From: Paludibacter sp.
Lineage (GTDB): Bacteria > Bacteroidota > Bacteroidia > Bacteroidales > Paludibacteraceae
Length of the DNA: 64,000 nucleotides
Assembly: GCA_027450045.1 (NCBI GenBank)
Contig: DAIDKM010000001.1
Location: 58,610-122,609, forward strand
Direction: 5' to 3'
The notes below the pieces were generated by a model that did not search any database, was not told where the DNA came from, and saw only the letters and a list, made by a program, of their open reading frames with translations. A program made the position numbers and the translations under genes. How positions within the stretch are numbered: the first letter of the stretch is position 1; the number at the start of each line of letters is the position of its first letter. This document shows positions 1-64,000 of this stretch, in pieces.

Positions 1-674
1 CATTTGTCGTCAAAGGCGATTTGCCAAATCCACCCCTTGCACTTGCTTCCTTGTTTACCAATCAATTGAATCATGATGGAATACGTATCAGCGGACTTCC
101 TACAGATACACTACCTACTGCAAGTAGGAAAAGAACACAGTTTTACGTTCATTATTCACCGGACTTGAACTCCATAATTGATAAAACGAATACAGAAAGC
201 AATAACCTTTTTGCTGAGCATATTTTCAAGCGTTTAGCATTGATAAATCATCCCATAGCTACACGTCAGGAGGCTACAGAAATAGTTAAGCAGTTTTGGG
301 TATCACATCAAGCCGATACAACCTCTTTATTTATAGAGGACGGCAGTGGGTTATCTCCTTTTGATGGAGTGACTCCTGAATTCTTGGTTCATTTGTTGAT
401 TTATATGCGCAGGGCTAATCCTTATGGGAATCTATTATTCAACTCTTTGCCCATTGCTGGCCAAAGCGGAACTCTTCGAAATTTTTTAGCCAACACACCA
501 CTCAAAGGGAAAGTACATGCAAAAAGTGGCTCTATCAAACGGGTGCTTTGTTATTCAGGTTACTTGGATCACAACAACAAAGAATATGCTTTTTCCATCA
601 TGACAAATAGCTTCAGTGGCGCCGCTTTAAATGTACAAAAAGCCATTGAGAAGTTTTTGTTATCACTTCATTAA
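1..674 (+). CDS. dacB: D-alanyl-D-alanine carboxypeptidase/endopeptidase (PBP4/DacB-like, S13 family), 5' truncated by window edge
   Basis: Frame stays open to the window start (FVVKGDLPNPPLALASLF...); SGLSPFDGVTP and HAKSGS motifs typical of S13 peptidases. Confidence 0.8.
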   Translation, partial: FVVKGDLPNPPLALASLFTNQLNHDGIRISGLPTDTLPTASRKRTQFYVHYSPDLNSIIDKTNTESNNLFAEHIFKRLALINHPIATRQEATEIVKQFWVSHQADTTSLFIEDGSGLSPFDGVTPEFLVHLLIYMRRANPYGNLLFNSLPIAGQSGTLRNFLANTPLKGKVHAKSGSIKRVLCYSGYLDHNNKEYAFSIMTNSFSGAALNVQKAIEKFLLSLH

Positions 675-717
675 TGTTTTTATAATCAGTGATTAATTCT
701 ATGCGATTACGTTACAA

Positions 718-2205
718 CTAATGCTTAACAGGCTGTTGCATGTCGTGAACAGGAGGTTTATAACCTTGACAAGCATATACTGCAAAACGACGACGTATCG
801 TTCCGTGATGATCTTTCAATAAAATAGAGTCAAGTGGTTGAACGCTCCTGAAATAATGCAATAACATGGCTTTTTCAGCCCCTTTAAGCGATTGATTGTG
901 CTTATTGAGTGCAGAAGTAACATACAGTCCATCATGGTTGGATAACGCGTGCAAAGCTGTATCGTTTAAAGCAAACTGATAGGCATCTTGTTCTATCAGA
1001 TTTCCTGCATAGACATGTTGTGGTAAGTAGAAGTTGAGAACTGCTGCTGTTTTATATGAATCATCGGAAAAGATGAAATATCCAGGATAGTGTTCTTGGA
1101 TCTTTTCAACTTTGTTTGCCAATTGCTTCCATCCCCACCATGTGTCGTCCGAATGTACAGGGAAAGGCATAAAACCAATTTCGATTATGGCCAATAAATG
1201 AATGAAAAGTGAAATGCCGATTTGCCAACGAATGGCTTTCCATGATTTAAAATAGATCACGGTTATCACTGCTGCCGAAAGGAAAGCTGGCATCATCCAA
1301 TTGATTTTTACCCAATAAAACAATGAAATTGCTGTGAAAAAGAGAATTGTTGGTAGTGAAAAAGAGGCTGCAAAGAGTTGTTTTTCATCCAAACGAAAAT
1401 GAGGTAACCATTGCTTAAACAAATTGTAGGTGGCTTTGAAAATGAATATAAAGAATACAGGCAATACCAAGAGTAATTGAGAGCCGAAACTCCCGAGAAA
1501 TAATTTTGGCTGAAAATGAAAGGCCTCTATGCCTGAGGCTCGTTGTGTGGATTGATATTTGAACGAAATAAAGTGATTATTGATATTCCAAATTGCTATC
1601 GGCGATACCGTCAAAAAAAAGAAAACAATAAAAAGCAGGAATTGCCATGAAAGCAATTTGCGTCGGTGTTCATGCGATAGCAGCAAAAAGAGACACATTC
1701 CACCAAACATAAGAAGGCCGGTGTATTTACTGTCAAAGGTCAAACCAACAGCTACCCCAGCCAGAATCCAATCAATTAATCTATTATGTATAATTGCCCG
1801 ATACATGAGTAATAAGCTCAATGACCAAAAAAATAACAAGGGTACGTCTGGAGTGCTATTGATACATAATACCGTGATCATGGGTGTGGCGGCAATTAGC
1901 AAAAAAGCTTTGCGCAGGGGTTCTCCTTGCAGCAACTCACGCAAAAAGAGATAGAAAAAATAAAGTGTAAATGAAGTAATGATAAAATCGGCAAGATGCA
2001 GTGATAAAGCAGTTTTACCTAAGATGAGACTAAAGAACCTCAACATATAGGCAATCATGGGAGGATGGTCAAAGTAGGAAAGTGCTAAATGATCGCTATA
2101 ATAAAAATAATAAGCATCTTGTGGCATCAAGCCCATCAGCGACGCAAGCAGTAGTCGTAACAATGAGAAAAGGAGAATAACTCCGATAAATTCATTTTTC
2201 TTCAT
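718..2205 (-). CDS. Glycosyltransferase family 39-like integral membrane protein (ArnT/PMT type)
   Basis: Multi-TM protein with PQDAYYFYYSDHLALSYFDHPPMIAY N-terminal motif; ORF extends to 2259 but a -7-like box lies at 2247-2254, so MKKNEF at 2205 is the likely start. Confidence 0.75.
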   Translation of the reverse strand: MKKNEFIGVILLFSLLRLLLASLMGLMPQDAYYFYYSDHLALSYFDHPPMIAYMLRFFSLILGKTALSLHLADFIITSFTLYFFYLFLRELLQGEPLRKAFLLIAATPMITVLCINSTPDVPLLFFWSLSLLLMYRAIIHNRLIDWILAGVAVGLTFDSKYTGLLMFGGMCLFLLLSHEHRRKLLSWQFLLFIVFFFLTVSPIAIWNINNHFISFKYQSTQRASGIEAFHFQPKLFLGSFGSQLLLVLPVFFIFIFKATYNLFKQWLPHFRLDEKQLFAASFSLPTILFFTAISLFYWVKINWMMPAFLSAAVITVIYFKSWKAIRWQIGISLFIHLLAIIEIGFMPFPVHSDDTWWGWKQLANKVEKIQEHYPGYFIFSDDSYKTAAVLNFYLPQHVYAGNLIEQDAYQFALNDTALHALSNHDGLYVTSALNKHNQSLKGAEKAMLLHYFRSVQPLDSILLKDHHGTIRRRFAVYACQGYKPPVHDMQQPVKH

Positions 2206-2246
2206 TCGAAAGAGTTTGTTTTGGTTGGTAGTGGAATTGTATGAGG

Positions 2247-2254
2247 CAAAGATA
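2247..2254 (-). promoter_or_regulatory. Putative Bacteroidota -7 box (TATCTTTG on minus strand)
   Basis: CAAAGATA on plus strand, just upstream of the inferred start at 2205. Confidence 0.5.
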
Positions 2255-2310
2255 CTCAAAATTTATTTTTGAATGATTCGTTGAGCTGTCCTCAAATTGA
2301 TGAGTAAAAA

Positions 2311-2343
2311 AACACCTCCGCATTGCCAATGTACGGAGGTGTT
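2311..2343 (-). terminator. Intrinsic terminator
   Basis: AACACCTCCG-loop-CGGAGGTGTT 10 bp stem; T-run on the minus-strand side. Confidence 0.7.
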
Positions 2344-2685
2344 CATGGGGTGTCTAATTAAAAAACGAACCGTTTTTCATTCCCATTTTTAATTTATTGT
2401 CAAAACAAGCGGTATAAGTATTTCGAGAGAGCTTCTTTTTCACAGCATAACCATGAGATAATTAAATAGATATGTCATTGCAAATGAAATGAAACCTAAC
2501 AAGTAAAATGCTGATTTAAAAGACATTGTAGCTGAAAAACATGCACTATTATGTTCAGTTGCAATCTAAATTCTCAAGATCAATCAACAACCAAAATTGT
2601 CGAAAATCGAAACGATAAAAAAATATTGAATGAGAAAGTGTCCTTACCAAATTTCTTATAAAAAGAAAATTTAAGAACTGGTCAA

Positions 2686-3096
2686 TTACGCCATTGAGGG
2701 AGGAGCACGAAGAGAATAAATTGCCTTAGAACTCTGGTAATGAGCTATAAAGCAATACGTGGTTTGAATCTTAGCAACAAATGTCAAATTTGAGAAATCA
2801 TACGTAGTTGCAATGTAACCTAACGTGTGAAATTGATATAGCGGATAAATGGCTAAAATATGCGTTGTGCGACATTTTTTGTGTGCAGGAAGAGGCGTCT
2901 TTGCTTTTTGCGGGTGGTATTGACTTTTTATAATGGTAGTTTTAGATTTGGTCTTGGCCTTAATCTTAGATACCAAATGATAATGATGCGCAGAACGTTC
3001 TCCATAAGAAACTTGTGAAAACCCCAATGTAAAGGCATACAACCCGATGATGAGCAGTATTTTATATAAGGGATCTATTTGATGGTTATGTTTCAC
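2686..3096 (-). CDS. Small hypothetical membrane/secreted protein with C-terminal RAPPSMA
   Basis: 136 aa ORF with N-terminal hydrophobic segment, promoter-like box immediately upstream. Confidence 0.5.
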   Translation of the reverse strand: MKHNHQIDPLYKILLIIGLYAFTLGFSQVSYGERSAHHYHLVSKIKAKTKSKTTIIKSQYHPQKAKTPLPAHKKCRTTHILAIYPLYQFHTLGYIATTYDFSNLTFVAKIQTTYCFIAHYQSSKAIYSLRAPPSMA

Positions 3097-3114
3097 AAAT
3101 CTCTATTTTGATGG

Positions 3115-3122
3115 CAAAGATA
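3115..3122 (-). promoter_or_regulatory. Putative -7 box TATCTTTG
   Basis: CAAAGATA on plus strand upstream of the 2686-3096 ORF. Confidence 0.5.
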
Positions 3123-3287
3123 ATACTTATCACTTAAACAAGACAATTTCGCATATTGTGAACGCTATTATTTTTGAAATAATAAGTCCATGAATCGTGA
3201 TTTAATGAATGTCGACATTTGCAACAGCTCTTCATTTCGTCGATTTTTTCATGGTAAAAAATGTGACGAGACTCGTCCAATTTTTAT

Positions 3288-3295
3288 TACTTTTG
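3288..3295 (+). promoter_or_regulatory. Putative -7 box TACTTTTG
   Basis: TAnnTTTG motif upstream of the DUF3822 gene. Confidence 0.5.
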
Positions 3296-3339
3296 CACTA
3301 CAAACTTTTTAGCGCGTTGCTGTAGTTTAATTGTGATAT

Positions 3340-4161
3340 ATGAATGATCGTTTTCTCTCTACACATTTTCAACATGAATTGCTCTCTTCTTATCATTTCA
3401 TATTGAATATCAATCAACCAATGTGGTCTTGGGTCATTGTGGAAAGGGAGACACACACTGTGGTTGCAGCAAATCGAGGAATTTATCATTCTTTTTCTGA
3501 TATTGAAACAGCATTGAATCAATGGAAATTGAGCGCTTTTGGCCAGGCTAGTATTCTTACTTTTTCGGAAGACAATGTACTTGTGCCGATTTCTTTTTAT
3601 GATGAAAACGAAAAGCAGGCATTGTTTCAGTTTTGTAACGATTTATCACAAGGTTCTTTTATTGAAACGAATGCAATTATTGCAACAGAAATGATGAATC
3701 TCTTTTCAATTCCCGAAGAATTGCATTCATTGAAAAATAAAATATTGCCTCAAGCTGTACAATATCATGTGTCTACTTCATCCATTTTGGCGGCCCATCA
3801 ACTTTCACAGCAATCGTTTCATCCCATTATATTAATTGGAATCTATCAGGAAGCAATTTCTCTAACTATTGCAGATGGGGGTAAAGTCTTGTTTTCAAAT
3901 TATTTCCGGTCAATAACTCAAGAGGATATGCTTTATTGGATAGTTCGCTTAATAGAGCAATTAGAGTTAGATGGCACCAAAATAGCTCTTTATGTAAATG
4001 GAAGTAAGCCTCTTGTAAGCGAACGAATGGTATATCTTACATCCTATTTTAGCAAAGTGTTACCTTTGCCTTTTCCTTCGTTTTTATCCATTGCAAAAGA
4101 TGCACCGGAAGATTATTTCCAACCTTTTATCGACTCGTTTTATTTATTGTTATGCGAATAA
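3340..4161 (+). CDS. DUF3822-like family protein
   Basis: 273 aa, overlaps rsmD start; arrangement and sequence style match the Bacteroidota DUF3822-rsmD pair. Confidence 0.7.
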   Translation: MNDRFLSTHFQHELLSSYHFILNINQPMWSWVIVERETHTVVAANRGIYHSFSDIETALNQWKLSAFGQASILTFSEDNVLVPISFYDENEKQALFQFCNDLSQGSFIETNAIIATEMMNLFSIPEELHSLKNKILPQAVQYHVSTSSILAAHQLSQQSFHPIILIGIYQEAISLTIADGGKVLFSNYFRSITQEDMLYWIVRLIEQLELDGTKIALYVNGSKPLVSERMVYLTSYFSKVLPLPFPSFLSIAKDAPEDYFQPFIDSFYLLLCE

Positions 4162-4697
4162 TTAGTGGCATTTTCAAAGGTCGGCGATTTGCACCTCCAA
4201 CCAATATTACGGCGCGTCCTACAACCGATTTCGCCAAGGAATCACTTTTTAATGTACTCAATAACCGTTTTGACTGGTCGTCAGTATCAGTGCTCGATTT
4301 GTTTGCGGGGACAGGAAGTATAAGTTACGAATTTGTTTCTCGTGGCGTCAAAGACGTGATTGCAGTAGAAATGAGCGAACGACATCTCACTTTTATTCAT
4401 CAAACAATAAACGAATTAGGGTTGAAAAATATGCTTCATCCCATGAGGATGGATGTTTTCCGATATATCAAAGGCCCCCATCATCCTAAGTTTGATATTG
4501 TATTTGCAGATCCTCCTTATGCTATGAACGAACTTTCAACCTTACCCGATTTAATTTTTCAATATCAGATATTAAAAGAGGAAGGACTGTTTATTTTGGA
4601 ACATTCTGCAAAACATGATTTTAGAAAACATCCGAACTTTGTGGAAACACGTTCCTATGGCAATGTCCATTTCAGTTTCTTTCAGGCGAATGTTTGA
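4152..4697 (+). CDS. rsmD: 16S rRNA (guanine(966)-N(2))-methyltransferase RsmD
   Basis: MRIISGIFKGRRF, VLDLFAGTGSISYEFVSRG, FADPPYA motifs. Confidence 0.95.
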   Translation: MRIISGIFKGRRFAPPTNITARPTTDFAKESLFNVLNNRFDWSSVSVLDLFAGTGSISYEFVSRGVKDVIAVEMSERHLTFIHQTINELGLKNMLHPMRMDVFRYIKGPHHPKFDIVFADPPYAMNELSTLPDLIFQYQILKEEGLFILEHSAKHDFRKHPNFVETRSYGNVHFSFFQANV

Positions 4698-5943
4698 CCA
4701 ATAGTTTTACTAAATCTATTCGGTTTTGTTCCATTTTCAGAATACGAAACTCAAAATTTTTTACTTGAATTGTTTCGTTTGCTTTAGGTAAATGTTGATG
4801 ATAATTTAAAATCAGGCCGGCAAGAGTGATGTAATCATCTGATTCTGGCAATCCAAGGTGAAATTGATGGTTGATCGCTTCAATTTCCAAGCGAGCAGAA
4901 AGCAGATATGTATGTGAATCAATTTGTTTTACGAGCAAAGCATTTTTGTCATGTTCATCTTCTATTTCTCCAAAAATTTCTTCTAAAATATCTTCCATCG
5001 TGACTATACCTGCTGTTCCACCAAACTCATCTACAACAACGGCTAAACTCTTGTGTAATTGATTTAAAAGTTTCATCAGTCGATGCGCGGGCATGGTCTC
5101 TGGAACAATAGGAACGCTATTGATGTAATTTTTCCACGTGTCAGGATGACGTAGCATTTCCGATGAATGAATATACCCAACAATATTATCGATATCATTT
5201 TGATACAATATGATTTTGGAATGTCCTGTTTCTATAAACAGTTGCTTCAATTGATCGGTTGTAGCCGTTTGTAAATCTACTGCCACTAATTCAGTACGCG
5301 GAACGATGCAATTGCGCAACTTTACGGACGAAAAATCTAGTGCATTCTGTAAAATTTCGACTTCGGTGCTGACAGGCGCCTCTTTTTCTGCTTTTTGACT
5401 GATGCTTTCCTGAACTAAATAATCAAAATCAACACGTGAAAATGTAGTGGAAGAATTTTGGTTGAGTGATACGTGAAACGTCTTGAAAATAATTACATAC
5501 AGTTGAATAAATATCCACACGATGGGATAAAAGAGGAGATAAAACAGACTAAATAAGGGAGCTAATGAACGCAAAAATAGATTTGGATTCGATCTGCAAA
5601 TGACTTTCGGTAAATATTCGCCAAAAAGCAATAAAAGAGCAGATGCAATGAGTGTTTGAATGATTGTAATAAGCAAGTCACTTTTTGTAAATGTAATTAA
5701 AGGAGTTGATATCTCAGCTATTTTACTGCTAAAAACAACAATAGCTACCATATTTCCAACCAAAGTTGTGACAATGAATTCTTCTTGGTGACGAAAGAAA
5801 AATGCCAGCAGTATGGAAGAAAACCTATTTTTGTCTTTCTCTAATTCAAACCGTAATTGGTTGGAAGAGATAAACGCAATTTCTATTCCTGAGAAGAAAG
5901 CAGCAAGTAGAAATGCGACAAAAATCAGTAGATAAAGCCACAT
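4672..5943 (-). CDS. gldE: CNNM/CorC family membrane protein with CBS domains (GldE-like)
   Basis: CNNM TM domain, VVVDEFGGTAGIVTMEDILEEIFGEI CBS/CorC signature. Confidence 0.8.
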   Translation of the reverse strand: MWLYLLIFVAFLLAAFFSGIEIAFISSNQLRFELEKDKNRFSSILLAFFFRHQEEFIVTTLVGNMVAIVVFSSKIAEISTPLITFTKSDLLITIIQTLIASALLLLFGEYLPKVICRSNPNLFLRSLAPLFSLFYLLFYPIVWIFIQLYVIIFKTFHVSLNQNSSTTFSRVDFDYLVQESISQKAEKEAPVSTEVEILQNALDFSSVKLRNCIVPRTELVAVDLQTATTDQLKQLFIETGHSKIILYQNDIDNIVGYIHSSEMLRHPDTWKNYINSVPIVPETMPAHRLMKLLNQLHKSLAVVVDEFGGTAGIVTMEDILEEIFGEIEDEHDKNALLVKQIDSHTYLLSARLEIEAINHQFHLGLPESDDYITLAGLILNYHQHLPKANETIQVKNFEFRILKMEQNRIDLVKLLVKHSPERN

Positions 5944-5952
5944 GATTAATGA

Positions 5953-6570
5953 CTATTTAGGAGGTGGTGGTGTTGGATTGACAGGAATAATTCCCTCTGG
6001 GTTAAGAATCGTATATTTTGTGAGCGCTTGATTTGAATTAAAGCCGACGCCAATAATAATTTTTGCATGTTGAGTTACCCGGATCAATGAATCGGAATAG
6101 ATGCGTTGATCACGTTGACTCCAGAATAATTGTGGTGTTTCAAAAGTTTCTCCTTGTAAATTCATCGCTTTTACTTTGCCATCTAATTCCCATAACTGCT
6201 TGCCTTGGAAATAACGGGCACTATCACATCGAATCGAACCATCAACGTGATAGCTTTCGTCAAAACGCTGCAAAAATATTCCTTTCGGGAAATACCAATA
6301 CGGCTCTGCCACACGATCATAAATGTACCACATAGGGGTTGTAATGCGATAACGGGTGATACCAGAATCCGAAATTAACGTTGTCACTTGTGTTGCAATC
6401 ATGCTTGGCAATTTAGCACGATCTATTGAAATGGTAACGGTAGCGGGATGTATATCAGAACAAGCAACCATAAAGCACAAAACAACCACCAGAAAGGCAG
6501 TTGTTATGCTTTTTTTTTGAAACAAGAGAGACTTTAACAGGCGTTTTTGTTGTGAATGAAATCTCATCAA
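5953..6570 (-). CDS. lptC: LPS export ABC transporter periplasmic protein LptC
   Basis: Lipoprotein-like N-terminus (VACSD), LptC-like beta-jellyroll pattern (W.. DGKVKAMN..GETFETPQLFWSQRDQRIYSD). Confidence 0.85.
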   Translation of the reverse strand: MMRFHSQQKRLLKSLLFQKKSITTAFLVVVLCFMVACSDIHPATVTISIDRAKLPSMIATQVTTLISDSGITRYRITTPMWYIYDRVAEPYWYFPKGIFLQRFDESYHVDGSIRCDSARYFQGKQLWELDGKVKAMNLQGETFETPQLFWSQRDQRIYSDSLIRVTQHAKIIIGVGFNSNQALTKYTILNPEGIIPVNPTPPPPK

Positions 6571-6574
6571 GTCG

Positions 6575-7864
6575 TTATAATTTACGTTTAAAGAACCAGA
6601 ACTCGTCTAATGTCAAATCAAGCGAGAATCGAAAATAATTTTCCCGCAATGTAGTGCTACTCGATTTTCCGATAATGCCATATTCAAAGGTTGTGTTAAT
6701 CAGCGAACGGGATGTTTTGAGCGGGAACCCGAAACCACAAGACAAGCTCATCATGTTCGGGGAATACCCATTTACACTAATATACGAAGTTGAATAATTT
6801 GCACCAAGTCTAAAATGCATACGTTGCCAATAGGCTTGACCATAAGGATTTGCAACATATTCACCGCCTAACGAAAATTTAACGCGATTTTTCAGTGTAT
6901 CGGTTTGTCCAAAATATTTTGATTTTGCCCATTGTTGCACTAACAGATCGGCACCAACAGTAATGTGACTGTCATGAATATAAGAGGCTCCAAATCCAAA
7001 TTGCGTAGGTGTTTCAAAATAAGAAGAACTTTGTACATTGTTCACGGATACGGTGTCTATACCATACGTGTTCATTGAGTAGTGGCCATGAAGACCAACT
7101 TTTGGTTCAAACATAGCCCCCAAAGTCAATTCATCATTTTTATTTAGATTAGTGGTATATTGAAGTCCATAGCGCAAGCTTAAAGTACTCACATGCAAAT
7201 TAAGTGTTTGTACGGTGGAGGCAAAAGTGTGACTTGCATCTGAAGAATCAGCTATCGACAATGATTTATAATAGTTATTGCTGCCAAAAAGATAACTGGC
7301 ATTGACGCCGACTGCAAAATGTCTCCCTATTTTTAAGGATAAACCTCCATAAAATTGAGAGATACTTCCATTTCCGTTGAATGATTGAAGATAAAGCACG
7401 GTATCTGTTCGTCCTGGAAGATCTTGAGAGGTGTGAGTCAGATCTTTTAAGCGGCCTTGCGACGTAAAGTTATAGCCAGCAACTGAATAGGGAAGTAAAC
7501 CCACACTTGCGGCAAGCCATTTGGAAAAAGGAAATTCAAAGGCAATATAATCCAATCCACCATTAAAGGTTGAGGCATGATTCCCCTGATCTGAAAAACT
7601 TGATTTCAATCCTGATACTCCAAAATCCATTAAAAAAGTCAATGAATCAATGGCAGAATATGAAGCCGGATTAGCTGTACTAATGGTCATGTTGTTTCGT
7701 AGGCCAATGCCTAATCCACCCATTGCTTGACTTCTTCCAAATCCCGGATCGCGAAGTTCTCCATATCCATAGCGTGAATACGGAGAATTAGTGTTGTTTT
7801 GTGCCGTCAAAGAGAGGCAAACAAGTGTGGCAGCAAGTGCACAAACGATTCTGTTAAAATGCAT
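6575..7864 (-). CDS. Outer membrane beta-barrel protein (FadL/PorV-like family), function unknown
   Basis: Signal peptide, SPYSRYGYGELRDPGFGRSQAMGGLGIGLRN, beta-rich, C-terminal aromatic strand. Confidence 0.7.
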   Translation of the reverse strand: MHFNRIVCALAATLVCLSLTAQNNTNSPYSRYGYGELRDPGFGRSQAMGGLGIGLRNNMTISTANPASYSAIDSLTFLMDFGVSGLKSSFSDQGNHASTFNGGLDYIAFEFPFSKWLAASVGLLPYSVAGYNFTSQGRLKDLTHTSQDLPGRTDTVLYLQSFNGNGSISQFYGGLSLKIGRHFAVGVNASYLFGSNNYYKSLSIADSSDASHTFASTVQTLNLHVSTLSLRYGLQYTTNLNKNDELTLGAMFEPKVGLHGHYSMNTYGIDTVSVNNVQSSSYFETPTQFGFGASYIHDSHITVGADLLVQQWAKSKYFGQTDTLKNRVKFSLGGEYVANPYGQAYWQRMHFRLGANYSTSYISVNGYSPNMMSLSCGFGFPLKTSRSLINTTFEYGIIGKSSSTTLRENYFRFSLDLTLDEFWFFKRKL

Positions 7865-8582
7865 TATGGTTTAAAATTCGGTTGAGTCCAACTAATACTA
7901 AATTTTTCACTGCAAAGATGGGTGTTTTTAAGCTGCTTTCAAAGTAAATTGAATCACCACCCGTTAAAAAAACAGAAAGAGACGTATACTCATTCGTCAG
8001 ATTGGTTATTACACCTTCAATTTCGAACAAGATACCATACATTACGCCTGCCATGATGGCTTCGTCTGTTGATGTTCCTATAAAATGAGGGAAATGGGTA
8101 TCGGGTTTAAGCCGGGGAAGCCGATGCGTATAGTCATGTAAAGCCCGAAAACGACTGGTTAAACCAAGTGAAATGTTTCCTCCCCGGTATTCATTGTTGG
8201 CTGTCACTACATCGTACGTAATTGCAGTCCCCATATCAATCACGAGTAAATCAGTTTCCGGTTTCAAAAAATTGGCTCCAACGGCAGCAGCAATGCGATC
8301 ACTGCCGAGTGTTTCCGGTGATCGGTAACGATTTGAAATTGGTAATGCCGTTGCCGGAGTGAGTATAAAACATTGAATTCTTTTTTTTTCAAATAGCGCC
8401 AGAATTTGTTTTGAAAATTGAGCAACTGAACAAATCATCACTCGTTCAATAAAAAATCGCTCCGTCAAAGACCTTATTTCTTTTGGGTCAATTATGGTTG
8501 TAACCGTCTCGTAAAGCATGGAAGCTTGATCAAAAACGGCGACTTTTGTTAATGTGTTGCCTTGATCTATAACTAAATTCAT
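7854..8582 (-). CDS. coaX: Type III pantothenate kinase
   Basis: NLVIDQGNTLTKVAVF, LGSDRIAAAVGA, VIDMGTAITYDVV, GGNISLGL motifs. Confidence 0.95.
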   Translation of the reverse strand: MNLVIDQGNTLTKVAVFDQASMLYETVTTIIDPKEIRSLTERFFIERVMICSVAQFSKQILALFEKKRIQCFILTPATALPISNRYRSPETLGSDRIAAAVGANFLKPETDLLVIDMGTAITYDVVTANNEYRGGNISLGLTSRFRALHDYTHRLPRLKPDTHFPHFIGTSTDEAIMAGVMYGILFEIEGVITNLTNEYTSLSVFLTGGDSIYFESSLKTPIFAVKNLVLVGLNRILNHNAF

Positions 8583-8646
8583 GAAAGAAACGGAGGATTT
8601 TAACGACGAATTGAAAGGAAATGATTCTGTCTATTGCTCTTAATGA

Positions 8647-8685
8647 TTCAAAAAAAGGAAACTCATTGAGCTTCCTTTTTTTGAA
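8647..8685 (-). terminator. Intrinsic terminator after rplS
   Basis: Perfect 14 bp stem TTCAAAAAAAGGAA / TTCCTTTTTTTGAA. Confidence 0.75.
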
Positions 8686-8702
8686 TGAAGAACTGTCTCG
8701 TT

Positions 8703-9050
8703 TTAGACGCGTTTTTCTTTGATGCGAGCCTTTTTACCAGTTAAGGCGCGTAGATAATATAATTTTGCCCTACGTACTTTTCCGACTTTATTCACGCTAA
8801 TACTTTCAATAAAAGGTGAATCCATAGGGAAAATACGTTCAACGCCAATATTATCAGACATTTTTCGAACAGTAAAACGTTTTTTATCGCCATGTCCGGA
8901 AATTTTTATAACAACCCCTTTGTACTGTTGAATACGTTCTTTGTTTCCTTCAATAATGCGATAAGCTACCGTAATTGTGTCGCCACTTTTAAATGCAGGA
9001 AGAGTGCGTTCAATCGCAAATGCTTGTTCTGCAACTTTAAGTAAATCCAT
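8703..9050 (-). CDS. rplS: 50S ribosomal protein L19
   Basis: [50 protein letters not shown]. Confidence 0.97.
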
Positions 9051-9132
9051 TCTATTTCAATTATTTAATTAAGAATTAGTCGCAACATAACAGTTCTCTC
9101 TTTACTGCCAGCGATTGCGCCTTAATGAGCCG

Positions 9133-9140
9133 CAAAGATA
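9133..9140 (-). promoter_or_regulatory. Putative -7 box TATCTTTG for rplS
   Basis: CAAAGATA on plus strand upstream of rplS. Confidence 0.55.
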
Positions 9141-9198
9141 CAATTTATTTTCTGAATTATAAGACAGATTTTGAATTAAAAATGGCTCTTTGAGGCAT

Positions 9199-10041
9199 TT
9201 ATTCTAAAGAATCAGGAACTTTGTAATGTGAACGAGTATGGGATATATGTTTATCTTTTAGTAAAAGCTCGTCTTTGAATTTCAATCCTGTCTTAGTTAC
9301 CAAATATGCTGAAAAGTTTTCATCAGGAATGGCTGTTGACCCATTATTTCCGGACGACAAGTGATTAAAAATGATCATTTTATTTTTTTGATCATATTGA
9401 AGGGTCAGAGTATAACGTGATGTGTAAGGAATGATAACTCGAGATAAAATTGATTCGTTGGTATGAAATAGGGGATCACCCAAACGAATTTGGTTATTTT
9501 CAAAAGAGAGGACATCAATTATTTTGAAGTTACGATTTTCAGAGTATCGCGACCAACCAAGTAATAAATATACAATCTTTTTTTGATATTTATAAGGTAT
9601 TGCACTATAATAGAGTGCTCCATACCAATTGTTGGGTGAAATTTCTTCTTGTTCCTGTGGCAAATAAACTGTCTTAGGTTGCTTTAATCTAAACACGACG
9701 TTATCCTGTTTTCGTTGAATAAAGCATACAAAATGATAATTACCTGATTGTGCAATGTAATTCCATGAATAGATTCGCAATGCACGATCCGTCGAATAAA
9801 CTTTTCCGACATATTGCAGCGAATCAAATGGATAATCAAACGATGCAGGTTGCGAAAATGTTCGGGTAAATTCTTTGCAGATAGAATCATTGATGACCTG
9901 ACGATGCGCGTCATTTTTTGCTCTATAAAGCCGATTGAACAGGCTATGTAATAAAACTTCCGACTGATTTATCGGAACTATTTGTGCATGGGTAAACCAA
10001 CCTATGCTCAACAACAAAAATATGGAATGAACCCGACGCAT
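9199..10041 (-). CDS. Hypothetical periplasmic protein
   Basis: 280 aa with signal peptide; no family recognised. Confidence 0.65.
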   Translation of the reverse strand: MRRVHSIFLLLSIGWFTHAQIVPINQSEVLLHSLFNRLYRAKNDAHRQVINDSICKEFTRTFSQPASFDYPFDSLQYVGKVYSTDRALRIYSWNYIAQSGNYHFVCFIQRKQDNVVFRLKQPKTVYLPQEQEEISPNNWYGALYYSAIPYKYQKKIVYLLLGWSRYSENRNFKIIDVLSFENNQIRLGDPLFHTNESILSRVIIPYTSRYTLTLQYDQKNKMIIFNHLSSGNNGSTAIPDENFSAYLVTKTGLKFKDELLLKDKHISHTRSHYKVPDSLE

Positions 10042-10081
10042 AAAAATTAGACACTTTTCTCGTGAAATGAGCGAAGTGACA

Positions 10082-10798
10082 TTACAATTCTTTCATATTA
10101 TGAAATACATTCTGAACATCTTCGTCTTCTTCCAGCCGGTCGATGAGCTTCATGACTTGCGCCTGTTGTTCTTCATTCAGCTCTTTAGTTTCATTTGGAA
10201 TACGTTCAAATTCAGCGCTTAAAATTTCAAATCCATTTTCTTCCAGCCATTTCTGAATTCGGTTGAAGGATTCAAATTCACCATATAACAGTAGATTTTC
10301 ATCTTCTTCAAAAATTTCATCTACACCATAATCAATTAATTCCAGCTCCAAGTCTTCTAAATTTACGCCTTCTTTCGTAGCAATACGAAAAACACTTTTT
10401 CGATCAAATAAAAAAGATAAACTGCCGGTAATGCCCAATGAACCGCCTAATTTATTGAAATGGCTACGCACATTGGCAACCGTACGTGTAGGGTTGTCGG
10501 TGGCGGTTTCAACAACAATAGCGATGCCATGAGGAGCATAGCCTTCGTAAATCATCTCTTTGTAATCAGCCTCGTCTTTTGTTGTCGCTTTTTTTATAGC
10601 ACGATCAACGTTTTCTTTGGGCATGTTTTCTGCCTTGGCATTTTGAATCAATGCCCGTAATCGAGGATTATTGTTTGGGTCCGGGCCTCCAGATTTGACT
10701 GCTATGGATATTTCTTTTCCTAACTTGGTAAACACGCGGGCCATATTTCCCCAACGTTTCATTTTGCGTGCTTTTCGATATTCAAATGCTCTTCCCAT
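10082..10798 (-). CDS. yebC: YebC/PmpR family transcriptional/translation regulator
   Basis: MGRAFEYRKARKMKRWGNMARVFTKLGKEI, YEGYAPHGIAIVVETATDNPTRTVANVRS. Confidence 0.95.
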   Translation of the reverse strand: MGRAFEYRKARKMKRWGNMARVFTKLGKEISIAVKSGGPDPNNNPRLRALIQNAKAENMPKENVDRAIKKATTKDEADYKEMIYEGYAPHGIAIVVETATDNPTRTVANVRSHFNKLGGSLGITGSLSFLFDRKSVFRIATKEGVNLEDLELELIDYGVDEIFEEDENLLLYGEFESFNRIQKWLEENGFEILSAEFERIPNETKELNEEQQAQVMKLIDRLEEDEDVQNVFHNMKEL

Positions 10799-10908
10799 AT
10801 TAATAACACAATTATAATAAAATACTCATTATATGTTTTGATTGTTCGTATTCTGAATGATTTTTTTCTATGATGTCCGCCTTCTTGTTGTTTAGTATTG
10901 AAGACCTA

Positions 10909-11814
10909 TTATTTCGTAGAATGACTGATTTCGCTTTGTTTCTTAGTCGGTGTTTTTGTAATGGAGGGTAGGCTTGGGCCACTTAAATTTATATTCCAAC
11001 TTACTTTGAGTCCAACAGAGTATAATTTGACTTGATCTACAAAATTAGAAGAAGGAAGTCCTGCATATTGAAAATAATTAAACATCAATGGTGTTGAAGT
11101 GTAAGTGCGACGCATGTTGTTCAATCCAAGGTCTCCATAGAGACTGAAAGTGAGGAAGCTGCTTTTTTTGCGTTTTACCAAATATCCTAGTTCAAAAGAT
11201 GCCATGTAGGTGCTTTTGAATGGTGTTGTTCCATGAATTCCAGTTAAATTGTTCGATGTAAAGCCCAACCATGGAATATTCGACATGGTGGCATTTAAAT
11301 CAGGATAATACCCCGTTGTAGTAACGCTTCCTGATGTAACACGGTATGTTGAACCAAGCGGAAAAGATATTTTAACACCACCGGCGGCATAGAGCGCATT
11401 GCCGGTTGGTAAGTAATAACGATAATGAATCATCAAAGGGATAGACATTTGATATACTTCGTCTAATTCTTTGACTCCATTTAATTTAAAATTTAAATTA
11501 TAGGGAAATCCATCGCTGTCAACGGTCGGATTAGTAAATGTATAATTATTTGGGAAAGCAGCAAAAGTGGTGTAGTTAGTAAATGAAATTCCGGTAGAAA
11601 TTCCCCAATGTTGAGTCTTAAAATAAGCCACTCCTAATCCTAATCCCATACCAGGGCCGTCTGATCGAGTACCTGCGGAATTTGCATAGCTTAATGTATT
11701 GACTCCTAAAGATGCGGAACCATTTAATTCAAAGCCTTTAAAATAGGATCCATTTTGCGCAAACATCGCAATGGATAAACCTAAAAATACCCATACAAGG
11801 AGCAATTTTTTCAT
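10909..11814 (-). CDS. PorT-like outer membrane beta-barrel protein
   Basis: Signal peptide, glycine/aromatic-rich beta strands. Confidence 0.6.
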   Translation of the reverse strand: MKKLLLVWVFLGLSIAMFAQNGSYFKGFELNGSASLGVNTLSYANSAGTRSDGPGMGLGLGVAYFKTQHWGISTGISFTNYTTFAAFPNNYTFTNPTVDSDGFPYNLNFKLNGVKELDEVYQMSIPLMIHYRYYLPTGNALYAAGGVKISFPLGSTYRVTSGSVTTTGYYPDLNATMSNIPWLGFTSNNLTGIHGTTPFKSTYMASFELGYLVKRKKSSFLTFSLYGDLGLNNMRRTYTSTPLMFNYFQYAGLPSSNFVDQVKLYSVGLKVSWNINLSGPSLPSITKTPTKKQSEISHSTK

Positions 11815-11938
11815 TATAAAGAAGAGAATAAAGTGTGTGCGAATGAATTCTATAGTTATTGGTAAAATCGAACAGTCGGCAGAAGATAGAATACGACGTT
11901 GATTGTTGAAACAGGTGCTTTAATGAACTTGATGAATA

Positions 11939-12292
11939 TTAATAAGGAGCCGTGTGAAGAGAAAGCGTGTCAGATGATAATTGCGTCCCATTTTGTGTAG
12001 TAACAATTACAAAATATGAACCATTAAGTCCTTTTTCCTGAGTATAATATTGATTGGTTGCACCTGAAATGGCTTGGTTATTTAAATGCCATTGATATGC
12101 TGTATAAGTGTTTGCACTGTTGTTACACACAAGCATGCGACCACTCCAACGCACTGAAATCGTAGGTTTGTAGATAGCTGTTGATGGAGATAAAACAGCA
12201 CTTGTTCCTTCGGAAACAGTCCCTGCTGGATTGCATGAATATGCTAACGATGTGATTATCAATGATGCAAATAACAAACGGATATATTTCAT
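11939..12292 (-). CDS. Small lipoprotein with Ig-like (YQWHLNNQAISGATNQYYT) segment
   Basis: MKYIRLLFASLIITSLAYSC lipobox; ORF extends to 12334 but a -7-like box at 12324-12331 favours the 12292 start. Confidence 0.6.
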   Translation of the reverse strand: MKYIRLLFASLIITSLAYSCNPAGTVSEGTSAVLSPSTAIYKPTISVRWSGRMLVCNNSANTYTAYQWHLNNQAISGATNQYYTQEKGLNGSYFVIVTTQNGTQLSSDTLSLHTAPY

Positions 12293-12323
12293 ATGGAATG
12301 AAGAGGTTATGTTAAGTTGACTG

Positions 12324-12331
12324 CAAATGTA
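12324..12331 (-). promoter_or_regulatory. Putative -7 box TACATTTG
   Basis: CAAATGTA on plus strand. Confidence 0.4.
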
Positions 12332-12401
12332 CACAAATTATTCCAATTGATGCGCGCAAAAAGCATTTGCTCCTGCCAGCAAAGGATTCGCTGGAGTTGG
12401 T

Positions 12402-14174
12402 TTAATCAATTTCGAGTTTAAATTCTTTCCGCAAATATCCTAAAGCGCTGTTTTTTTCTGCTAACCAGGCATATCGGTCTTGTGATGTAAAAAGAGCATT
12501 TTTTTGATCTGTTTCATCAACTTCCACTTCAAATGTAAGATAATCATTGCGAAGTTGTTCTACTAAGTAGATTTTCAAGTCATCTTGCACTTCAGCAAAC
12601 GATTTTTTTTGCAAGGGTTGATCAAACACAATGCGTATGACATCTCCATTCATCAAATTTGGCAACCTATTGATCATGAAATTCTTAGCATGTACTTTCT
12701 CTGGAATTTTTTCATCGGCAAATGTTCTCCATGCTTGATGCAGAGCTTCTTCGGTAAACGATTCGTGTTGCTTTGCTTTATATTTTGGAGCTGCATTGTC
12801 GGAAACTTGAGAAGGCAAGGCCGCAGCCGTCGAATGAATGGAGATAGAAGGTGGTATGGCAGGGGATTGTTTTGAAGTCTCAGTTGGTGGAGTAGGGGAC
12901 GGCGTTTTAGGTTTCAATGATTGGGAAGAAGGTAGAGGAGTATTTTGAATTCCGTTATTCGACACGGTACTCGGATTACTTCCCATTATACTGATCTTTT
13001 CAATTGGTCTAGGTTCAATATCTTCAACTAATTGCTCTTTTTTTTTATCATTCCATTGGCAAAGCCGGATCAGTAGCAGCTCAGTTAATAAACGTTTATT
13101 ACGACTGGTTCTAAAATTCATGTCACACTCGTTTGAAAGTGACAAGGCGTAATATAAAAATTCAGTACTGCATTGCTGGGCTTGATTGACGTAAAGATCT
13201 TTGATAGTGTTTGCCATTTCGAGCAGTTGAACTGTCGCAGCATCTTTACACATAAGTAAATCGCGAAAATAACTGCTTATCCCTGTTACGAAGTTCTGAG
13301 CATCAAATCCTTTGTTTAGAATTTCATTAAACAATAACAAAGAATCAGCAGCCTGATTGTTTAAGAAACTATTCGTTAATCGAAAATAATAATCATAGTC
13401 CAAAACGTTCAAGTTTTCAATCACTGCTTGATATGTGATTTTATCGCCACAGTAGCTTACCACTTGATCGAAAATCGAAAGAGCATCGCGCATTCCGCCA
13501 TCTGCTTTTTGAGCAATGACATTTAATGCTTCAGGTTCAGCGTCAATACCTTCGTTGATAGCAATCTGCATCAGATGCTCCACAATATCATTAATGCCAA
13601 TTCGCACAAAATCATATATTTGGCAACGAGATAAAATAGTGGGGATGATTTTATGTTTTTCAGTTGTGGCAAGTATAAAAATAGCATGAGCAGGCGGTTC
13701 TTCCAGTGTCTTTAGAAAAGCATTAAAAGCCGATTGCGAAAGCATGTGTACTTCATCGATGATATAAACACTATAATGTCCAATTTGTGGCGGGATGCGG
13801 ACTTGTTCCACTAAAGAACGAATATCGTCAACAGAATTATTCGACGCGGCATCTAATTCATGAATATTATAGGAACGTTGTTCATTGAATGTGCGACAGG
13901 ACTCACACTCGTTGCATGCTTCAAAATCAGATGTAAGATGCTCGCAATTAATAGTTTTTGCAAAAATGCGCGCACAAGATGTTTTTCCTACGCCACGAGG
14001 TCCGCAAAACAAGTAAGCATGGGCTAAATGGTTTGTTCTAACAGCGTTTTTCAAAGTGGCTGTCAAAGCAGCTTGTCCAACTACAGAGGCAAAGGTAGCC
14101 GGACGATATTTTCGTGCTGAAACAATGAAATTATTCATACTATTTTTGGACAAAGATTCATAAGTATTCATCAA
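12402..14174 (-). CDS. dnaX: DNA polymerase III subunit gamma/tau
   Basis: ARKYRPATFASVVGQ, GPRGVGKTSCARIFAK, C4 zinc motif (CNECESC), VHMLSQSAFNAFLKTLEEPP. Confidence 0.97.
   Translation of the reverse strand: MMNTYESLSKNSMNNFIVSARKYRPATFASVVGQAALTATLKNAVRTNHLAHAYLFCGPRGVGKTSCARIFAKTINCEHLTSDFEACNECESCRTFNEQRSYNIHELDAASNNSVDDIRSLVEQVRIPPQIGHYSVYIIDEVHMLSQSAFNAFLKTLEEPPAHAIFILATTEKHKIIPTILSRCQIYDFVRIGINDIVEHLMQIAINEGIDAEPEALNVIAQKADGGMRDALSIFDQVVSYCGDKITYQAVIENLNVLDYDYYFRLTNSFLNNQAADSLLLFNEILNKGFDAQNFVTGISSYFRDLLMCKDAATVQLLEMANTIKDLYVNQAQQCSTEFLYYALSLSNECDMNFRTSRNKRLLTELLLIRLCQWNDKKKEQLVEDIEPRPIEKISIMGSNPSTVSNNGIQNTPLPSSQSLKPKTPSPTPPTETSKQSPAIPPSISIHSTAAALPSQVSDNAAPKYKAKQHESFTEEALHQAWRTFADEKIPEKVHAKNFMINRLPNLMNGDVIRIVFDQPLQKKSFAEVQDDLKIYLVEQLRNDYLTFEVEVDETDQKNALFTSQDRYAWLAEKNSALGYLRKEFKLEID
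13038..13046 (-). other. A9 homopolymer in dnaX, candidate slippage site
   Basis: mRNA GAT AAA AAA AAA GAG CAA TTA G; -1 frame reads AGA GCA ATT AGT TGA, +1 frame AGC AAT TAG. Confidence 0.4.
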
Positions 14175-14221
14175 TCATAAAAGTGACTAACTAAAAGAAT
14201 CGCTTTTTTGATTGTACGAAG

Positions 14222-14229
14222 CAAATATA
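14222..14229 (-). promoter_or_regulatory. Putative -7 box TATATTTG for dnaX
   Basis: CAAATATA on plus strand upstream of dnaX. Confidence 0.45.
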
Positions 14230-14303
14230 AGAAAGATTATTGAGGTGACACATAAACGCAAGGCAAACTTATGCTTGTTTTTTTCAAGCAATAGACTTCT
14301 CTG

Positions 14304-14351
14304 AAAAGTAAAAAGCCATTTACAACATTTTGTAAATGGCTTTTTACTTTT
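14304..14351 (-). terminator. Intrinsic terminator after tRNA-Asn
   Basis: Perfect 21 bp inverted repeat AAAAGTAAAAAGCCATTTACA / TGTAAATGGCTTTTTACTTTT with 6 nt loop. Confidence 0.85.
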
Positions 14352-14352
14352 G

Positions 14353-14426
14353 CTCTTCAGGTAGGACTTGAACCTACGACCCCCTGATTAACAGTCAGGT
14401 GCTCTAACCGACTGAGCTACTGAAGA
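14353..14426 (-). tRNA. tRNA-Asn(GTT)
   Basis: TCTTCAG...CTGAAGA acceptor stem; anticodon arm CCTGA-CTGTTAA-TCAGG; T-arm GTAGGTTCGAGTCCTAC. Confidence 0.95.
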
Positions 14427-14523
14427 AGATAATATAAAAATATTTTTGAATACTTTATGTCATGTTTCTGAACCGTTGTTCTGAAACCTTTTATTGATTG
14501 ACGATTTGTTCTCAAAAGCGTTG

Positions 14524-14531
14524 CAAAGGTA
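14524..14531 (-). promoter_or_regulatory. Putative -7 box TACCTTTG for tRNA-Asn
   Basis: CAAAGGTA on plus strand. Confidence 0.45.
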
Positions 14532-14644
14532 AATCTTTCCTTTGATTCCTGCAAGCGTTTTGCTTGATTTTTTGCTAAAAAAGATCGTCGTTTTCTAATT
14601 TGTTGACTGTAAATTATCAAGACAACGTTGATTAAATGGAGCTT

Positions 14645-15211
14645 TTAAGAAACAGGGACAATAGCTCCCTTTTCCGTGATGATTTGCTGCATGATTACAT
14701 CCCATGGCTCAATGGGCACTTCGTCGATGAGTTGACAATGAAATGCCACAGCTATCGTGGTAAGAACATGATTGGATAAAAATTGGTCATAAAATCCTTT
14801 ACCTCTTCCTAGTCGATTGCCGTTGCGGTCGAATGCTAATCCCGGGATAATTGCCAGATCGATTGCTCCATTATAAGGTTCTCCAATGGGTTCTCCAATA
14901 CCTAAAACACCTTGTTTCAAATCATCTTTACCTGTAAAACGGCGGATTTCTAGCGTGTTACCTATTATTACAGGTAATAACCATGTTTTTTCGAACAAAT
15001 GATTTAGAATAAATGTGTGAGTTTGTACTTCGTCAGGCATTGACCAATAGCATAACACATTGTGTGCTTTTTGAAACACATCTTGTTGTGCTAAGGTTTG
15101 AAAAATGCGTTGGGAGAATTCGTCTCTTTCTTCGAGTGAAAGTTGCTTTTTTCGTTCTTTAATTAGTTGGCGTATTGTTTTTTTACGCTCAATGAGAGAT
15201 GTACCATTCAT
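14645..15211 (-). CDS. 5-formyltetrahydrofolate cyclo-ligase
   Basis: LGRGKGFYDQFL motif; ORF extends to 15235, start may be MNGTSL at 15211. Confidence 0.9.
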   Translation of the reverse strand: MNGTSLIERKKTIRQLIKERKKQLSLEERDEFSQRIFQTLAQQDVFQKAHNVLCYWSMPDEVQTHTFILNHLFEKTWLLPVIIGNTLEIRRFTGKDDLKQGVLGIGEPIGEPYNGAIDLAIIPGLAFDRNGNRLGRGKGFYDQFLSNHVLTTIAVAFHCQLIDEVPIEPWDVIMQQIITEKGAIVPVS

Positions 15212-16274
15212 ACAATTTTTTGACTCCTTCTTCAATGTGGATGGAATGTTTCCAGCCTAATTGGTTTAATTTTGATGGATCGGTCAATTTGCGGAGAGTG
15301 CCATCGGGTTTGTCAATATTGAACTGCAATTTACCTTTAAAGCCAACGGCTTGTTGAATGGTTTCTGCCAATTGCTTGATAGAAAGTTCTTCTCCGGTTC
15401 CAATGTTAATATGGCAGTTTCGAACTTCTTTTTGATTTCCTTTCAAATCGTCAAAATTGACTTTTTCCATGATAAAGACACACGCGTCAGCCATCTCTTC
15501 ACTCCACAGAAACTCACGCAATGGGGTGCCGCTTCCCCAGATTTCAACTTCCACGTTATGAATGTTTTTAATCGAGATGCCGAACGATTGCAACTGTTCG
15601 AGAATTGCTTGTTCAGAAGCATTTCCGTCAATTGATCGGATGGGACGCTTGGATAAGTCAGAACGAATAGCTTTCCAATCATTATTTTCCAAACATTTAC
15701 CGAGATAAATTTTACGAATTAATGCAGGAAGCACATGGGAGGAAAGAAGATCAAAATTATCATTCGGTCCGTATAAATTTGTGGGCATTACCGCGATAAA
15801 ATTGGTTCCATATTGGAGATTGTAACTTTCGCACATTTTCAAACCGGCAATTTTGGCAATGGCATACGGTTCATTGGTGTATTCTAAAGGACCTGTGAGC
15901 AATTCTTGTTCATTCATAGGTTGTTGTGCATCACGCGGGTAAATGCATGTGCTGCCCAAGAACAACAGTTTTTTCACTCCATGCACATAGGCTTGATGAA
16001 TGACATTGTTTTGAATTGTCAGGTTGTCGTAAATAAATTCTCCACGATAAGTGTTGTTGGCTACAATTCCCCCCACTTTTGCGGCTGCCAAGAAAACATA
16101 ATCAGGCTTCTCACATGCAAAAAAATCACTTACTGCCTGTTGATTGCGCAAATCCAATTCGAATGAACTTCGAGTCACAAAATGGGTGTACCCTTTCGAT
16201 TGTAAATTGTGCAAGATGGCAGAACCCACCAACCCATTGTGACCGGCAACAAAAATTTTAGCGTCTTTATTCAT
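15189..16274 (-). CDS. fcl: GDP-L-fucose synthase
   Basis: KIFVAGHNGLVGSAI, LFLGSTCIYPRDAQQPMNEQELLTGPLEYTNEPYAIAKIAG. Confidence 0.95.
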   Translation of the reverse strand: MNKDAKIFVAGHNGLVGSAILHNLQSKGYTHFVTRSSFELDLRNQQAVSDFFACEKPDYVFLAAAKVGGIVANNTYRGEFIYDNLTIQNNVIHQAYVHGVKKLLFLGSTCIYPRDAQQPMNEQELLTGPLEYTNEPYAIAKIAGLKMCESYNLQYGTNFIAVMPTNLYGPNDNFDLLSSHVLPALIRKIYLGKCLENNDWKAIRSDLSKRPIRSIDGNASEQAILEQLQSFGISIKNIHNVEVEIWGSGTPLREFLWSEEMADACVFIMEKVNFDDLKGNQKEVRNCHINIGTGEELSIKQLAETIQQAVGFKGKLQFNIDKPDGTLRKLTDPSKLNQLGWKHSIHIEEGVKKLYEWYISH

Positions 16275-16312
16275 GACAGTGATTGTTTGATCAAGATATT
16301 AAAAACAGTTGA

Positions 16313-17392
16313 TTACCATTTAATACGTGATTGGTTGATTTTTTCCACATATTCATAGTCAAATCGAGCCATTCGAGCCACTAATTCCTTGAAAGGTGTT
16401 TGTGTTGGATTCCAACCTAAGAGTTTTTTTGCTTTTGCAGGATTTCCCAAAAGTTGTTCTACTTCGGTAGGCCTAAAATATTTTGGATCTACTTCAACTA
16501 TGATTTTACCTGTTTTCTTGCAAATTCCTTTTTCATCAACGCCCTTGCCTTCCCAAACTAATTCGATGCCAATTTCGGCAAACGCTAAAGTACAGAACTC
16601 GCGAACTGTGTGCATTTCACCTGTAGCGATGACAAAATCTTCAGGTGTTGAGTGTTGCAAAATTAACCACATACATTCCACATAATCTCTGGCATACCCC
16701 CAGTCACGTTGCGAGTCAAGACTACCCAAATACAACTTTTGTTGATAGCCTCTGGAGATACGGGCTGCCGCTAAAGTGATTTTGCGAGTAACAAACGTTT
16801 CTCCTCGTCGTTCTGATTCATGGTTGAACAAAATGCCATTCACAGCAAACATGTTATAGGCTTCGCGATAATTTTTTGTAATCCAAAAGCCATACATTTT
16901 TGCCACAGCGTAAGGCGAACGTGGGTAGAAAGGCGTTGTTTCCGTTTGTGGAACTTCTTGCACTTTACCGAATAATTCGGATGTGGAAGCCTGATAAATG
17001 CGGGTAATTTTCTCAAGTCCGCAAATACGAACAGCCTCCAATAAGCGTAATGTTCCGACGCCATCGGTTTCTGCAGTGTACTCAGGCACCTCAAACGAAA
17101 CTTTAACATGCGATTGAGCTGCTAAGTTGTAAATTTCGTCGGGACGAATTTCTTGCATCAACCGTATTAAGTTGGACGAATCGGTCATATCACCATAATG
17201 CAACTGAATCTTCCTGTTTTTGTGCATGTCTTCAATTAAATCGTCAATATATAAATGTTCTATTTTCTGTGTGTTGAAAACAGAACTACGACGAATGATA
17301 CCATGAACTTGATAACCTTTGTCTAATAAAAATTCAGCCAAATAAGAGCCATCTTGACCATTGATGCCGGTAATGAGTGCAATTTTTTCCAT
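16313..17392 (-). CDS. gmd: GDP-mannose 4,6-dehydratase
   Basis: [52 protein letters not shown]. Confidence 0.97.
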
Positions 17393-17396
17393 GAGA

Positions 17397-18785
17397 TTAA
17401 GCTATAAAAGTGGTAATGTCAGAAATAATTTTATCTGCTAATTGATTGGCTTCTTCTGATGTAGGTGCTTCGGTATAGATACGAATGATAGGTTCGGTAT
17501 TGGATTTGCGCAGATGAACCCAACTATTTGGGAAATCAACTTTTACCCCATCGACAGTATTAATATCGAATGAAGCATACTTTTCTGCAATATGACGTAA
17601 AAGATTGTCTACGTTTATGTTTTGAGTGAGATCCATTCGTTTCTTTGCCATGAAATAGGAAGGGTAAGTGGCACGTAAAGCAGTCGGTGTTTTTTCGCTG
17701 ATAGCTAAATGAGAAAGAAACAACGCGATTCCTACTAAAGCGTCGCGGCCATAATGACTTTCTGGATAAATGACACCTCCATTTCCTTCGCCACCAATAA
17801 TGGCTTGTGTTGCTTTCATCTTATCAACCACATTCACTTCGCCAACGGCTGATGCTGTATATGTGCCGCCATATTTTACTGTCACGTCACGTAAGGCACG
17901 CGTTGAACTCATGTTTGAAACCGTATTGCCAGGCGTATGAGATAATACGTAGTCGGCTACTGCAACTAACGTATATTCTTCTCCAAACATGGAACCATCT
18001 TCGCATACAATGGCTAATCGATCTACATCTGGATCGACAACAAAGCCGACATCTGCTTGTCCTTGTTTTAATACTTCAGCAATTTGAGTCAAATGTTCGG
18101 GAAGAGGTTCCGGATTATGGGCAAATAGACCATCCGGCGTGCAATTGATTTTTTCAATCATGTTAACCCCCAATGCTTCAAGCAATGCCGGAATCGCAAT
18201 GCCACCAACTGAATTGACACAATCAATTGCAACAGTGAAATTGGATTGGTATATTGCTTCGATGTTCACCAAAGGTAAGGATAGTACCTTTTCAATATGT
18301 TTTTGAGTGTAGCTGTTATCGTCAGTCAGTTTGCCTAGTTCGCTGACTGTCGCAAAGGTGTAACTGCCTGATTCGGCAATAGAAAGTACTTCTTCCCCTT
18401 CCTGTGCATTTAGAAATTCGCCTTGTTCGTTAAGCAGTTTCAACGCATTCCATTGCTTTGGGTTATGACTGGCAGTCAGAATGATGCCACCGGAAGCTTG
18501 TTCTAATTGCACAGCTATTTCGGTCGTAGGTGTGGAAGCAAGACCAATATTGACCACATCGCATCCCATGCCTAAAAGAGTTCCGATTACGACATGATTG
18601 ACCATTTCTCCTGAAATACGCGCATCACGTCCAACAACAATTTTAGCCTTAGTAGCAGTTGATCTTTTAATGATCCAAGATGCATAAGCAGCCGTAAAAC
18701 GTACGAGATCGAGTGGATTTAATCCTTCACCAAGTTGGCCGCCGATAGTGCCACGAATGCCTGAAATAGATTTAATGAGTGTCAT
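17397..18785 (-). CDS. glmM: Phosphoglucosamine/phosphomannomutase (GlmM/ManB-type)
   Basis: [54 protein letters not shown]. Confidence 0.9.
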
Positions 18786-18917
18786 ACATTATCTGTTTGA
18801 TTTCAAAATAGACTTGAAACATCTTTGCCATCATTTCTTCGCTATGCAGAAAAAAGATCACACAGAAAAACACAGAAATGAAGCCATGCAAGTTGCCGTC
18901 AAAATTAAACGATTGTT

Positions 18918-19472
18918 TTAATTTTGGCTTGGTAGTTTTAAGATGCTAATTACGTGAATATAAGGAATGATGCTGGTTTGTTCTGCAGAGAACCCAAGAC
19001 CACCAGGAACGATCATTTGAGCTTTCGCACCACTATATTTCATATACGAAACCGCTTCTTGCCAAGCTGGTGGCTCTGATCCAGAAACTCTAAATGTCAT
19101 GATATACGGATACGGAGCATTGAGAGTCGTCCAAGTATTTTCAACGGTATCAGGTGGATTAGAAATGGAAATTTTCAGGTAACGAACAACCACTTGATCT
19201 CCACCTTGGATTGAATCAGATGCGATGGTGGTATCACCAGGTTGTATCAAATGATAATAAAGGCCTGTTGGTGTGAGGCAATATTCATTTGATGTCCAAG
19301 CGTTAAAAGCCGGTAGAGTGCTAGTCACCTGAATGCCGTTTTGCTTTATATAGTTTTTGATGGTGGCAGTTTGTGCGCTCAATAAATTTGCATACGTTCC
19401 AGTAGTGGTACATCCGGTTACTAAAAAAATCAGGATAAGACTACCGAAGAGAAAAATGGAGGCTTTTTTCAT
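18918..19472 (-). CDS. DUF4827-type/FKBP-fold lipoprotein
   Basis: MKKASIFLFGSLILIFLVTGC lipobox; ORF extends to 19634 but -7-like box at 19530 favours 19472 start. Confidence 0.65.
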   Translation of the reverse strand: MKKASIFLFGSLILIFLVTGCTTTGTYANLLSAQTATIKNYIKQNGIQVTSTLPAFNAWTSNEYCLTPTGLYYHLIQPGDTTIASDSIQGGDQVVVRYLKISISNPPDTVENTWTTLNAPYPYIMTFRVSGSEPPAWQEAVSYMKYSGAKAQMIVPGGLGFSAEQTSIIPYIHVISILKLPSQN

Positions 19473-19529
19473 AAATGGAATAGGAAATTGAGAGTTTTTA
19501 GCCATGCCGAAGCAAGGATTTATTGCCGA

Positions 19530-19537
19530 CAAAGTTA
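19530..19537 (-). promoter_or_regulatory. Putative -7 box TAACTTTG
   Basis: CAAAGTTA on plus strand. Confidence 0.45.
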
Positions 19538-19786
19538 CAATTTTATTTCGTTTTAAGGCAACTTGGCGATTTGATTTTTCGAGATATGATATTCTTTTTG
19601 TTTTTCGTCGCCGAAATTTGAAAGAATGAATCAAACATAGATATTTTCAAATAATGTACTCTGAACGTTCAGATAATTTTTCAGAAATCGCAGAGGTACT
19701 TGTCATAAAAAAGAATAAATATGCCAACACGTGCAACGTTTTCATCTTTCATTCATCTTTTTATTTAGAAATAGAGTTTAAAGAGG

Positions 19787-20464
19787 ATGATGAAAAGTTT
19801 TGTATTGCTCTTTGTTTTATTGGGTTTATTGGAGTCATGCAATCAAGAAGATGGATTGTCATACAATCATATGATCGTTAGTTTGGCTACCGTGGAGCAG
19901 GTGTCTGGTAATTCGTTTTTACTACGATTAGATAATGACACGGTGTTGGATCCTCTTGTTGATGATGCGAGTTCGTTTGCCCCTGTCAATTCACAACGTG
20001 TAATGATTAACTACACGATATTGAGCAAAAACATTGTACCGGATAACTCCTATAATTATAAAATTCGGTTGAATGATGTGAAGGACGTGTTGACAAAAGA
20101 GATTATTCCTTTTTTTGCTGCAACGAACGATAGCATCGGAAACGATCCGATTAATGTTACAGATTGTTGGATTGGTAGTCATTATGTAAACGTTACGTTT
20201 ACTTATTATGGGTCAAGTGCAAATCATCTTATCAGTTTAGTGAAGTTGACTTCCGGAGGAGCTTCTGCTGATAGTACCGTTTATCTGGAATTGCGGCATA
20301 ATGCTTATCGTGATTTTTCGACGCGTGTGAATCAAGGCGTAGTTTCATTTGATATCCGATCGTTACAGAAAAGTAATGGAGTACCGGTAAAAATAATGGT
20401 GACAGCAAAAGGGACAAACGGCGTTGAAAAAGTTTACTCATTGATTTATAAATATATGGTTTGA
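19787..20464 (+). CDS. NigD-like lipoprotein
   Basis: FVLLGLLESCNQEDGLSYNHMIVSLATV; NigD-like OB + C-terminal beta-sandwich pattern. Confidence 0.7.
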   Translation: MMKSFVLLFVLLGLLESCNQEDGLSYNHMIVSLATVEQVSGNSFLLRLDNDTVLDPLVDDASSFAPVNSQRVMINYTILSKNIVPDNSYNYKIRLNDVKDVLTKEIIPFFAATNDSIGNDPINVTDCWIGSHYVNVTFTYYGSSANHLISLVKLTSGGASADSTVYLELRHNAYRDFSTRVNQGVVSFDIRSLQKSNGVPVKIMVTAKGTNGVEKVYSLIYKYMV

Positions 20465-20557
20465 ATGCAACGAGTTTATCTACACATAACTTGGAAACTA
20501 TAAGTCTTTGTGAAAAGGCACGCATTCATTAATTTTTGGTTTTTGGTTAGATGGGAG

Positions 20558-20589
20558 TCCGGTCCACTGTGAAGTGGCCGGATTTTTTT
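20558..20589 (+). terminator. Intrinsic terminator
   Basis: TCCGGTCCACT-GTGA-AGTGGCCGGA followed by T7. Confidence 0.8.
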
Positions 20590-20610
20590 GTAAGCGCCTT
20601 AAACTTTTAC

Positions 20611-20618
20611 TATCTTTG
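20611..20618 (+). promoter_or_regulatory. Putative -7 box TATCTTTG for lutB-like gene
   Basis: TAnnTTTG 31 nt upstream of TTG start. Confidence 0.55.
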
Positions 20619-20649
20619 AGCCCGATTTCATTGTGGAGTATTACCATCA

Positions 20650-22071
20650 TTGACAGGACTTCTCTTCTATACAAAATTGAAAGCTAAGACCCAATTTCAG
20701 CAAGATGCCGCGAAGATTGCTTTTAACGAGCGACACCGGAAAACAATTCAATTCAATATTTCACGGTATGATGCCGCTGTTGAACGTGGTTATCAGCGGT
20801 ATGAAAATATATCGTTGGCAAAAGATCGCGCAGCTTATATCAAACGAGAGATGTTGACTCATTGGGACGGCTATTTGTTGCAATTTGAAGAAAGCATTAC
20901 CAAACGTGGCGCAAAGGTACTTTGGGCAAGCGATGCCCATGAGGTCATAGAGCATGTGAAACAACTTTTGACGGAACATCAAGCTACGCTGTTGGTGAAA
21001 AGTAAATCAATGACCACCGAAGAAGTTTCGTTTAATGAAGAAGTGACGCAAGTTGGATGTGAATCTGTGGAGACTGATCTGGGAGAATTCATCGTGCAAG
21101 TGGCCGGAGAACGTCCGTATCACATTGTGACGCCGGCAATGCACAAATCAAAAGAGGATATTGCGACGCTTTTTCACGAAAAATTTGCGACACCTTCCGA
21201 TAGTACTCCTGAAGAACTGACTGCTTACGTGCGTGCTTTGTTACGGAAAAAATTTACGTCAGCCGATGTGGGTGTTACAGGGGCCAACTTTTTAATTGCC
21301 GATATTGGCGCGGTTGCGGTTACCGAAAATGAGGGAAATGCCTTGATGAGCACCTCATTTCCTAAATTGCACATTGTGATTGCCGGCATTGAAAAAGTAA
21401 TTCCGAAAATGAGCCAATTAGGTACTTTTCAACCTCTTTTGGCAGCTTTGGGAACTGGGCAACAAGTGTCGGCTTACAACACTCTGTTCACTGGACCGAG
21501 ACAAAAAGGCGAAGTTGATGGGCCTGAAGAAATGGTTGTCATTTTGATGGACAACGGGCGCACAAAAGTGTACGAAGACGAAGAGGTTGCTGAAGTGCTT
21601 TCGTGTATTCGGTGCGGTGCTTGTTTGAATGCATGTCCTGTGTATAAAACCATTGGCGGCTATACCTACAATACGACTTACAGCGGGCCTATCGGATCAG
21701 TGATAACTCCTTTTTTCAAAGGAATAAGCGAAATGGGGCATTTAAGTTTCGCTTGCAGCTTGTGTGGTAAATGTTTCGAAGTATGCCCTGTTCGTATTCC
21801 ATTGTCAAAATTACTGCTTATCAATCGTCGAAAAGTGGTGGAAGAAACAGCTCGGCCAATAGCTGAAAAATGGGGAATGGGAGGATTTGCTTTGCTTGCC
21901 AAGCATCGTTTTTGGTTTGATTTTTTCCCTTCTTGGATGAAAAACATCGGAACTGTTCCTTTTAACTATACTTTGTGGGGACCTAAGCGAAAAATGCCTA
22001 CCTTTCATCGCTCTTTTGCAAAACAATGGAAACAACGACATAACAATAACTTATCAGCCGATCAATACTAA
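20650..22071 (+). CDS. lutB: LutB-type lactate utilization iron-sulfur protein (LUD domain + 4Fe-4S)
   Basis: GVTGANFLIADIGAVAVTENEGNA, CIRCGACLNACPVY, CSLCGKCFEVCPVRIPL; TTG start. Confidence 0.9.
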   Translation: MTGLLFYTKLKAKTQFQQDAAKIAFNERHRKTIQFNISRYDAAVERGYQRYENISLAKDRAAYIKREMLTHWDGYLLQFEESITKRGAKVLWASDAHEVIEHVKQLLTEHQATLLVKSKSMTTEEVSFNEEVTQVGCESVETDLGEFIVQVAGERPYHIVTPAMHKSKEDIATLFHEKFATPSDSTPEELTAYVRALLRKKFTSADVGVTGANFLIADIGAVAVTENEGNALMSTSFPKLHIVIAGIEKVIPKMSQLGTFQPLLAALGTGQQVSAYNTLFTGPRQKGEVDGPEEMVVILMDNGRTKVYEDEEVAEVLSCIRCGACLNACPVYKTIGGYTYNTTYSGPIGSVITPFFKGISEMGHLSFACSLCGKCFEVCPVRIPLSKLLLINRRKVVEETARPIAEKWGMGGFALLAKHRFWFDFFPSWMKNIGTVPFNYTLWGPKRKMPTFHRSFAKQWKQRHNNNLSADQY

Positions 22072-22082
22072 ATTTCTTTTTT

Positions 22083-22559
22083 ATGTTAAATTCAAAACTA
22101 TTCAAAGCATTGCCTCTTCTTCTCATTGCGTTTATCGTGGGCGCATGTAACAGTCAAACGAGTAATTGGCAAACATTGAATCAACAATTTCTCGATCACA
22201 ATAAAACGCAAAGTGGGGTAGTGACCACTTCAACCGGGTTGCAATATAAAGTCATTACTCAAGGTATTGGTCTAAAACCTAATTCGGGTAGTCAAGTATC
22301 ACTACTTTACACCGGAAAACTTATTGACGGCACGGTGTTTGACACTACTGTAAATGATACAACCTTAGTTAACACGCCGCGTTTACTCTATGTGTCAAGT
22401 GTTGTTTCGGGTTTTCAGGAAGCTTTATTGAAAATGAATACCGGCTCAACATTTGAAATTTATATTCCCCAATCGTTAGGATATGGCACTACCGCTATGG
22501 GATCAATTCCTGCTTATTCGACGTTAATTTTTGACGTTCAGCTAATAGATGTGGAGTAG
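22083..22559 (+). CDS. FKBP-type peptidyl-prolyl cis-trans isomerase lipoprotein
   Basis: LLYTGKLIDGTVFDTT, LGYGTTAMGSIPAYSTLIFDVQLID. Confidence 0.9.
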   Translation: MLNSKLFKALPLLLIAFIVGACNSQTSNWQTLNQQFLDHNKTQSGVVTTSTGLQYKVITQGIGLKPNSGSQVSLLYTGKLIDGTVFDTTVNDTTLVNTPRLLYVSSVVSGFQEALLKMNTGSTFEIYIPQSLGYGTTAMGSIPAYSTLIFDVQLIDVE

Positions 22560-22575
22560 GAAGTTGGTTGCTTAA

Positions 22576-22627
22576 AACAAACAGAAAGAGAGTTTCATAT
22601 TTAAATGAGGCTCTCTTTCGTTGTTTT
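22576..22627 (+). terminator. Intrinsic terminator
   Basis: GAAAGAGAG...CTCTCTTTC stem extended by AAACAA/TTGTTT. Confidence 0.6.
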
Positions 22628-22797
22628 GCTGGTATCGTATAGATTTCTCTGATGTAAAGATTGTACTGAATGGCGCCGATAAATTGTCAGAATAAATAGT
22701 TTTCACATTCTTTGTCGCTGAAATTTCTGGGAAGAAAAAAATCGCGATTTTTGTGTTGTCCGAAATTTGGTTTGCCTCAGTAACCTGTCGTTCTTCC

Positions 22798-24276
22798 CTA
22801 TTTTGTGTTGTTATTTGCCTCTTCCTCCATGCGTGCTTTGCGTGCATAACTGTGTTTCCGTCCATAGGTAAAATAGATTGTGAAACCAATAATCATCCAT
22901 AAAACCAAACGAATCCACGTGTCAAGCGGCAATGAAAGCATTTGTGCCAGACAAACTACTGCACCTAAAATAGGAATAAATGGCACCCAGGGAGTTTTGA
23001 AAGAGCGGGGAGCGTCAGGCTCTTTTTTACGCAAAATGATGATGCCGATGGAGACGATGACAAAGGCCAGGAGCGTACCGATAGAAACCAGTTCTCCCAA
23101 TAAACCAATAGGAAAGAGTCCGGCAAATAAAGCGGCAAAACTGCCTGTGACAATCGTTGTGATATAGGGTGTTTTGAATCGAGGGTGCGTTTTGGCAAAA
23201 CTTTTCCATAGCAATCCATCGCTTGCCATCGTAAAAAAGATACGCGATTGGCCTAACAAAAGCACTAAAACTACGGAACTTAATCCTGCAATGGCGCCGA
23301 TTTTAATGATAGGACGAAGCCATATCAAACTTGATCCCGCAGTGTCAATGGCTAAAGCAATAGGAGCTGGTACGTTTAATTTGTGATAATTTACAATGCC
23401 AGTCAGCGTCAAACTGACGGCAATGTAAAGTAGCGTGCATATTGCCAATGAGACTAAAATGCCAATCGGCATATCGCGTTTAGGATTTTTGGCCTCTTGC
23501 GCTGTTGTTGATATGGCATCGAACCCAATGTAAGCAAAAAATACCACGGCGGCTCCCGTTAAAATACCCGATAATCCGTATTGCCCCCAAACACCTGTAT
23601 TTTTGGGAATAAATGGAGTCCAGTTTTGAAGGTGAATATGGCCAATTCCAAACCCTACAAAAAGTAGGATCACTGACACTTTGATTATAACAACGATATT
23701 ATTGACTTTGGCGGACTCCTTGATCCCGATGACCAATAACGTAGTCATCAAGCCGATGATAAACATGGCCGGAAAATTGATGATTGCACCACTGTGATGC
23801 CAGCCCGAAGCATCGTAGATGAAGGGACTTTGAGAAATGGAAGCAGGTAACGCGATGCCAAAATCGTGCAAGAAACTAATCACATATCCCGACCATCCTA
23901 CGGCAACGGTAGCTGAGCCGAAAAGGTATTCTAAAATCAAATCCCAGCCAATAATCCATGCCACAAACTCGCCCATCGTGGCATATCCGTAAGTATAGGC
24001 GCTACCCGAAATAGGTATCATAGAGGCAAATTCGGCATAACAGAGGCCGGCAAAGAGGCTCCCCAATGCCGATAATATAAACGATAATGCCAATGCCGGT
24101 CCTGCGTGCATTTCTGCAGCGGTACCTGTGAGTACAAAAATGCCAGCTCCAATGACACCTCCAATACCCAGTAGGACTAAGTTCGTTGCGCTTAAATGGC
24201 GTTTCAACGTGTTATGGTTTTCTGACTGATCAATAAGTTGAGCAATCGTTTTTTTGATGAACAAGTCTTTAATCAT
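22798..24276 (-). CDS. APC-family amino acid permease (cationic amino acid transporter type)
   Basis: LSATNLVLLGIGGVIGAGIFVLTG, VFFAYIGFDAISTTAQEAKNPKRDMPIGI. Confidence 0.9.
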   Translation of the reverse strand: MIKDLFIKKTIAQLIDQSENHNTLKRHLSATNLVLLGIGGVIGAGIFVLTGTAAEMHAGPALALSFILSALGSLFAGLCYAEFASMIPISGSAYTYGYATMGEFVAWIIGWDLILEYLFGSATVAVGWSGYVISFLHDFGIALPASISQSPFIYDASGWHHSGAIINFPAMFIIGLMTTLLVIGIKESAKVNNIVVIIKVSVILLFVGFGIGHIHLQNWTPFIPKNTGVWGQYGLSGILTGAAVVFFAYIGFDAISTTAQEAKNPKRDMPIGILVSLAICTLLYIAVSLTLTGIVNYHKLNVPAPIALAIDTAGSSLIWLRPIIKIGAIAGLSSVVLVLLLGQSRIFFTMASDGLLWKSFAKTHPRFKTPYITTIVTGSFAALFAGLFPIGLLGELVSIGTLLAFVIVSIGIIILRKKEPDAPRSFKTPWVPFIPILGAVVCLAQMLSLPLDTWIRLVLWMIIGFTIYFTYGRKHSYARKARMEEEANNNTK

Positions 24277-24363
24277 TGGAATGAATATGGAGTTAATGCG
24301 TAAAAGAATTCAATTTGAAACTATAATTCTCTTTTGAGTGACCAATCGCAACGAAACAAGGCG

Positions 24364-24371
24364 CAAAATTA
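24364..24371 (-). promoter_or_regulatory. Putative -7 box TAATTTTG for permease
   Basis: CAAAATTA on plus strand. Confidence 0.4.
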
Positions 24372-24521
24372 CTTTTTTTATCGATACTTTGGTCGTTTCC
24401 GTTGACAATTATGCAGAATTGATGTATTTGTATTGAAACAATTCCGGGTGAAAGGAATCAACCAATCTCTTTTTCTTTTTTTTTCAAACCTGAGATTCTA
24501 CATTAAATGATGAAAAAGTAA

Positions 24522-24529
24522 TATCTTTG
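24522..24529 (+). promoter_or_regulatory. Putative -7 box TATCTTTG upstream of deoC leader
   Basis: TAnnTTTG about 200 nt upstream of deoC. Confidence 0.55.
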
Positions 24530-24596
24530 CAAGCTATGTAAAAACGAAGAACGGGTAACATTTGAGGAAGTAATTGTCTCTCTAAATGAAACTGTG

Positions 24597-24619
24597 AAGT
24601 GGCGAATAGCCGCTTTTTT
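24597..24619 (+). terminator. Leader terminator/attenuator hairpin between promoter and deoC
   Basis: AAGTGGC-GAATA-GCCGCTT followed by T-run. Confidence 0.6.
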
Positions 24620-24726
24620 CCATCTGTTTTGAGCCAAACAACTGTTTAATAAAAAAAGAAGCAATCATTGTTTGCATACAGCGAATACCTGTTTTTTGTT
24701 CTTTCAATGCCCATTTTCTTAATCAA

Positions 24727-25611
24727 GTGCAAATGAAAGATTTTAATGTTTTTTTTCAAAGTTATGGTGTCACGTTGAATGACGTGGAAGTTGCCAGCCA
24801 AACGGCTCGTTTATTATCGGAAAAAACGTCTGAAAATAAAACTATTGAGGTGTACAAACGTTGCTTTAACTCAATCGATTTAACTTCACTCAACTCAACC
24901 GATAATGTCACGAACATTCGTTCGATGGTCGAAAAGGTCAATACCTTTGCAGATCATTTTTCGGATATGCCGTCGGTGGCTGCTGTTTGTGTTTATCCCA
25001 ATTTTTCGGAAATTGTTCATAAAGAATTGACTGCGCCTATAGGTGTTGCTGCTGTGTCGGCAGGATTTCCTTCGTCACAAACTTTCATTGAGATTAAAGT
25101 GGCTGAAACAGCCTTGGCTGTACATGACGGTGCATCGGAGATTGATGTGGTAATTTCCGTAGGAAGTTTTTTACATGGTCTATATGAGGATGTATTTGAG
25201 GAATTGAGTGAGCTGAAAGCGGCTTGTCGTGATGCACATTTGAAAGTGATTCTTGAAACCGGAGCTTTGAAACATGCTGTGGAAATCAAAAAAGCGTCGT
25301 TGTTGGCCATGGAAGCAGGCGCTGATTTTATCAAAACATCGACCGGGAAAATGAATCCCGCCGCAACGCCAGAGGCTGCTTACGTGATGTGCAATGTGAT
25401 CAGCGAATACTATAAAAAGACAGGAAGAAAAGTGGGATTCAAAGCCGCCGGAGGTATTGCAACGTCTGCGGATGCTGTTAACTATTACACCATTGTGAAA
25501 GAAATATTAGGTGAGGAATGGCTCAACAACGGTCTTTTCCGGTTGGGCGCAAGTCGTTTAGCAAATAATTTGCTCACTTCCATTTATGGGAAAGAAATCA
25601 CCTATTTTTAA
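24727..25611 (+). CDS. deoC: Deoxyribose-phosphate aldolase
   Basis: VCVYPNF, KVILETGALK, GADFIKTSTGK, GFKAAGGIATSADA. Confidence 0.95.
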   Translation: MQMKDFNVFFQSYGVTLNDVEVASQTARLLSEKTSENKTIEVYKRCFNSIDLTSLNSTDNVTNIRSMVEKVNTFADHFSDMPSVAAVCVYPNFSEIVHKELTAPIGVAAVSAGFPSSQTFIEIKVAETALAVHDGASEIDVVISVGSFLHGLYEDVFEELSELKAACRDAHLKVILETGALKHAVEIKKASLLAMEAGADFIKTSTGKMNPAATPEAAYVMCNVISEYYKKTGRKVGFKAAGGIATSADAVNYYTIVKEILGEEWLNNGLFRLGASRLANNLLTSIYGKEITYF

Positions 25612-25696
25612 TCACAGTTTTCTTGCAATAAGTAAGGAGGAATGATGTGCTGGTTTTGATTTATTCTCCTTCTTATTTACTTAAATACAAAATCTC

Positions 25697-27817
25697 ATGA
25701 AACGCCTATATTATTTATTTCTTGCTATGACGTGTTTCTCAACACCTTCGCTTCTTTCGTCACAAACGCTGCATTATCCTGATACAAAAAAGTGTGATAC
25801 GGTGGATGTCTATTTTGGTATGCGCGTTGCCGATCCTTATAGATGGCTGGAAGACGACAAATCGCCGGCCACGTTGGCTTGGGAAAAAGAAGAAAATGCA
25901 GTTACCAATTCTTATTTAGACGCAATTCCTTTTCGCCAAGCTATTAAACAAAATCTGACGACGATGTGGAATTATCCAAAACAGAGTGTGCCTACAAAAG
26001 CTGGCAACGACTATCTTATTTTCAAAAATAATGGTATTCAAAATCAGTTCGTTTTATATAAGAAGGACATTAAGACAGGAAAAGAAACGCTTCTTCTTGA
26101 TCCTAATTTATTGTCGAAAGACGGCACAGTTGCATTAAATACATGGTCTGTTTCAAATGATAATCGTTACTTCGCGTATGCGTTAGCTACAGGTGGATCC
26201 GATTGGACTGAGATTTATGTTATGACGATGGATGGCAAAATACTGCCTGATGTGTTGAAATGGGTAAAGTTTTCATCCATTGCCTGGTATAAAAACGGTT
26301 TTTTCTATAGTCGTTATGATGCTCCGACAGGTAACGTTTTGACGCAGCAAAATTTATTTCAGAAGGTTTATTATCATCAGCTTGGGACACCACAAGATGC
26401 CGATGTATTAATTTATCAGGACAAAGAGCATTCCCTGCGTACTTTTTCGGTGCAAACAACAGATGACGAACGTTTCTTGCTCATTTACGGCGCTGAAAGT
26501 TCGAGTGGGAACAATCTTTTAATCGGGGACTTGAAACAAGGCATTCATGCTTCCTTGCATGAGTTTGTCTCTGCTTTTAATCATGATTATGCAGTGATCA
26601 ATAACGTTGGCGACAATCTCGTGATTAAAACAAATAATGGAGCACCCAACTATCAGCTTATCAATGTAAATACGAACAATTGGGAAGTTTCGACATTAAT
26701 ACCTGAAAAAACAGATGTTTTGGAACAAGCTGCCATTGTCGATCATAAAATTGCTGCACTCTATCTTCACAATGCGTACAGTAAATTGCTGCTTTATCAA
26801 TTGAATGGTACCTTTGAAAAGCAAATTGCTTTACCGGGCATGGGAACCGTAGCTTCTTTGAGTGGAAAGCAGAAAGATAAAGATTTGTTTTACGATTATA
26901 CCTCTTTTACTTGTGCTGACAATATTTACAAACTACCGATGTCAAATCCAGTTCCACAGCTTATTTATACCACAAAATTGCCATTTAGTACATCTGATTT
27001 TGTGACGGAACAAGTGTTTTATACTTCCAAAGATGGTACGAAAGTGCCTATGTTTATTGTCCATAAAAAAAGCTTGGTTCTCAATGGAGAAAACCCTTTA
27101 CTTCTTTATGGTTATGGAGGATTTAACATCAGCATCACGCCGACATTCAGCGCCAGCCGTATGCTTTTCTTGAAAAATGGCGGAATATGGGTAACTGCTA
27201 ATATTCGTGGCGGTGGCGAATTTGGGGAAAAATGGCACTTGGCAGGCACCTTACAAAATAAACAAAATGTATTCGACGATTTTATTGCTGCTGCCGAATA
27301 TTTGATCAAAGAGAAATATACTTCTTCGTCGAAATTAGCCATTCAAGGAGCATCTAACGGTGGTTTGTTAATCGGTGCTTGCATGACACAACGTCCCGAT
27401 TTGTTCAAGGTTGCCATTCCGCAAGTGGGTGTTATGGATATGCTACGTTATCAAAAGTTCACCATCGGGTGGTCCTGGTCAAGTGATTATGGAACCAGTG
27501 ATAATGAACAGCAATTCCATTATTTGCTGAAATATTCTCCGTTACAAAACATCAGACCGGGAGTTTCTTATCCTGCTACGTTTGTTACGACAGGTGATCA
27601 CGACGATCGTGTTGTACCGGCACATTCGTTCAAATTTATCAGCACGTTGCAAGCCGATCAAGCCGGAAAGAATCCTATTTTGATTCATATTGAACATATG
27701 GCCGGACATGGCGCCGGCAAACCTGTTTCAAAATTTATTGATGAGGCAGCTGATATATGGACATTCATTTTTCAGAATTTGCAGATTCCATTCAAACCGA
27801 TTCATTTTGAAAAATAA
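25697..27817 (+). CDS. Prolyl oligopeptidase family serine peptidase (S9A), exported
   Basis: VADPYRWLEDDKSPATLAWEKEEN, IQGASNGGLLIGACMTQRPDLF, HIEHMAGHGAGKP. Confidence 0.95.
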   Translation: MKRLYYLFLAMTCFSTPSLLSSQTLHYPDTKKCDTVDVYFGMRVADPYRWLEDDKSPATLAWEKEENAVTNSYLDAIPFRQAIKQNLTTMWNYPKQSVPTKAGNDYLIFKNNGIQNQFVLYKKDIKTGKETLLLDPNLLSKDGTVALNTWSVSNDNRYFAYALATGGSDWTEIYVMTMDGKILPDVLKWVKFSSIAWYKNGFFYSRYDAPTGNVLTQQNLFQKVYYHQLGTPQDADVLIYQDKEHSLRTFSVQTTDDERFLLIYGAESSSGNNLLIGDLKQGIHASLHEFVSAFNHDYAVINNVGDNLVIKTNNGAPNYQLINVNTNNWEVSTLIPEKTDVLEQAAIVDHKIAALYLHNAYSKLLLYQLNGTFEKQIALPGMGTVASLSGKQKDKDLFYDYTSFTCADNIYKLPMSNPVPQLIYTTKLPFSTSDFVTEQVFYTSKDGTKVPMFIVHKKSLVLNGENPLLLYGYGGFNISITPTFSASRMLFLKNGGIWVTANIRGGGEFGEKWHLAGTLQNKQNVFDDFIAAAEYLIKEKYTSSSKLAIQGASNGGLLIGACMTQRPDLFKVAIPQVGVMDMLRYQKFTIGWSWSSDYGTSDNEQQFHYLLKYSPLQNIRPGVSYPATFVTTGDHDDRVVPAHSFKFISTLQADQAGKNPILIHIEHMAGHGAGKPVSKFIDEAADIWTFIFQNLQIPFKPIHFEK

Positions 27818-27859
27818 AAATACGTGGCTTATATAAATAAACTAAAGAACTATATAACG

Positions 27860-28960
27860 ATGAAACTAAATTATCTATTTGGAGTGCTTCTATCTCTTTT
27901 TGCAAGTTGTTCGTTAATTGTGGCACAGACAGAAACGCATATACCGATGTTTATCGGAACGTACACCGGCGAAGGAAGTAATGGCATTTATAGAAGCTGG
28001 TTCGACACACAGTCAGGAAAACTCTCAACGCCACGATTAGTGGCACGATTAACGAACCCAAGTTATTTAGCTATTTCTGCTAACAATCATTATATTTGGG
28101 CAGTAGGCGAGATGGATACTATGTATTGCTTAACTGCTTTTTCGATTGATAACCAAGATTCGTTGCGATATATCAATCATCAGTCAGGTAAGGGAAGCTA
28201 TAGTTGTCATATTTCTGAATTGCAACCAATGAAATGGTTGGGAGCTGCCAGTTATGGTAGCGGTTTGGTGACGCTCTATCCACTTGAATCGAACGGAGCG
28301 ATTGGTTCATTGGCTACCATTGATAAACATTGGGGAAAAGTGCCTCATGCCCATTGTATTTTAGCCGATCCAAAAGCTGATTTTATCTATTCTGCCGACT
28401 TGGGCATAGATAAGGTGCTGATATATAAAATTGAACAGAATAAATTGCGTCCTTTTGGGGAAATTGATCTTCCAAAAGGCGTTGGGCCGAGACATATCGA
28501 CTTTTCGCCAAACGGGAAATGGATGGCGGTTGTGAACGAATTAAAAAGTCGGATAATTATTTTGGCCAGAGATACTACAGGTGCATTTGGAATTATTGTC
28601 CATAATATTTCCACTTTGCCATCCACGTTCAAAGGTGCAAATGGTGCTGCCGGGATTCATTTTTCTGCCGATGGTCGTTTTTTGTATGCAACTAATCGCG
28701 GAGACAATAGCGTTGTGGTGTGTTCGTTTGATGAAAAATCTGGTAATGTAAAACCTATTCAATGGATAAGAGATGATATTAATTGGCCACGAAATTTCAC
28801 ACTCGACCCAACCGGAAAATTTGTGATTGTGGCTAATCAATATGGCAATACCATGGTTGTTTTCCGCCGTAACCCAACTACAGGATTGCTAACTTCTATG
28901 CACGAAGTGGTTCATTTGTCACATCCGGTTTGCTTGAAATTTTTGCATTACAACAACTAA
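27860..28960 (+). CDS. Lactonase family protein (YbhE-type 6-phosphogluconolactonase-like), exported
   Basis: FIGTYTGEGSNGIYRSWFD, GPRHIDFSPNGKW, beta-propeller repeats; ORF extends to 27824. Confidence 0.85.
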   Translation: MKLNYLFGVLLSLFASCSLIVAQTETHIPMFIGTYTGEGSNGIYRSWFDTQSGKLSTPRLVARLTNPSYLAISANNHYIWAVGEMDTMYCLTAFSIDNQDSLRYINHQSGKGSYSCHISELQPMKWLGAASYGSGLVTLYPLESNGAIGSLATIDKHWGKVPHAHCILADPKADFIYSADLGIDKVLIYKIEQNKLRPFGEIDLPKGVGPRHIDFSPNGKWMAVVNELKSRIIILARDTTGAFGIIVHNISTLPSTFKGANGAAGIHFSADGRFLYATNRGDNSVVVCSFDEKSGNVKPIQWIRDDINWPRNFTLDPTGKFVIVANQYGNTMVVFRRNPTTGLLTSMHEVVHLSHPVCLKFLHYNN

Positions 28961-28984
28961 AATCAGTCTTTTTACCAAGGAATT

Positions 28985-29638
28985 ATGATTCAACTAGAAA
29001 GTATCACGAAACGGTTTGGTTCTTTACAAGTGCTCAAAGGAATTGATTTCTCAGTTAATAAGAGTGAGATTGTTTCTATTGTTGGTCCAAGTGGTGCAGG
29101 AAAAACTACATTGCTGCACATCATGGGTACTTTAGAAAATCCAGATTCCGGCTCAGTGATCATTGATTCTGTTCCTATTCAATCATTAGATCAAAAAAAG
29201 TTATCTCTTTTTCGTAATCAGCATATTGGTTTTGTTTTTCAATTTCCACAATTATTGCCCGAGTTTTCAGCATTAGAAAATGTGATGTTGCCAGCGTTGA
29301 TTGGAAAGAAAAACTTCAAAAAGGCTGAAACTGAGGCACTCGATTTGCTTCATTTTTTGAATCTTGATGAACGGGTGCATCATAAACCAAATGAAATGTC
29401 GGGTGGTGAACGACAACGGGTTGCAGTAGCGCGGGCGCTGATCAACCGACCTTCGATCATTTTAGCTGATGAACCTTCCGGAAGTTTAGATTCGAAACAT
29501 AAGGAAGAGTTACATCGTCTTTTTTTTGATGTACGCGATCGTTTTGCGCTCACTATTGTTATTGTGACTCATGATAAGGAAGTGTCTTCCATGTCAGATC
29601 GCATTGTAACGATAAAAGACGGTATGATTGATAATTAA
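28985..29638 (+). CDS. lolD: ABC transporter ATP-binding protein (LolD-like)
   Basis: [55 protein letters not shown]. Confidence 0.85.
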
Positions 29639-29669
29639 AAACGTGTGATTTTACATAATTGGTTGATGC

Positions 29670-30542
29670 GTGAAAAAGATTGCCTTTATCATTAATCCGA
29701 AATCGGGAACTCGGTCAAAAACACAATACCCGCAGTTGATAAAAAAATATTTTCCTGAAACTGATTTTGAAACTGCCATTTATGCTACAAAAGCTGCCAA
29801 TGATGGTTACTATGAAGCAAAAAGATTTGTCAGTGAAGGATATGATGCTGTTGTTGCAATTGGAGGAGATGGTACGGTCAACGAAGTAGCGCGGGCGTTG
29901 ATGGGAACCCCCGTTGCTTTGGGAATTGTCCCATCAGGATCCGGCAATGGTTTAGCTTTGCATTTGAAAATGCCGTTACAATCATCGTCGGCATTAAAAA
30001 AAATCCGCAAGCAGCATGAGATTCTCATTGATGGTTGCCTTCTGAATGATACTCCTTTTTTTTGTACCGCGGGTGTAGGATATGATGCCTATATTGCCAA
30101 TCGTTTCGCAGAAGCAGGACGTAGAGGGCCAGCGGTATACATGGGCGAAGTGATTTTCCAATACTTTGATTATAAGTCGCAATGGTATAAATTGACCATT
30201 GATGGAAAAGAAACGATTGAACGAAAAGCTTTTTTAATTACATTTGCCAATGCTTCGCAATGGGGAAACAATGTTGTTATAGCTCCCAATGCTTCAATTA
30301 ATGATGGTCTTTTAGATGTGGTGGTCATGTCAGAATTCCCGATTTATGAAGCGCCTAGATTGAGTTTGCATTTGCTTGTCAGACAATTAGATAAAACACG
30401 TTATGTTGAAACCTTTAAGTGTTCTTCTTTGGTGGTAGAACGAAAGCATGCCGATTATGTCCATTTTGATGGAGAACCCGGGATCATGGGAAAACGCGTT
30501 AAAGTGAAAGTTTTGCCAAATGTGCTCAAAGTTTGGGCATAA
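29670..30542 (+). CDS. Diacylglycerol kinase family lipid kinase
   Basis: INPKSGT, AIGGDGTVNEVARAL, GIVPSGSGNGLAL; GTG start. Confidence 0.95.
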   Translation: MKKIAFIINPKSGTRSKTQYPQLIKKYFPETDFETAIYATKAANDGYYEAKRFVSEGYDAVVAIGGDGTVNEVARALMGTPVALGIVPSGSGNGLALHLKMPLQSSSALKKIRKQHEILIDGCLLNDTPFFCTAGVGYDAYIANRFAEAGRRGPAVYMGEVIFQYFDYKSQWYKLTIDGKETIERKAFLITFANASQWGNNVVIAPNASINDGLLDVVVMSEFPIYEAPRLSLHLLVRQLDKTRYVETFKCSSLVVERKHADYVHFDGEPGIMGKRVKVKVLPNVLKVWA

Positions 30543-30577
30543 TGAAAAATTGAAAATTGCAATAAGTTATTAGTGAT

Positions 30578-33361
30578 ATGACACATAAAGACGATATATT
30601 TTCTGACGATTTGTCGGAAGATACCTTGAAAGATTCAACAAATGAAATGCCTGATGATCACATTATAAGCGAATCATCACGAGCTATTCATTCTGATTAT
30701 CATATTCCAAACCCCCATGATGATCAAATCAAACATCATTTGGCCGGCATGTATCAGAATTGGTTTCTTGATTATGCTTCGTATGTTATCTTAGAGCGTG
30801 CCGTGCCACACATTTACGATGGATTGAAGCCTGTGCAACGACGTATTCTTCATTCCATGAAGAGAATAGATGACGGACGTTACAACAAAGTGGCAAATAT
30901 TGTAGGACACACTATGCAATTTCATCCACATGGTGATGCTTCTATTGGAGATGCGTTAGTACAATTAGGTCAAAAAGATTTATTGATTGATTGTCAGGGA
31001 AACTGGGGCAATGTTTTAACCGGAGATGGTGCTGCGGCTCCCCGATATATTGAAGCAAGACTTTCAAAATTCGCACTTGATGTGATGTTTAATGCCAAAA
31101 CCACTCAATGGAAACTTTCTTATGATGGCCGAAACAAAGAGCCTATTGCTTTACCGGCTAAATTTCCATTATTGCTTGCTCAAGGAGTGGAAGGTATTGC
31201 TGTTGGACTGAATGTCAAGATATTATCTCACAATTTTAACGAATTATTAGATGCCTCTATCGCATATCTGAAAAATGAATCGTTTACACTTTATCCTGAT
31301 TTTCAAACAGGTGGCTATGTCGATGTTTCCCGATATAATGACGGAGAGCGTGGTGGAGCTGTAAAAGTTCGGGCTAAGATCAATAAACTTGACAACAAAA
31401 CTTTGGTTATAAATGAAATACCATTTGGAACCAATACAGTGAAGCTAATTGAATCAATTTTAAAGGCGAACGATAAAGGGAAAATAAAACTTCGTAAGGT
31501 AGATGATAATACGGCTCAAAAAGTTGAAATTGTAATTTATTTACAACCAGGTGTTTCATCCGACAAAACCATTGATGCTCTTTACGCTTTTACTGAATGT
31601 GAACGCAGCATTTCTCCCAATTGTTGTGTCATTGAAGATAACAAACCTCATTTTATTACGGTTAGCAAATTGTTGCGTACCAGCGTTGAACATACGCAGA
31701 CACTGTTGAAAATGGAGCTTGAAATAGAACGTGATGAATTGCTTGAAGCATTACATTTTGCATCGCTTGAAATGATTTTCATTCATGAACGGATATACAA
31801 AGACAAACCCTTTGAAGAGAGTTTGACATTGGATGACGCTATTCAGCACGTACGCAATCGATTAAAACCTTTTTTGTCAACTTTTGTTCGTGAAGTGACC
31901 AATGAGGATATTATACGTTTGTTTGAAATTAAGACAAAGCGTTTTTTGAAATTTAGTGTAGAAAAAGCAGAAGAAGAGATTGCTTCAATTCAGAAACAAC
32001 TTAAACAAATTGATTATCATTTAGATCATCTTGTTGAGTACACCATTGATTGGTATAAGCGTTTAAAAGAGAAATACGGTGCGAACTATCCTCGTTGTTC
32101 TGAAATTCGCAATTTTGAAACTATTGAAGCCGCTAAAGTAGTAGAAGCAAACGAAAAACTTTATGTAAATTATGACGAAGGTTTCATCGGAACCGGACTT
32201 AAAAAAGATATTTATTTGTGCAATTGTTCGGATATAGACGATGTTGTTGTGTTCTTCAAAGATGGGAAATACAAAGTAGTGAGAGTTGCCGAAAAATTAT
32301 TTGTTGGTAAAAATATTCTCTATTTGGCTCTTTTCAAGAAAAATGACAAACGAACCATTTACAATTTGGTGTATCGAAACGGGCGAGGTGGGGCTTACTA
32401 CATGAAACGTTTCGCGGTAACTGGAGTGACGCGAGATAAAGAGTATGATATGACGCAAGGCAAAGAAAATTCACGTATCCTTTATTTTAGTGCAAACCCA
32501 AATGGTGAAGCTGAAGTGATTCGAATTGCATTAAAACCTAAACCCCGTATAAAAAACTTGATTTTTGAAAAAGATTTTAGCGATATCGCTATCAAAGGAC
32601 GTCAGTCGATGGGAAACCTTTTGACCAAAAATGACATCCTGAAAATTAATCTTAAGCACAAAGGAGCCTCTACTTTAGGGGGCCGCGATGTGTGGTTTGA
32701 TCGAGATGTTTTCCGGCTAAACTACGATCATCGTGGTGATTACTTAGGCGAATTTCAGAGCGATGACCTTATTTTGGTTATTACAAAAAAGGGAGAATAC
32801 TATACAACAAATTTTGATTTAACTAATCATTATGAGCAAGATGTACTGATTGTTGAACAATTTGATAAAGATAAAATTTGGTCAGTTGTGTTGTTTGATG
32901 CTGATCAAGGATTTCCCTATTTGAAAAGATTTTTACTTGAACCGTCTTCAAAACCAATAAATTTGTTGGGGGAGCATCCTGACTCTTACTTGATTCACAT
33001 CTCCGGAGAAGATTTTCCTCGTTTTGAATTAACTTTTGATGGAGAGGATAATGATAAAGAACCAATTCTCATTGATGTAGATGAATTTGTCGGAATTAAA
33101 AGTTGTAAGGCAAAAGGAAAACGCTTGACAACATGGAAATTATCATCCGTGAATGAGCTTGACCCTAAACCCGTTCCAGAAGATCTGGATGAAAATAGTT
33201 CTGCAAATATTGGTGTGGATGTTGAGATGTTTACATCTTCTTCAGATGATTCTATGAATGAAATTAATCAACAGGCTGAAAAAGAAGATATTTCATCAAA
33301 TAATGATTCCTCTGATGATATTAACATTGATGAAATTACCGGACAGACAACTCTATTTTAA
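30578..33361 (+). CDS. parC: DNA topoisomerase IV subunit A (ParC-type)
   Basis: DYASYVILERAVPHIYDGLKPVQRRILHSM, IVGHTMQFHPHGDASIGDALV, GAAAPRYIEARLSKFA; degenerate CTD plus acidic tail. Confidence 0.93.
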   Translation: MTHKDDIFSDDLSEDTLKDSTNEMPDDHIISESSRAIHSDYHIPNPHDDQIKHHLAGMYQNWFLDYASYVILERAVPHIYDGLKPVQRRILHSMKRIDDGRYNKVANIVGHTMQFHPHGDASIGDALVQLGQKDLLIDCQGNWGNVLTGDGAAAPRYIEARLSKFALDVMFNAKTTQWKLSYDGRNKEPIALPAKFPLLLAQGVEGIAVGLNVKILSHNFNELLDASIAYLKNESFTLYPDFQTGGYVDVSRYNDGERGGAVKVRAKINKLDNKTLVINEIPFGTNTVKLIESILKANDKGKIKLRKVDDNTAQKVEIVIYLQPGVSSDKTIDALYAFTECERSISPNCCVIEDNKPHFITVSKLLRTSVEHTQTLLKMELEIERDELLEALHFASLEMIFIHERIYKDKPFEESLTLDDAIQHVRNRLKPFLSTFVREVTNEDIIRLFEIKTKRFLKFSVEKAEEEIASIQKQLKQIDYHLDHLVEYTIDWYKRLKEKYGANYPRCSEIRNFETIEAAKVVEANEKLYVNYDEGFIGTGLKKDIYLCNCSDIDDVVVFFKDGKYKVVRVAEKLFVGKNILYLALFKKNDKRTIYNLVYRNGRGGAYYMKRFAVTGVTRDKEYDMTQGKENSRILYFSANPNGEAEVIRIALKPKPRIKNLIFEKDFSDIAIKGRQSMGNLLTKNDILKINLKHKGASTLGGRDVWFDRDVFRLNYDHRGDYLGEFQSDDLILVITKKGEYYTTNFDLTNHYEQDVLIVEQFDKDKIWSVVLFDADQGFPYLKRFLLEPSSKPINLLGEHPDSYLIHISGEDFPRFELTFDGEDNDKEPILIDVDEFVGIKSCKAKGKRLTTWKLSSVNELDPKPVPEDLDENSSANIGVDVEMFTSSSDDSMNEINQQAEKEDISSNNDSSDDINIDEITGQTTLF

Positions 33362-33369
33362 AATAGGCA

Positions 33370-34194
33370 ATGGTAAAAAATGACATCAAAAATATTAAGA
33401 CACAATCACTTATCATAGGTCTCGTGATCTTATTATTAGGTGGATATTTTATCTATACTTCTCTTTTTTTGAATGGAGTAAAAGATATTAATGCAATTCG
33501 AGCCAAAGGTGTATTGCGGGTGGCTCTCCGTGTCAATCAGATTGATTACATGAGTCGCGATGATACTTTGGCGGGCTTTCAGTATGAATTAGTCAACTAT
33601 TTTTGCGACAGTGTTTTGCATGTTAAACCAGAATTCGTTAGAGTTCGTACGTTTCAAGCGGCCATTGATGATTTGTTGAATGGGAAAGTAGATTTAATTG
33701 CACAAAATATTCCGCTTACTTCTGAAACGAAAAAATTAATCTCTATTTCTTATCCAATTTTAATTTCGCGAGCTGTCCTTGTTCAACGAAAAGAAGCTGA
33801 TGGTAAAGGTACAATTAAAAATCAATTACAATTGGGGAAGCAGCAGATCACGTTATCAAAAGATTCCTATTATATTCAGTTGATAAGAGATTTGGCTCAT
33901 GAAATGAGCGATACGATATATATCAATCAAATGAAAGTGTATGATTCGGAAGAGTTGATTTTATTGGTTGCAAAAGGAACAATTCCTTATGCAGTGACGG
34001 ATGAACGGGTTGCTCAGTATTTTGCAAAACGATTCACGGGCATTGATGTGTCACTTCCTGTTGGATTTTCGCAGCAGCAAGGGTGGGGGATGAATCCAAA
34101 AACGCCTATATTTAATAATTTAATTGACAATTGGTTACGTGGTTTTGTGAAAACGAATGCGTTTCATCAATTATACAGTAAATATTATAACTAA
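33370..34194 (+). CDS. Membrane-anchored periplasmic substrate-binding protein (SBP_bac_3/MltF N-domain-like)
   Basis: N-terminal TM, AIRAKGVLRVALRVNQIDYMSRDDTLAGFQYELVNYFCDSV. Confidence 0.8.
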   Translation: MVKNDIKNIKTQSLIIGLVILLLGGYFIYTSLFLNGVKDINAIRAKGVLRVALRVNQIDYMSRDDTLAGFQYELVNYFCDSVLHVKPEFVRVRTFQAAIDDLLNGKVDLIAQNIPLTSETKKLISISYPILISRAVLVQRKEADGKGTIKNQLQLGKQQITLSKDSYYIQLIRDLAHEMSDTIYINQMKVYDSEELILLVAKGTIPYAVTDERVAQYFAKRFTGIDVSLPVGFSQQQGWGMNPKTPIFNNLIDNWLRGFVKTNAFHQLYSKYYN

Positions 34195-34237
34195 TTTTAT
34201 GCTTAGTCGAATTGAGATTGTTCTATTGTTTGTCGTT

Positions 34238-34975
34238 TCAATGACAATTGTCTTTTGGGGTTCCTTGATATGTTAATTGACTCTTTTTGATCGTGTCTTG
34301 ATAAGCATTTAAAAGCCAAGTGAGTTGTTCTTCAATTGATAAATGGCTATTGTCAAGAATTAAAGCGTCTTTTGCTTTGCGAAGTGGACTTGCCGCTCTA
34401 CTTGTATCACGTTCGTCGCGTTCTTTCACGTTGGCCAATACTTCCTCATAGGTAATGGTGTCTCCACTGGTTTTCATTTCCTGAAATCGTCTTTCAGCTC
34501 TGATTTCAGGTGAAGCAGTGACAAATATTTTGAGTTCTGCATGGGGAAAAACATCAGTGCCTATGTCTCGTCCATCCATTACTACGCCTTTTAAAATGCC
34601 CAATTGTTGCTGAAGTTTAACCATTGTTTCGCGTACAAATGGGATAGTGCTGATTTGGCTTGCAACGTGTGCAACTTCTAATGTACGAATCGACTTTTCA
34701 ATGTTTGCACCATTAAGATAAGTATCTAATTCGCCATTCCCATTTGGGTTGAATTCGATGCGAAGTGTTGGCAATATTTTCTTCAACCGAACTAAATCTA
34801 TCTGATTTTCAATAACTAAGCCCTGATTCATACAAAACAATCCCACAGCACGATACATAGCGCCGCTATCAATATAGAGATATCCGATGGTTTTTGCTAA
34901 TGCTTTTGCCATTGTGCTTTTTCCACACGAAGAATATCCATCTATGGCAACAATAATTTTTGGAATTATTTCCAT
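34238..34975 (-). CDS. cmk: Cytidylate kinase
   Basis: IVAIDGYSSCGKSTMAKALA, YIDSGAMYRAVGL, MDGRDIGTDVFPHAELKIFVTA. Confidence 0.97.
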   Translation of the reverse strand: MEIIPKIIVAIDGYSSCGKSTMAKALAKTIGYLYIDSGAMYRAVGLFCMNQGLVIENQIDLVRLKKILPTLRIEFNPNGNGELDTYLNGANIEKSIRTLEVAHVASQISTIPFVRETMVKLQQQLGILKGVVMDGRDIGTDVFPHAELKIFVTASPEIRAERRFQEMKTSGDTITYEEVLANVKERDERDTSRAASPLRKAKDALILDNSHLSIEEQLTWLLNAYQDTIKKSQLTYQGTPKDNCH

Positions 34976-35001
34976 ATAAATATAATAAACCGGTTTGTAA
35001 A

Positions 35002-36030
35002 CTATTTAATTCCGAAATCGCTTAAACGAGTGGTGAGAGAAAAATGATATGTAAGGCTTCCAACCTGATATTGAGCAACAGCAAAGCCAACACGTACATG
35101 TGAAATGTTTAATCCAAAACCTCCAGAAAAGCCTGAGAAAGAGCGTACATTGGCAATGGCCATTTCTTCTGCCCGACGATCGTTATAGGCAAATGACAAA
35201 TAAAAATTGTTGCTAGGAAGTAAGTCAACTGCAAAAACAAGATGCCGGAACAGCATATTTCCAAATGATGGGGTAACTGCACTTGATGTTGTCGAAGAGC
35301 TGTTATTTAGAAAATTAAGATTCCATCTTTGTAGATTTGTCGCGGTAATTGTTAGTTGTAAAGGGGCGTGTTGAAATTTCTTGGTTATTCCTAATTCAAT
35401 TTCAAAAGGCAATGGTTCGCGAGTTTGATTTCCATTAACAGCATCATATGATGTAATTTGCGAACCTATATTTTTTGCAACAAGTCCGGCAGCAAACAAG
35501 CTGTTTTCATCATGAAAATGAATGCCAACATTAGCTGATAGTCCCAAACTACTATAATTTTCATAATGGGAATAAATAGGTTGAAAGGCTACGCCAATGT
35601 TCCATTTTGCGCTCAATGGACGTGCATAAATTAAGTTGAACGCGTAGTCTTGAGCACTAAAAGTTCCAACAATCTGATTTTCTGGAGTTGTTTCTTGAAA
35701 TTGTCCGTAATTTACATATCGAATACCAAATGCCCAATAATTTTGTTCATTTGAGTTGTAGCCGTAAATAGCTGATCCAAAACTGATTCCGGCTAAATAA
35801 TTTGTATAATTTAACCCTAAATTCTTGTTTGTTTCCGAAGATAGCAAAGCTGGATTGGTGAAAGCAAAATTAATATCTTGATCTGAAAGTGAAACATTGG
35901 TGCCACCCATTGCTGCTAAATGCGCAGAAGCCGGCAGATCCAGAAAAGTATATATACCAGTACCTGCCTGAGCAACAAGTTGCAAAGCATAGAACAATAG
36001 AATATTCAGCAAAAAGACTTTTTTGTTCAT
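35002..36030 (-). CDS. porQ: Type IX secretion system-associated outer membrane protein PorQ
   Basis: GTGIYTFLDLPASAHLAAMGGTNVSLSDQDINFAFTNPALLS; next to cmk. Confidence 0.85.
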   Translation of the reverse strand: MNKKVFLLNILLFYALQLVAQAGTGIYTFLDLPASAHLAAMGGTNVSLSDQDINFAFTNPALLSSETNKNLGLNYTNYLAGISFGSAIYGYNSNEQNYWAFGIRYVNYGQFQETTPENQIVGTFSAQDYAFNLIYARPLSAKWNIGVAFQPIYSHYENYSSLGLSANVGIHFHDENSLFAAGLVAKNIGSQITSYDAVNGNQTREPLPFEIELGITKKFQHAPLQLTITATNLQRWNLNFLNNSSSTTSSAVTPSFGNMLFRHLVFAVDLLPSNNFYLSFAYNDRRAEEMAIANVRSFSGFSGGFGLNISHVRVGFAVAQYQVGSLTYHFSLTTRLSDFGIK

Positions 36031-36121
36031 GTATAACGTGAAAAATTCAATGGGTGCACAATGTATGTTGCAATGTGCTGGATGATTTTATATTAAGACA
36101 CATTCGATAATCGTATAAGCG

Positions 36122-36817
36122 TTATTCTGAACAAAATATTCTTTCAAAAGCCTTTTCAACTTTCATTTTAACTTCTGACATAGGAACTACTCGTCCCAAT
36201 TCTTGTTGCATAGAAGTAACTCCTTTATCCACAAATCCACAAGGATTAATGTACGAAAAGTAGTTCAAATCGGTTGACACATTCAACGCAAAACCATGCA
36301 TGGTGACAAAATGACTACTACGAACTCCAATGGCACAAATTTTGCGACTACGTGATGGATTTTCAACATCTAACCAAACTCCGGTGGCTTTTGGCATACG
36401 TCCTGCTTGAATATCATATTGTGACAGCACCTCAATGATAGCTGTTTCCATTTTGTCGATAAATTGTTTCAGCCCTAATTTGAAATTATCTAAATCAAAA
36501 ATAGGATAACCAACTAATTGTCCCGGACCATGATAAGTAATGTCGCCTCCACGGTTAGTTTGAAGAAATTCAGCGTGAACAGCTTGCAGTTGCGTATGAT
36601 TAACAAGCAAATTGGCCATTGCACCATTTTTCCCTAACGTAAAAACATGTGGATGTTCACAAAGAACTAAATAATTTGAAGTTTCATGGCCTTGTAGTTT
36701 TTCGGCAATCGTTTCGTTGAAAAGCACTTCTTGCTGATCCCATGCTTTTTGATAAGGAATTATATTCCAATGCAATGTATGTATGTTAGTGTTCATGTTC
36801 AATAAATCATTTTTCAA
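36122..36817 (-). CDS. lipB: Lipoyl(octanoyl) transferase
   Basis: RGGDITYHGPGQLVGYPIFDL, KICAIGVRSSHFVTMHGFALNV. Confidence 0.97.
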   Translation of the reverse strand: MKNDLLNMNTNIHTLHWNIIPYQKAWDQQEVLFNETIAEKLQGHETSNYLVLCEHPHVFTLGKNGAMANLLVNHTQLQAVHAEFLQTNRGGDITYHGPGQLVGYPIFDLDNFKLGLKQFIDKMETAIIEVLSQYDIQAGRMPKATGVWLDVENPSRSRKICAIGVRSSHFVTMHGFALNVSTDLNYFSYINPCGFVDKGVTSMQQELGRVVPMSEVKMKVEKAFERIFCSE

Positions 36818-37490
36818 AAGTCACTTTTGGAATTTTATTCATCAAATTCAATATGTGGGCTTGTCTTTTTAATAAATATGAAGAAGGACGTCCCGGATTC
36901 ATTTTTCGAGGATTTGGTAGCGATACAGCTATTAAAACGGCTTGAGGTCGAGTTAATTGTGATGCGTGACAATGAAAATAATGCTCAGCAGCAGCTTCAA
37001 CGCCATAAATTCCATCGCCGGTTTCAATAACATTCAAGTACACTTCCATGATACGTTCTTTTCCCCAGATAGTTTCAATGAGTAACGTAAAATATGCTTC
37101 GATAGCTTTGCGAACATAGGAACGGTTTGGTAGCAGAAACACATTTTTAGCTGTTTGTTGCGATATAGTGCTCCCACCGCGAATATGTTTGCTGTGTTCA
37201 TTGTGGGCAAATGCAGCTTCAATCGCTTTTTCATCAAATCCGTTATTTTCCATAAAAAGATTGTCTTCTGAAGCAACAACTGCTTGTACCATGTTTGGAG
37301 AAATTTTGTCGAGTGCGACCCAATGTTTATCAATGGTTGGTTTTTGTCCATGAATTAGTTTTTCGGCTGATCGTAATATCATTAATGGTGTAACAAACAC
37401 AGGAACAAACCGATACACAATGACTGAAAAAATACTGAGTAAAAACCCTATAAGGAGTGTCTTGCCAATTATTCGTCCAAATTTCTTCAT
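36807..37490 (-). CDS. mtgA: Monofunctional biosynthetic peptidoglycan transglycosylase (GT51)
   Basis: VVASEDNLFMENNGFDEKAIEAAF, GGSTISQQTAKNVFL, EVYLNVIETGDGIYGVEAAAEHYF; ORF extends to 37517. Confidence 0.93.
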   Translation of the reverse strand: MKKFGRIIGKTLLIGFLLSIFSVIVYRFVPVFVTPLMILRSAEKLIHGQKPTIDKHWVALDKISPNMVQAVVASEDNLFMENNGFDEKAIEAAFAHNEHSKHIRGGSTISQQTAKNVFLLPNRSYVRKAIEAYFTLLIETIWGKERIMEVYLNVIETGDGIYGVEAAAEHYFHCHASQLTRPQAVLIAVSLPNPRKMNPGRPSSYLLKRQAHILNLMNKIPKVTFEK

Positions 37491-37514
37491 AATAGTAAAG
37501 GAATAGCTACAGGA

Positions 37515-37522
37515 CAAAGGTA
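37515..37522 (-). promoter_or_regulatory. Putative -7 box TACCTTTG for mtgA-lipB
   Basis: CAAAGGTA on plus strand. Confidence 0.45.
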
Positions 37523-37601
37523 ATTAATTTTGCTCATTTCTCATGGTTCTAAGTTGATTGGTTACCTCTTATACGGATTAGGATGTTCGTGGTAATTTAG
37601 C

Positions 37602-37609
37602 TAACTTTG
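37602..37609 (+). promoter_or_regulatory. Putative -7 box TAACTTTG
   Basis: 23 nt upstream of acyltransferase ATG. Confidence 0.5.
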
Positions 37610-37631
37610 CACTACGATTACGTCAAAAAAA

Positions 37632-38180
37632 ATGAAAAAGCTTAGCCGATTTCTTTTAGATATAAATGGATGGAAAATAGTGAAAACTATTTCTGTACCC
37701 GACAAATGTGTTTTTTGCATGGCGCCTCATACCAGTAATTGGGATTTTCTTTGGGGGATGTTATTTGGTTATGCCTTGGAGTTACATGCACACTTTTTGA
37801 TGAAACGAGAGTGGTTTTATTTTCCAATGGGATTGCTAATGAGAAGTTTAGGTGGAATTCCAGTTGACAGAAAACGAAAAACTTCATTAACGGATAATAT
37901 GATTTTATGGTTTAAAGAAAATTCTATATTTCGTTTAGCTATTGCTCCAGAAGGTACCCGTCAATTTACTAAGGAATGGAAAAAAGGCTTCTACTTTATT
38001 GCAACGAAAGCAGAAGTCCCCATTGTTTTAACGTATATTGACTATAAAACAAAGAGTTTGGGATTTGCGGGTTTGTTTCATCCTACGGGAGATTTTGCAA
38101 AGGACTTGCCGCAGATTCAGGCTTTTTATAAAGGGAAAGAAGGAAAATTTCCAGATCGGTTTTACTCTTCTTCAATTTGA
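37632..38180 (+). CDS. Lysophospholipid acyltransferase family protein
   Basis: APHTSNWDF (HX4D), IAPEGTR. Confidence 0.85.
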
Positions 38181-38208
38181 TTTTATATTTAGCAAAAACA
38201 TTCATTTT

Positions 38209-38814
38209 ATGATCATCAACTCTGCTGATTTTGTAATTAGCAATACGGATGTGCAATTCTGTCCGGAAACAGTATTGCCAGAATATGCTTTTATTGGACG
38301 TTCTAATGTTGGTAAATCATCTTTAATCAATATGTTGACTCAAAAAAATAAATTAGCGTTGATCTCCAGTAAACCCGGAAAGACGATGTTGATTAATCAT
38401 TTTTTGATCAATCATGAGTGGTTTTTGGTAGATCTACCAGGATACGGATTTGCTAAAACGGGTAGGGCGTCTCGTGAACGGTTGCAGAAAATGATTAATT
38501 CATATATTCTTCTTCGTAAGCCCTTGATCAATCTTTTTGTCCTAATCGATTCTCGTCTCGAGCCTCAATTCATTGATCTTCAATTTATGGAATGGTTAGG
38601 AATTCAGGGGGTTCCTTTTTCCATCGTATTTACCAAAATAGATAAATTATCTATTACACGATTTTTGGAAAATAGAAAAAAATATGAAGCAACCTTACTC
38701 CAAACTTGGGAAACACTTCCTATTATTTTTCAAACCTCTTCGAAAGAGGGAAAAGGTAGAGATGAGATTTTAAATTATATTGAAAGTCTCAATCAGGAAA
38801 TTGGTCATGCTTAA
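38209..38814 (+). CDS. engB: Ribosome biogenesis GTP-binding protein YihA/YsxC
   Basis: [55 protein letters not shown] extends to 38038 but MIINSADF is the likely start. Confidence 0.95.
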
Positions 38815-39428
38815 TACGTGAAGACTGTTCTATTCACAATTGAACGGCCCAAGGTAATCTCATCTGCGTATTCTAACTCATTTCCAATAGCAATTCCTCG
38901 TGCAATGGTGGTAATGGCGATTGAAAAAGGAGCAAGTTTCCGATAAATGTAGTAAGCTGTTGTATCTCCTTCCATAGTAGGACTTAAAGCCAAAAAAATC
39001 TCTTGAATTCCTCCTTTTTGGGAGACTCTTTCAATTAAGCTCTCAATTTCAAGATCACTAGGTCCTATTCCTTCCATAGGAGAAATAATGCCCCCTAACA
39101 CATGGTATAATCCTTTATATTGCTGCGTATTTTCAATAGACATGACATCTTTAATGTTTTCCACAACACAAATAATTGCTCTGTCCCGACCTCGATCGGC
39201 ACAAATTGAACACACATCGGTATCAGAAATATTGTGACATTCTTTGCAATAATGTATCTCGTGTTTGAGACGTAAAAGGGTGTTGCCAAACTTTTCTACA
39301 TCAGAAGTCGGCTGCCGCAAGAGATAAAGAACCAATCGTAAAGCCGTTTTTCTACCAATACCCGGCAATTTTGCAAATTCATTTACAGTTGCCTCAAGTA
39401 AAGCAGAAGGGTAGGTCTGGAAACTCAT
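38811..39428 (-). CDS. recR: Recombination mediator RecR
   Basis: [12 protein letters not shown], CxxC zinc finger [35 protein letters not shown]. Confidence 0.97.
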
Positions 39429-39507
39429 AAATATTTAAGGAGCGTTTGTTAGGTTATTGTCGAAAAACCGAAAACTGTTTATCCAAATTGCGTTTTGAGC
39501 ATTTAAC

Positions 39508-39539
39508 AAAAAGCTGCCTAATGAAACAGGCAGCTTTTA
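39508..39539 (-). terminator. Intrinsic terminator after rluB-like gene
   Basis: AAAAGCTGCCT-loop-AGGCAGCTTTT. Confidence 0.75.
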
Positions 39540-39607
39540 TGATTAATCGTATTCGTCGTGAAATGTGCTTATACGAAATGATTTGACTAAAAAATCGCGT
39601 TGAAATA

Positions 39608-40933
39608 TTACTCAAAAGCACCCATTTTCAACATATTAACTTCTTGTTGAGTTAGATAGCGCCATGTACCGCGTGGCAATCCTTTTTTTGTCAATCCTGC
39701 AAAGAAGACACGATCCAAACGTTTGACACGATAACCCAGATGATCAAATATACGTCGAACAATGCGATTTCGTCCGGAATGTATTTGAATTCCCACCTGC
39801 TTACGATCTTCTTCATCCACAAAATGAACTTCGTCAGCATGAATTTCTCCATCTTCTAATTCAATCCCATTGACAATTTGTTCCATATCTGCCTTGGTAA
39901 GTGCTTTATCAAGATAGGCGTGATAAATTTTCTTTTTGTTGTACTTAGGATGTGTCAATTTGGAAGCAAGGTCGCCATCGTTTGTCAATAATAAAACTCC
40001 GGTAGTGCTTCTATCCAATCTACCCACAGGATAAATACGCTCATTACAAGCATTACGGACAAGGTCCAACACTGTTTTACGCTCCTTGGGATCATCTACT
40101 GTAGTGACAAAATCCTTTGGTTTGTTCAGTAAGAGGTAAACTTTTTTTTCTGATTGTACCGTCTGATCGTGAAAAATCACTTTGTCAGTAGGTAAAATTT
40201 TAGTTCCCAATTCACTGACAACTTGACCATTAACTGTTACTACTCCAGCTTTGATATATTCGTCAGCTTCGCGTCTTGAACAGATTCCTGCATTGGCTAA
40301 ATATTTATTGAGTCTAACAGGTTCATTGGCATTGGAGAGTGGAGCATAACTGCGTGGTGTGGGTGCTGGTCTGTACTCTTGTTGTTGCCGTGGAGGATAT
40401 GGACGATTATGAGAATCATTTCGTTGATTCCTGTTATTTTGTGAATATGGTCGCGGTGCTGAATCTCGTCGATCTCTTGAATCACCGCTTCTGTTGTATG
40501 AAGGATTATCCCGACGTTGATTTGAGTCTTGTGATGAATAACTACGATTCTGACTTGACGTATCATTTGATCCTCTGTAAGGACGTGGAGGATAGTCTCT
40601 GTTTCCTTCCCGATTGTATGGACGTTGCCCTTCGTTGGAAGTAGGTTTGTTGTATGAACGAGAAGAAGAATTATTGTCGTTTGAGTTATAGTTTCTTTGT
40701 GTATTACTTCTGTTCCCGTCTTCACGAGAAGAGTAAGGTCGTTGTTGTTGAGTGTTATCTCGTCCCTGATTGAAACGAGGCCTGTTTTCATTGCTGGAAG
40801 AATAGTTCTTCCCCGAAGCATTAGTCGTAAAACGGGGACGTGCTCGATTTGATCTGTTTGCATTACCGTCACGGCCGGCTCCTTCACCTGATTCTTTATC
40901 AGGATTTTGCCATTTGTTGTCTTTGAAGTCCAT
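39608..40933 (-). CDS. rluB: RluB/RsuA-family pseudouridine synthase with long R/N/S/Y-rich N-terminal extension
   Basis: VRLNKYLANAGICSRREADEYIKAGVVTVNGQVV (S4), IYPVGRLDRSTTGVLLLTNDGDLA; ~200 aa low-complexity N-terminus. Confidence 0.92.
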   Translation of the reverse strand: MDFKDNKWQNPDKESGEGAGRDGNANRSNRARPRFTTNASGKNYSSSNENRPRFNQGRDNTQQQRPYSSREDGNRSNTQRNYNSNDNNSSSRSYNKPTSNEGQRPYNREGNRDYPPRPYRGSNDTSSQNRSYSSQDSNQRRDNPSYNRSGDSRDRRDSAPRPYSQNNRNQRNDSHNRPYPPRQQQEYRPAPTPRSYAPLSNANEPVRLNKYLANAGICSRREADEYIKAGVVTVNGQVVSELGTKILPTDKVIFHDQTVQSEKKVYLLLNKPKDFVTTVDDPKERKTVLDLVRNACNERIYPVGRLDRSTTGVLLLTNDGDLASKLTHPKYNKKKIYHAYLDKALTKADMEQIVNGIELEDGEIHADEVHFVDEEDRKQVGIQIHSGRNRIVRRIFDHLGYRVKRLDRVFFAGLTKKGLPRGTWRYLTQQEVNMLKMGAFE

Positions 40934-41100
40934 TTGATGAATAAATTAATGTATGAAATCGGACATAAATTGCAGAGATGCTCTTTAATATACGCTTTTT
41001 AGTCTGTATATTGATAGGTTATAAAAATACTTTTTCTATGATTTCTTTTTTAATCGCTATATATTAAATAGTTAGAAAGCACGTATTTTCATCCTGCTTA

Positions 41101-42957
41101 TTATAGACTCTCGTCTATTAGCTTGATCTTTTTTTCAATTAAGTTGCGATCTTCTTTTAGTTGTTTTATTTTACGCTCAAGTTCTTGAACGATACTGTCT
41201 GATTTTTTTGTTTTAGCTGATATGAAACCCATGTTATTTTCATAAGTAGCAATTTCCGATTTTAGTGTGTCATAAGTTCTTAACAGTTTCTCACGTTCAC
41301 GAAAAAGCTGGTTTGAACGATCTCCTTCTACCATCTTTTCAACAGTATCTTTAAAGGAGATTAATTTGCGATTGACAGCATCGATGTTCATGGCATCCAT
41401 CTGCTTATTAACAGCTTCTTTGAATGTCTTAAAAATTTTATCTTTGTCTTTAAATGGAACATGTCCAATAGTATTCCATTGTGAAAGTAGTTCTCTGAAA
41501 TGAGTAAATGATTCTTGAACGTTTTCTGTTTTTTTAAAAGCATTAATCTTATCGATTAGCTCTTGTTTAAGATTCAAATTGGCTATTTCATCCATTTTTT
41601 TTGATGAAAAGGTTTTAGCCTTCTCTTCAAAAAAATGATCACATGCCGTTACAAATCTTTTCCAGAGAATATCAGAATATTTCTTGGCAACAGGCCCAAT
41701 AGTCTTCCATTCTTTTTGAATTTGAATCAGAATGTCGGTTGTTGCTTTCCAATCAGTACTGTTTTGAAGTGACTCAGCTTGTTCACAAAGTATTTTTTTC
41801 TTTTCAAAGTTTTCTTCTAATTCCGCTTTTGATGCTTTCATAAACTCACTTTTCAATTGAAAAAAGTGATCACATGCTGAGCGAAAACGTTCGTATACTT
41901 TGATGTTTTCTTTTCGTGGCGCAAATCCAATATTTTTCCATTGATGTTGATACTCAATAATTTCAGTTGTTTTAGTTTCCCAATCTCTGAAATTATTCAA
42001 CTTGGCATAATCAATTGATTCAACAGCTTCACATAACGTGTTTTTGGTTGTCAAATTGAGTTCTTCCTGCGTTTTTAGAGCCGCAAAAAAGTCTTGGTGT
42101 TTTTTATTTACAATGGCAGAAGCAGTTTTAAATCGCTCCCATACTTCATCTCTGAATTCACGAGCTACAGGTCCGATTTCTCGCCACTCTTCATGTAATT
42201 TCTGCAACATCCTCGAAGCGATTACAACATCTTTCTCCTCGGCTAATTTTTCGGCGGTTTCGCACAAAATCGTTTTTTGCTCCAGATTTTTTTTAAAATC
42301 GTAATCGCGGAGTTCATTATTGATTTTTATCAAATCATAAAAACGCTCCATGTAAACGTTGTAAACCTTCCAAAGTTCGTTGACTTTAGCTTGAGGAATT
42401 GCTCCAATACTTTTCCACTCTTGTTGTAACTTTCTAAAAATGGGCAAAGATTCGCCAACATCTCCCGATTCAGCAATGGCTTTTAATTGATCTAATAACG
42501 ATAGTTTCTTTTTGAGATTCTCTTCTTTGATTTTTTCTATAGATTCAATAAAAGCTGATTTTTGTTCTTTGTAGCTTTGTAGTAACGATTTGAAGTTAAT
42601 CTCTTCCTCGTCTGGTAATTGAGAAAAAGTGTCTTCTGTTCCGCCATTTTCGACAAACACTTTTTTTTGCTGTTCTATCTCAAGTTTATGCTTACGATAA
42701 TATTGTTGCTTAATGGCTTCTACAGCGTCTTTATCAATTTTTTCGATTGGATTTTTCATTATTTCCTGAAGCCTCGCAACCAGTTCTGCTTTTGTTAATG
42801 ACGCATATTCACGAAAAGAATCATTTTCTTTGTTGACATCTACCTGTTCAACTAAGTGTTCAGGCGCTTGATTGTTCGCAGATATGTCTGATTGTGTGTG
42901 CGATATAACCGCTTCTGACTGTTGTTCCTTGATGTCATCAAGAGTGTCCATGGGCAA
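41101..42957 (-). CDS. DUF349 repeat protein
   Basis: Five repeats of (E/Q)W..IG: QQEWKSIGAIP, HEEWREIGPV, QHQWKNIGFAP, QKEWKTIGPV, LSQWNTIGHVP. Confidence 0.85.
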   Translation of the reverse strand: MPMDTLDDIKEQQSEAVISHTQSDISANNQAPEHLVEQVDVNKENDSFREYASLTKAELVARLQEIMKNPIEKIDKDAVEAIKQQYYRKHKLEIEQQKKVFVENGGTEDTFSQLPDEEEINFKSLLQSYKEQKSAFIESIEKIKEENLKKKLSLLDQLKAIAESGDVGESLPIFRKLQQEWKSIGAIPQAKVNELWKVYNVYMERFYDLIKINNELRDYDFKKNLEQKTILCETAEKLAEEKDVVIASRMLQKLHEEWREIGPVAREFRDEVWERFKTASAIVNKKHQDFFAALKTQEELNLTTKNTLCEAVESIDYAKLNNFRDWETKTTEIIEYQHQWKNIGFAPRKENIKVYERFRSACDHFFQLKSEFMKASKAELEENFEKKKILCEQAESLQNSTDWKATTDILIQIQKEWKTIGPVAKKYSDILWKRFVTACDHFFEEKAKTFSSKKMDEIANLNLKQELIDKINAFKKTENVQESFTHFRELLSQWNTIGHVPFKDKDKIFKTFKEAVNKQMDAMNIDAVNRKLISFKDTVEKMVEGDRSNQLFREREKLLRTYDTLKSEIATYENNMGFISAKTKKSDSIVQELERKIKQLKEDRNLIEKKIKLIDESL

Positions 42958-43028
42958 TGTTGTTAGGGTGTTAAAGGATCGATGATAATCAGAACTGAAT
43001 GTTCGATAATCACTTATTCAAAGTGTTG

Positions 43029-43036
43029 CAAAATTA
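43029..43036 (-). promoter_or_regulatory. Putative -7 box TAATTTTG
   Basis: CAAAATTA upstream of the DUF349 gene. Confidence 0.4.
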
Positions 43037-43265
43037 GCGACTTTTTTTCTCACTGCAAAGTGTTTCGTAATTATATTGTTTGCTCGTTTGTGATGGTGAT
43101 GTTTTCCATTTTTTCTATTCAAACGATATTTATGAGAACGCATTGTTATTAGCGTGAGATTTTCAGAAGAGAATTTGGTTTTGATCTTGAGAGAAAATTC
43201 AAAATAGACCCATAAGTTTATTAGTTTTTAAGAAACAAAAAGAGTGTAAAGTCTTTTCGTTTTCG

Positions 43266-43273
43266 TATTTTTG
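43266..43273 (+). promoter_or_regulatory. Putative -7 box TATTTTTG
   Basis: Upstream of rfbB. Confidence 0.45.
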
Positions 43274-43322
43274 CATGTTGCTTTATTTGGAGCAAGAAAA
43301 TTCATCTTAAACATCAAATCAA

Positions 43323-44381
43323 GTGAAAATGAAGACAATTCTTATTACCGGTGGTGCAGGTTTTATTGGTTCACATGTTGTCGACCTATTTGTTGAGAAA
43401 TACCCAAATTATCAGATTGTTAATCTTGATGCATTGACTTATGCCGGTAATTTGGAGAATTTGAAGAAAGCATCAGAGAAATCAAATTATATATTTGAAA
43501 AAGAAGATATTACAAATGCAGATGCAATCAATCGGTTATTTGCCAAATATCAATTTGACGGAGTGATTCATTTAGCTGCTGAATCACATGTTGACCGATC
43601 TATTCTTGATCCTCTTTCGTTTGTAAAAACCAATGTGCTGGGGACCGTAAATTTACTCCATGCTGCAAAAGAATCTTGGAAAAGTTCTTTTGAAGGGAAA
43701 CGATTTTATCATATTTCAACTGATGAAGTATATGGTTCGTTAAGTCATGAAGGTAAATTCAAAGAAACCACATCGTACGATCCCCGAAGTCCATATTCTG
43801 CTTCGAAAGCCAGTTCAGATCATTTTGTGAGAGCTTTTTATCATACATTTCAATTACCGATTGTTGTGTCAAATTGTTCCAACAACTATGGAGCACGTCA
43901 ATTTCCCGAGAAATTGATTCCTTTAGCCATTAATAATATTAAGTATAACAAGCCAATACCAATTTACGGAAAAGGAGAAAACATACGTGACTGGCTTTAT
44001 GTTAACGACCATGCATCTGCCATTGATCTTATTTTTCATCAAGGCTCTAATGGAGAAACCTATAACATCGGAGGAAATAATGAATGGACAAACATTGATC
44101 TTATTCGCCTTCTGTGTGAAATTATGGATAAAAAACTGGGACGATCTGCCGGTACGTCAGCAAAGCTGATCACGTTTATTACAGATCGCGCTGGGCATGA
44201 TTTGCGTTATGCGATTGATTCGTCAAAATTGCAACAAGAATTAGGATGGAAACCTTCGTTGCAATTTGCTGAAGGGTTAGAAAAAACCGTCGAGTGGTAT
44301 TTGGACAATGAGGAATGGATGACGAATATTACCACTGGAGTTTATCAACAATACTACGAAAAACAATATAAACTGAATTGA
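43323..44381 (+). CDS. rfbB: dTDP-glucose 4,6-dehydratase
   Basis: ILITGGAGFIGSHVVDLFVEKYPNYQIVNLDALTYAGNLENL, STDEVYGSL, SNCSNNYGARQFPEKLIPL. Confidence 0.97.
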   Translation: MKMKTILITGGAGFIGSHVVDLFVEKYPNYQIVNLDALTYAGNLENLKKASEKSNYIFEKEDITNADAINRLFAKYQFDGVIHLAAESHVDRSILDPLSFVKTNVLGTVNLLHAAKESWKSSFEGKRFYHISTDEVYGSLSHEGKFKETTSYDPRSPYSASKASSDHFVRAFYHTFQLPIVVSNCSNNYGARQFPEKLIPLAINNIKYNKPIPIYGKGENIRDWLYVNDHASAIDLIFHQGSNGETYNIGGNNEWTNIDLIRLLCEIMDKKLGRSAGTSAKLITFITDRAGHDLRYAIDSSKLQQELGWKPSLQFAEGLEKTVEWYLDNEEWMTNITTGVYQQYYEKQYKLN

Positions 44382-44445
44382 TCTTCTGCTTTAAATAAAC
44401 AACTTAAATAATTATATTATAGTAGTTTATGTAAATAAAAAGTAT

Positions 44446-44646
44446 ATGACAAAATCAAAACGAACTTACGCAGAATCCATTGAAGAGTTAGATAGTTTAT
44501 TGTTGCAACTTGAAAAAAATGAAGTCCCTTTGGAAGAATTGGCTGTTATGGTGAAAAAAGCGACTGATTTGATACATCAGTGTCAAAAACAGTTGTTTGA
44601 AACCGATGCAGAAATCCAAAAACTATTAGAAAACATTATTTCATGA
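44446..44646 (+). CDS. xseB: Exodeoxyribonuclease VII small subunit
   Basis: TYAESIEELDSLLLQLEKNEVPLEELAVMVKKATDLI. Confidence 0.9.
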   Translation: MTKSKRTYAESIEELDSLLLQLEKNEVPLEELAVMVKKATDLIHQCQKQLFETDAEIQKLLENIIS

Positions 44647-44649
44647 ATT

Positions 44650-45030
44650 TCAACGAATAAGCGCTATTATTTTTGGTAAAAAAATGACCGCTCCAATTAA
44701 TGCAGCCATACAACTGAGAACCAAAACAGCGCCTGCAGCAATGTCTTTTACAGCTCCGGCTTTTGGATTCCAGTCTGGTGAAATAATATCAACTAATTTT
44801 TCAATGGCAGTGTTGAAAAGTTCGGCAGCAATGACAATGCCAATACAACCAATAATTGCTGTCCATTCTAAAGCGCTTATATTCAATAAAAAAGAGGTTA
44901 TTATTGCCGCAAAGGAAATTATAATATGAACTTTAATGTTTATTTCGCCTTTCTTGAATGACAATCGTACTCCTTGAAATGCAAAACTAAAGCTTTTCAA
45001 AAAACGACGAAAAGATTGTTGTTTAATCAT
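44650..45030 (-). CDS. dgkA: Diacylglycerol kinase family protein (DgkA-type, undecaprenol kinase-like)
   Basis: FQGVRLSFKKGEINIKVHI, AAELFNTAIEKLVDIISPDWNPKAGAVKDIAAGAVL. Confidence 0.93.
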   Translation of the reverse strand: MIKQQSFRRFLKSFSFAFQGVRLSFKKGEINIKVHIIISFAAIITSFLLNISALEWTAIIGCIGIVIAAELFNTAIEKLVDIISPDWNPKAGAVKDIAAGAVLVLSCMAALIGAVIFLPKIIALIR

Positions 45031-45040
45031 GAGTATTGAG

Positions 45041-45634
45041 TTATTTGTGCATCAACGTACCAAAAATAGATGCAATATTTGTGGCAAAGAGTTTTACAGC
45101 TATAGCTAACAAAATAATCCCGAAAAATTTCCTCAAAATATAGATTCCTCCTTTTCCTATCCATCGTTCAATTTTATCAGTCATTCTGAGAACGACATAC
45201 ACAAAGATCATATTCAACATCAGAGCAATGATGATATTAATTGTTTGATATTCTGCTCGCAATGAAAGTAATGAGGTAAAAGATCCTGGGCCTGCAATTA
45301 AAGGAAAAGCGAGCGGCACAATGGATGCAACGTTGGAGGGGCCATCCATTTTAAATATTTCAACGCCAAGAGTCATCTCAAAAGCCATAATGAAAATAAT
45401 AATTGAACCGGCTACTGCAAATGACTTAATGTCAACGCCAAACAACTTTAAAACAATATCGCCTGCAAACAAAAATCCAAGCATCACAACAAAAGAAATA
45501 GTCGTGACCATCAACGGATTGATCTGATTGTTTTTTTGTTTTATACCTAAGATAATGGGAAGTGACCCTAAAATATCGATGATGGCAAATAAAACGACAA
45601 AAGCGCTTGTTATTTCTAGAATGCTGATATTCAT
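45041..45634 (-). CDS. MarC family membrane protein
   Basis: FAIIDILGSLPIILGI, VPLAFPLIAGPGSFTSLLSL. Confidence 0.9.
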   Translation of the reverse strand: MNISILEITSAFVVLFAIIDILGSLPIILGIKQKNNQINPLMVTTISFVVMLGFLFAGDIVLKLFGVDIKSFAVAGSIIIFIMAFEMTLGVEIFKMDGPSNVASIVPLAFPLIAGPGSFTSLLSLRAEYQTINIIIALMLNMIFVYVVLRMTDKIERWIGKGGIYILRKFFGIILLAIAVKLFATNIASIFGTLMHK

Positions 45635-46527
45635 AATATATTCTGGTTTTTAAAGGTAAGGATTTGATCGAGTGTTTGACGGTTAATCTGTTTTCGTTTG
45701 TCATCGTTGATCCATCCCCATTTATTAAAATAGCGTATCATATTGATGACGTGAATAACAAGGAGTTTCAAGTTTTTATAAGATCCCTGTTCATGGGTAT
45801 GTACAATGCTCACTTGTGGATAAAAAATAGTTTCATATTGTTCATGTATTCGGCGAGATAAATCAATATCTTCCGGATATAAGAAAAATTGTTCGTCAAA
45901 CAATCCAACTTCTTTTATGGCTTGCGTCCTCAATACCATAAAACATCCCGACAAATAAGGAACATTCAAAATTTTATCGTAACCCCATTCTTTTAATTGA
46001 AACTGATTCATTCTTTTAGCCGCCCATTGTTTAGGGATGAAACGTTTCATGAATACATCAATGGGTGTTGGAAGGAGTTTGCAAAGATATTGTAAGTTTC
46101 CGTTAGGATAAAATACTTTCGGCATTAAAGCTCCGACAGTTGGATTTTCTAGCATGAAGTCAACGATCTTATGCAAAATTTCTGGTTCGAATATAACATC
46201 GGGATTCATTACAACATGAAATCTCGTATTATAATTGATTGATTTTTTGAGAGCTATATTGTGTGCACGACCGAATCCGATGTTGTGATCATTTTTGGTA
46301 TATTGTATTGGTAAAGATAAAAACCTTGGTTCATCAGTAGCTGAATTGTCAATGAGAAAAATTGTTTGTACGACAGATGACTGCATCAACAAAGCAACAA
46401 GAGATGCTATCATCTCAAAAGGTTGTTCAAAACGAACGATAGAAACATTTAGATTTCCAATGTTGTGATCTGTTTGTGTTTCCTTATTTGATCGGATTGC
46501 ATGCTGATGATTTGTTTCTTTATCCAT
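45631..46527 (-). CDS. Family 2 glycosyltransferase (rhamnosyltransferase-like)
   Basis: FLIDNSATD, NIGFGRAHNIALK, VMNPDV, LFDEQFFLYPEDIDLSRRI. Confidence 0.9.
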   Translation of the reverse strand: MDKETNHQHAIRSNKETQTDHNIGNLNVSIVRFEQPFEMIASLVALLMQSSVVQTIFLIDNSATDEPRFLSLPIQYTKNDHNIGFGRAHNIALKKSINYNTRFHVVMNPDVIFEPEILHKIVDFMLENPTVGALMPKVFYPNGNLQYLCKLLPTPIDVFMKRFIPKQWAAKRMNQFQLKEWGYDKILNVPYLSGCFMVLRTQAIKEVGLFDEQFFLYPEDIDLSRRIHEQYETIFYPQVSIVHTHEQGSYKNLKLLVIHVINMIRYFNKWGWINDDKRKQINRQTLDQILTFKNQNIL

Positions 46528-47938
46528 TCATTCTCAATTTCAATTGCACAACATTTTCAACATGTTGCGTATGTGGAAACATATCTACCGGTTGAACTTT
46601 CGTGACTTCGTATTGTTCATCAAGTAACTGTAAATCTCTGGCTTGTGTTGCCGGATTACAACTTACATAAACGATGCATTTCGGTTTAATTTCTAAAATC
46701 TTTTCAATCACATCTTTGTGCATCCCTGCTCTGGGTGGATCAGTAATCAAAACGTCAGGCATTCCATACGTATTGATAAATGCGTCATTCATCACGTCTT
46801 TAATATCACCGGCAAAAAAAAGTGTGTTGTCAACGTGGTTAAGTTGAGCATTTGATATTGCATCTTCAATAGCTTCAGGAACATATTCAATTCCAATAAC
46901 TTGACGTGTCGTTTTGGCTATAAAATTTGCAATTGTGCCAGTGCCAGTGTACAAATCATAAACTAATTCATTCCCTGTCAATTCAGCAAATTCACGTACA
47001 ATTTTATAAAGTTCATATGCTTGTATCGAATTAGTTTGATAAAATGATTTTGGTCCAATCTTAAACTGGAGCGATTCCATTTGTTCTAAAATATAATCAC
47101 GCCCATGAAATAGGAGTACCTGTTGATCTGTAATGCTATCGTTTGCTTTTTCATTGACGATATAAACTAATGAAGTGATTTCGGGAAACTGCTCAACTAA
47201 AAATTTCATTAGTTGATTACGTAGTTCTGTTTCTTCATAATAAAATACCATGATAACCATCAATTCGCCAGTCGTTGTAGTTCGAATGATCATATTTCTA
47301 AGCCACCCTTCTTGATTTCGCAAATCAAAGAAGGACATTTGATGCGCTATTGCATATTCTTTAATAGCATTTCGAATTCGATTTGAAACATCGCTCTGCA
47401 ACCAACATGTTTTAATGTCCAATACTTTGTCAAACAAGGTTGGGATATGGAATCCAAGGGCGTTTCTATCTTCAATTGTTTCTCCTGACTGAAGTTCGTT
47501 TTCGGTCATCCAGCGTTTATTAGAAAATGTGAATTCAAGTTTATTGCGATAGAATGTAGCATGGGCTGCTCCAAGAATGGGTGAAATATCCGGAAGTGAG
47601 ATTTTACCAATGCGCTGCAAATTGTCGATTACTTGTTTCTGCTTATAGAACAATTGTTTATCATAACGTATATGTTGCCATTTGCATCCTCCACACGTAC
47701 CGAAATGCTCACAAAAAGGTTCTACACGTTCGTCTGAATAATGATGAAAAGTAATTGCCTTACCTTCAGCATAACTATTACGTTTTTTTGTCAGTTGAAT
47801 ATCGACTATATCGCCAGGCGCTACAAATGGGATAAAGATTACCCAATCGTTGACTTTGGCCACTGCTTTTCCTTCGGCTGCAATATCCACTATCGAAACT
47901 TCAGTCAAAACTGGAAGTTGTTTTTTTATATGTCTCAC
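46520..47938 (-). CDS. rlmD: 23S rRNA (uracil(1939)-C(5))-methyltransferase (RlmD/RumA)
   Basis: TRAM domain, CGGCKWQHIRYDKQLFYKQKQV, YDLYTGTGTIANFIA, TDPPRAGMHKDV, YVSCNPATQARDL. Confidence 0.95.
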   Translation of the reverse strand: MRHIKKQLPVLTEVSIVDIAAEGKAVAKVNDWVIFIPFVAPGDIVDIQLTKKRNSYAEGKAITFHHYSDERVEPFCEHFGTCGGCKWQHIRYDKQLFYKQKQVIDNLQRIGKISLPDISPILGAAHATFYRNKLEFTFSNKRWMTENELQSGETIEDRNALGFHIPTLFDKVLDIKTCWLQSDVSNRIRNAIKEYAIAHQMSFFDLRNQEGWLRNMIIRTTTTGELMVIMVFYYEETELRNQLMKFLVEQFPEITSLVYIVNEKANDSITDQQVLLFHGRDYILEQMESLQFKIGPKSFYQTNSIQAYELYKIVREFAELTGNELVYDLYTGTGTIANFIAKTTRQVIGIEYVPEAIEDAISNAQLNHVDNTLFFAGDIKDVMNDAFINTYGMPDVLITDPPRAGMHKDVIEKILEIKPKCIVYVSCNPATQARDLQLLDEQYEVTKVQPVDMFPHTQHVENVVQLKLRMNG

Positions 47939-47958
47939 TTGGTTGTTTTTTTTATTTG

Positions 47959-47966
47959 CAAAATTA
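47959..47966 (-). promoter_or_regulatory. Putative -7 box TAATTTTG for rlmD
   Basis: CAAAATTA on plus strand. Confidence 0.4.
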
Positions 47967-48330
47967 AATATTTATCTCGGGTATTCAAAAAGGAAGTAGA
48001 GGGAACCCTTGTTATCATAGCAATATCTTCAGCTGGCCTTAGATATTATGCAAAAAATCGAATTCTCAGTACGTCCATATCTATTCAATATCACTTTAAA
48101 ATGTTATATATCATATAATTATAATTGTTTTTTGAGATCGAATTCATGAGATTGTTTTTAAGATTATCCCGCAAAACAGACTTAGGAGCGTGAAACACAA
48201 AAAAGAGCATTGAATTCTATCATAGGGTTTCGTATTAACGCAAAATTGTACAGATGAAAATAAATTGGAGGGAAGGTATGCGAATTAAGAAAGGATTGAT
48301 TGGCAGATTTGGCAATGCATAATCTCTAAT

Positions 48331-48340
48331 TACATTTGTA
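48331..48340 (+). promoter_or_regulatory. Dyad TACATTTGTA, site 1
   Basis: TTACA-TT-TGTAA perfect dyad; contains TACATTTG -7-like box. Confidence 0.55.
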
Positions 48341-48388
48341 AACGCATAAACCAAGTACAAAGTTACACTTCTTCGAGATACAATGCTC

Positions 48389-48398
48389 TACAAATGTA
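48389..48398 (-). promoter_or_regulatory. Dyad TACATTTGTA, site 2 (inverted)
   Basis: TACAAATGTA on plus strand. Confidence 0.5.
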
Positions 48399-48730
48399 CT
48401 TTTTGTAATGCCGATTGATCTCCTTTTACAAAACAACAAAATAGCATTATTGTTTATTACTATCATGGAGTATTTGGCAATCAAATTATTGTATATCAAT
48501 ATGTTGTTGTTAAATATTAAACTCATAATTGAATGCCATTCTTTTATCATTATAGAATTTGATCAGATTGCCACCAAAACGTATATTGTATAAGTCTTAC
48601 TATTTATATATCAATACAATATAGACGTTTCATAAATCATTAGTTTTCTATGGTCTATTAGATATGGCCTTTCTATAGTGTATTCGTTATCAACTCTGTC
48701 TAAACAATACTATATGTAGTTTGCGTTATT

Positions 48731-48740
48731 TACATTTGTA
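48731..48740 (+). promoter_or_regulatory. Dyad TACATTTGTA, site 3
   Basis: TTACATTTGTAA. Confidence 0.6.
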
Positions 48741-48759
48741 ATGCGTATTCTTGCTCAAA

Positions 48760-48769
48760 TACATTTGTA
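48760..48769 (+). promoter_or_regulatory. Dyad TACATTTGTA, site 4
   Basis: ATACATTTGTAT. Confidence 0.6.
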
Positions 48770-48797
48770 TTGTATTGCTTTTGTGAATTTGTTTGTT

Positions 48798-48807
48798 TAC
48801 ATTTGTA
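48798..48807 (+). promoter_or_regulatory. Dyad TACATTTGTA, site 5
   Basis: TTACATTTGTAG, 28 nt upstream of the HTH gene ATG. Confidence 0.6.
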
Positions 48808-48835
48808 GCGTGGTTGAAATGTAATAATAATTGCC

Positions 48836-49282
48836 ATGAAAGATAGAATTCTACAAATCATAGAGACTGAGCATCTCACATCGGGTAAATTTGCTTTGAC
48901 TATCGGTACACAACCGTCTATCATTTCTCATATATTAAACGGAAGAAACAAACCGAGTATGGAAATTATTCAAAAAATTCTTTCAACGTTCCCTACAGTC
49001 AATCCTGACTGGCTAATATTAGGATCCGGCTCGATGTATCGCTCATCATCTTTCGTGTCAGGCCAGCCGTCATTATTTGATGATGTAAAATCTAAAACGT
49101 CTGACACGAATCAAAAGTTGATTTTCAGCAAGGAAATAGCTGGCACTTCAAAAGAAGATACTTCTTCAGTTCTCAATACCTCATTATCTGCTATTGTTCA
49201 AGCAAAAAAAATCAATAAGATAACAGTCTATTATTCAGACATGACGTTCGAGGAATTTATACCATCAACTTCTATTTTGTAG
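48836..49282 (+). CDS. XRE-type helix-turn-helix regulator
   Basis: N-terminal HTH (KFALTIGTQPSIISHILNGRNKPSMEIIQKILSTFPTVNPDWLILGSGSMY). Confidence 0.88.
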   Translation: MKDRILQIIETEHLTSGKFALTIGTQPSIISHILNGRNKPSMEIIQKILSTFPTVNPDWLILGSGSMYRSSSFVSGQPSLFDDVKSKTSDTNQKLIFSKEIAGTSKEDTSSVLNTSLSAIVQAKKINKITVYYSDMTFEEFIPSTSIL

Positions 49283-49331
49283 CCGCATATTATAGGTAAC
49301 TGTGATTATTGTCTGAACATTGAATTTTCCC

Positions 49332-49339
49332 TACTTTTG
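49332..49339 (+). promoter_or_regulatory. Putative -7 box TACTTTTG for pyrK-pyrD
   Basis: TAnnTTTG upstream of 49444. Confidence 0.5.
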
Positions 49340-49443
49340 CACATAAATATGTTGCAATGCATGATGTTTGTATCTTATGTATCTAAAGACATGATTTATT
49401 GGTTTTTACATAGCTATTTTGATTAGAACATATAAAAGAAAAA

Positions 49444-50217
49444 ATGAAAAAAATCATCGGAGATTTGGTTGTTTCAGAGAATATCCCATTGAAAAACAAT
49501 CATTTCTTATTGAAATTAACTCAAGCTGAGCCATTGCCTCATATATTGCCAGGCCAGTTTGTGCAGTTGAAAATTGACGATACCCCTTCTGTTTTTTTAA
49601 GACGTACCTTTTCAATAAACTACGTAGATCGCAAAAAAAATGAGATTTGGTTATTAATTCAAGTTGTAGGTGATGGAACGCGTTCATTAAGTAATTGTAA
49701 AATAGGCGATTCATTAAATCTCATTTATCCATTGGGAAATTCATTTTCTATGCCAACTTCTTCACAATCAAGGTTATTATTGGTTGGAGGCGGAGTAGGA
49801 GTGGCTCCTTTGTTATTTTTAGGTGCAATATTGGCAGAAAAGGGTTTTTCGCCTTCTTTTTTGCTTGGAGCACGAAATATCGATGGATTGATTGAACTTG
49901 AAAAATTTCAACAGTTTGGAGACGTATATATTGCCACTGAAGACGGATCGGCTGGTGAAATCGGTTTTGTGACTGATCACTCAATCTTGAAAAATTCGTT
50001 TGATAAAATCTACACTTGTGGACCGACGCCAATGATGCAAGCTATCTCTCAATTTGCAGAAAATCAATTTATTGATTGTGAAGTTTCTCTCGAAAATAAA
50101 ATGGCATGTGGCATTGGAGCTTGTCTGTGTTGTGTTACACAAACTCATCAAGGCAATCAATGTGTCTGTACAGATGGACCAGTATTTAATACAAAAGAGT
50201 TGGCATGGCAAATTTAA
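49444..50217 (+). CDS. pyrK: Dihydroorotate dehydrogenase electron transfer subunit
   Basis: [41 protein letters not shown]...CVCTDGPVF. Confidence 0.95.
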
Positions 50218-51119
50218 CGACAAAAATAGGTGACCTTACGCTAAAAAATCCTGTTATTACAGCTTCCGGCACGTTTGGATACGGCGAAGAATATCTTGAT
50301 TTTTTGGACATCAATCAATTAGGAGGTATTTGTGTCAAAGGCACAACGTTGCACCGACGAGAAGGAAATCCTTATCCAAGAATGGCGGAAACGCCATCCG
50401 GCATGTTGAATGCGGTAGGATTGCAAAATAAAGGGGTTGATTATTTTATAAATACAATTTATCCCCGTCTAACAGTATTTGAAACCGCATTTATTGTCAA
50501 TGTTTCTGGCTCAACATTAGAAGATTACATTGAAACAGCTGAAAAAATAAATTCATTGTCATTTATTCCTGCAATTGAATTAAACATATCATGTCCTAAT
50601 GTAAAACAAGGTGGTATGGCCTTTGGCGTTGACAAAGATATGGCAGCAGAAGTGGTTAAAGAGGTTCGCAAAGTGTATCATAAAACACTGATTGTTAAAT
50701 TGTCACCTAATGTAACTGACATTGTTTCCATAGCAGAAGCTGTTGAACACGTAGGCGCTGATGCAGTGTCGCTTATTAACACTTTATTAGGGATGGCTAT
50801 TGATGCTGAAACACAAAAGCCATTACTATCAACTATTACTGGAGGTTTATCGGGTCCATGTGTCAAGCCAATTGCGTTACGTATGGTGTGGCAAGTTGCT
50901 CATGCAGTGAAAATTCCTGTCGTTGGGATGGGTGGAATTAGTAATGCGCGCGATGCAATTGAATTTTTCTTAGCTGGGGCAACAGCTATTGAAGTGGGAA
51001 CTGCTAATTTTATTGATCCAGCTGTTAGTCTTCAAGTAATTCAAGGCGTTAACGATTATTTACAACGCCATCATTGTGAGTCAATTAATGATATTATTGG
51101 TGCCTTGAAAACAGTATGA
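50205..51119 (+). CDS. pyrD: Dihydroorotate dehydrogenase catalytic subunit (class 1B)
   Basis: [71 protein letters not shown]. Confidence 0.97.
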
Positions 51120-51130
51120 TTGATTGAATA

Positions 51131-51622
51131 TTAATCAATACGTTCATAATTTATGAACGAGAAGTGATATGGATTTGCGTCTGTTTCAGGATGATCTTCT
51201 GAAAAAGTTGTGTGCCATTGAGTAGTATCTATAATTGGAAAAAATGCGTCTGCTTCAAAAGGTGCATGAATAAAGGTTAAGTACAATTTATCGGCTTGAT
51301 TAAGTGTTTGATGATAGAGAGAACTCCCTCCGATGATGAAAATTTCTTCCTCGTCTTTACATAATTGCAAAGCTTCTTCCAAGGAATGTGCAACCAAGCA
51401 GCCCGGGAATTGAAGAGATTGAGTTGTTACGACTATGTTTCTTCTTTTAGGCAAAGCTCCTTTAGGAAGAGAAAGGAATGTATTGCGTCCCATAATCACC
51501 GTGTGATGCAGCGTAAGCTGTTTAAACCGTTGTAAATCTTCTGAAATATGGCACAATAATTGGTTGTTTTTACCGATTGCATTATTGGCTGCGATGGCGG
51601 CAATGATTGAGAGTTTGGGCAT
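51131..51622 (-). CDS. folA: Dihydrofolate reductase
   Basis: SIIAAIAANNAIGKNNQLLCHISEDLQRFKQLTLHHTVIMGRNTFLSLP. Confidence 0.95.
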   Translation of the reverse strand: MPKLSIIAAIAANNAIGKNNQLLCHISEDLQRFKQLTLHHTVIMGRNTFLSLPKGALPKRRNIVVTTQSLQFPGCLVAHSLEEALQLCKDEEEIFIIGGSSLYHQTLNQADKLYLTFIHAPFEADAFFPIIDTTQWHTTFSEDHPETDANPYHFSFINYERID

Positions 51623-51651
51623 GAAAAATGAGGTAAATGATTTCTATGGGA

Positions 51652-51659
51652 CAAATATA
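51652..51659 (-). promoter_or_regulatory. Putative -7 box TATATTTG for folA
   Basis: CAAATATA on plus strand. Confidence 0.4.
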
Positions 51660-51817
51660 TCTATTTTTGACGATGTATGAATGCAGTGTTAATCAAAAAT
51701 GAGATTATACGAAGAAAATATATGATACTCATAAAAGCAAACTCCAAGAAGCCGTGAAAAATAATAAATATGCCAATTTATTGTTGCAAGATGCAGTAGT
51801 GTTAGGAGAAAATAGGC

Positions 51818-51825
51818 TAAATTTG
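51818..51825 (+). promoter_or_regulatory. Putative -7 box TAAATTTG for malic enzyme
   Basis: TAnnTTTG upstream of 51869. Confidence 0.5.
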
Positions 51826-51868
51826 CAGCATCGTTAACTCACCAAATACAAATCATTCATCAAATAAC

Positions 51869-54172
51869 ATGGCAAAGATTACAAAAGAAGATGCCCTAAA
51901 CTACCATAGAATGGGCAAACCGGGGAAAATTGAAGTTATTCCGACTAAACCTTACAGTACTCAAACTGATTTATCTTTGGCCTACTCTCCTGGAGTAGCA
52001 GAGCCTTGTTTGGAAATCGAAAAAGATCCTAACGCTGCTTATGAATACACCGCCAAAGGAAATTTAGTGGCTGTTATTTCCAATGGAACGGCTGTTTTAG
52101 GATTGGGTGATATTGGAGCATTAGCAGGAAAACCTGTAATGGAAGGGAAAGGTCTTCTTTTTAAAATTTTTGCTGGTATTGATGTATTTGATATTGAGGT
52201 AAATGAGAAAGATCCTGAGAAGTTTATTCAAACAGTAAAAGCTATATCTCCTACTTTTGGAGGCATTAATTTAGAAGACATAAAAGCGCCTGAATGTTTT
52301 GAAATTGAAACGCGATTGCGTGCCGAGCTGGATATCCCTATTATGCACGATGATCAACACGGAACAGCCATTATTTCTTCTGCCGGGTTACTCAATGCCC
52401 TCGAAATTGTGGGAAAAAAGATCGAAGAGGTACAAATTGTCGTCAATGGAGCTGGCGCTGCAGCCAATTCATGTGCTCGTTTATATATTTTGTTAGGCGC
52501 TCGAAGAGAAAATATTATTATGGTTGACAGCAAAGGCGTGATCTCATTGGATAGATCAAACCTGACTCCTCAGAAAAAAGAGTTTGCTACTGGACGGAAA
52601 GATATTATAACATTAGCTGATGCAGTGCATGGAGCGGACGTTTTCTTAGGTTTGTCGGTTGCTGATGTTCTCACCAAAGAAATGGTTCGAACAATGGCTA
52701 AAGATCCCATTGTATTTGCATTGGCCAATCCGAATCCAGAGATTTCATATGCCGATGCAATGGATTCGCGAGGAGATATTTTGTTTGCCACAGGACGCTC
52801 TGATTTCCCCAATCAAATCAACAATGTGTTAGGATTTCCATATATATTTCGTGGAGCCTTAGATGTTCGTGCAACATCCATCAATGAAGAGATGAAAAAA
52901 GCTGCTGTGTTAGCTATTGCTGAATTAGCTAAAAAACCTGTACCCGATGTGGTCAATGCTGCGTATAACTTAAATAAAATCACGTTTGGACGTTCGTATA
53001 TTATTCCAAAACCGCTTGATCCTCGTTTATTAACTACAGTAGCTCCGGCTGTTGCTAAAGCAGCTATTGCTTCGGGTGTTGCACGCAAACCTATTACCGA
53101 TTGGGAAGCATACAATACAAAACTTAGAGAATTAATGGGTTACGACAACAAAATGTTGCGTCATTTTTCCGAAACAGCACGCCAAAATCCAAAACGAGTT
53201 GTGTTCTCTGAGGCAAATCATTTGAATATGCTAAAAGCTGCTGTTACGGCCAAGACTGAAGGAGTTTGCTTCCCTATTTTGTTAGGAAATGAAGAACGAA
53301 TTGAAAAAATGGCGTTTGAAAATAATATCGATTTGACTGGTATTGAAATTGTGAATCTACGCCATGATCGTGAAGAAGAACGTCGCTCAAGGTATGCTAA
53401 GATTTTAATCGAAAAATGCAGCCGTGATGGCTTGACGTTAACGGATGCGCTTGAAAAAATGTTTGATCGTAGTTATTTTGGTATGATGATGGTTGAAACT
53501 GGAGACGCAGATGCTATGATAACAGGAGCTTATACCAATTTTATTGAAAATATCAATGCAGCAAAACAGGTGATTGGAATTCGTGAAGGTGTAAAACACA
53601 TTGCTGCTATGCATATTGTGAATAATAAAAAAGGAACATTTTTCTTGGCCGATACGCTGTTCAATAGGCATCCTGATACAGAGACGTTGATTGATATTGC
53701 TCATTTAACCTACCAAGCTGTTAAATTTTTTGCACACGATCCAGTTATTGCTATGCTTTCTTACTCGAACTTTGGCGTTGACAAACAAGGTAGTCCTGCG
53801 AGTGTACATCGCGTAGTAGATACATTACATAAAACGTGTCCTGAGATGATCGTTGACGGAGAAATCCAAGTGAATTTTGCTTTGAATAGAGCTTTACGTG
53901 ATGAAAAATATCCTTTTTCAAAACTTAAAGGCAAGGATGTCAATACATTGATTTTCCCAAATTTAAGTTCGGCAAATACGGCCAGTAAAATGCTTTTGGA
54001 GATGGGTACCGCCGATATGATAGGCCCTATCCAAATGGGATTAAAAAAACCAATTCATATTCTTGATGTGGAAAGTTCTGTACGCGACATAGTAAACATG
54101 ACAATCATTGCTGTAATTGATGCAATTGTTGCTGAACAGAAAAAACAAAACCAAATTGGTGATTTACAATAA
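51869..54172 (+). CDS. maeB: NADP-dependent malic enzyme with C-terminal phosphotransacetylase-like domain
   Basis: [39 protein letters not shown]-like C-terminal half. Confidence 0.95.
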
Positions 54173-54178
54173 CTTTCT

Positions 54179-54763
54179 ATGTTGCAAATTGATGACACGA
54201 TTATCAGCTTGGATGTAATTGATCAGAATTTTGCTTGTGATGTATCAAAATGCAAAGGAATCTGTTGTGTAGAAGGAGATGAAGGAGCACCCGTTACAGA
54301 GGACGAAGTAAATCAAATCGAAGTCTTATTGCCTATCATTTGGGCTGATCTTTCAAAAAGTGCACAAACAATCATTCAACAACAAGGAATTGCATATTTA
54401 GATAGAGATAATGACCTGGCAATTTCGATTGTGAACGGTGCAGAATGCGTTTTTGCTTTTAAAGATGATCATGGTTACTGGAAATGTCGGATAGAAGAAG
54501 CGTTTGAACAGAAGAAAACGTTATTCAGAAAGCCTTTGTCATGTCATTTATATCCCATTCGCCTTACAAAGCATAAATCGTTTACTGCTGTTAACTATCA
54601 CCAATGGCATGTTTGTCGTGATGGCGTTGTTTCGGGAAATAATCAAAACAAGCTGCTCTATCAATTTCTCAAAGAACCTTTGATTCGGAAATTTGGCGAA
54701 GAATGGTTTCACCAACTCACACTGGCTGCTGATCATGTTGCTAATACAAAAAGAAAAGAATGA
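54179..54763 (+). CDS. DUF3109 family protein (cysteine-rich)
   Basis: FACDVSKCKGICCVEGDEGAPV, C(R)...PLSCHLYPIR. Confidence 0.85.
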   Translation: MLQIDDTIISLDVIDQNFACDVSKCKGICCVEGDEGAPVTEDEVNQIEVLLPIIWADLSKSAQTIIQQQGIAYLDRDNDLAISIVNGAECVFAFKDDHGYWKCRIEEAFEQKKTLFRKPLSCHLYPIRLTKHKSFTAVNYHQWHVCRDGVVSGNNQNKLLYQFLKEPLIRKFGEEWFHQLTLAADHVANTKRKE

Positions 54764-54823
54764 TCACTCTATTTCGTGTTTATTATATATTTTCATAAAC
54801 GCTTAATTATCAATTAAAATAAA

Positions 54824-56578
54824 ATGTTTAGAACGCATACTTGTGGCGAATTGCGCCTTAATCATATTAACGAAACTGTAATTTTATCTGGTTGGGTGCA
54901 GCGCATTCGAAAAATGGGAGGCATGACATTTGTCGACCTCAGAGATCGTTTTGGCATCACACAATTGGTATTTAATCAAGAAAAAAATGCTGTTTTGTTT
55001 GATCAAGCCAACCGTATAGGCCGTGAATGGGTCATACAATGCAAAGGAATCGTTGCTGAACGAAGCAATAAGAATCAACATCTTGATACTGGAGAAATTG
55101 AAATTATTGCCTCAGAATTGCTTATCCTTAATGAATCAAAGATTCCTCCTTTTACCATTGAGGATGATACAGATGGTGGAGATGATTTGCGGATGGAATA
55201 TCGTTACATAGATCTTAGACGTAATGCGGTACGACGTAATTTAGAGTTGCGACACTGGATTGCGTTGGAAGTGCGAAAATATTTACATGAATTTCAATTT
55301 TTAGAAGTCGAAACTCCTGTTTTGATTAAATCAACTCCCGAAGGTGCACGTGATTTCGTAGTGCCATCACGAATGAATCCTGGTGAATTTTACGCATTAC
55401 CACAATCGCCACAACTTTATAAACAATTGTTGATGATTGCCGGATTTGATCGTTATTTTCAAATTGTGAAATGTTTCCGAGATGAAGATTTGCGCGCTGA
55501 TCGGCAACCGGAGTTTACACAAATTGATTGTGAATTGTCGTTTGTGGATCAAGATGATGTATTGAATATTTTTGAGGGAATGATGAAACATCTGTTTAAT
55601 GAAATTCACCACATAGACATGCCACCGTTTCCAAGAATGACTTATGCAGATGCGATGCGATTGTATGGTTCTGATAAACCTGATTTGCGATTTGGAATGC
55701 CATTTGTTGAGTTGAAGGAACTTGTATCCGGTCATCAATTTGCTGTTTTTGATGCTGCAGATTATGTAGCGGGTATTTGTGCATCCGGATGTAGTTCGTT
55801 TACTCGTAAACAATTGGATGAACTGACAGAATTTGTGAAGCGGCCTCAAATTGGAGCAAAAGGGTTGGTTTACATTAAATATGAGGCAGATGGTTCTTTC
55901 AAATCTTCTATTGATAAGTTTTACTCGCTCGAAGATTTGAAAGAAATAGCATATGCTATGAATGCAAAACCTGGTGATTTGTTGTTGATTTTAGCCGGAG
56001 AAACAAAGAAAACTCAAAAAGCTTTGTCTGAGTTGCGTTTAGAAATGGGGAATCGTTTAGGGTTGAGAAAGAAAAGTGATTATGCTCCACTTTGGGTTGT
56101 TGATTTCCCATTATTTGAGTGGGATGACGAAACACAACGTTTTTATGCCATGCATCATGCATTCACTTCTCCAAAACCAGAAGATATTTCTTGGTTGACA
56201 TCTGACCCTGGCAAAGTTCGTGCGAATGCTTATGATATGGTGATTAATGGAGTTGAGTTGGGCGGTGGTTCAATTCGGATTCATAATAGTGAATTGCAAC
56301 ACAAGATTTTTCAAATTATGGGCTTTGGTGAGGAAGAAGCTCAATTTAAATTTGGTTTTTTGATGGATGCTTTCAAATTTGGCGCTCCTCCACATGGTGG
56401 CCTAGCATTTGGCCTTGATCGAATTGTTTCCTTATTTGCCGGATTAGATAGCATTCGTGATTGTATTGCATTTCCGAAAAATAATTCAGGACGAGACATG
56501 ATGAGTGGTGCTCCATCTCCAATTGACATGAATCAGTTGAAAGAACTCAATTTGAAACTGGTAGTACCTGAGGCATAA
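54824..56578 (+). CDS. aspS: Aspartyl-tRNA synthetase
   Basis: [70 protein letters not shown]. Confidence 0.97.
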
Positions 56579-56704
56579 TCAACTGGGCATAGAATTTCAA
56601 ATATATTATTTTCTACCCTTTCATATTCCGAACTCAGTTTAGGAAAAGACAGGTGACAAACATAGTTCGTCTTAAAAAAATTAATTTTAAAGCCAGATGG
56701 AACT

Positions 56705-56745
56705 AAAACAAAATATCATCATTTTCTGATAATGGATTTTGTTTT
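56705..56745. terminator. Possible bidirectional terminator between convergent aspS and dnaB
   Basis: AAAACAAAAT...ATTTTGTTTT 10 bp inverted repeat. Confidence 0.5.
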
Positions 56746-56759
56746 ATGTTTCATCACAC

Positions 56760-58337
56760 TTAAAACGGAACATCATGCTCGTTTAGCGATGGGGGTGGTG
56801 GATATGCTTCTAAACCTGTAGTAACGTTGCTTGGAGACGAAAAGGAGTTGTTTTCATTTATTTTTGATATATAGCCTTGATAAGAGCTTTCATCTTCATC
56901 GTCTTTATTTGTGAATTTGGCAAATTGCCCTTTGAAGCGTAACATAATGTCTCCTGTTGCTCCATTTCGGTGCTTTGCAATGATAATTTCCGCCATTCCG
57001 ATTAATGAATTTCCTTGTGTATCTTCTGTTACTTTGTAATATTCAGGACGGTGAATAAAACAAACCATGTCTGCATCTTGCTCGATTGCTCCCGACTCAC
57101 GCAAATCCGATAATTGAGGACGCTTTCCGTCGTGTCCCATACGCCCTTCCAAACTTCGATTTAACTGGGATAATGCAATAATGGGAATGTCTAATTCTTT
57201 GGAAAGTCCTTTTAGTGAACGTGAAATAGTGCTAACTTCTTGTTCTCGGCTGCCAAAGGTCATTCCACTGGCATTCATTAATTGCAAATAGTCAATAATC
57301 AATATTTTAATATGATGTTCTTTCACTAAACGACGTGCTTTGGTGCGTAATTCAAAAACTGAAAGGCTTGGTGTATCGTCTAAATATATGGGTGCATCAT
57401 ATAGTTTTTTGAGCTTATAGTCTAATTGAAGCCATTCAAATGGCGCTAATTGTCCATTTTTAATTTTGTCTCCCTCTATTTCGCATACGTTCATCAGCAA
57501 ACGATTTACTAATTGGACATTTGACATTTCAAGAGAAAAAAGCGCTACTGGCATATTGTAATCGACTGCCATGTTTCGAGCCATTGAAATGACAAACGCT
57601 GTTTTCCCCATTGCAGGACGAGCTGCAATAATAATTAAATCAGAACGTTGCCATCCGGAAGTGATTTTGTCTAAACTATGAAATCCCGAAGGAATTCCAC
57701 TAAGCCCTTCAGGTCGTTTTGAAGCTTCTTGAATTCGCTTAACGGCTTCTTCAATGATGGGATTTATTTGTTGTACATCTTTTTTTACATTTCGTTGTGA
57801 TACTTCAAAAAGCATACCTTCAGCCTCTTGCATCAAGTCAACCACATCGGTGCGATCATCAAATGCTTTGGAAAGAATTTCACTCGAAACTCGAATTAAT
57901 TCACGGGCTAAATATTTTTGAGCAATGATGCGTGCATGGAATTCGACATGTGCCGCTGATGCTATTTTGGCCGTTAATAGTGTAATGTAGTAAGCGCCAC
58001 CAATTTCTTCCAACACACCATTCTTACGAAGTTGTTCGGTAACTGTATGCATGTCAATTGGTTCTTGCTTAAGAGCCAGATCAACAATTGCTTTATATAT
58101 CTTATTGTTAGCTTCTTTGTAGAAACAATCCGGAGAAAGAATTTCACTTACTAAATAGTAGGCATCTTTTTCAAGCATCATGGCGCCCAACACATCTTCC
58201 TCCAATTCTATAGCTTGAGGCGGCAACTTCCCGAAATCGTTAGAGGAAATTGGGGTTGGGGTTGGCGCTTTGCGCCTTGTATTCTTTGGGTTATTATCCA
58301 TGTGACATGATTGTTTTTCAAGTTCAAATCTACTCAT
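56760..58337 (-). CDS. dnaB: Replicative DNA helicase DnaB
   Basis: PPQAIELEEDVLGAMMLEKDAYYLV, IIAARPAMGKTAFVISMARN, SQLNRSLEGR, LSDLRESGAIEQDAD; no intein seen. Confidence 0.97.
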   Translation of the reverse strand: MSRFELEKQSCHMDNNPKNTRRKAPTPTPISSNDFGKLPPQAIELEEDVLGAMMLEKDAYYLVSEILSPDCFYKEANNKIYKAIVDLALKQEPIDMHTVTEQLRKNGVLEEIGGAYYITLLTAKIASAAHVEFHARIIAQKYLARELIRVSSEILSKAFDDRTDVVDLMQEAEGMLFEVSQRNVKKDVQQINPIIEEAVKRIQEASKRPEGLSGIPSGFHSLDKITSGWQRSDLIIIAARPAMGKTAFVISMARNMAVDYNMPVALFSLEMSNVQLVNRLLMNVCEIEGDKIKNGQLAPFEWLQLDYKLKKLYDAPIYLDDTPSLSVFELRTKARRLVKEHHIKILIIDYLQLMNASGMTFGSREQEVSTISRSLKGLSKELDIPIIALSQLNRSLEGRMGHDGKRPQLSDLRESGAIEQDADMVCFIHRPEYYKVTEDTQGNSLIGMAEIIIAKHRNGATGDIMLRFKGQFAKFTNKDDEDESSYQGYISKINENNSFSSPSNVTTGLEAYPPPPSLNEHDVPF

Positions 58338-58490
58338 TTTTCCTCTTTAGTTCTTGGAAAACATATTAACAAGTTGTTAACAGCATCTCAATTTGTGGGT
58401 TATTCAATTTTTAGGATAGTAAATGAGAGAAAAATAGGTATTTTACAGCATGTTTTCTGTTTCATGATGTTTTTGGCAGGAAAGATTTTT

Positions 58491-58498
58491 TATCTTTG
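58491..58498 (+). promoter_or_regulatory. Putative -7 box TATCTTTG for ispE
   Basis: TAnnTTTG upstream of 58568. Confidence 0.5.
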
Positions 58499-58567
58499 CA
58501 TGAAGATTCATGAGATTAACGAATTACCTAAAAATGAATAGCTTAAATTATTTTTATACCAAAGGAC

Positions 58568-59383
58568 ATGATATGCTTCCCAAATGCGAAGATTAATATT
58601 GGACTTAACATTGTTGAAAAACGGACTGATGGATTCCACAACATAGAAACTATTTTTTATCCTATCCCTCTTTATGACGCATTAGAGATCATTCCGGCTG
58701 AAAAGAGTACATTTACAATTTCAGGAATTGACATTCCGGATGTTATTGAAAACAATTTGGTAATGAGAGCTTATCAAATGATTAAAGCCGATTTTGATTT
58801 GCCTGAGTTGTCAATTTATTTGCATAAAAATATTCCATTGGGTGCAGGTCTTGGTGGTGGATCATCGGATGCAGCGTATATGATTAAGTTATTAAATGAT
58901 TCATTTTCCTTGCTTTTGACCGATGAACAGATGGAAAATTACGCTTCAAGATTAGGATCGGATTGTTCGTTTTTTATTCGTAATCAACCTGCTTTTGCTA
59001 CTCAACGAGGCGAAATCTTGCAACCAATTGGGTTAAGCCTGGATTCCTATTTATTGGCGATTATTAAACCTCCGGTGCATATTTCAACACGAGATGCCTA
59101 TCGCATCATATCTCCAAAAGCTCCAGAAAAATCAATTAATCAATTAGTTAATTCTCCAATTGAAGCTTGGAAAGATACAATTCAAAATGATTTTGAAACG
59201 GTGATATTCCCCACATTTCCTCTACTCAAAGATATTAAGGCATTACTCTATCAGCAAGGAGCCATCTATGCTGCTATGTCTGGTTCAGGCTCAGCTTTGT
59301 ACGGTATTTTTCCTGCGAATGTTATTCCCAAAATTACCATTGATGAATGTTTTGTCTGGATTCATTCAATGGATTCTGAATAG
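58568..59383 (+). CDS. ispE: 4-(cytidine 5'-diphospho)-2-C-methyl-D-erythritol kinase
   Basis: PNAKINIGLNIVEKRTDGFHNIETIFYPI, NIPLGAGLGGGSSDAA, AAMSGSGSALYGIF. Confidence 0.96.
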   Translation: MICFPNAKINIGLNIVEKRTDGFHNIETIFYPIPLYDALEIIPAEKSTFTISGIDIPDVIENNLVMRAYQMIKADFDLPELSIYLHKNIPLGAGLGGGSSDAAYMIKLLNDSFSLLLTDEQMENYASRLGSDCSFFIRNQPAFATQRGEILQPIGLSLDSYLLAIIKPPVHISTRDAYRIISPKAPEKSINQLVNSPIEAWKDTIQNDFETVIFPTFPLLKDIKALLYQQGAIYAAMSGSGSALYGIFPANVIPKITIDECFVWIHSMDSE

Positions 59384-59512
59384 GTATTTTTTATCAACTG
59401 ATTAACCTTTTTTGTTCACTAACTTCACCAAATAGCTTGGTAATATCTGTGAAAATATATAACTTAGTGCGCTTTTTAAAGCGGAGTTTCAGAATTCAAT
59501 TAATTAGAATAG

Positions 59513-62023
59513 ATGATTGATAACGATAGAATTATAAAGATCAACATTGAGGAAGAGATGAAATCATCCTACATAGATTACTCTATGTCGGTGATTATTT
59601 CGCGTGCTTTACCAGATGTTCGGGATGGTTTTAAGCCTGTACATCGTAGAATCTTGTATGCGATGAACGAGTTAGGCCTGGATGCCAACAAACCCTATAA
59701 AAAGTCGGCGAGAATCGTCGGAGAAGTATTAGGTAAGTATCACCCACATGGCGACTCCTCCGTTTATTTTGCAATGGTACGTTTGGCTCAGTCCTGGTCA
59801 ATGCGTTATCCAATGGTTGATGGACAGGGTAACTTTGGTTCTGTGGATGGTGATTCTCCTGCTGCTATGCGTTATACCGAGTGTCGTTTGCAAAAAATAG
59901 CAGAAGAAATGCTGATGGACATTGACAAAAACACCGTCGATTTTCAATCCAATTTTGATGACTCTTTGTCAGAACCTACAGTTTTGCCCACACGTATTCC
60001 TAATCTTTTGGTAAATGGCGCTTCCGGTATTGCTGTTGGTATGGCTACGAATATGCCGCCGCATAATTTGTCGGATATTATTGATGCTACGATTGCTTAT
60101 ATTGGCAATAATGAGATTACTATTGATGAATTAATTAAGTACGTCAAAGCGCCTGATTTTCCGACAGGTGGTATCATTTACGGATATGCAGGAGTTCGCG
60201 AAGCCTTTGAAACAGGACGTGGACGTATTGTTATTCGCTCAAAAGTTGAGATTGAAATAGAACCCAATGGACGCGAAAAAATCATCGTGACTGAAATTCC
60301 TTACATGGTCAACAAAGCTGAGTTAATCAAAGCGATTGCAGACATGGTGGAAGATAAAAAATTGGAAGGGATTTCGAATATCAACGATGAAAGCGATCGA
60401 CAAGGAATGCGCATTGTGATTGATATTAAAAGGGATGCTAATTCGCAAGTTGTATTAAATAAATTGTTTAAGTATTCAGCTTTACAATCTTCATTCAATG
60501 TAAATAATATTGCATTAGTTCACGGTCGGCCTCAAATGCTTACCCTAAGCAGTCTTATTGGCCATTTTGTCGATCACCGACATGAAATAGTGGTGAGACG
60601 CACACAATTTGAATTAGCTGAAGCTGAAAAAAGAGCTCATATTCTTGAAGGTCTTATTATTGCCAGCGATCATATTGATGAAGTGATTGCTATAATAAGA
60701 GGTTCGAAAACTCCTGATGAAGCGAAAGCTGGATTGATAGAACGTTTTCAACTATCAGATATTCAAGCAAGAGCTATTGTCGAAATGCGCCTTCGTCAAC
60801 TCACCGGGTTAGAGCAAGATAAACTTCATGCCGAGTATGAAGAGATTAAGATGTTGATAGCCAATTTGAAAGATATTCTTGAAAACAAAGAGCATCGCAT
60901 GAAAATTATTTGCGATGAATTACTCGAAATCAAGAATAAATATGGGGATGCACGCCGAACAGAAATTGTCTATTCTTCTGAGGAGTTTAACCCCGAAGAT
61001 TTTTACGCAGATGAAGAGATGATTATCACTATTTCGCATTTAGGATATATAAAACGTACTCCTTTAAGCGAATTTAAATCACAAAATCGTGGCGGCGTGG
61101 GTTCTAAAGGCAGTAACTCCCGCGATGAAGATTTTATTGAATACATTTATCCTGCATCTATGCACAGCTATATGCTCTTTTTCACGCAGAAAGGGCGTTG
61201 CTACTGGCTGAAAGTGTATGAGATTCCAGAAGGTACGAAAAACAGTAAAGGAAGAGCTATTCAGAATTTGCTTAATATCGACTCGGAAGACAAAGTCAAT
61301 GCATTTGTTCGTGTCAAACAGTTAGATGATGCTGAATACATTCAATCGCATTATTTGGTGTTCTGTACCAAAAAAGGAGTTATTAAGAAAACCTCATTAG
61401 AAGCATATTCCCGTCCTCGTGCCAATGGTGTGAATGCCATTTTAATCCGAGAAGACGATCAGGTAATTCAAGTACGTTTGACTGACGGTAATTCAGAAGT
61501 ACTGATCGCCAATCGGAATGGAAGGGCTATTCGGTTTCATGAAGAAAAAGTTCGCGACATGGGAAGAACAGCTACAGGTGTTCGTGGAATGATGCTTGAT
61601 GATGAAAATGATGAAGTGGTTGGCATGATTTGCATTTCGGACAAAGAGCATGAAACTATTCTGGTTGTTTCAGAAAAAGGATATGGAAAACGTTCTTTGA
61701 TTGATGATTATCGAATTACCAATCGCGGAGGAAAAGGAGTTCGCACATTAAATATTACTGATAAAACGGGTAAATTGGTAAGTATTAAAAATGTGACGGA
61801 TGACAATGATTTAATGATCATCAATAAATCAGGTATCGCGATTCGTATGCAAGTGGCAAATATGCGTGTGATGGGAAGAGCTACCCAAGGCGTTCGTTTG
61901 ATTAATTTAGAAAAACGAAATGATGAGATAGCTTCTGTCTGCAAAGTTCAGTCGGAGGCGAATGAAGAAATTACCTCTCAAATTGCACAATTAGATGAAA
62001 ATACTTCCATGATTGAAGAATAA
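59513..62023 (+). CDS. gyrA: DNA gyrase subunit A
   Basis: [62 protein letters not shown] GyrA-box-like. Confidence 0.97.
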
Positions 62024-62066
62024 ATAGAAAACTAACTGTATTAAAAGTCACCCTAAAAACATCGTT

Positions 62067-63281
62067 ATGAAAAAAATCTTGTTTTCCCTCATGCTGGTTG
62101 CTTCTACGGTAACCATGTTTGGCCAGAAATCAAATGTGTCCCTGGCTAAAGATAAAGCCTTAGCCGGTACACCTGATTTTCCGGCTGCAGAAACCGCCAT
62201 TCAGGCTGCACTTGTAAATCCGACAACGAAAGATCAAGCTGAAACTTGGTATGTTGCCGGAACGGTTTACAACGCAATAAGTGAAAAGGAATATGCCAAA
62301 GAACTATTAAAGCAAAAATTTGACCAAGACACATTGGGTATTAATATGATTAAAGCTTTTGGTTACTACTTGAAAAGCTATGATTTAGATCAACAACCTA
62401 ATGAAAAAGGGAAGATTAAACCACATTATACGAAAGATATTAAGAATACTATTCGTACATATTTCACCGATGGTCAATTAATTCGTTATGGGAGTTATCT
62501 TTTCGACCAAAAACGTTATGCCGATGTTGTCAAAGCATTTGAGGTCTATTTGTCAATTCCTGATTTGAAAATGTTCGAACCAAACGAGTTGAAAAAAGAT
62601 ACCACATATAAAATGGTGAAATACTATACGGCTATTGCTGCAATAAATGCCAATGATACTGCAAAATCAATTGACTTATTGCTACAATTGAAGAATGATA
62701 ATTACGAACTTAAAAATGTATATGAACTTCTTTATCAACAATATGCAGCACAAAAAGACACTGCAAAATTTGTAGCCACTCTAAAAGAAGGAGCATCTAA
62801 ATTTCCAGCTGAACCATTCTTCATGCAAAATCTGATTAATTATTTTATTTACTCAGGCAAAAATGCGGAAGCATTGAATTACTTGAATAAAGCTATCGAA
62901 GAAGAACCTACAGTGGCTCAATATCAGTACGTAAAAGGGAATTTGTTAGAGATGAACAAAGACATTGATGGAGCTCGTGCTGCGTTTGAAAAGGCATTAG
63001 AATTGAAGCCGGATTATGCAGAAGCTGAAGCTTCAATCGGACGATTGTATTATAATCAGGCTGTAAATATGTTGTTGGCTGCCAATGATATTAAAGACGT
63101 AACTGTTTACAATCAAAAGGTGGCTGATGCTACTGTCGTTTTCAAACAAGCTTTACCTTATTTTGAAAAAGCGCATCAAATGAACCCTAAAGATGCTGAT
63201 ATCACAAGCACCTTAAAGAAGCTCTATTACCGTTTGCAAATGGATAAGGAGTATCAAGCATTAGATAAAGAAACGAATTAA
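62067..63281 (+). CDS. Exported tetratricopeptide repeat protein
   Basis: Signal peptide, repeats such as EALNYLNKAIEEEPTVAQYQYVKGNLLEMNKDIDGARAAFEKALELKPDYAEAEASIGRLYYNQ. Confidence 0.85.
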   Translation: MKKILFSLMLVASTVTMFGQKSNVSLAKDKALAGTPDFPAAETAIQAALVNPTTKDQAETWYVAGTVYNAISEKEYAKELLKQKFDQDTLGINMIKAFGYYLKSYDLDQQPNEKGKIKPHYTKDIKNTIRTYFTDGQLIRYGSYLFDQKRYADVVKAFEVYLSIPDLKMFEPNELKKDTTYKMVKYYTAIAAINANDTAKSIDLLLQLKNDNYELKNVYELLYQQYAAQKDTAKFVATLKEGASKFPAEPFFMQNLINYFIYSGKNAEALNYLNKAIEEEPTVAQYQYVKGNLLEMNKDIDGARAAFEKALELKPDYAEAEASIGRLYYNQAVNMLLAANDIKDVTVYNQKVADATVVFKQALPYFEKAHQMNPKDADITSTLKKLYYRLQMDKEYQALDKETN

Positions 63282-63301
63282 TTGAATCGTTTTTTATTTT
63301 G

Positions 63302-63330
63302 AAAAAACCGGCAAAACTGCCGGTTTTTTT
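63302..63330 (+). terminator. Intrinsic terminator
   Basis: AAAAAACCGGCA-AAAC-TGCCGGTTTTTTT. Confidence 0.85.
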
Positions 63331-63387
63331 GTTTTCTATCCACAATTCATGTATCTTCGTTCCATCAAATTTTAGTTACTACTAATA

Positions 63388-64000
63388 TGGATGTTCGAAT
63401 AGAAAATAGCTGGAAGTTGCGATTGGAACAAGAGTTTGAGAAGGATTATTTTCAACATTTAGTTCAGTTTGTTAAAACCGCTTATTCTCGAGGTGCTGTT
63501 TATCCTCCTGCAAGTAAGATTTTTAATGCTTTTGATTTGTGTCCTTTTAATCAAACAAAAGTGGTAATTATTGGCCAAGATCCATATCATGAGCCTGATC
63601 AGGCACATGGACTGTGCTTTTCAGTCACGGATGGTATACCTTTTCCTCCTTCTCTCATCAATATTTTCAAAGAAATACATGATGATTTGCACATCGCCAT
63701 ACCAACTTCAGGAAATTTAGAACGATGGGCTGTGCAAGGCGTTTTGTTATTAAATGCCACGTTGACAGTGGGTGCTCATCAAGCCGGTTCTCATCAACAA
63801 AAAGGATGGGAACAATTCACCGATAAAGTGATTGAATTATTGGCCACTGAGAAAATAAACCTTGTATTTATGTTATGGGGCGCTTATGCACAAAAAAAAG
63901 GAGCTATGATTTCGCCCGCCAATCATTTAATTTTACAATCACCTCACCCATCTCCGTTGTCAGCTCATCGTGGATTCTTTGGAAATCATCATTTTAGTAG
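63388..64000 (+). CDS. ung: Uracil-DNA glycosylase, 3' truncated by window edge (absent from the ORF track)
   Basis: Own translation: VVIIGQDPYHEPDQAHGLCFSV, LLLNATLTVGAHQAGSHQQKGWEQFTD, SPHPSPLSAHRGFFGNHHFS. Confidence 0.96.

Follow-up and report, generated by a model that had tools for sequence, protein, structure and literature searches.

Cis-regulatory logic is poorly mapped in Bacteroidota, and the locus analysed here raises the question of what a widely kept regulator controls when its only evident target is itself. In the window, which is the whole 64-kb stretch of DNA under study, the gene of an XRE-type regulator of 148 amino acids (48836..49282, forward strand; Pfam HTH_3) is preceded by a non-coding gap of 897 bp (47939..48835), with a GC content of 29% compared to 37% for the window. 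The gap holds five copies of a short dyad in two clusters. This two-cluster region looks like an old self-control switch, probably acting through a DNA loop; all the evidence is comparative and comes from loci that are related.

Five exact copies of the 10-mer TACATTTGTA are found at 48331 (+), 48389 (-), 48731 (+), 48760 (+) and 48798 (+), where the preliminary description had placed them, and the extended forms that it gave also match the sequence. The putative distal operator D1 (48331..48340, forward strand) is an exact match reading TTACATTTGTAA at -505 from the ATG and belongs to the distal cluster, which is kept throughout the order at about -400 to -600. The putative distal operator D2 (48389..48398, reverse strand) has an inverted centre, reads TACAAATGTA on the forward strand and lies 58 bp from D1. 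The putative proximal operators P1 (48731..48740, TTACATTTGTAA, -105) and P2 (48760..48769, ATACATTTGTAT, -76), both on the forward strand, are aligned in the genus, and the putative operator P3 (48798..48807, forward strand, -38) contains a putative -7 box, TACATTTG, at 48798-48805. No further copy of TACATTTGTA was found in the window, for which dinucleotide shuffles gave a mean of 0.31 and a maximum of 2 copies, with at least five in none of 100 shuffles. A genome-wide count had also been suggested. The source genome (2.96 Mb) contains 13 exact copies compared to 14 of the reversed-form control, indicating that TACATTTGTA is not globally enriched and is no common promoter word; yet 5 of the 13 are packed within 477 bp, all in the gap before the HTH gene. 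None of the remaining eight is clustered, and four of them fall inside long open frames. The 12-mer TTACANNTGTAA has only two genomic occurrences, both within the same gap.

The regulator scores 31.2 bits against HTH_3, compared to a curated cut-off of 23, which assigns it to the XRE/HTH_3 family. It is single-copy in the source genome and was matched in 53 of the 61 genomes searched, the gene being absent from the other eight. The structure predicted by AlphaFold2 with a 63-row alignment has an HTH domain of five helices (residues 1-69, mean pLDDT ~97), a low-confidence linker (residues 70-127) and a C-terminal beta hairpin with strands 129-132 and 138-141 (mean pLDDT of the hairpin block ~95). 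The hairpin sits on a motif reading like KIIVFYSDNTFEEF in many orthologs. The nearest solved folds are those of 434 repressor/Cro, P22 c2, HigA antitoxins and DdrO, which match the HTH domain only, with modest E-values. The chromosomal housekeeping neighbours and a C terminus that is only a short hairpin speak against a prophage repressor. The locus does not fit a toxin-antitoxin pair of the HigBA type either, as no toxin gene adjoins the regulator, its neighbours being an rlmD-like methyltransferase gene and pyrK/pyrD-like genes.

Conservation upstream of orthologs had been named as a check on the dyad, which proved to be present across the order and beyond. Set 1 comprised 48 loci from relatives, oriented and with the start codon located, of which 45 orthologous loci were used for the palindrome count. 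When the 700 bp upstream of the gene were scanned for every four-base palindrome with a gap of 0 to 8, TACAnnTGTA was by far the top palindrome, with 89 sites compared to 2.0 expected, in 37 of the 45 loci. The held-out set 2, consisting of 76 loci from named genomes including Parabacteroides, Dysgonomonas, Labilibaculum, Marinifilum, Alistipes and many Bacteroidales MAGs, repeats this pattern. The dyad density in set 2 is 10.9 per kb at -100..0 and 4.7 at -200..-100, drops to 0.96 at -300..-200 and 2.1 at -400..-300, rises to a distal peak of 4.9 at -500..-400 followed by 2.3 at -600..-500, and is 0.06 far from the gene. The bimodal density in two independent sets points to two separated, putative operator clusters. 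Clustering of the proteins at 50% identity yielded 60 groups, in which relatedness is reduced with some residue, and these groups hold 132 dyad sites compared to 1.7 by shuffling. Proximal sites are present in 43 groups, distal sites in 34 and both in 26. The exact dyad is absent from about 15% of the clustered loci, several of which carry near-matches such as TTTACATTTGTGA or TTTACTTTTGTAA. In three loci (L077, L146 and L151), TTTACTTTTGTAA replaces TTTACATTTGTAA just before the HTH start, possibly with a changed operator specificity. One locus lacking the dyad (L135) has another strong palindrome, AAAAACCTGTCAGGTTTTT, at -70 (about 2931-2950 in that locus), possibly a terminator or else an altered operator. 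Outside the order, loci of further orders in the class likewise have the dyad directly before the gene.

The Bacteroides promoter rule, which comes from B. fragilis and is given here as cited in a B. thetaiotaomicron map (PMC7366714), consists of TAnnTTTG at -7 and TTTG at -33. All eight genus members share one and the same sequence, GTTTACATTTGTAG, around the start-proximal operator, and it fits TAnnTTTG in the form cited there. The dyad centre is TT in 60 of the 78 sites located at most 70 bp from the ATG (18 of 20 in set 1 and 42 of 58 in set 2), as would be needed for a -7 box that overlaps the dyad on the coding strand. In addition, the orthologs show TTG peaks at distances of 14, 16 and 20 bp ahead of the proximal site, and they do so for proximal sites only. 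Based on these peaks and on the -33 rule as the map cites it (PMC7366714), two TTG triplets on the forward strand at 48775..48783 (48775-48777 and 48781-48783) are candidates for the -33 element. The transcription start in the window is predicted near 48812. The distal dyad centres are mixed (pooled AA 40, TT 23, plus others), and no TTG peak was found upstream of distal sites in either orientation across the loci. The proposal that every dyad carries a -7 box is therefore retained for the start-proximal site and stays tentative for the others. As in an autorepressor, conserved dyads lie in the regulator's own promoter and overlap the core element TAnnTTTG. The core idea of the preliminary description, namely that the downstream XRE protein uses the dyads as operators for a two-cluster autoregulation, is strongly supported by the ortholog conservation and by the near-exclusive paired dyads described below. 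We consider it very probable that the XRE protein regulates its own gene through these dyads.

The arrangement of the dyads is regular within the clusters. Spacings between dyads of one cluster peak near 24, 34, 46, 58 and 68 bp, the D1-D2 distance of 58 bp being one of these preferred values. The within-cluster period is 11.2 bp, with a power of 47 compared to the null 99.9% value of 10.4, and it is 11.3 bp when one locus is taken per 50% cluster (power 15.6 compared to a null of 9.5); set 1 alone gave a weaker periodicity with a power of 7.4. This suggests that neighbouring dimers would be held in a fixed relation around the helix. The distance between the nearest sites of the distal and proximal clusters varies from 182 to 550 bp, and its periodicity is weaker, with a power of 13.2 compared to the 99% null of 9.0, relatedness being uncorrected in this value.

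The DNA between the clusters was analysed by an unseeded EM motif search of set 2 with the dyads masked. The search returned ATCAgtTAtTTA and aatATCAgTtatTTA, both of which match the IHF consensus, WATCARNNNNTTR; the term IHF-like refers here to this match. Visual inspection of three genus members had already pointed to ATCAA elements, so that the unseeded search, run on other loci, is the fairer test. Two IHF-like sites matching the consensus lie between the clusters in the window, AATCAAATTATTG at 48479..48491 and TATCAATATGTTG at 48494..48506, both on the forward strand, and the two closest relatives (L044 and L045) have AATCAA...TTA at -340. Two adjacent sites in one genome alone would mean little. 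The unseeded search suggested a relaxed pattern, of which 19 sites in set 1 and 34 in set 2 were counted at -420..-120. The relaxed pattern is strong in both sets, whereas the strict pattern is strong in set 1 and reaches only p ~0.02 in the held-out set. Genome-wide, the pattern outnumbers its own reversed form 3.5-fold, so permutation tests overstate the enrichment, and other non-coding DNA of the same loci was used as control. The gap holds 76 sites in 35.1 kb (2.17 per kb) compared to 32 in 46.4 kb of other non-coding DNA (0.69 per kb), resulting in a fair enrichment of about threefold; the corresponding numbers for the reversed pattern are 9 and 8. IHF-like sites occur in 32 of the 60 groups and peak at -400..-200, between the operator clusters. 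The genome has six PF00216 hits to HU/IHF-family genes. Two such genes lie side by side (G000 contig C1:207401-207959) and may form a heterodimer pair.

Based on the conserved layout, we propose that the 148-residue XRE protein is an autorepressor and that TTACAnnTGTAA is its operator. Dimers would bind the proximal operators cooperatively via the HTH domain. One of these operators would hold the -7 box of the regulator's own promoter, which would be shut off upon binding. The second cluster, which typically lies 340-480 bp further upstream, would be brought to the promoter by contacts between bound dimers, possibly through the C-terminal hairpin on its flexible linker, and a protein of the HU/IHF family would bend the DNA between the clusters. 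The outcome would be a tight, cooperative and homeostatic control of the regulator's own level. Helical phasing, IHF-like sites in between and the conservation of the two-cluster layout raise the likelihood of the looping that had been suggested for the two clusters. We infer the loop itself, as well as the bender, the binding of the protein to the sites and the sign of the regulation. The full version, in which autorepression is combined with a distal cluster joined through a loop and an HU/IHF-family bender, is the reading that we favour, with moderate confidence.

Autorepression might also proceed without a loop. The proximal operators would then act alone, and the distal cluster would serve as a reservoir of sites or as a decoy array that sets the concentration of free regulator. 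The proximal cluster is indeed denser, the -7 sequence is firmly tied to its last site, and 17 of the 60 groups have proximal sites and lack exact distal ones. However, such a scheme leaves unexplained the distal position of the second cluster, the dip between the clusters, the IHF-like sites located there and the conserved length of the gap, and we consider it rather unlikely. The intergenic distance has a median of 835-903 bp upstream of the gene compared to 69-88 bp downstream (ORF-based and approximate). The upstream neighbour is rlmD-like and divergent in the genus, and other genes on either strand take its place elsewhere. As the long gap is kept while the upstream neighbour changes, the gap belongs to the regulator gene.

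Looped autorepression was further weighed against a distal cluster that controls a second promoter in the gap, whose product, a small RNA or a divergent transcript, would be co-repressed by the XRE protein. The gap has room enough for it, TAnnTTTG occurs in distal sites, and AA, which would give an outward -7 box, exceeds TT among the pooled distal centres. However, the upstream neighbour differs between genera, and the distal sites have no preceding TTG peak in either orientation. In addition, no conserved ORF was found in the gap across the loci, no Rfam match was obtained, and six aligned loci of the gap gave no consensus RNA fold (-0.31 kcal/mol). These results speak against a hidden gene or a structured RNA in the gap, and we regard the second promoter as quite improbable. 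The divergent transcript that the preliminary description had envisaged from the inverted second site gained no support, as no divergent gene and no conserved RNA were found. The word TAAAGT (often CTAAAGT or ATAAAGT, coding strand) is enriched in the gap, in 27 of 108 loci compared to 8.4 expected. It lies at about -230..-90 (~48606-48746 in the window), with the IHF-like sites on one side and the proximal operators on the other.

Targets beyond the regulator locus were searched for in the 61 genomes. In this collection, the 12-mer TTACANNTGTAA does not exceed its reversed control. Paired dyads number 34 compared to 2 of the reversed control, and 28 of the 34 lie at the regulator locus by position; the other six are at unrelated genes, with no gene in common, and the eight genomes without the regulator gene contain none. 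With paired dyads almost exclusively at one locus and TTACANNTGTAA at control level, there is no sign of a large regulon. The conserved region of 0.5-1 kb could be more than a promoter, namely a dedicated chromosomal nucleoprotein site, where the XRE protein and an IHF/HU-type bender would form one phased, looped complex per chromosome and the protein would mainly serve that structure, for example in nucleoid organisation or cell-cycle timing, rather than target genes; we hold this to be very unlikely.

The regulator is followed by pyrK- and pyrD-like genes (49444-51119). The pyrK-like gene (49444..50217, forward strand; DHODB_Fe-S_bind) may be a secondary target by read-through, and pyrKD is a possible target in the same way. 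The linkage is common and not universal: in 55 of 124 loci, pyrK lies downstream of the regulator gene in the same orientation. Upstream operator clusters are typical of activators too. Nevertheless, that the XRE protein activates its own promoter or tunes pyrK-pyrD by read-through is hardly credible. The overlap of the start-proximal operator with the -7 box itself favours repression, pyrK does not adjoin the regulator gene in more than half of the loci, and the pyrK of the window begins 161 bp past the HTH stop codon.

The analysis thus yields a putative operator kept across the order and beyond, together with a testable regulator, and a conserved locus at which a repression loop with a bender of the IHF/HU type is a candidate mechanism. 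The literature search returned no paper naming this operator in Bacteroidota, and nothing relevant on repression loops with a bender of this type in Bacteroidota. Among known systems, the HigA antitoxins of P. vulgaris and P. aeruginosa are similar in being HTH autorepressors at short AT-rich palindromes in their own promoters, and P. vulgaris HigA is a fold match to the regulator. In P. aeruginosa, cooperative HigA dimers bind TTAAC-GTTAA (PMC6987408). Unlike HigA, the present regulator has no adjacent toxin gene, two distant clusters and a conserved single-copy position among housekeeping genes. The lambda, 434 and P22 repressors share with it the XRE-fold HTH and the clustered dyads over the own promoter, and lambda repressor is also known for long-range looping. 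In contrast to these repressors, the regulator is non-prophage and has a short hairpin only instead of a large C-terminal domain; its half site is TTACA, and the distances are a few hundred bp, not kilobases. If the loop is real, the locus would resemble the GalR/HU gal loop of E. coli, where a repressor occupies two separated operators, a bender acts between them and the promoter is silenced. However, GalR belongs to the LacI family, whereas the present locus combines a small XRE protein with several sites per cluster, a longer spacer and IHF-type sites.
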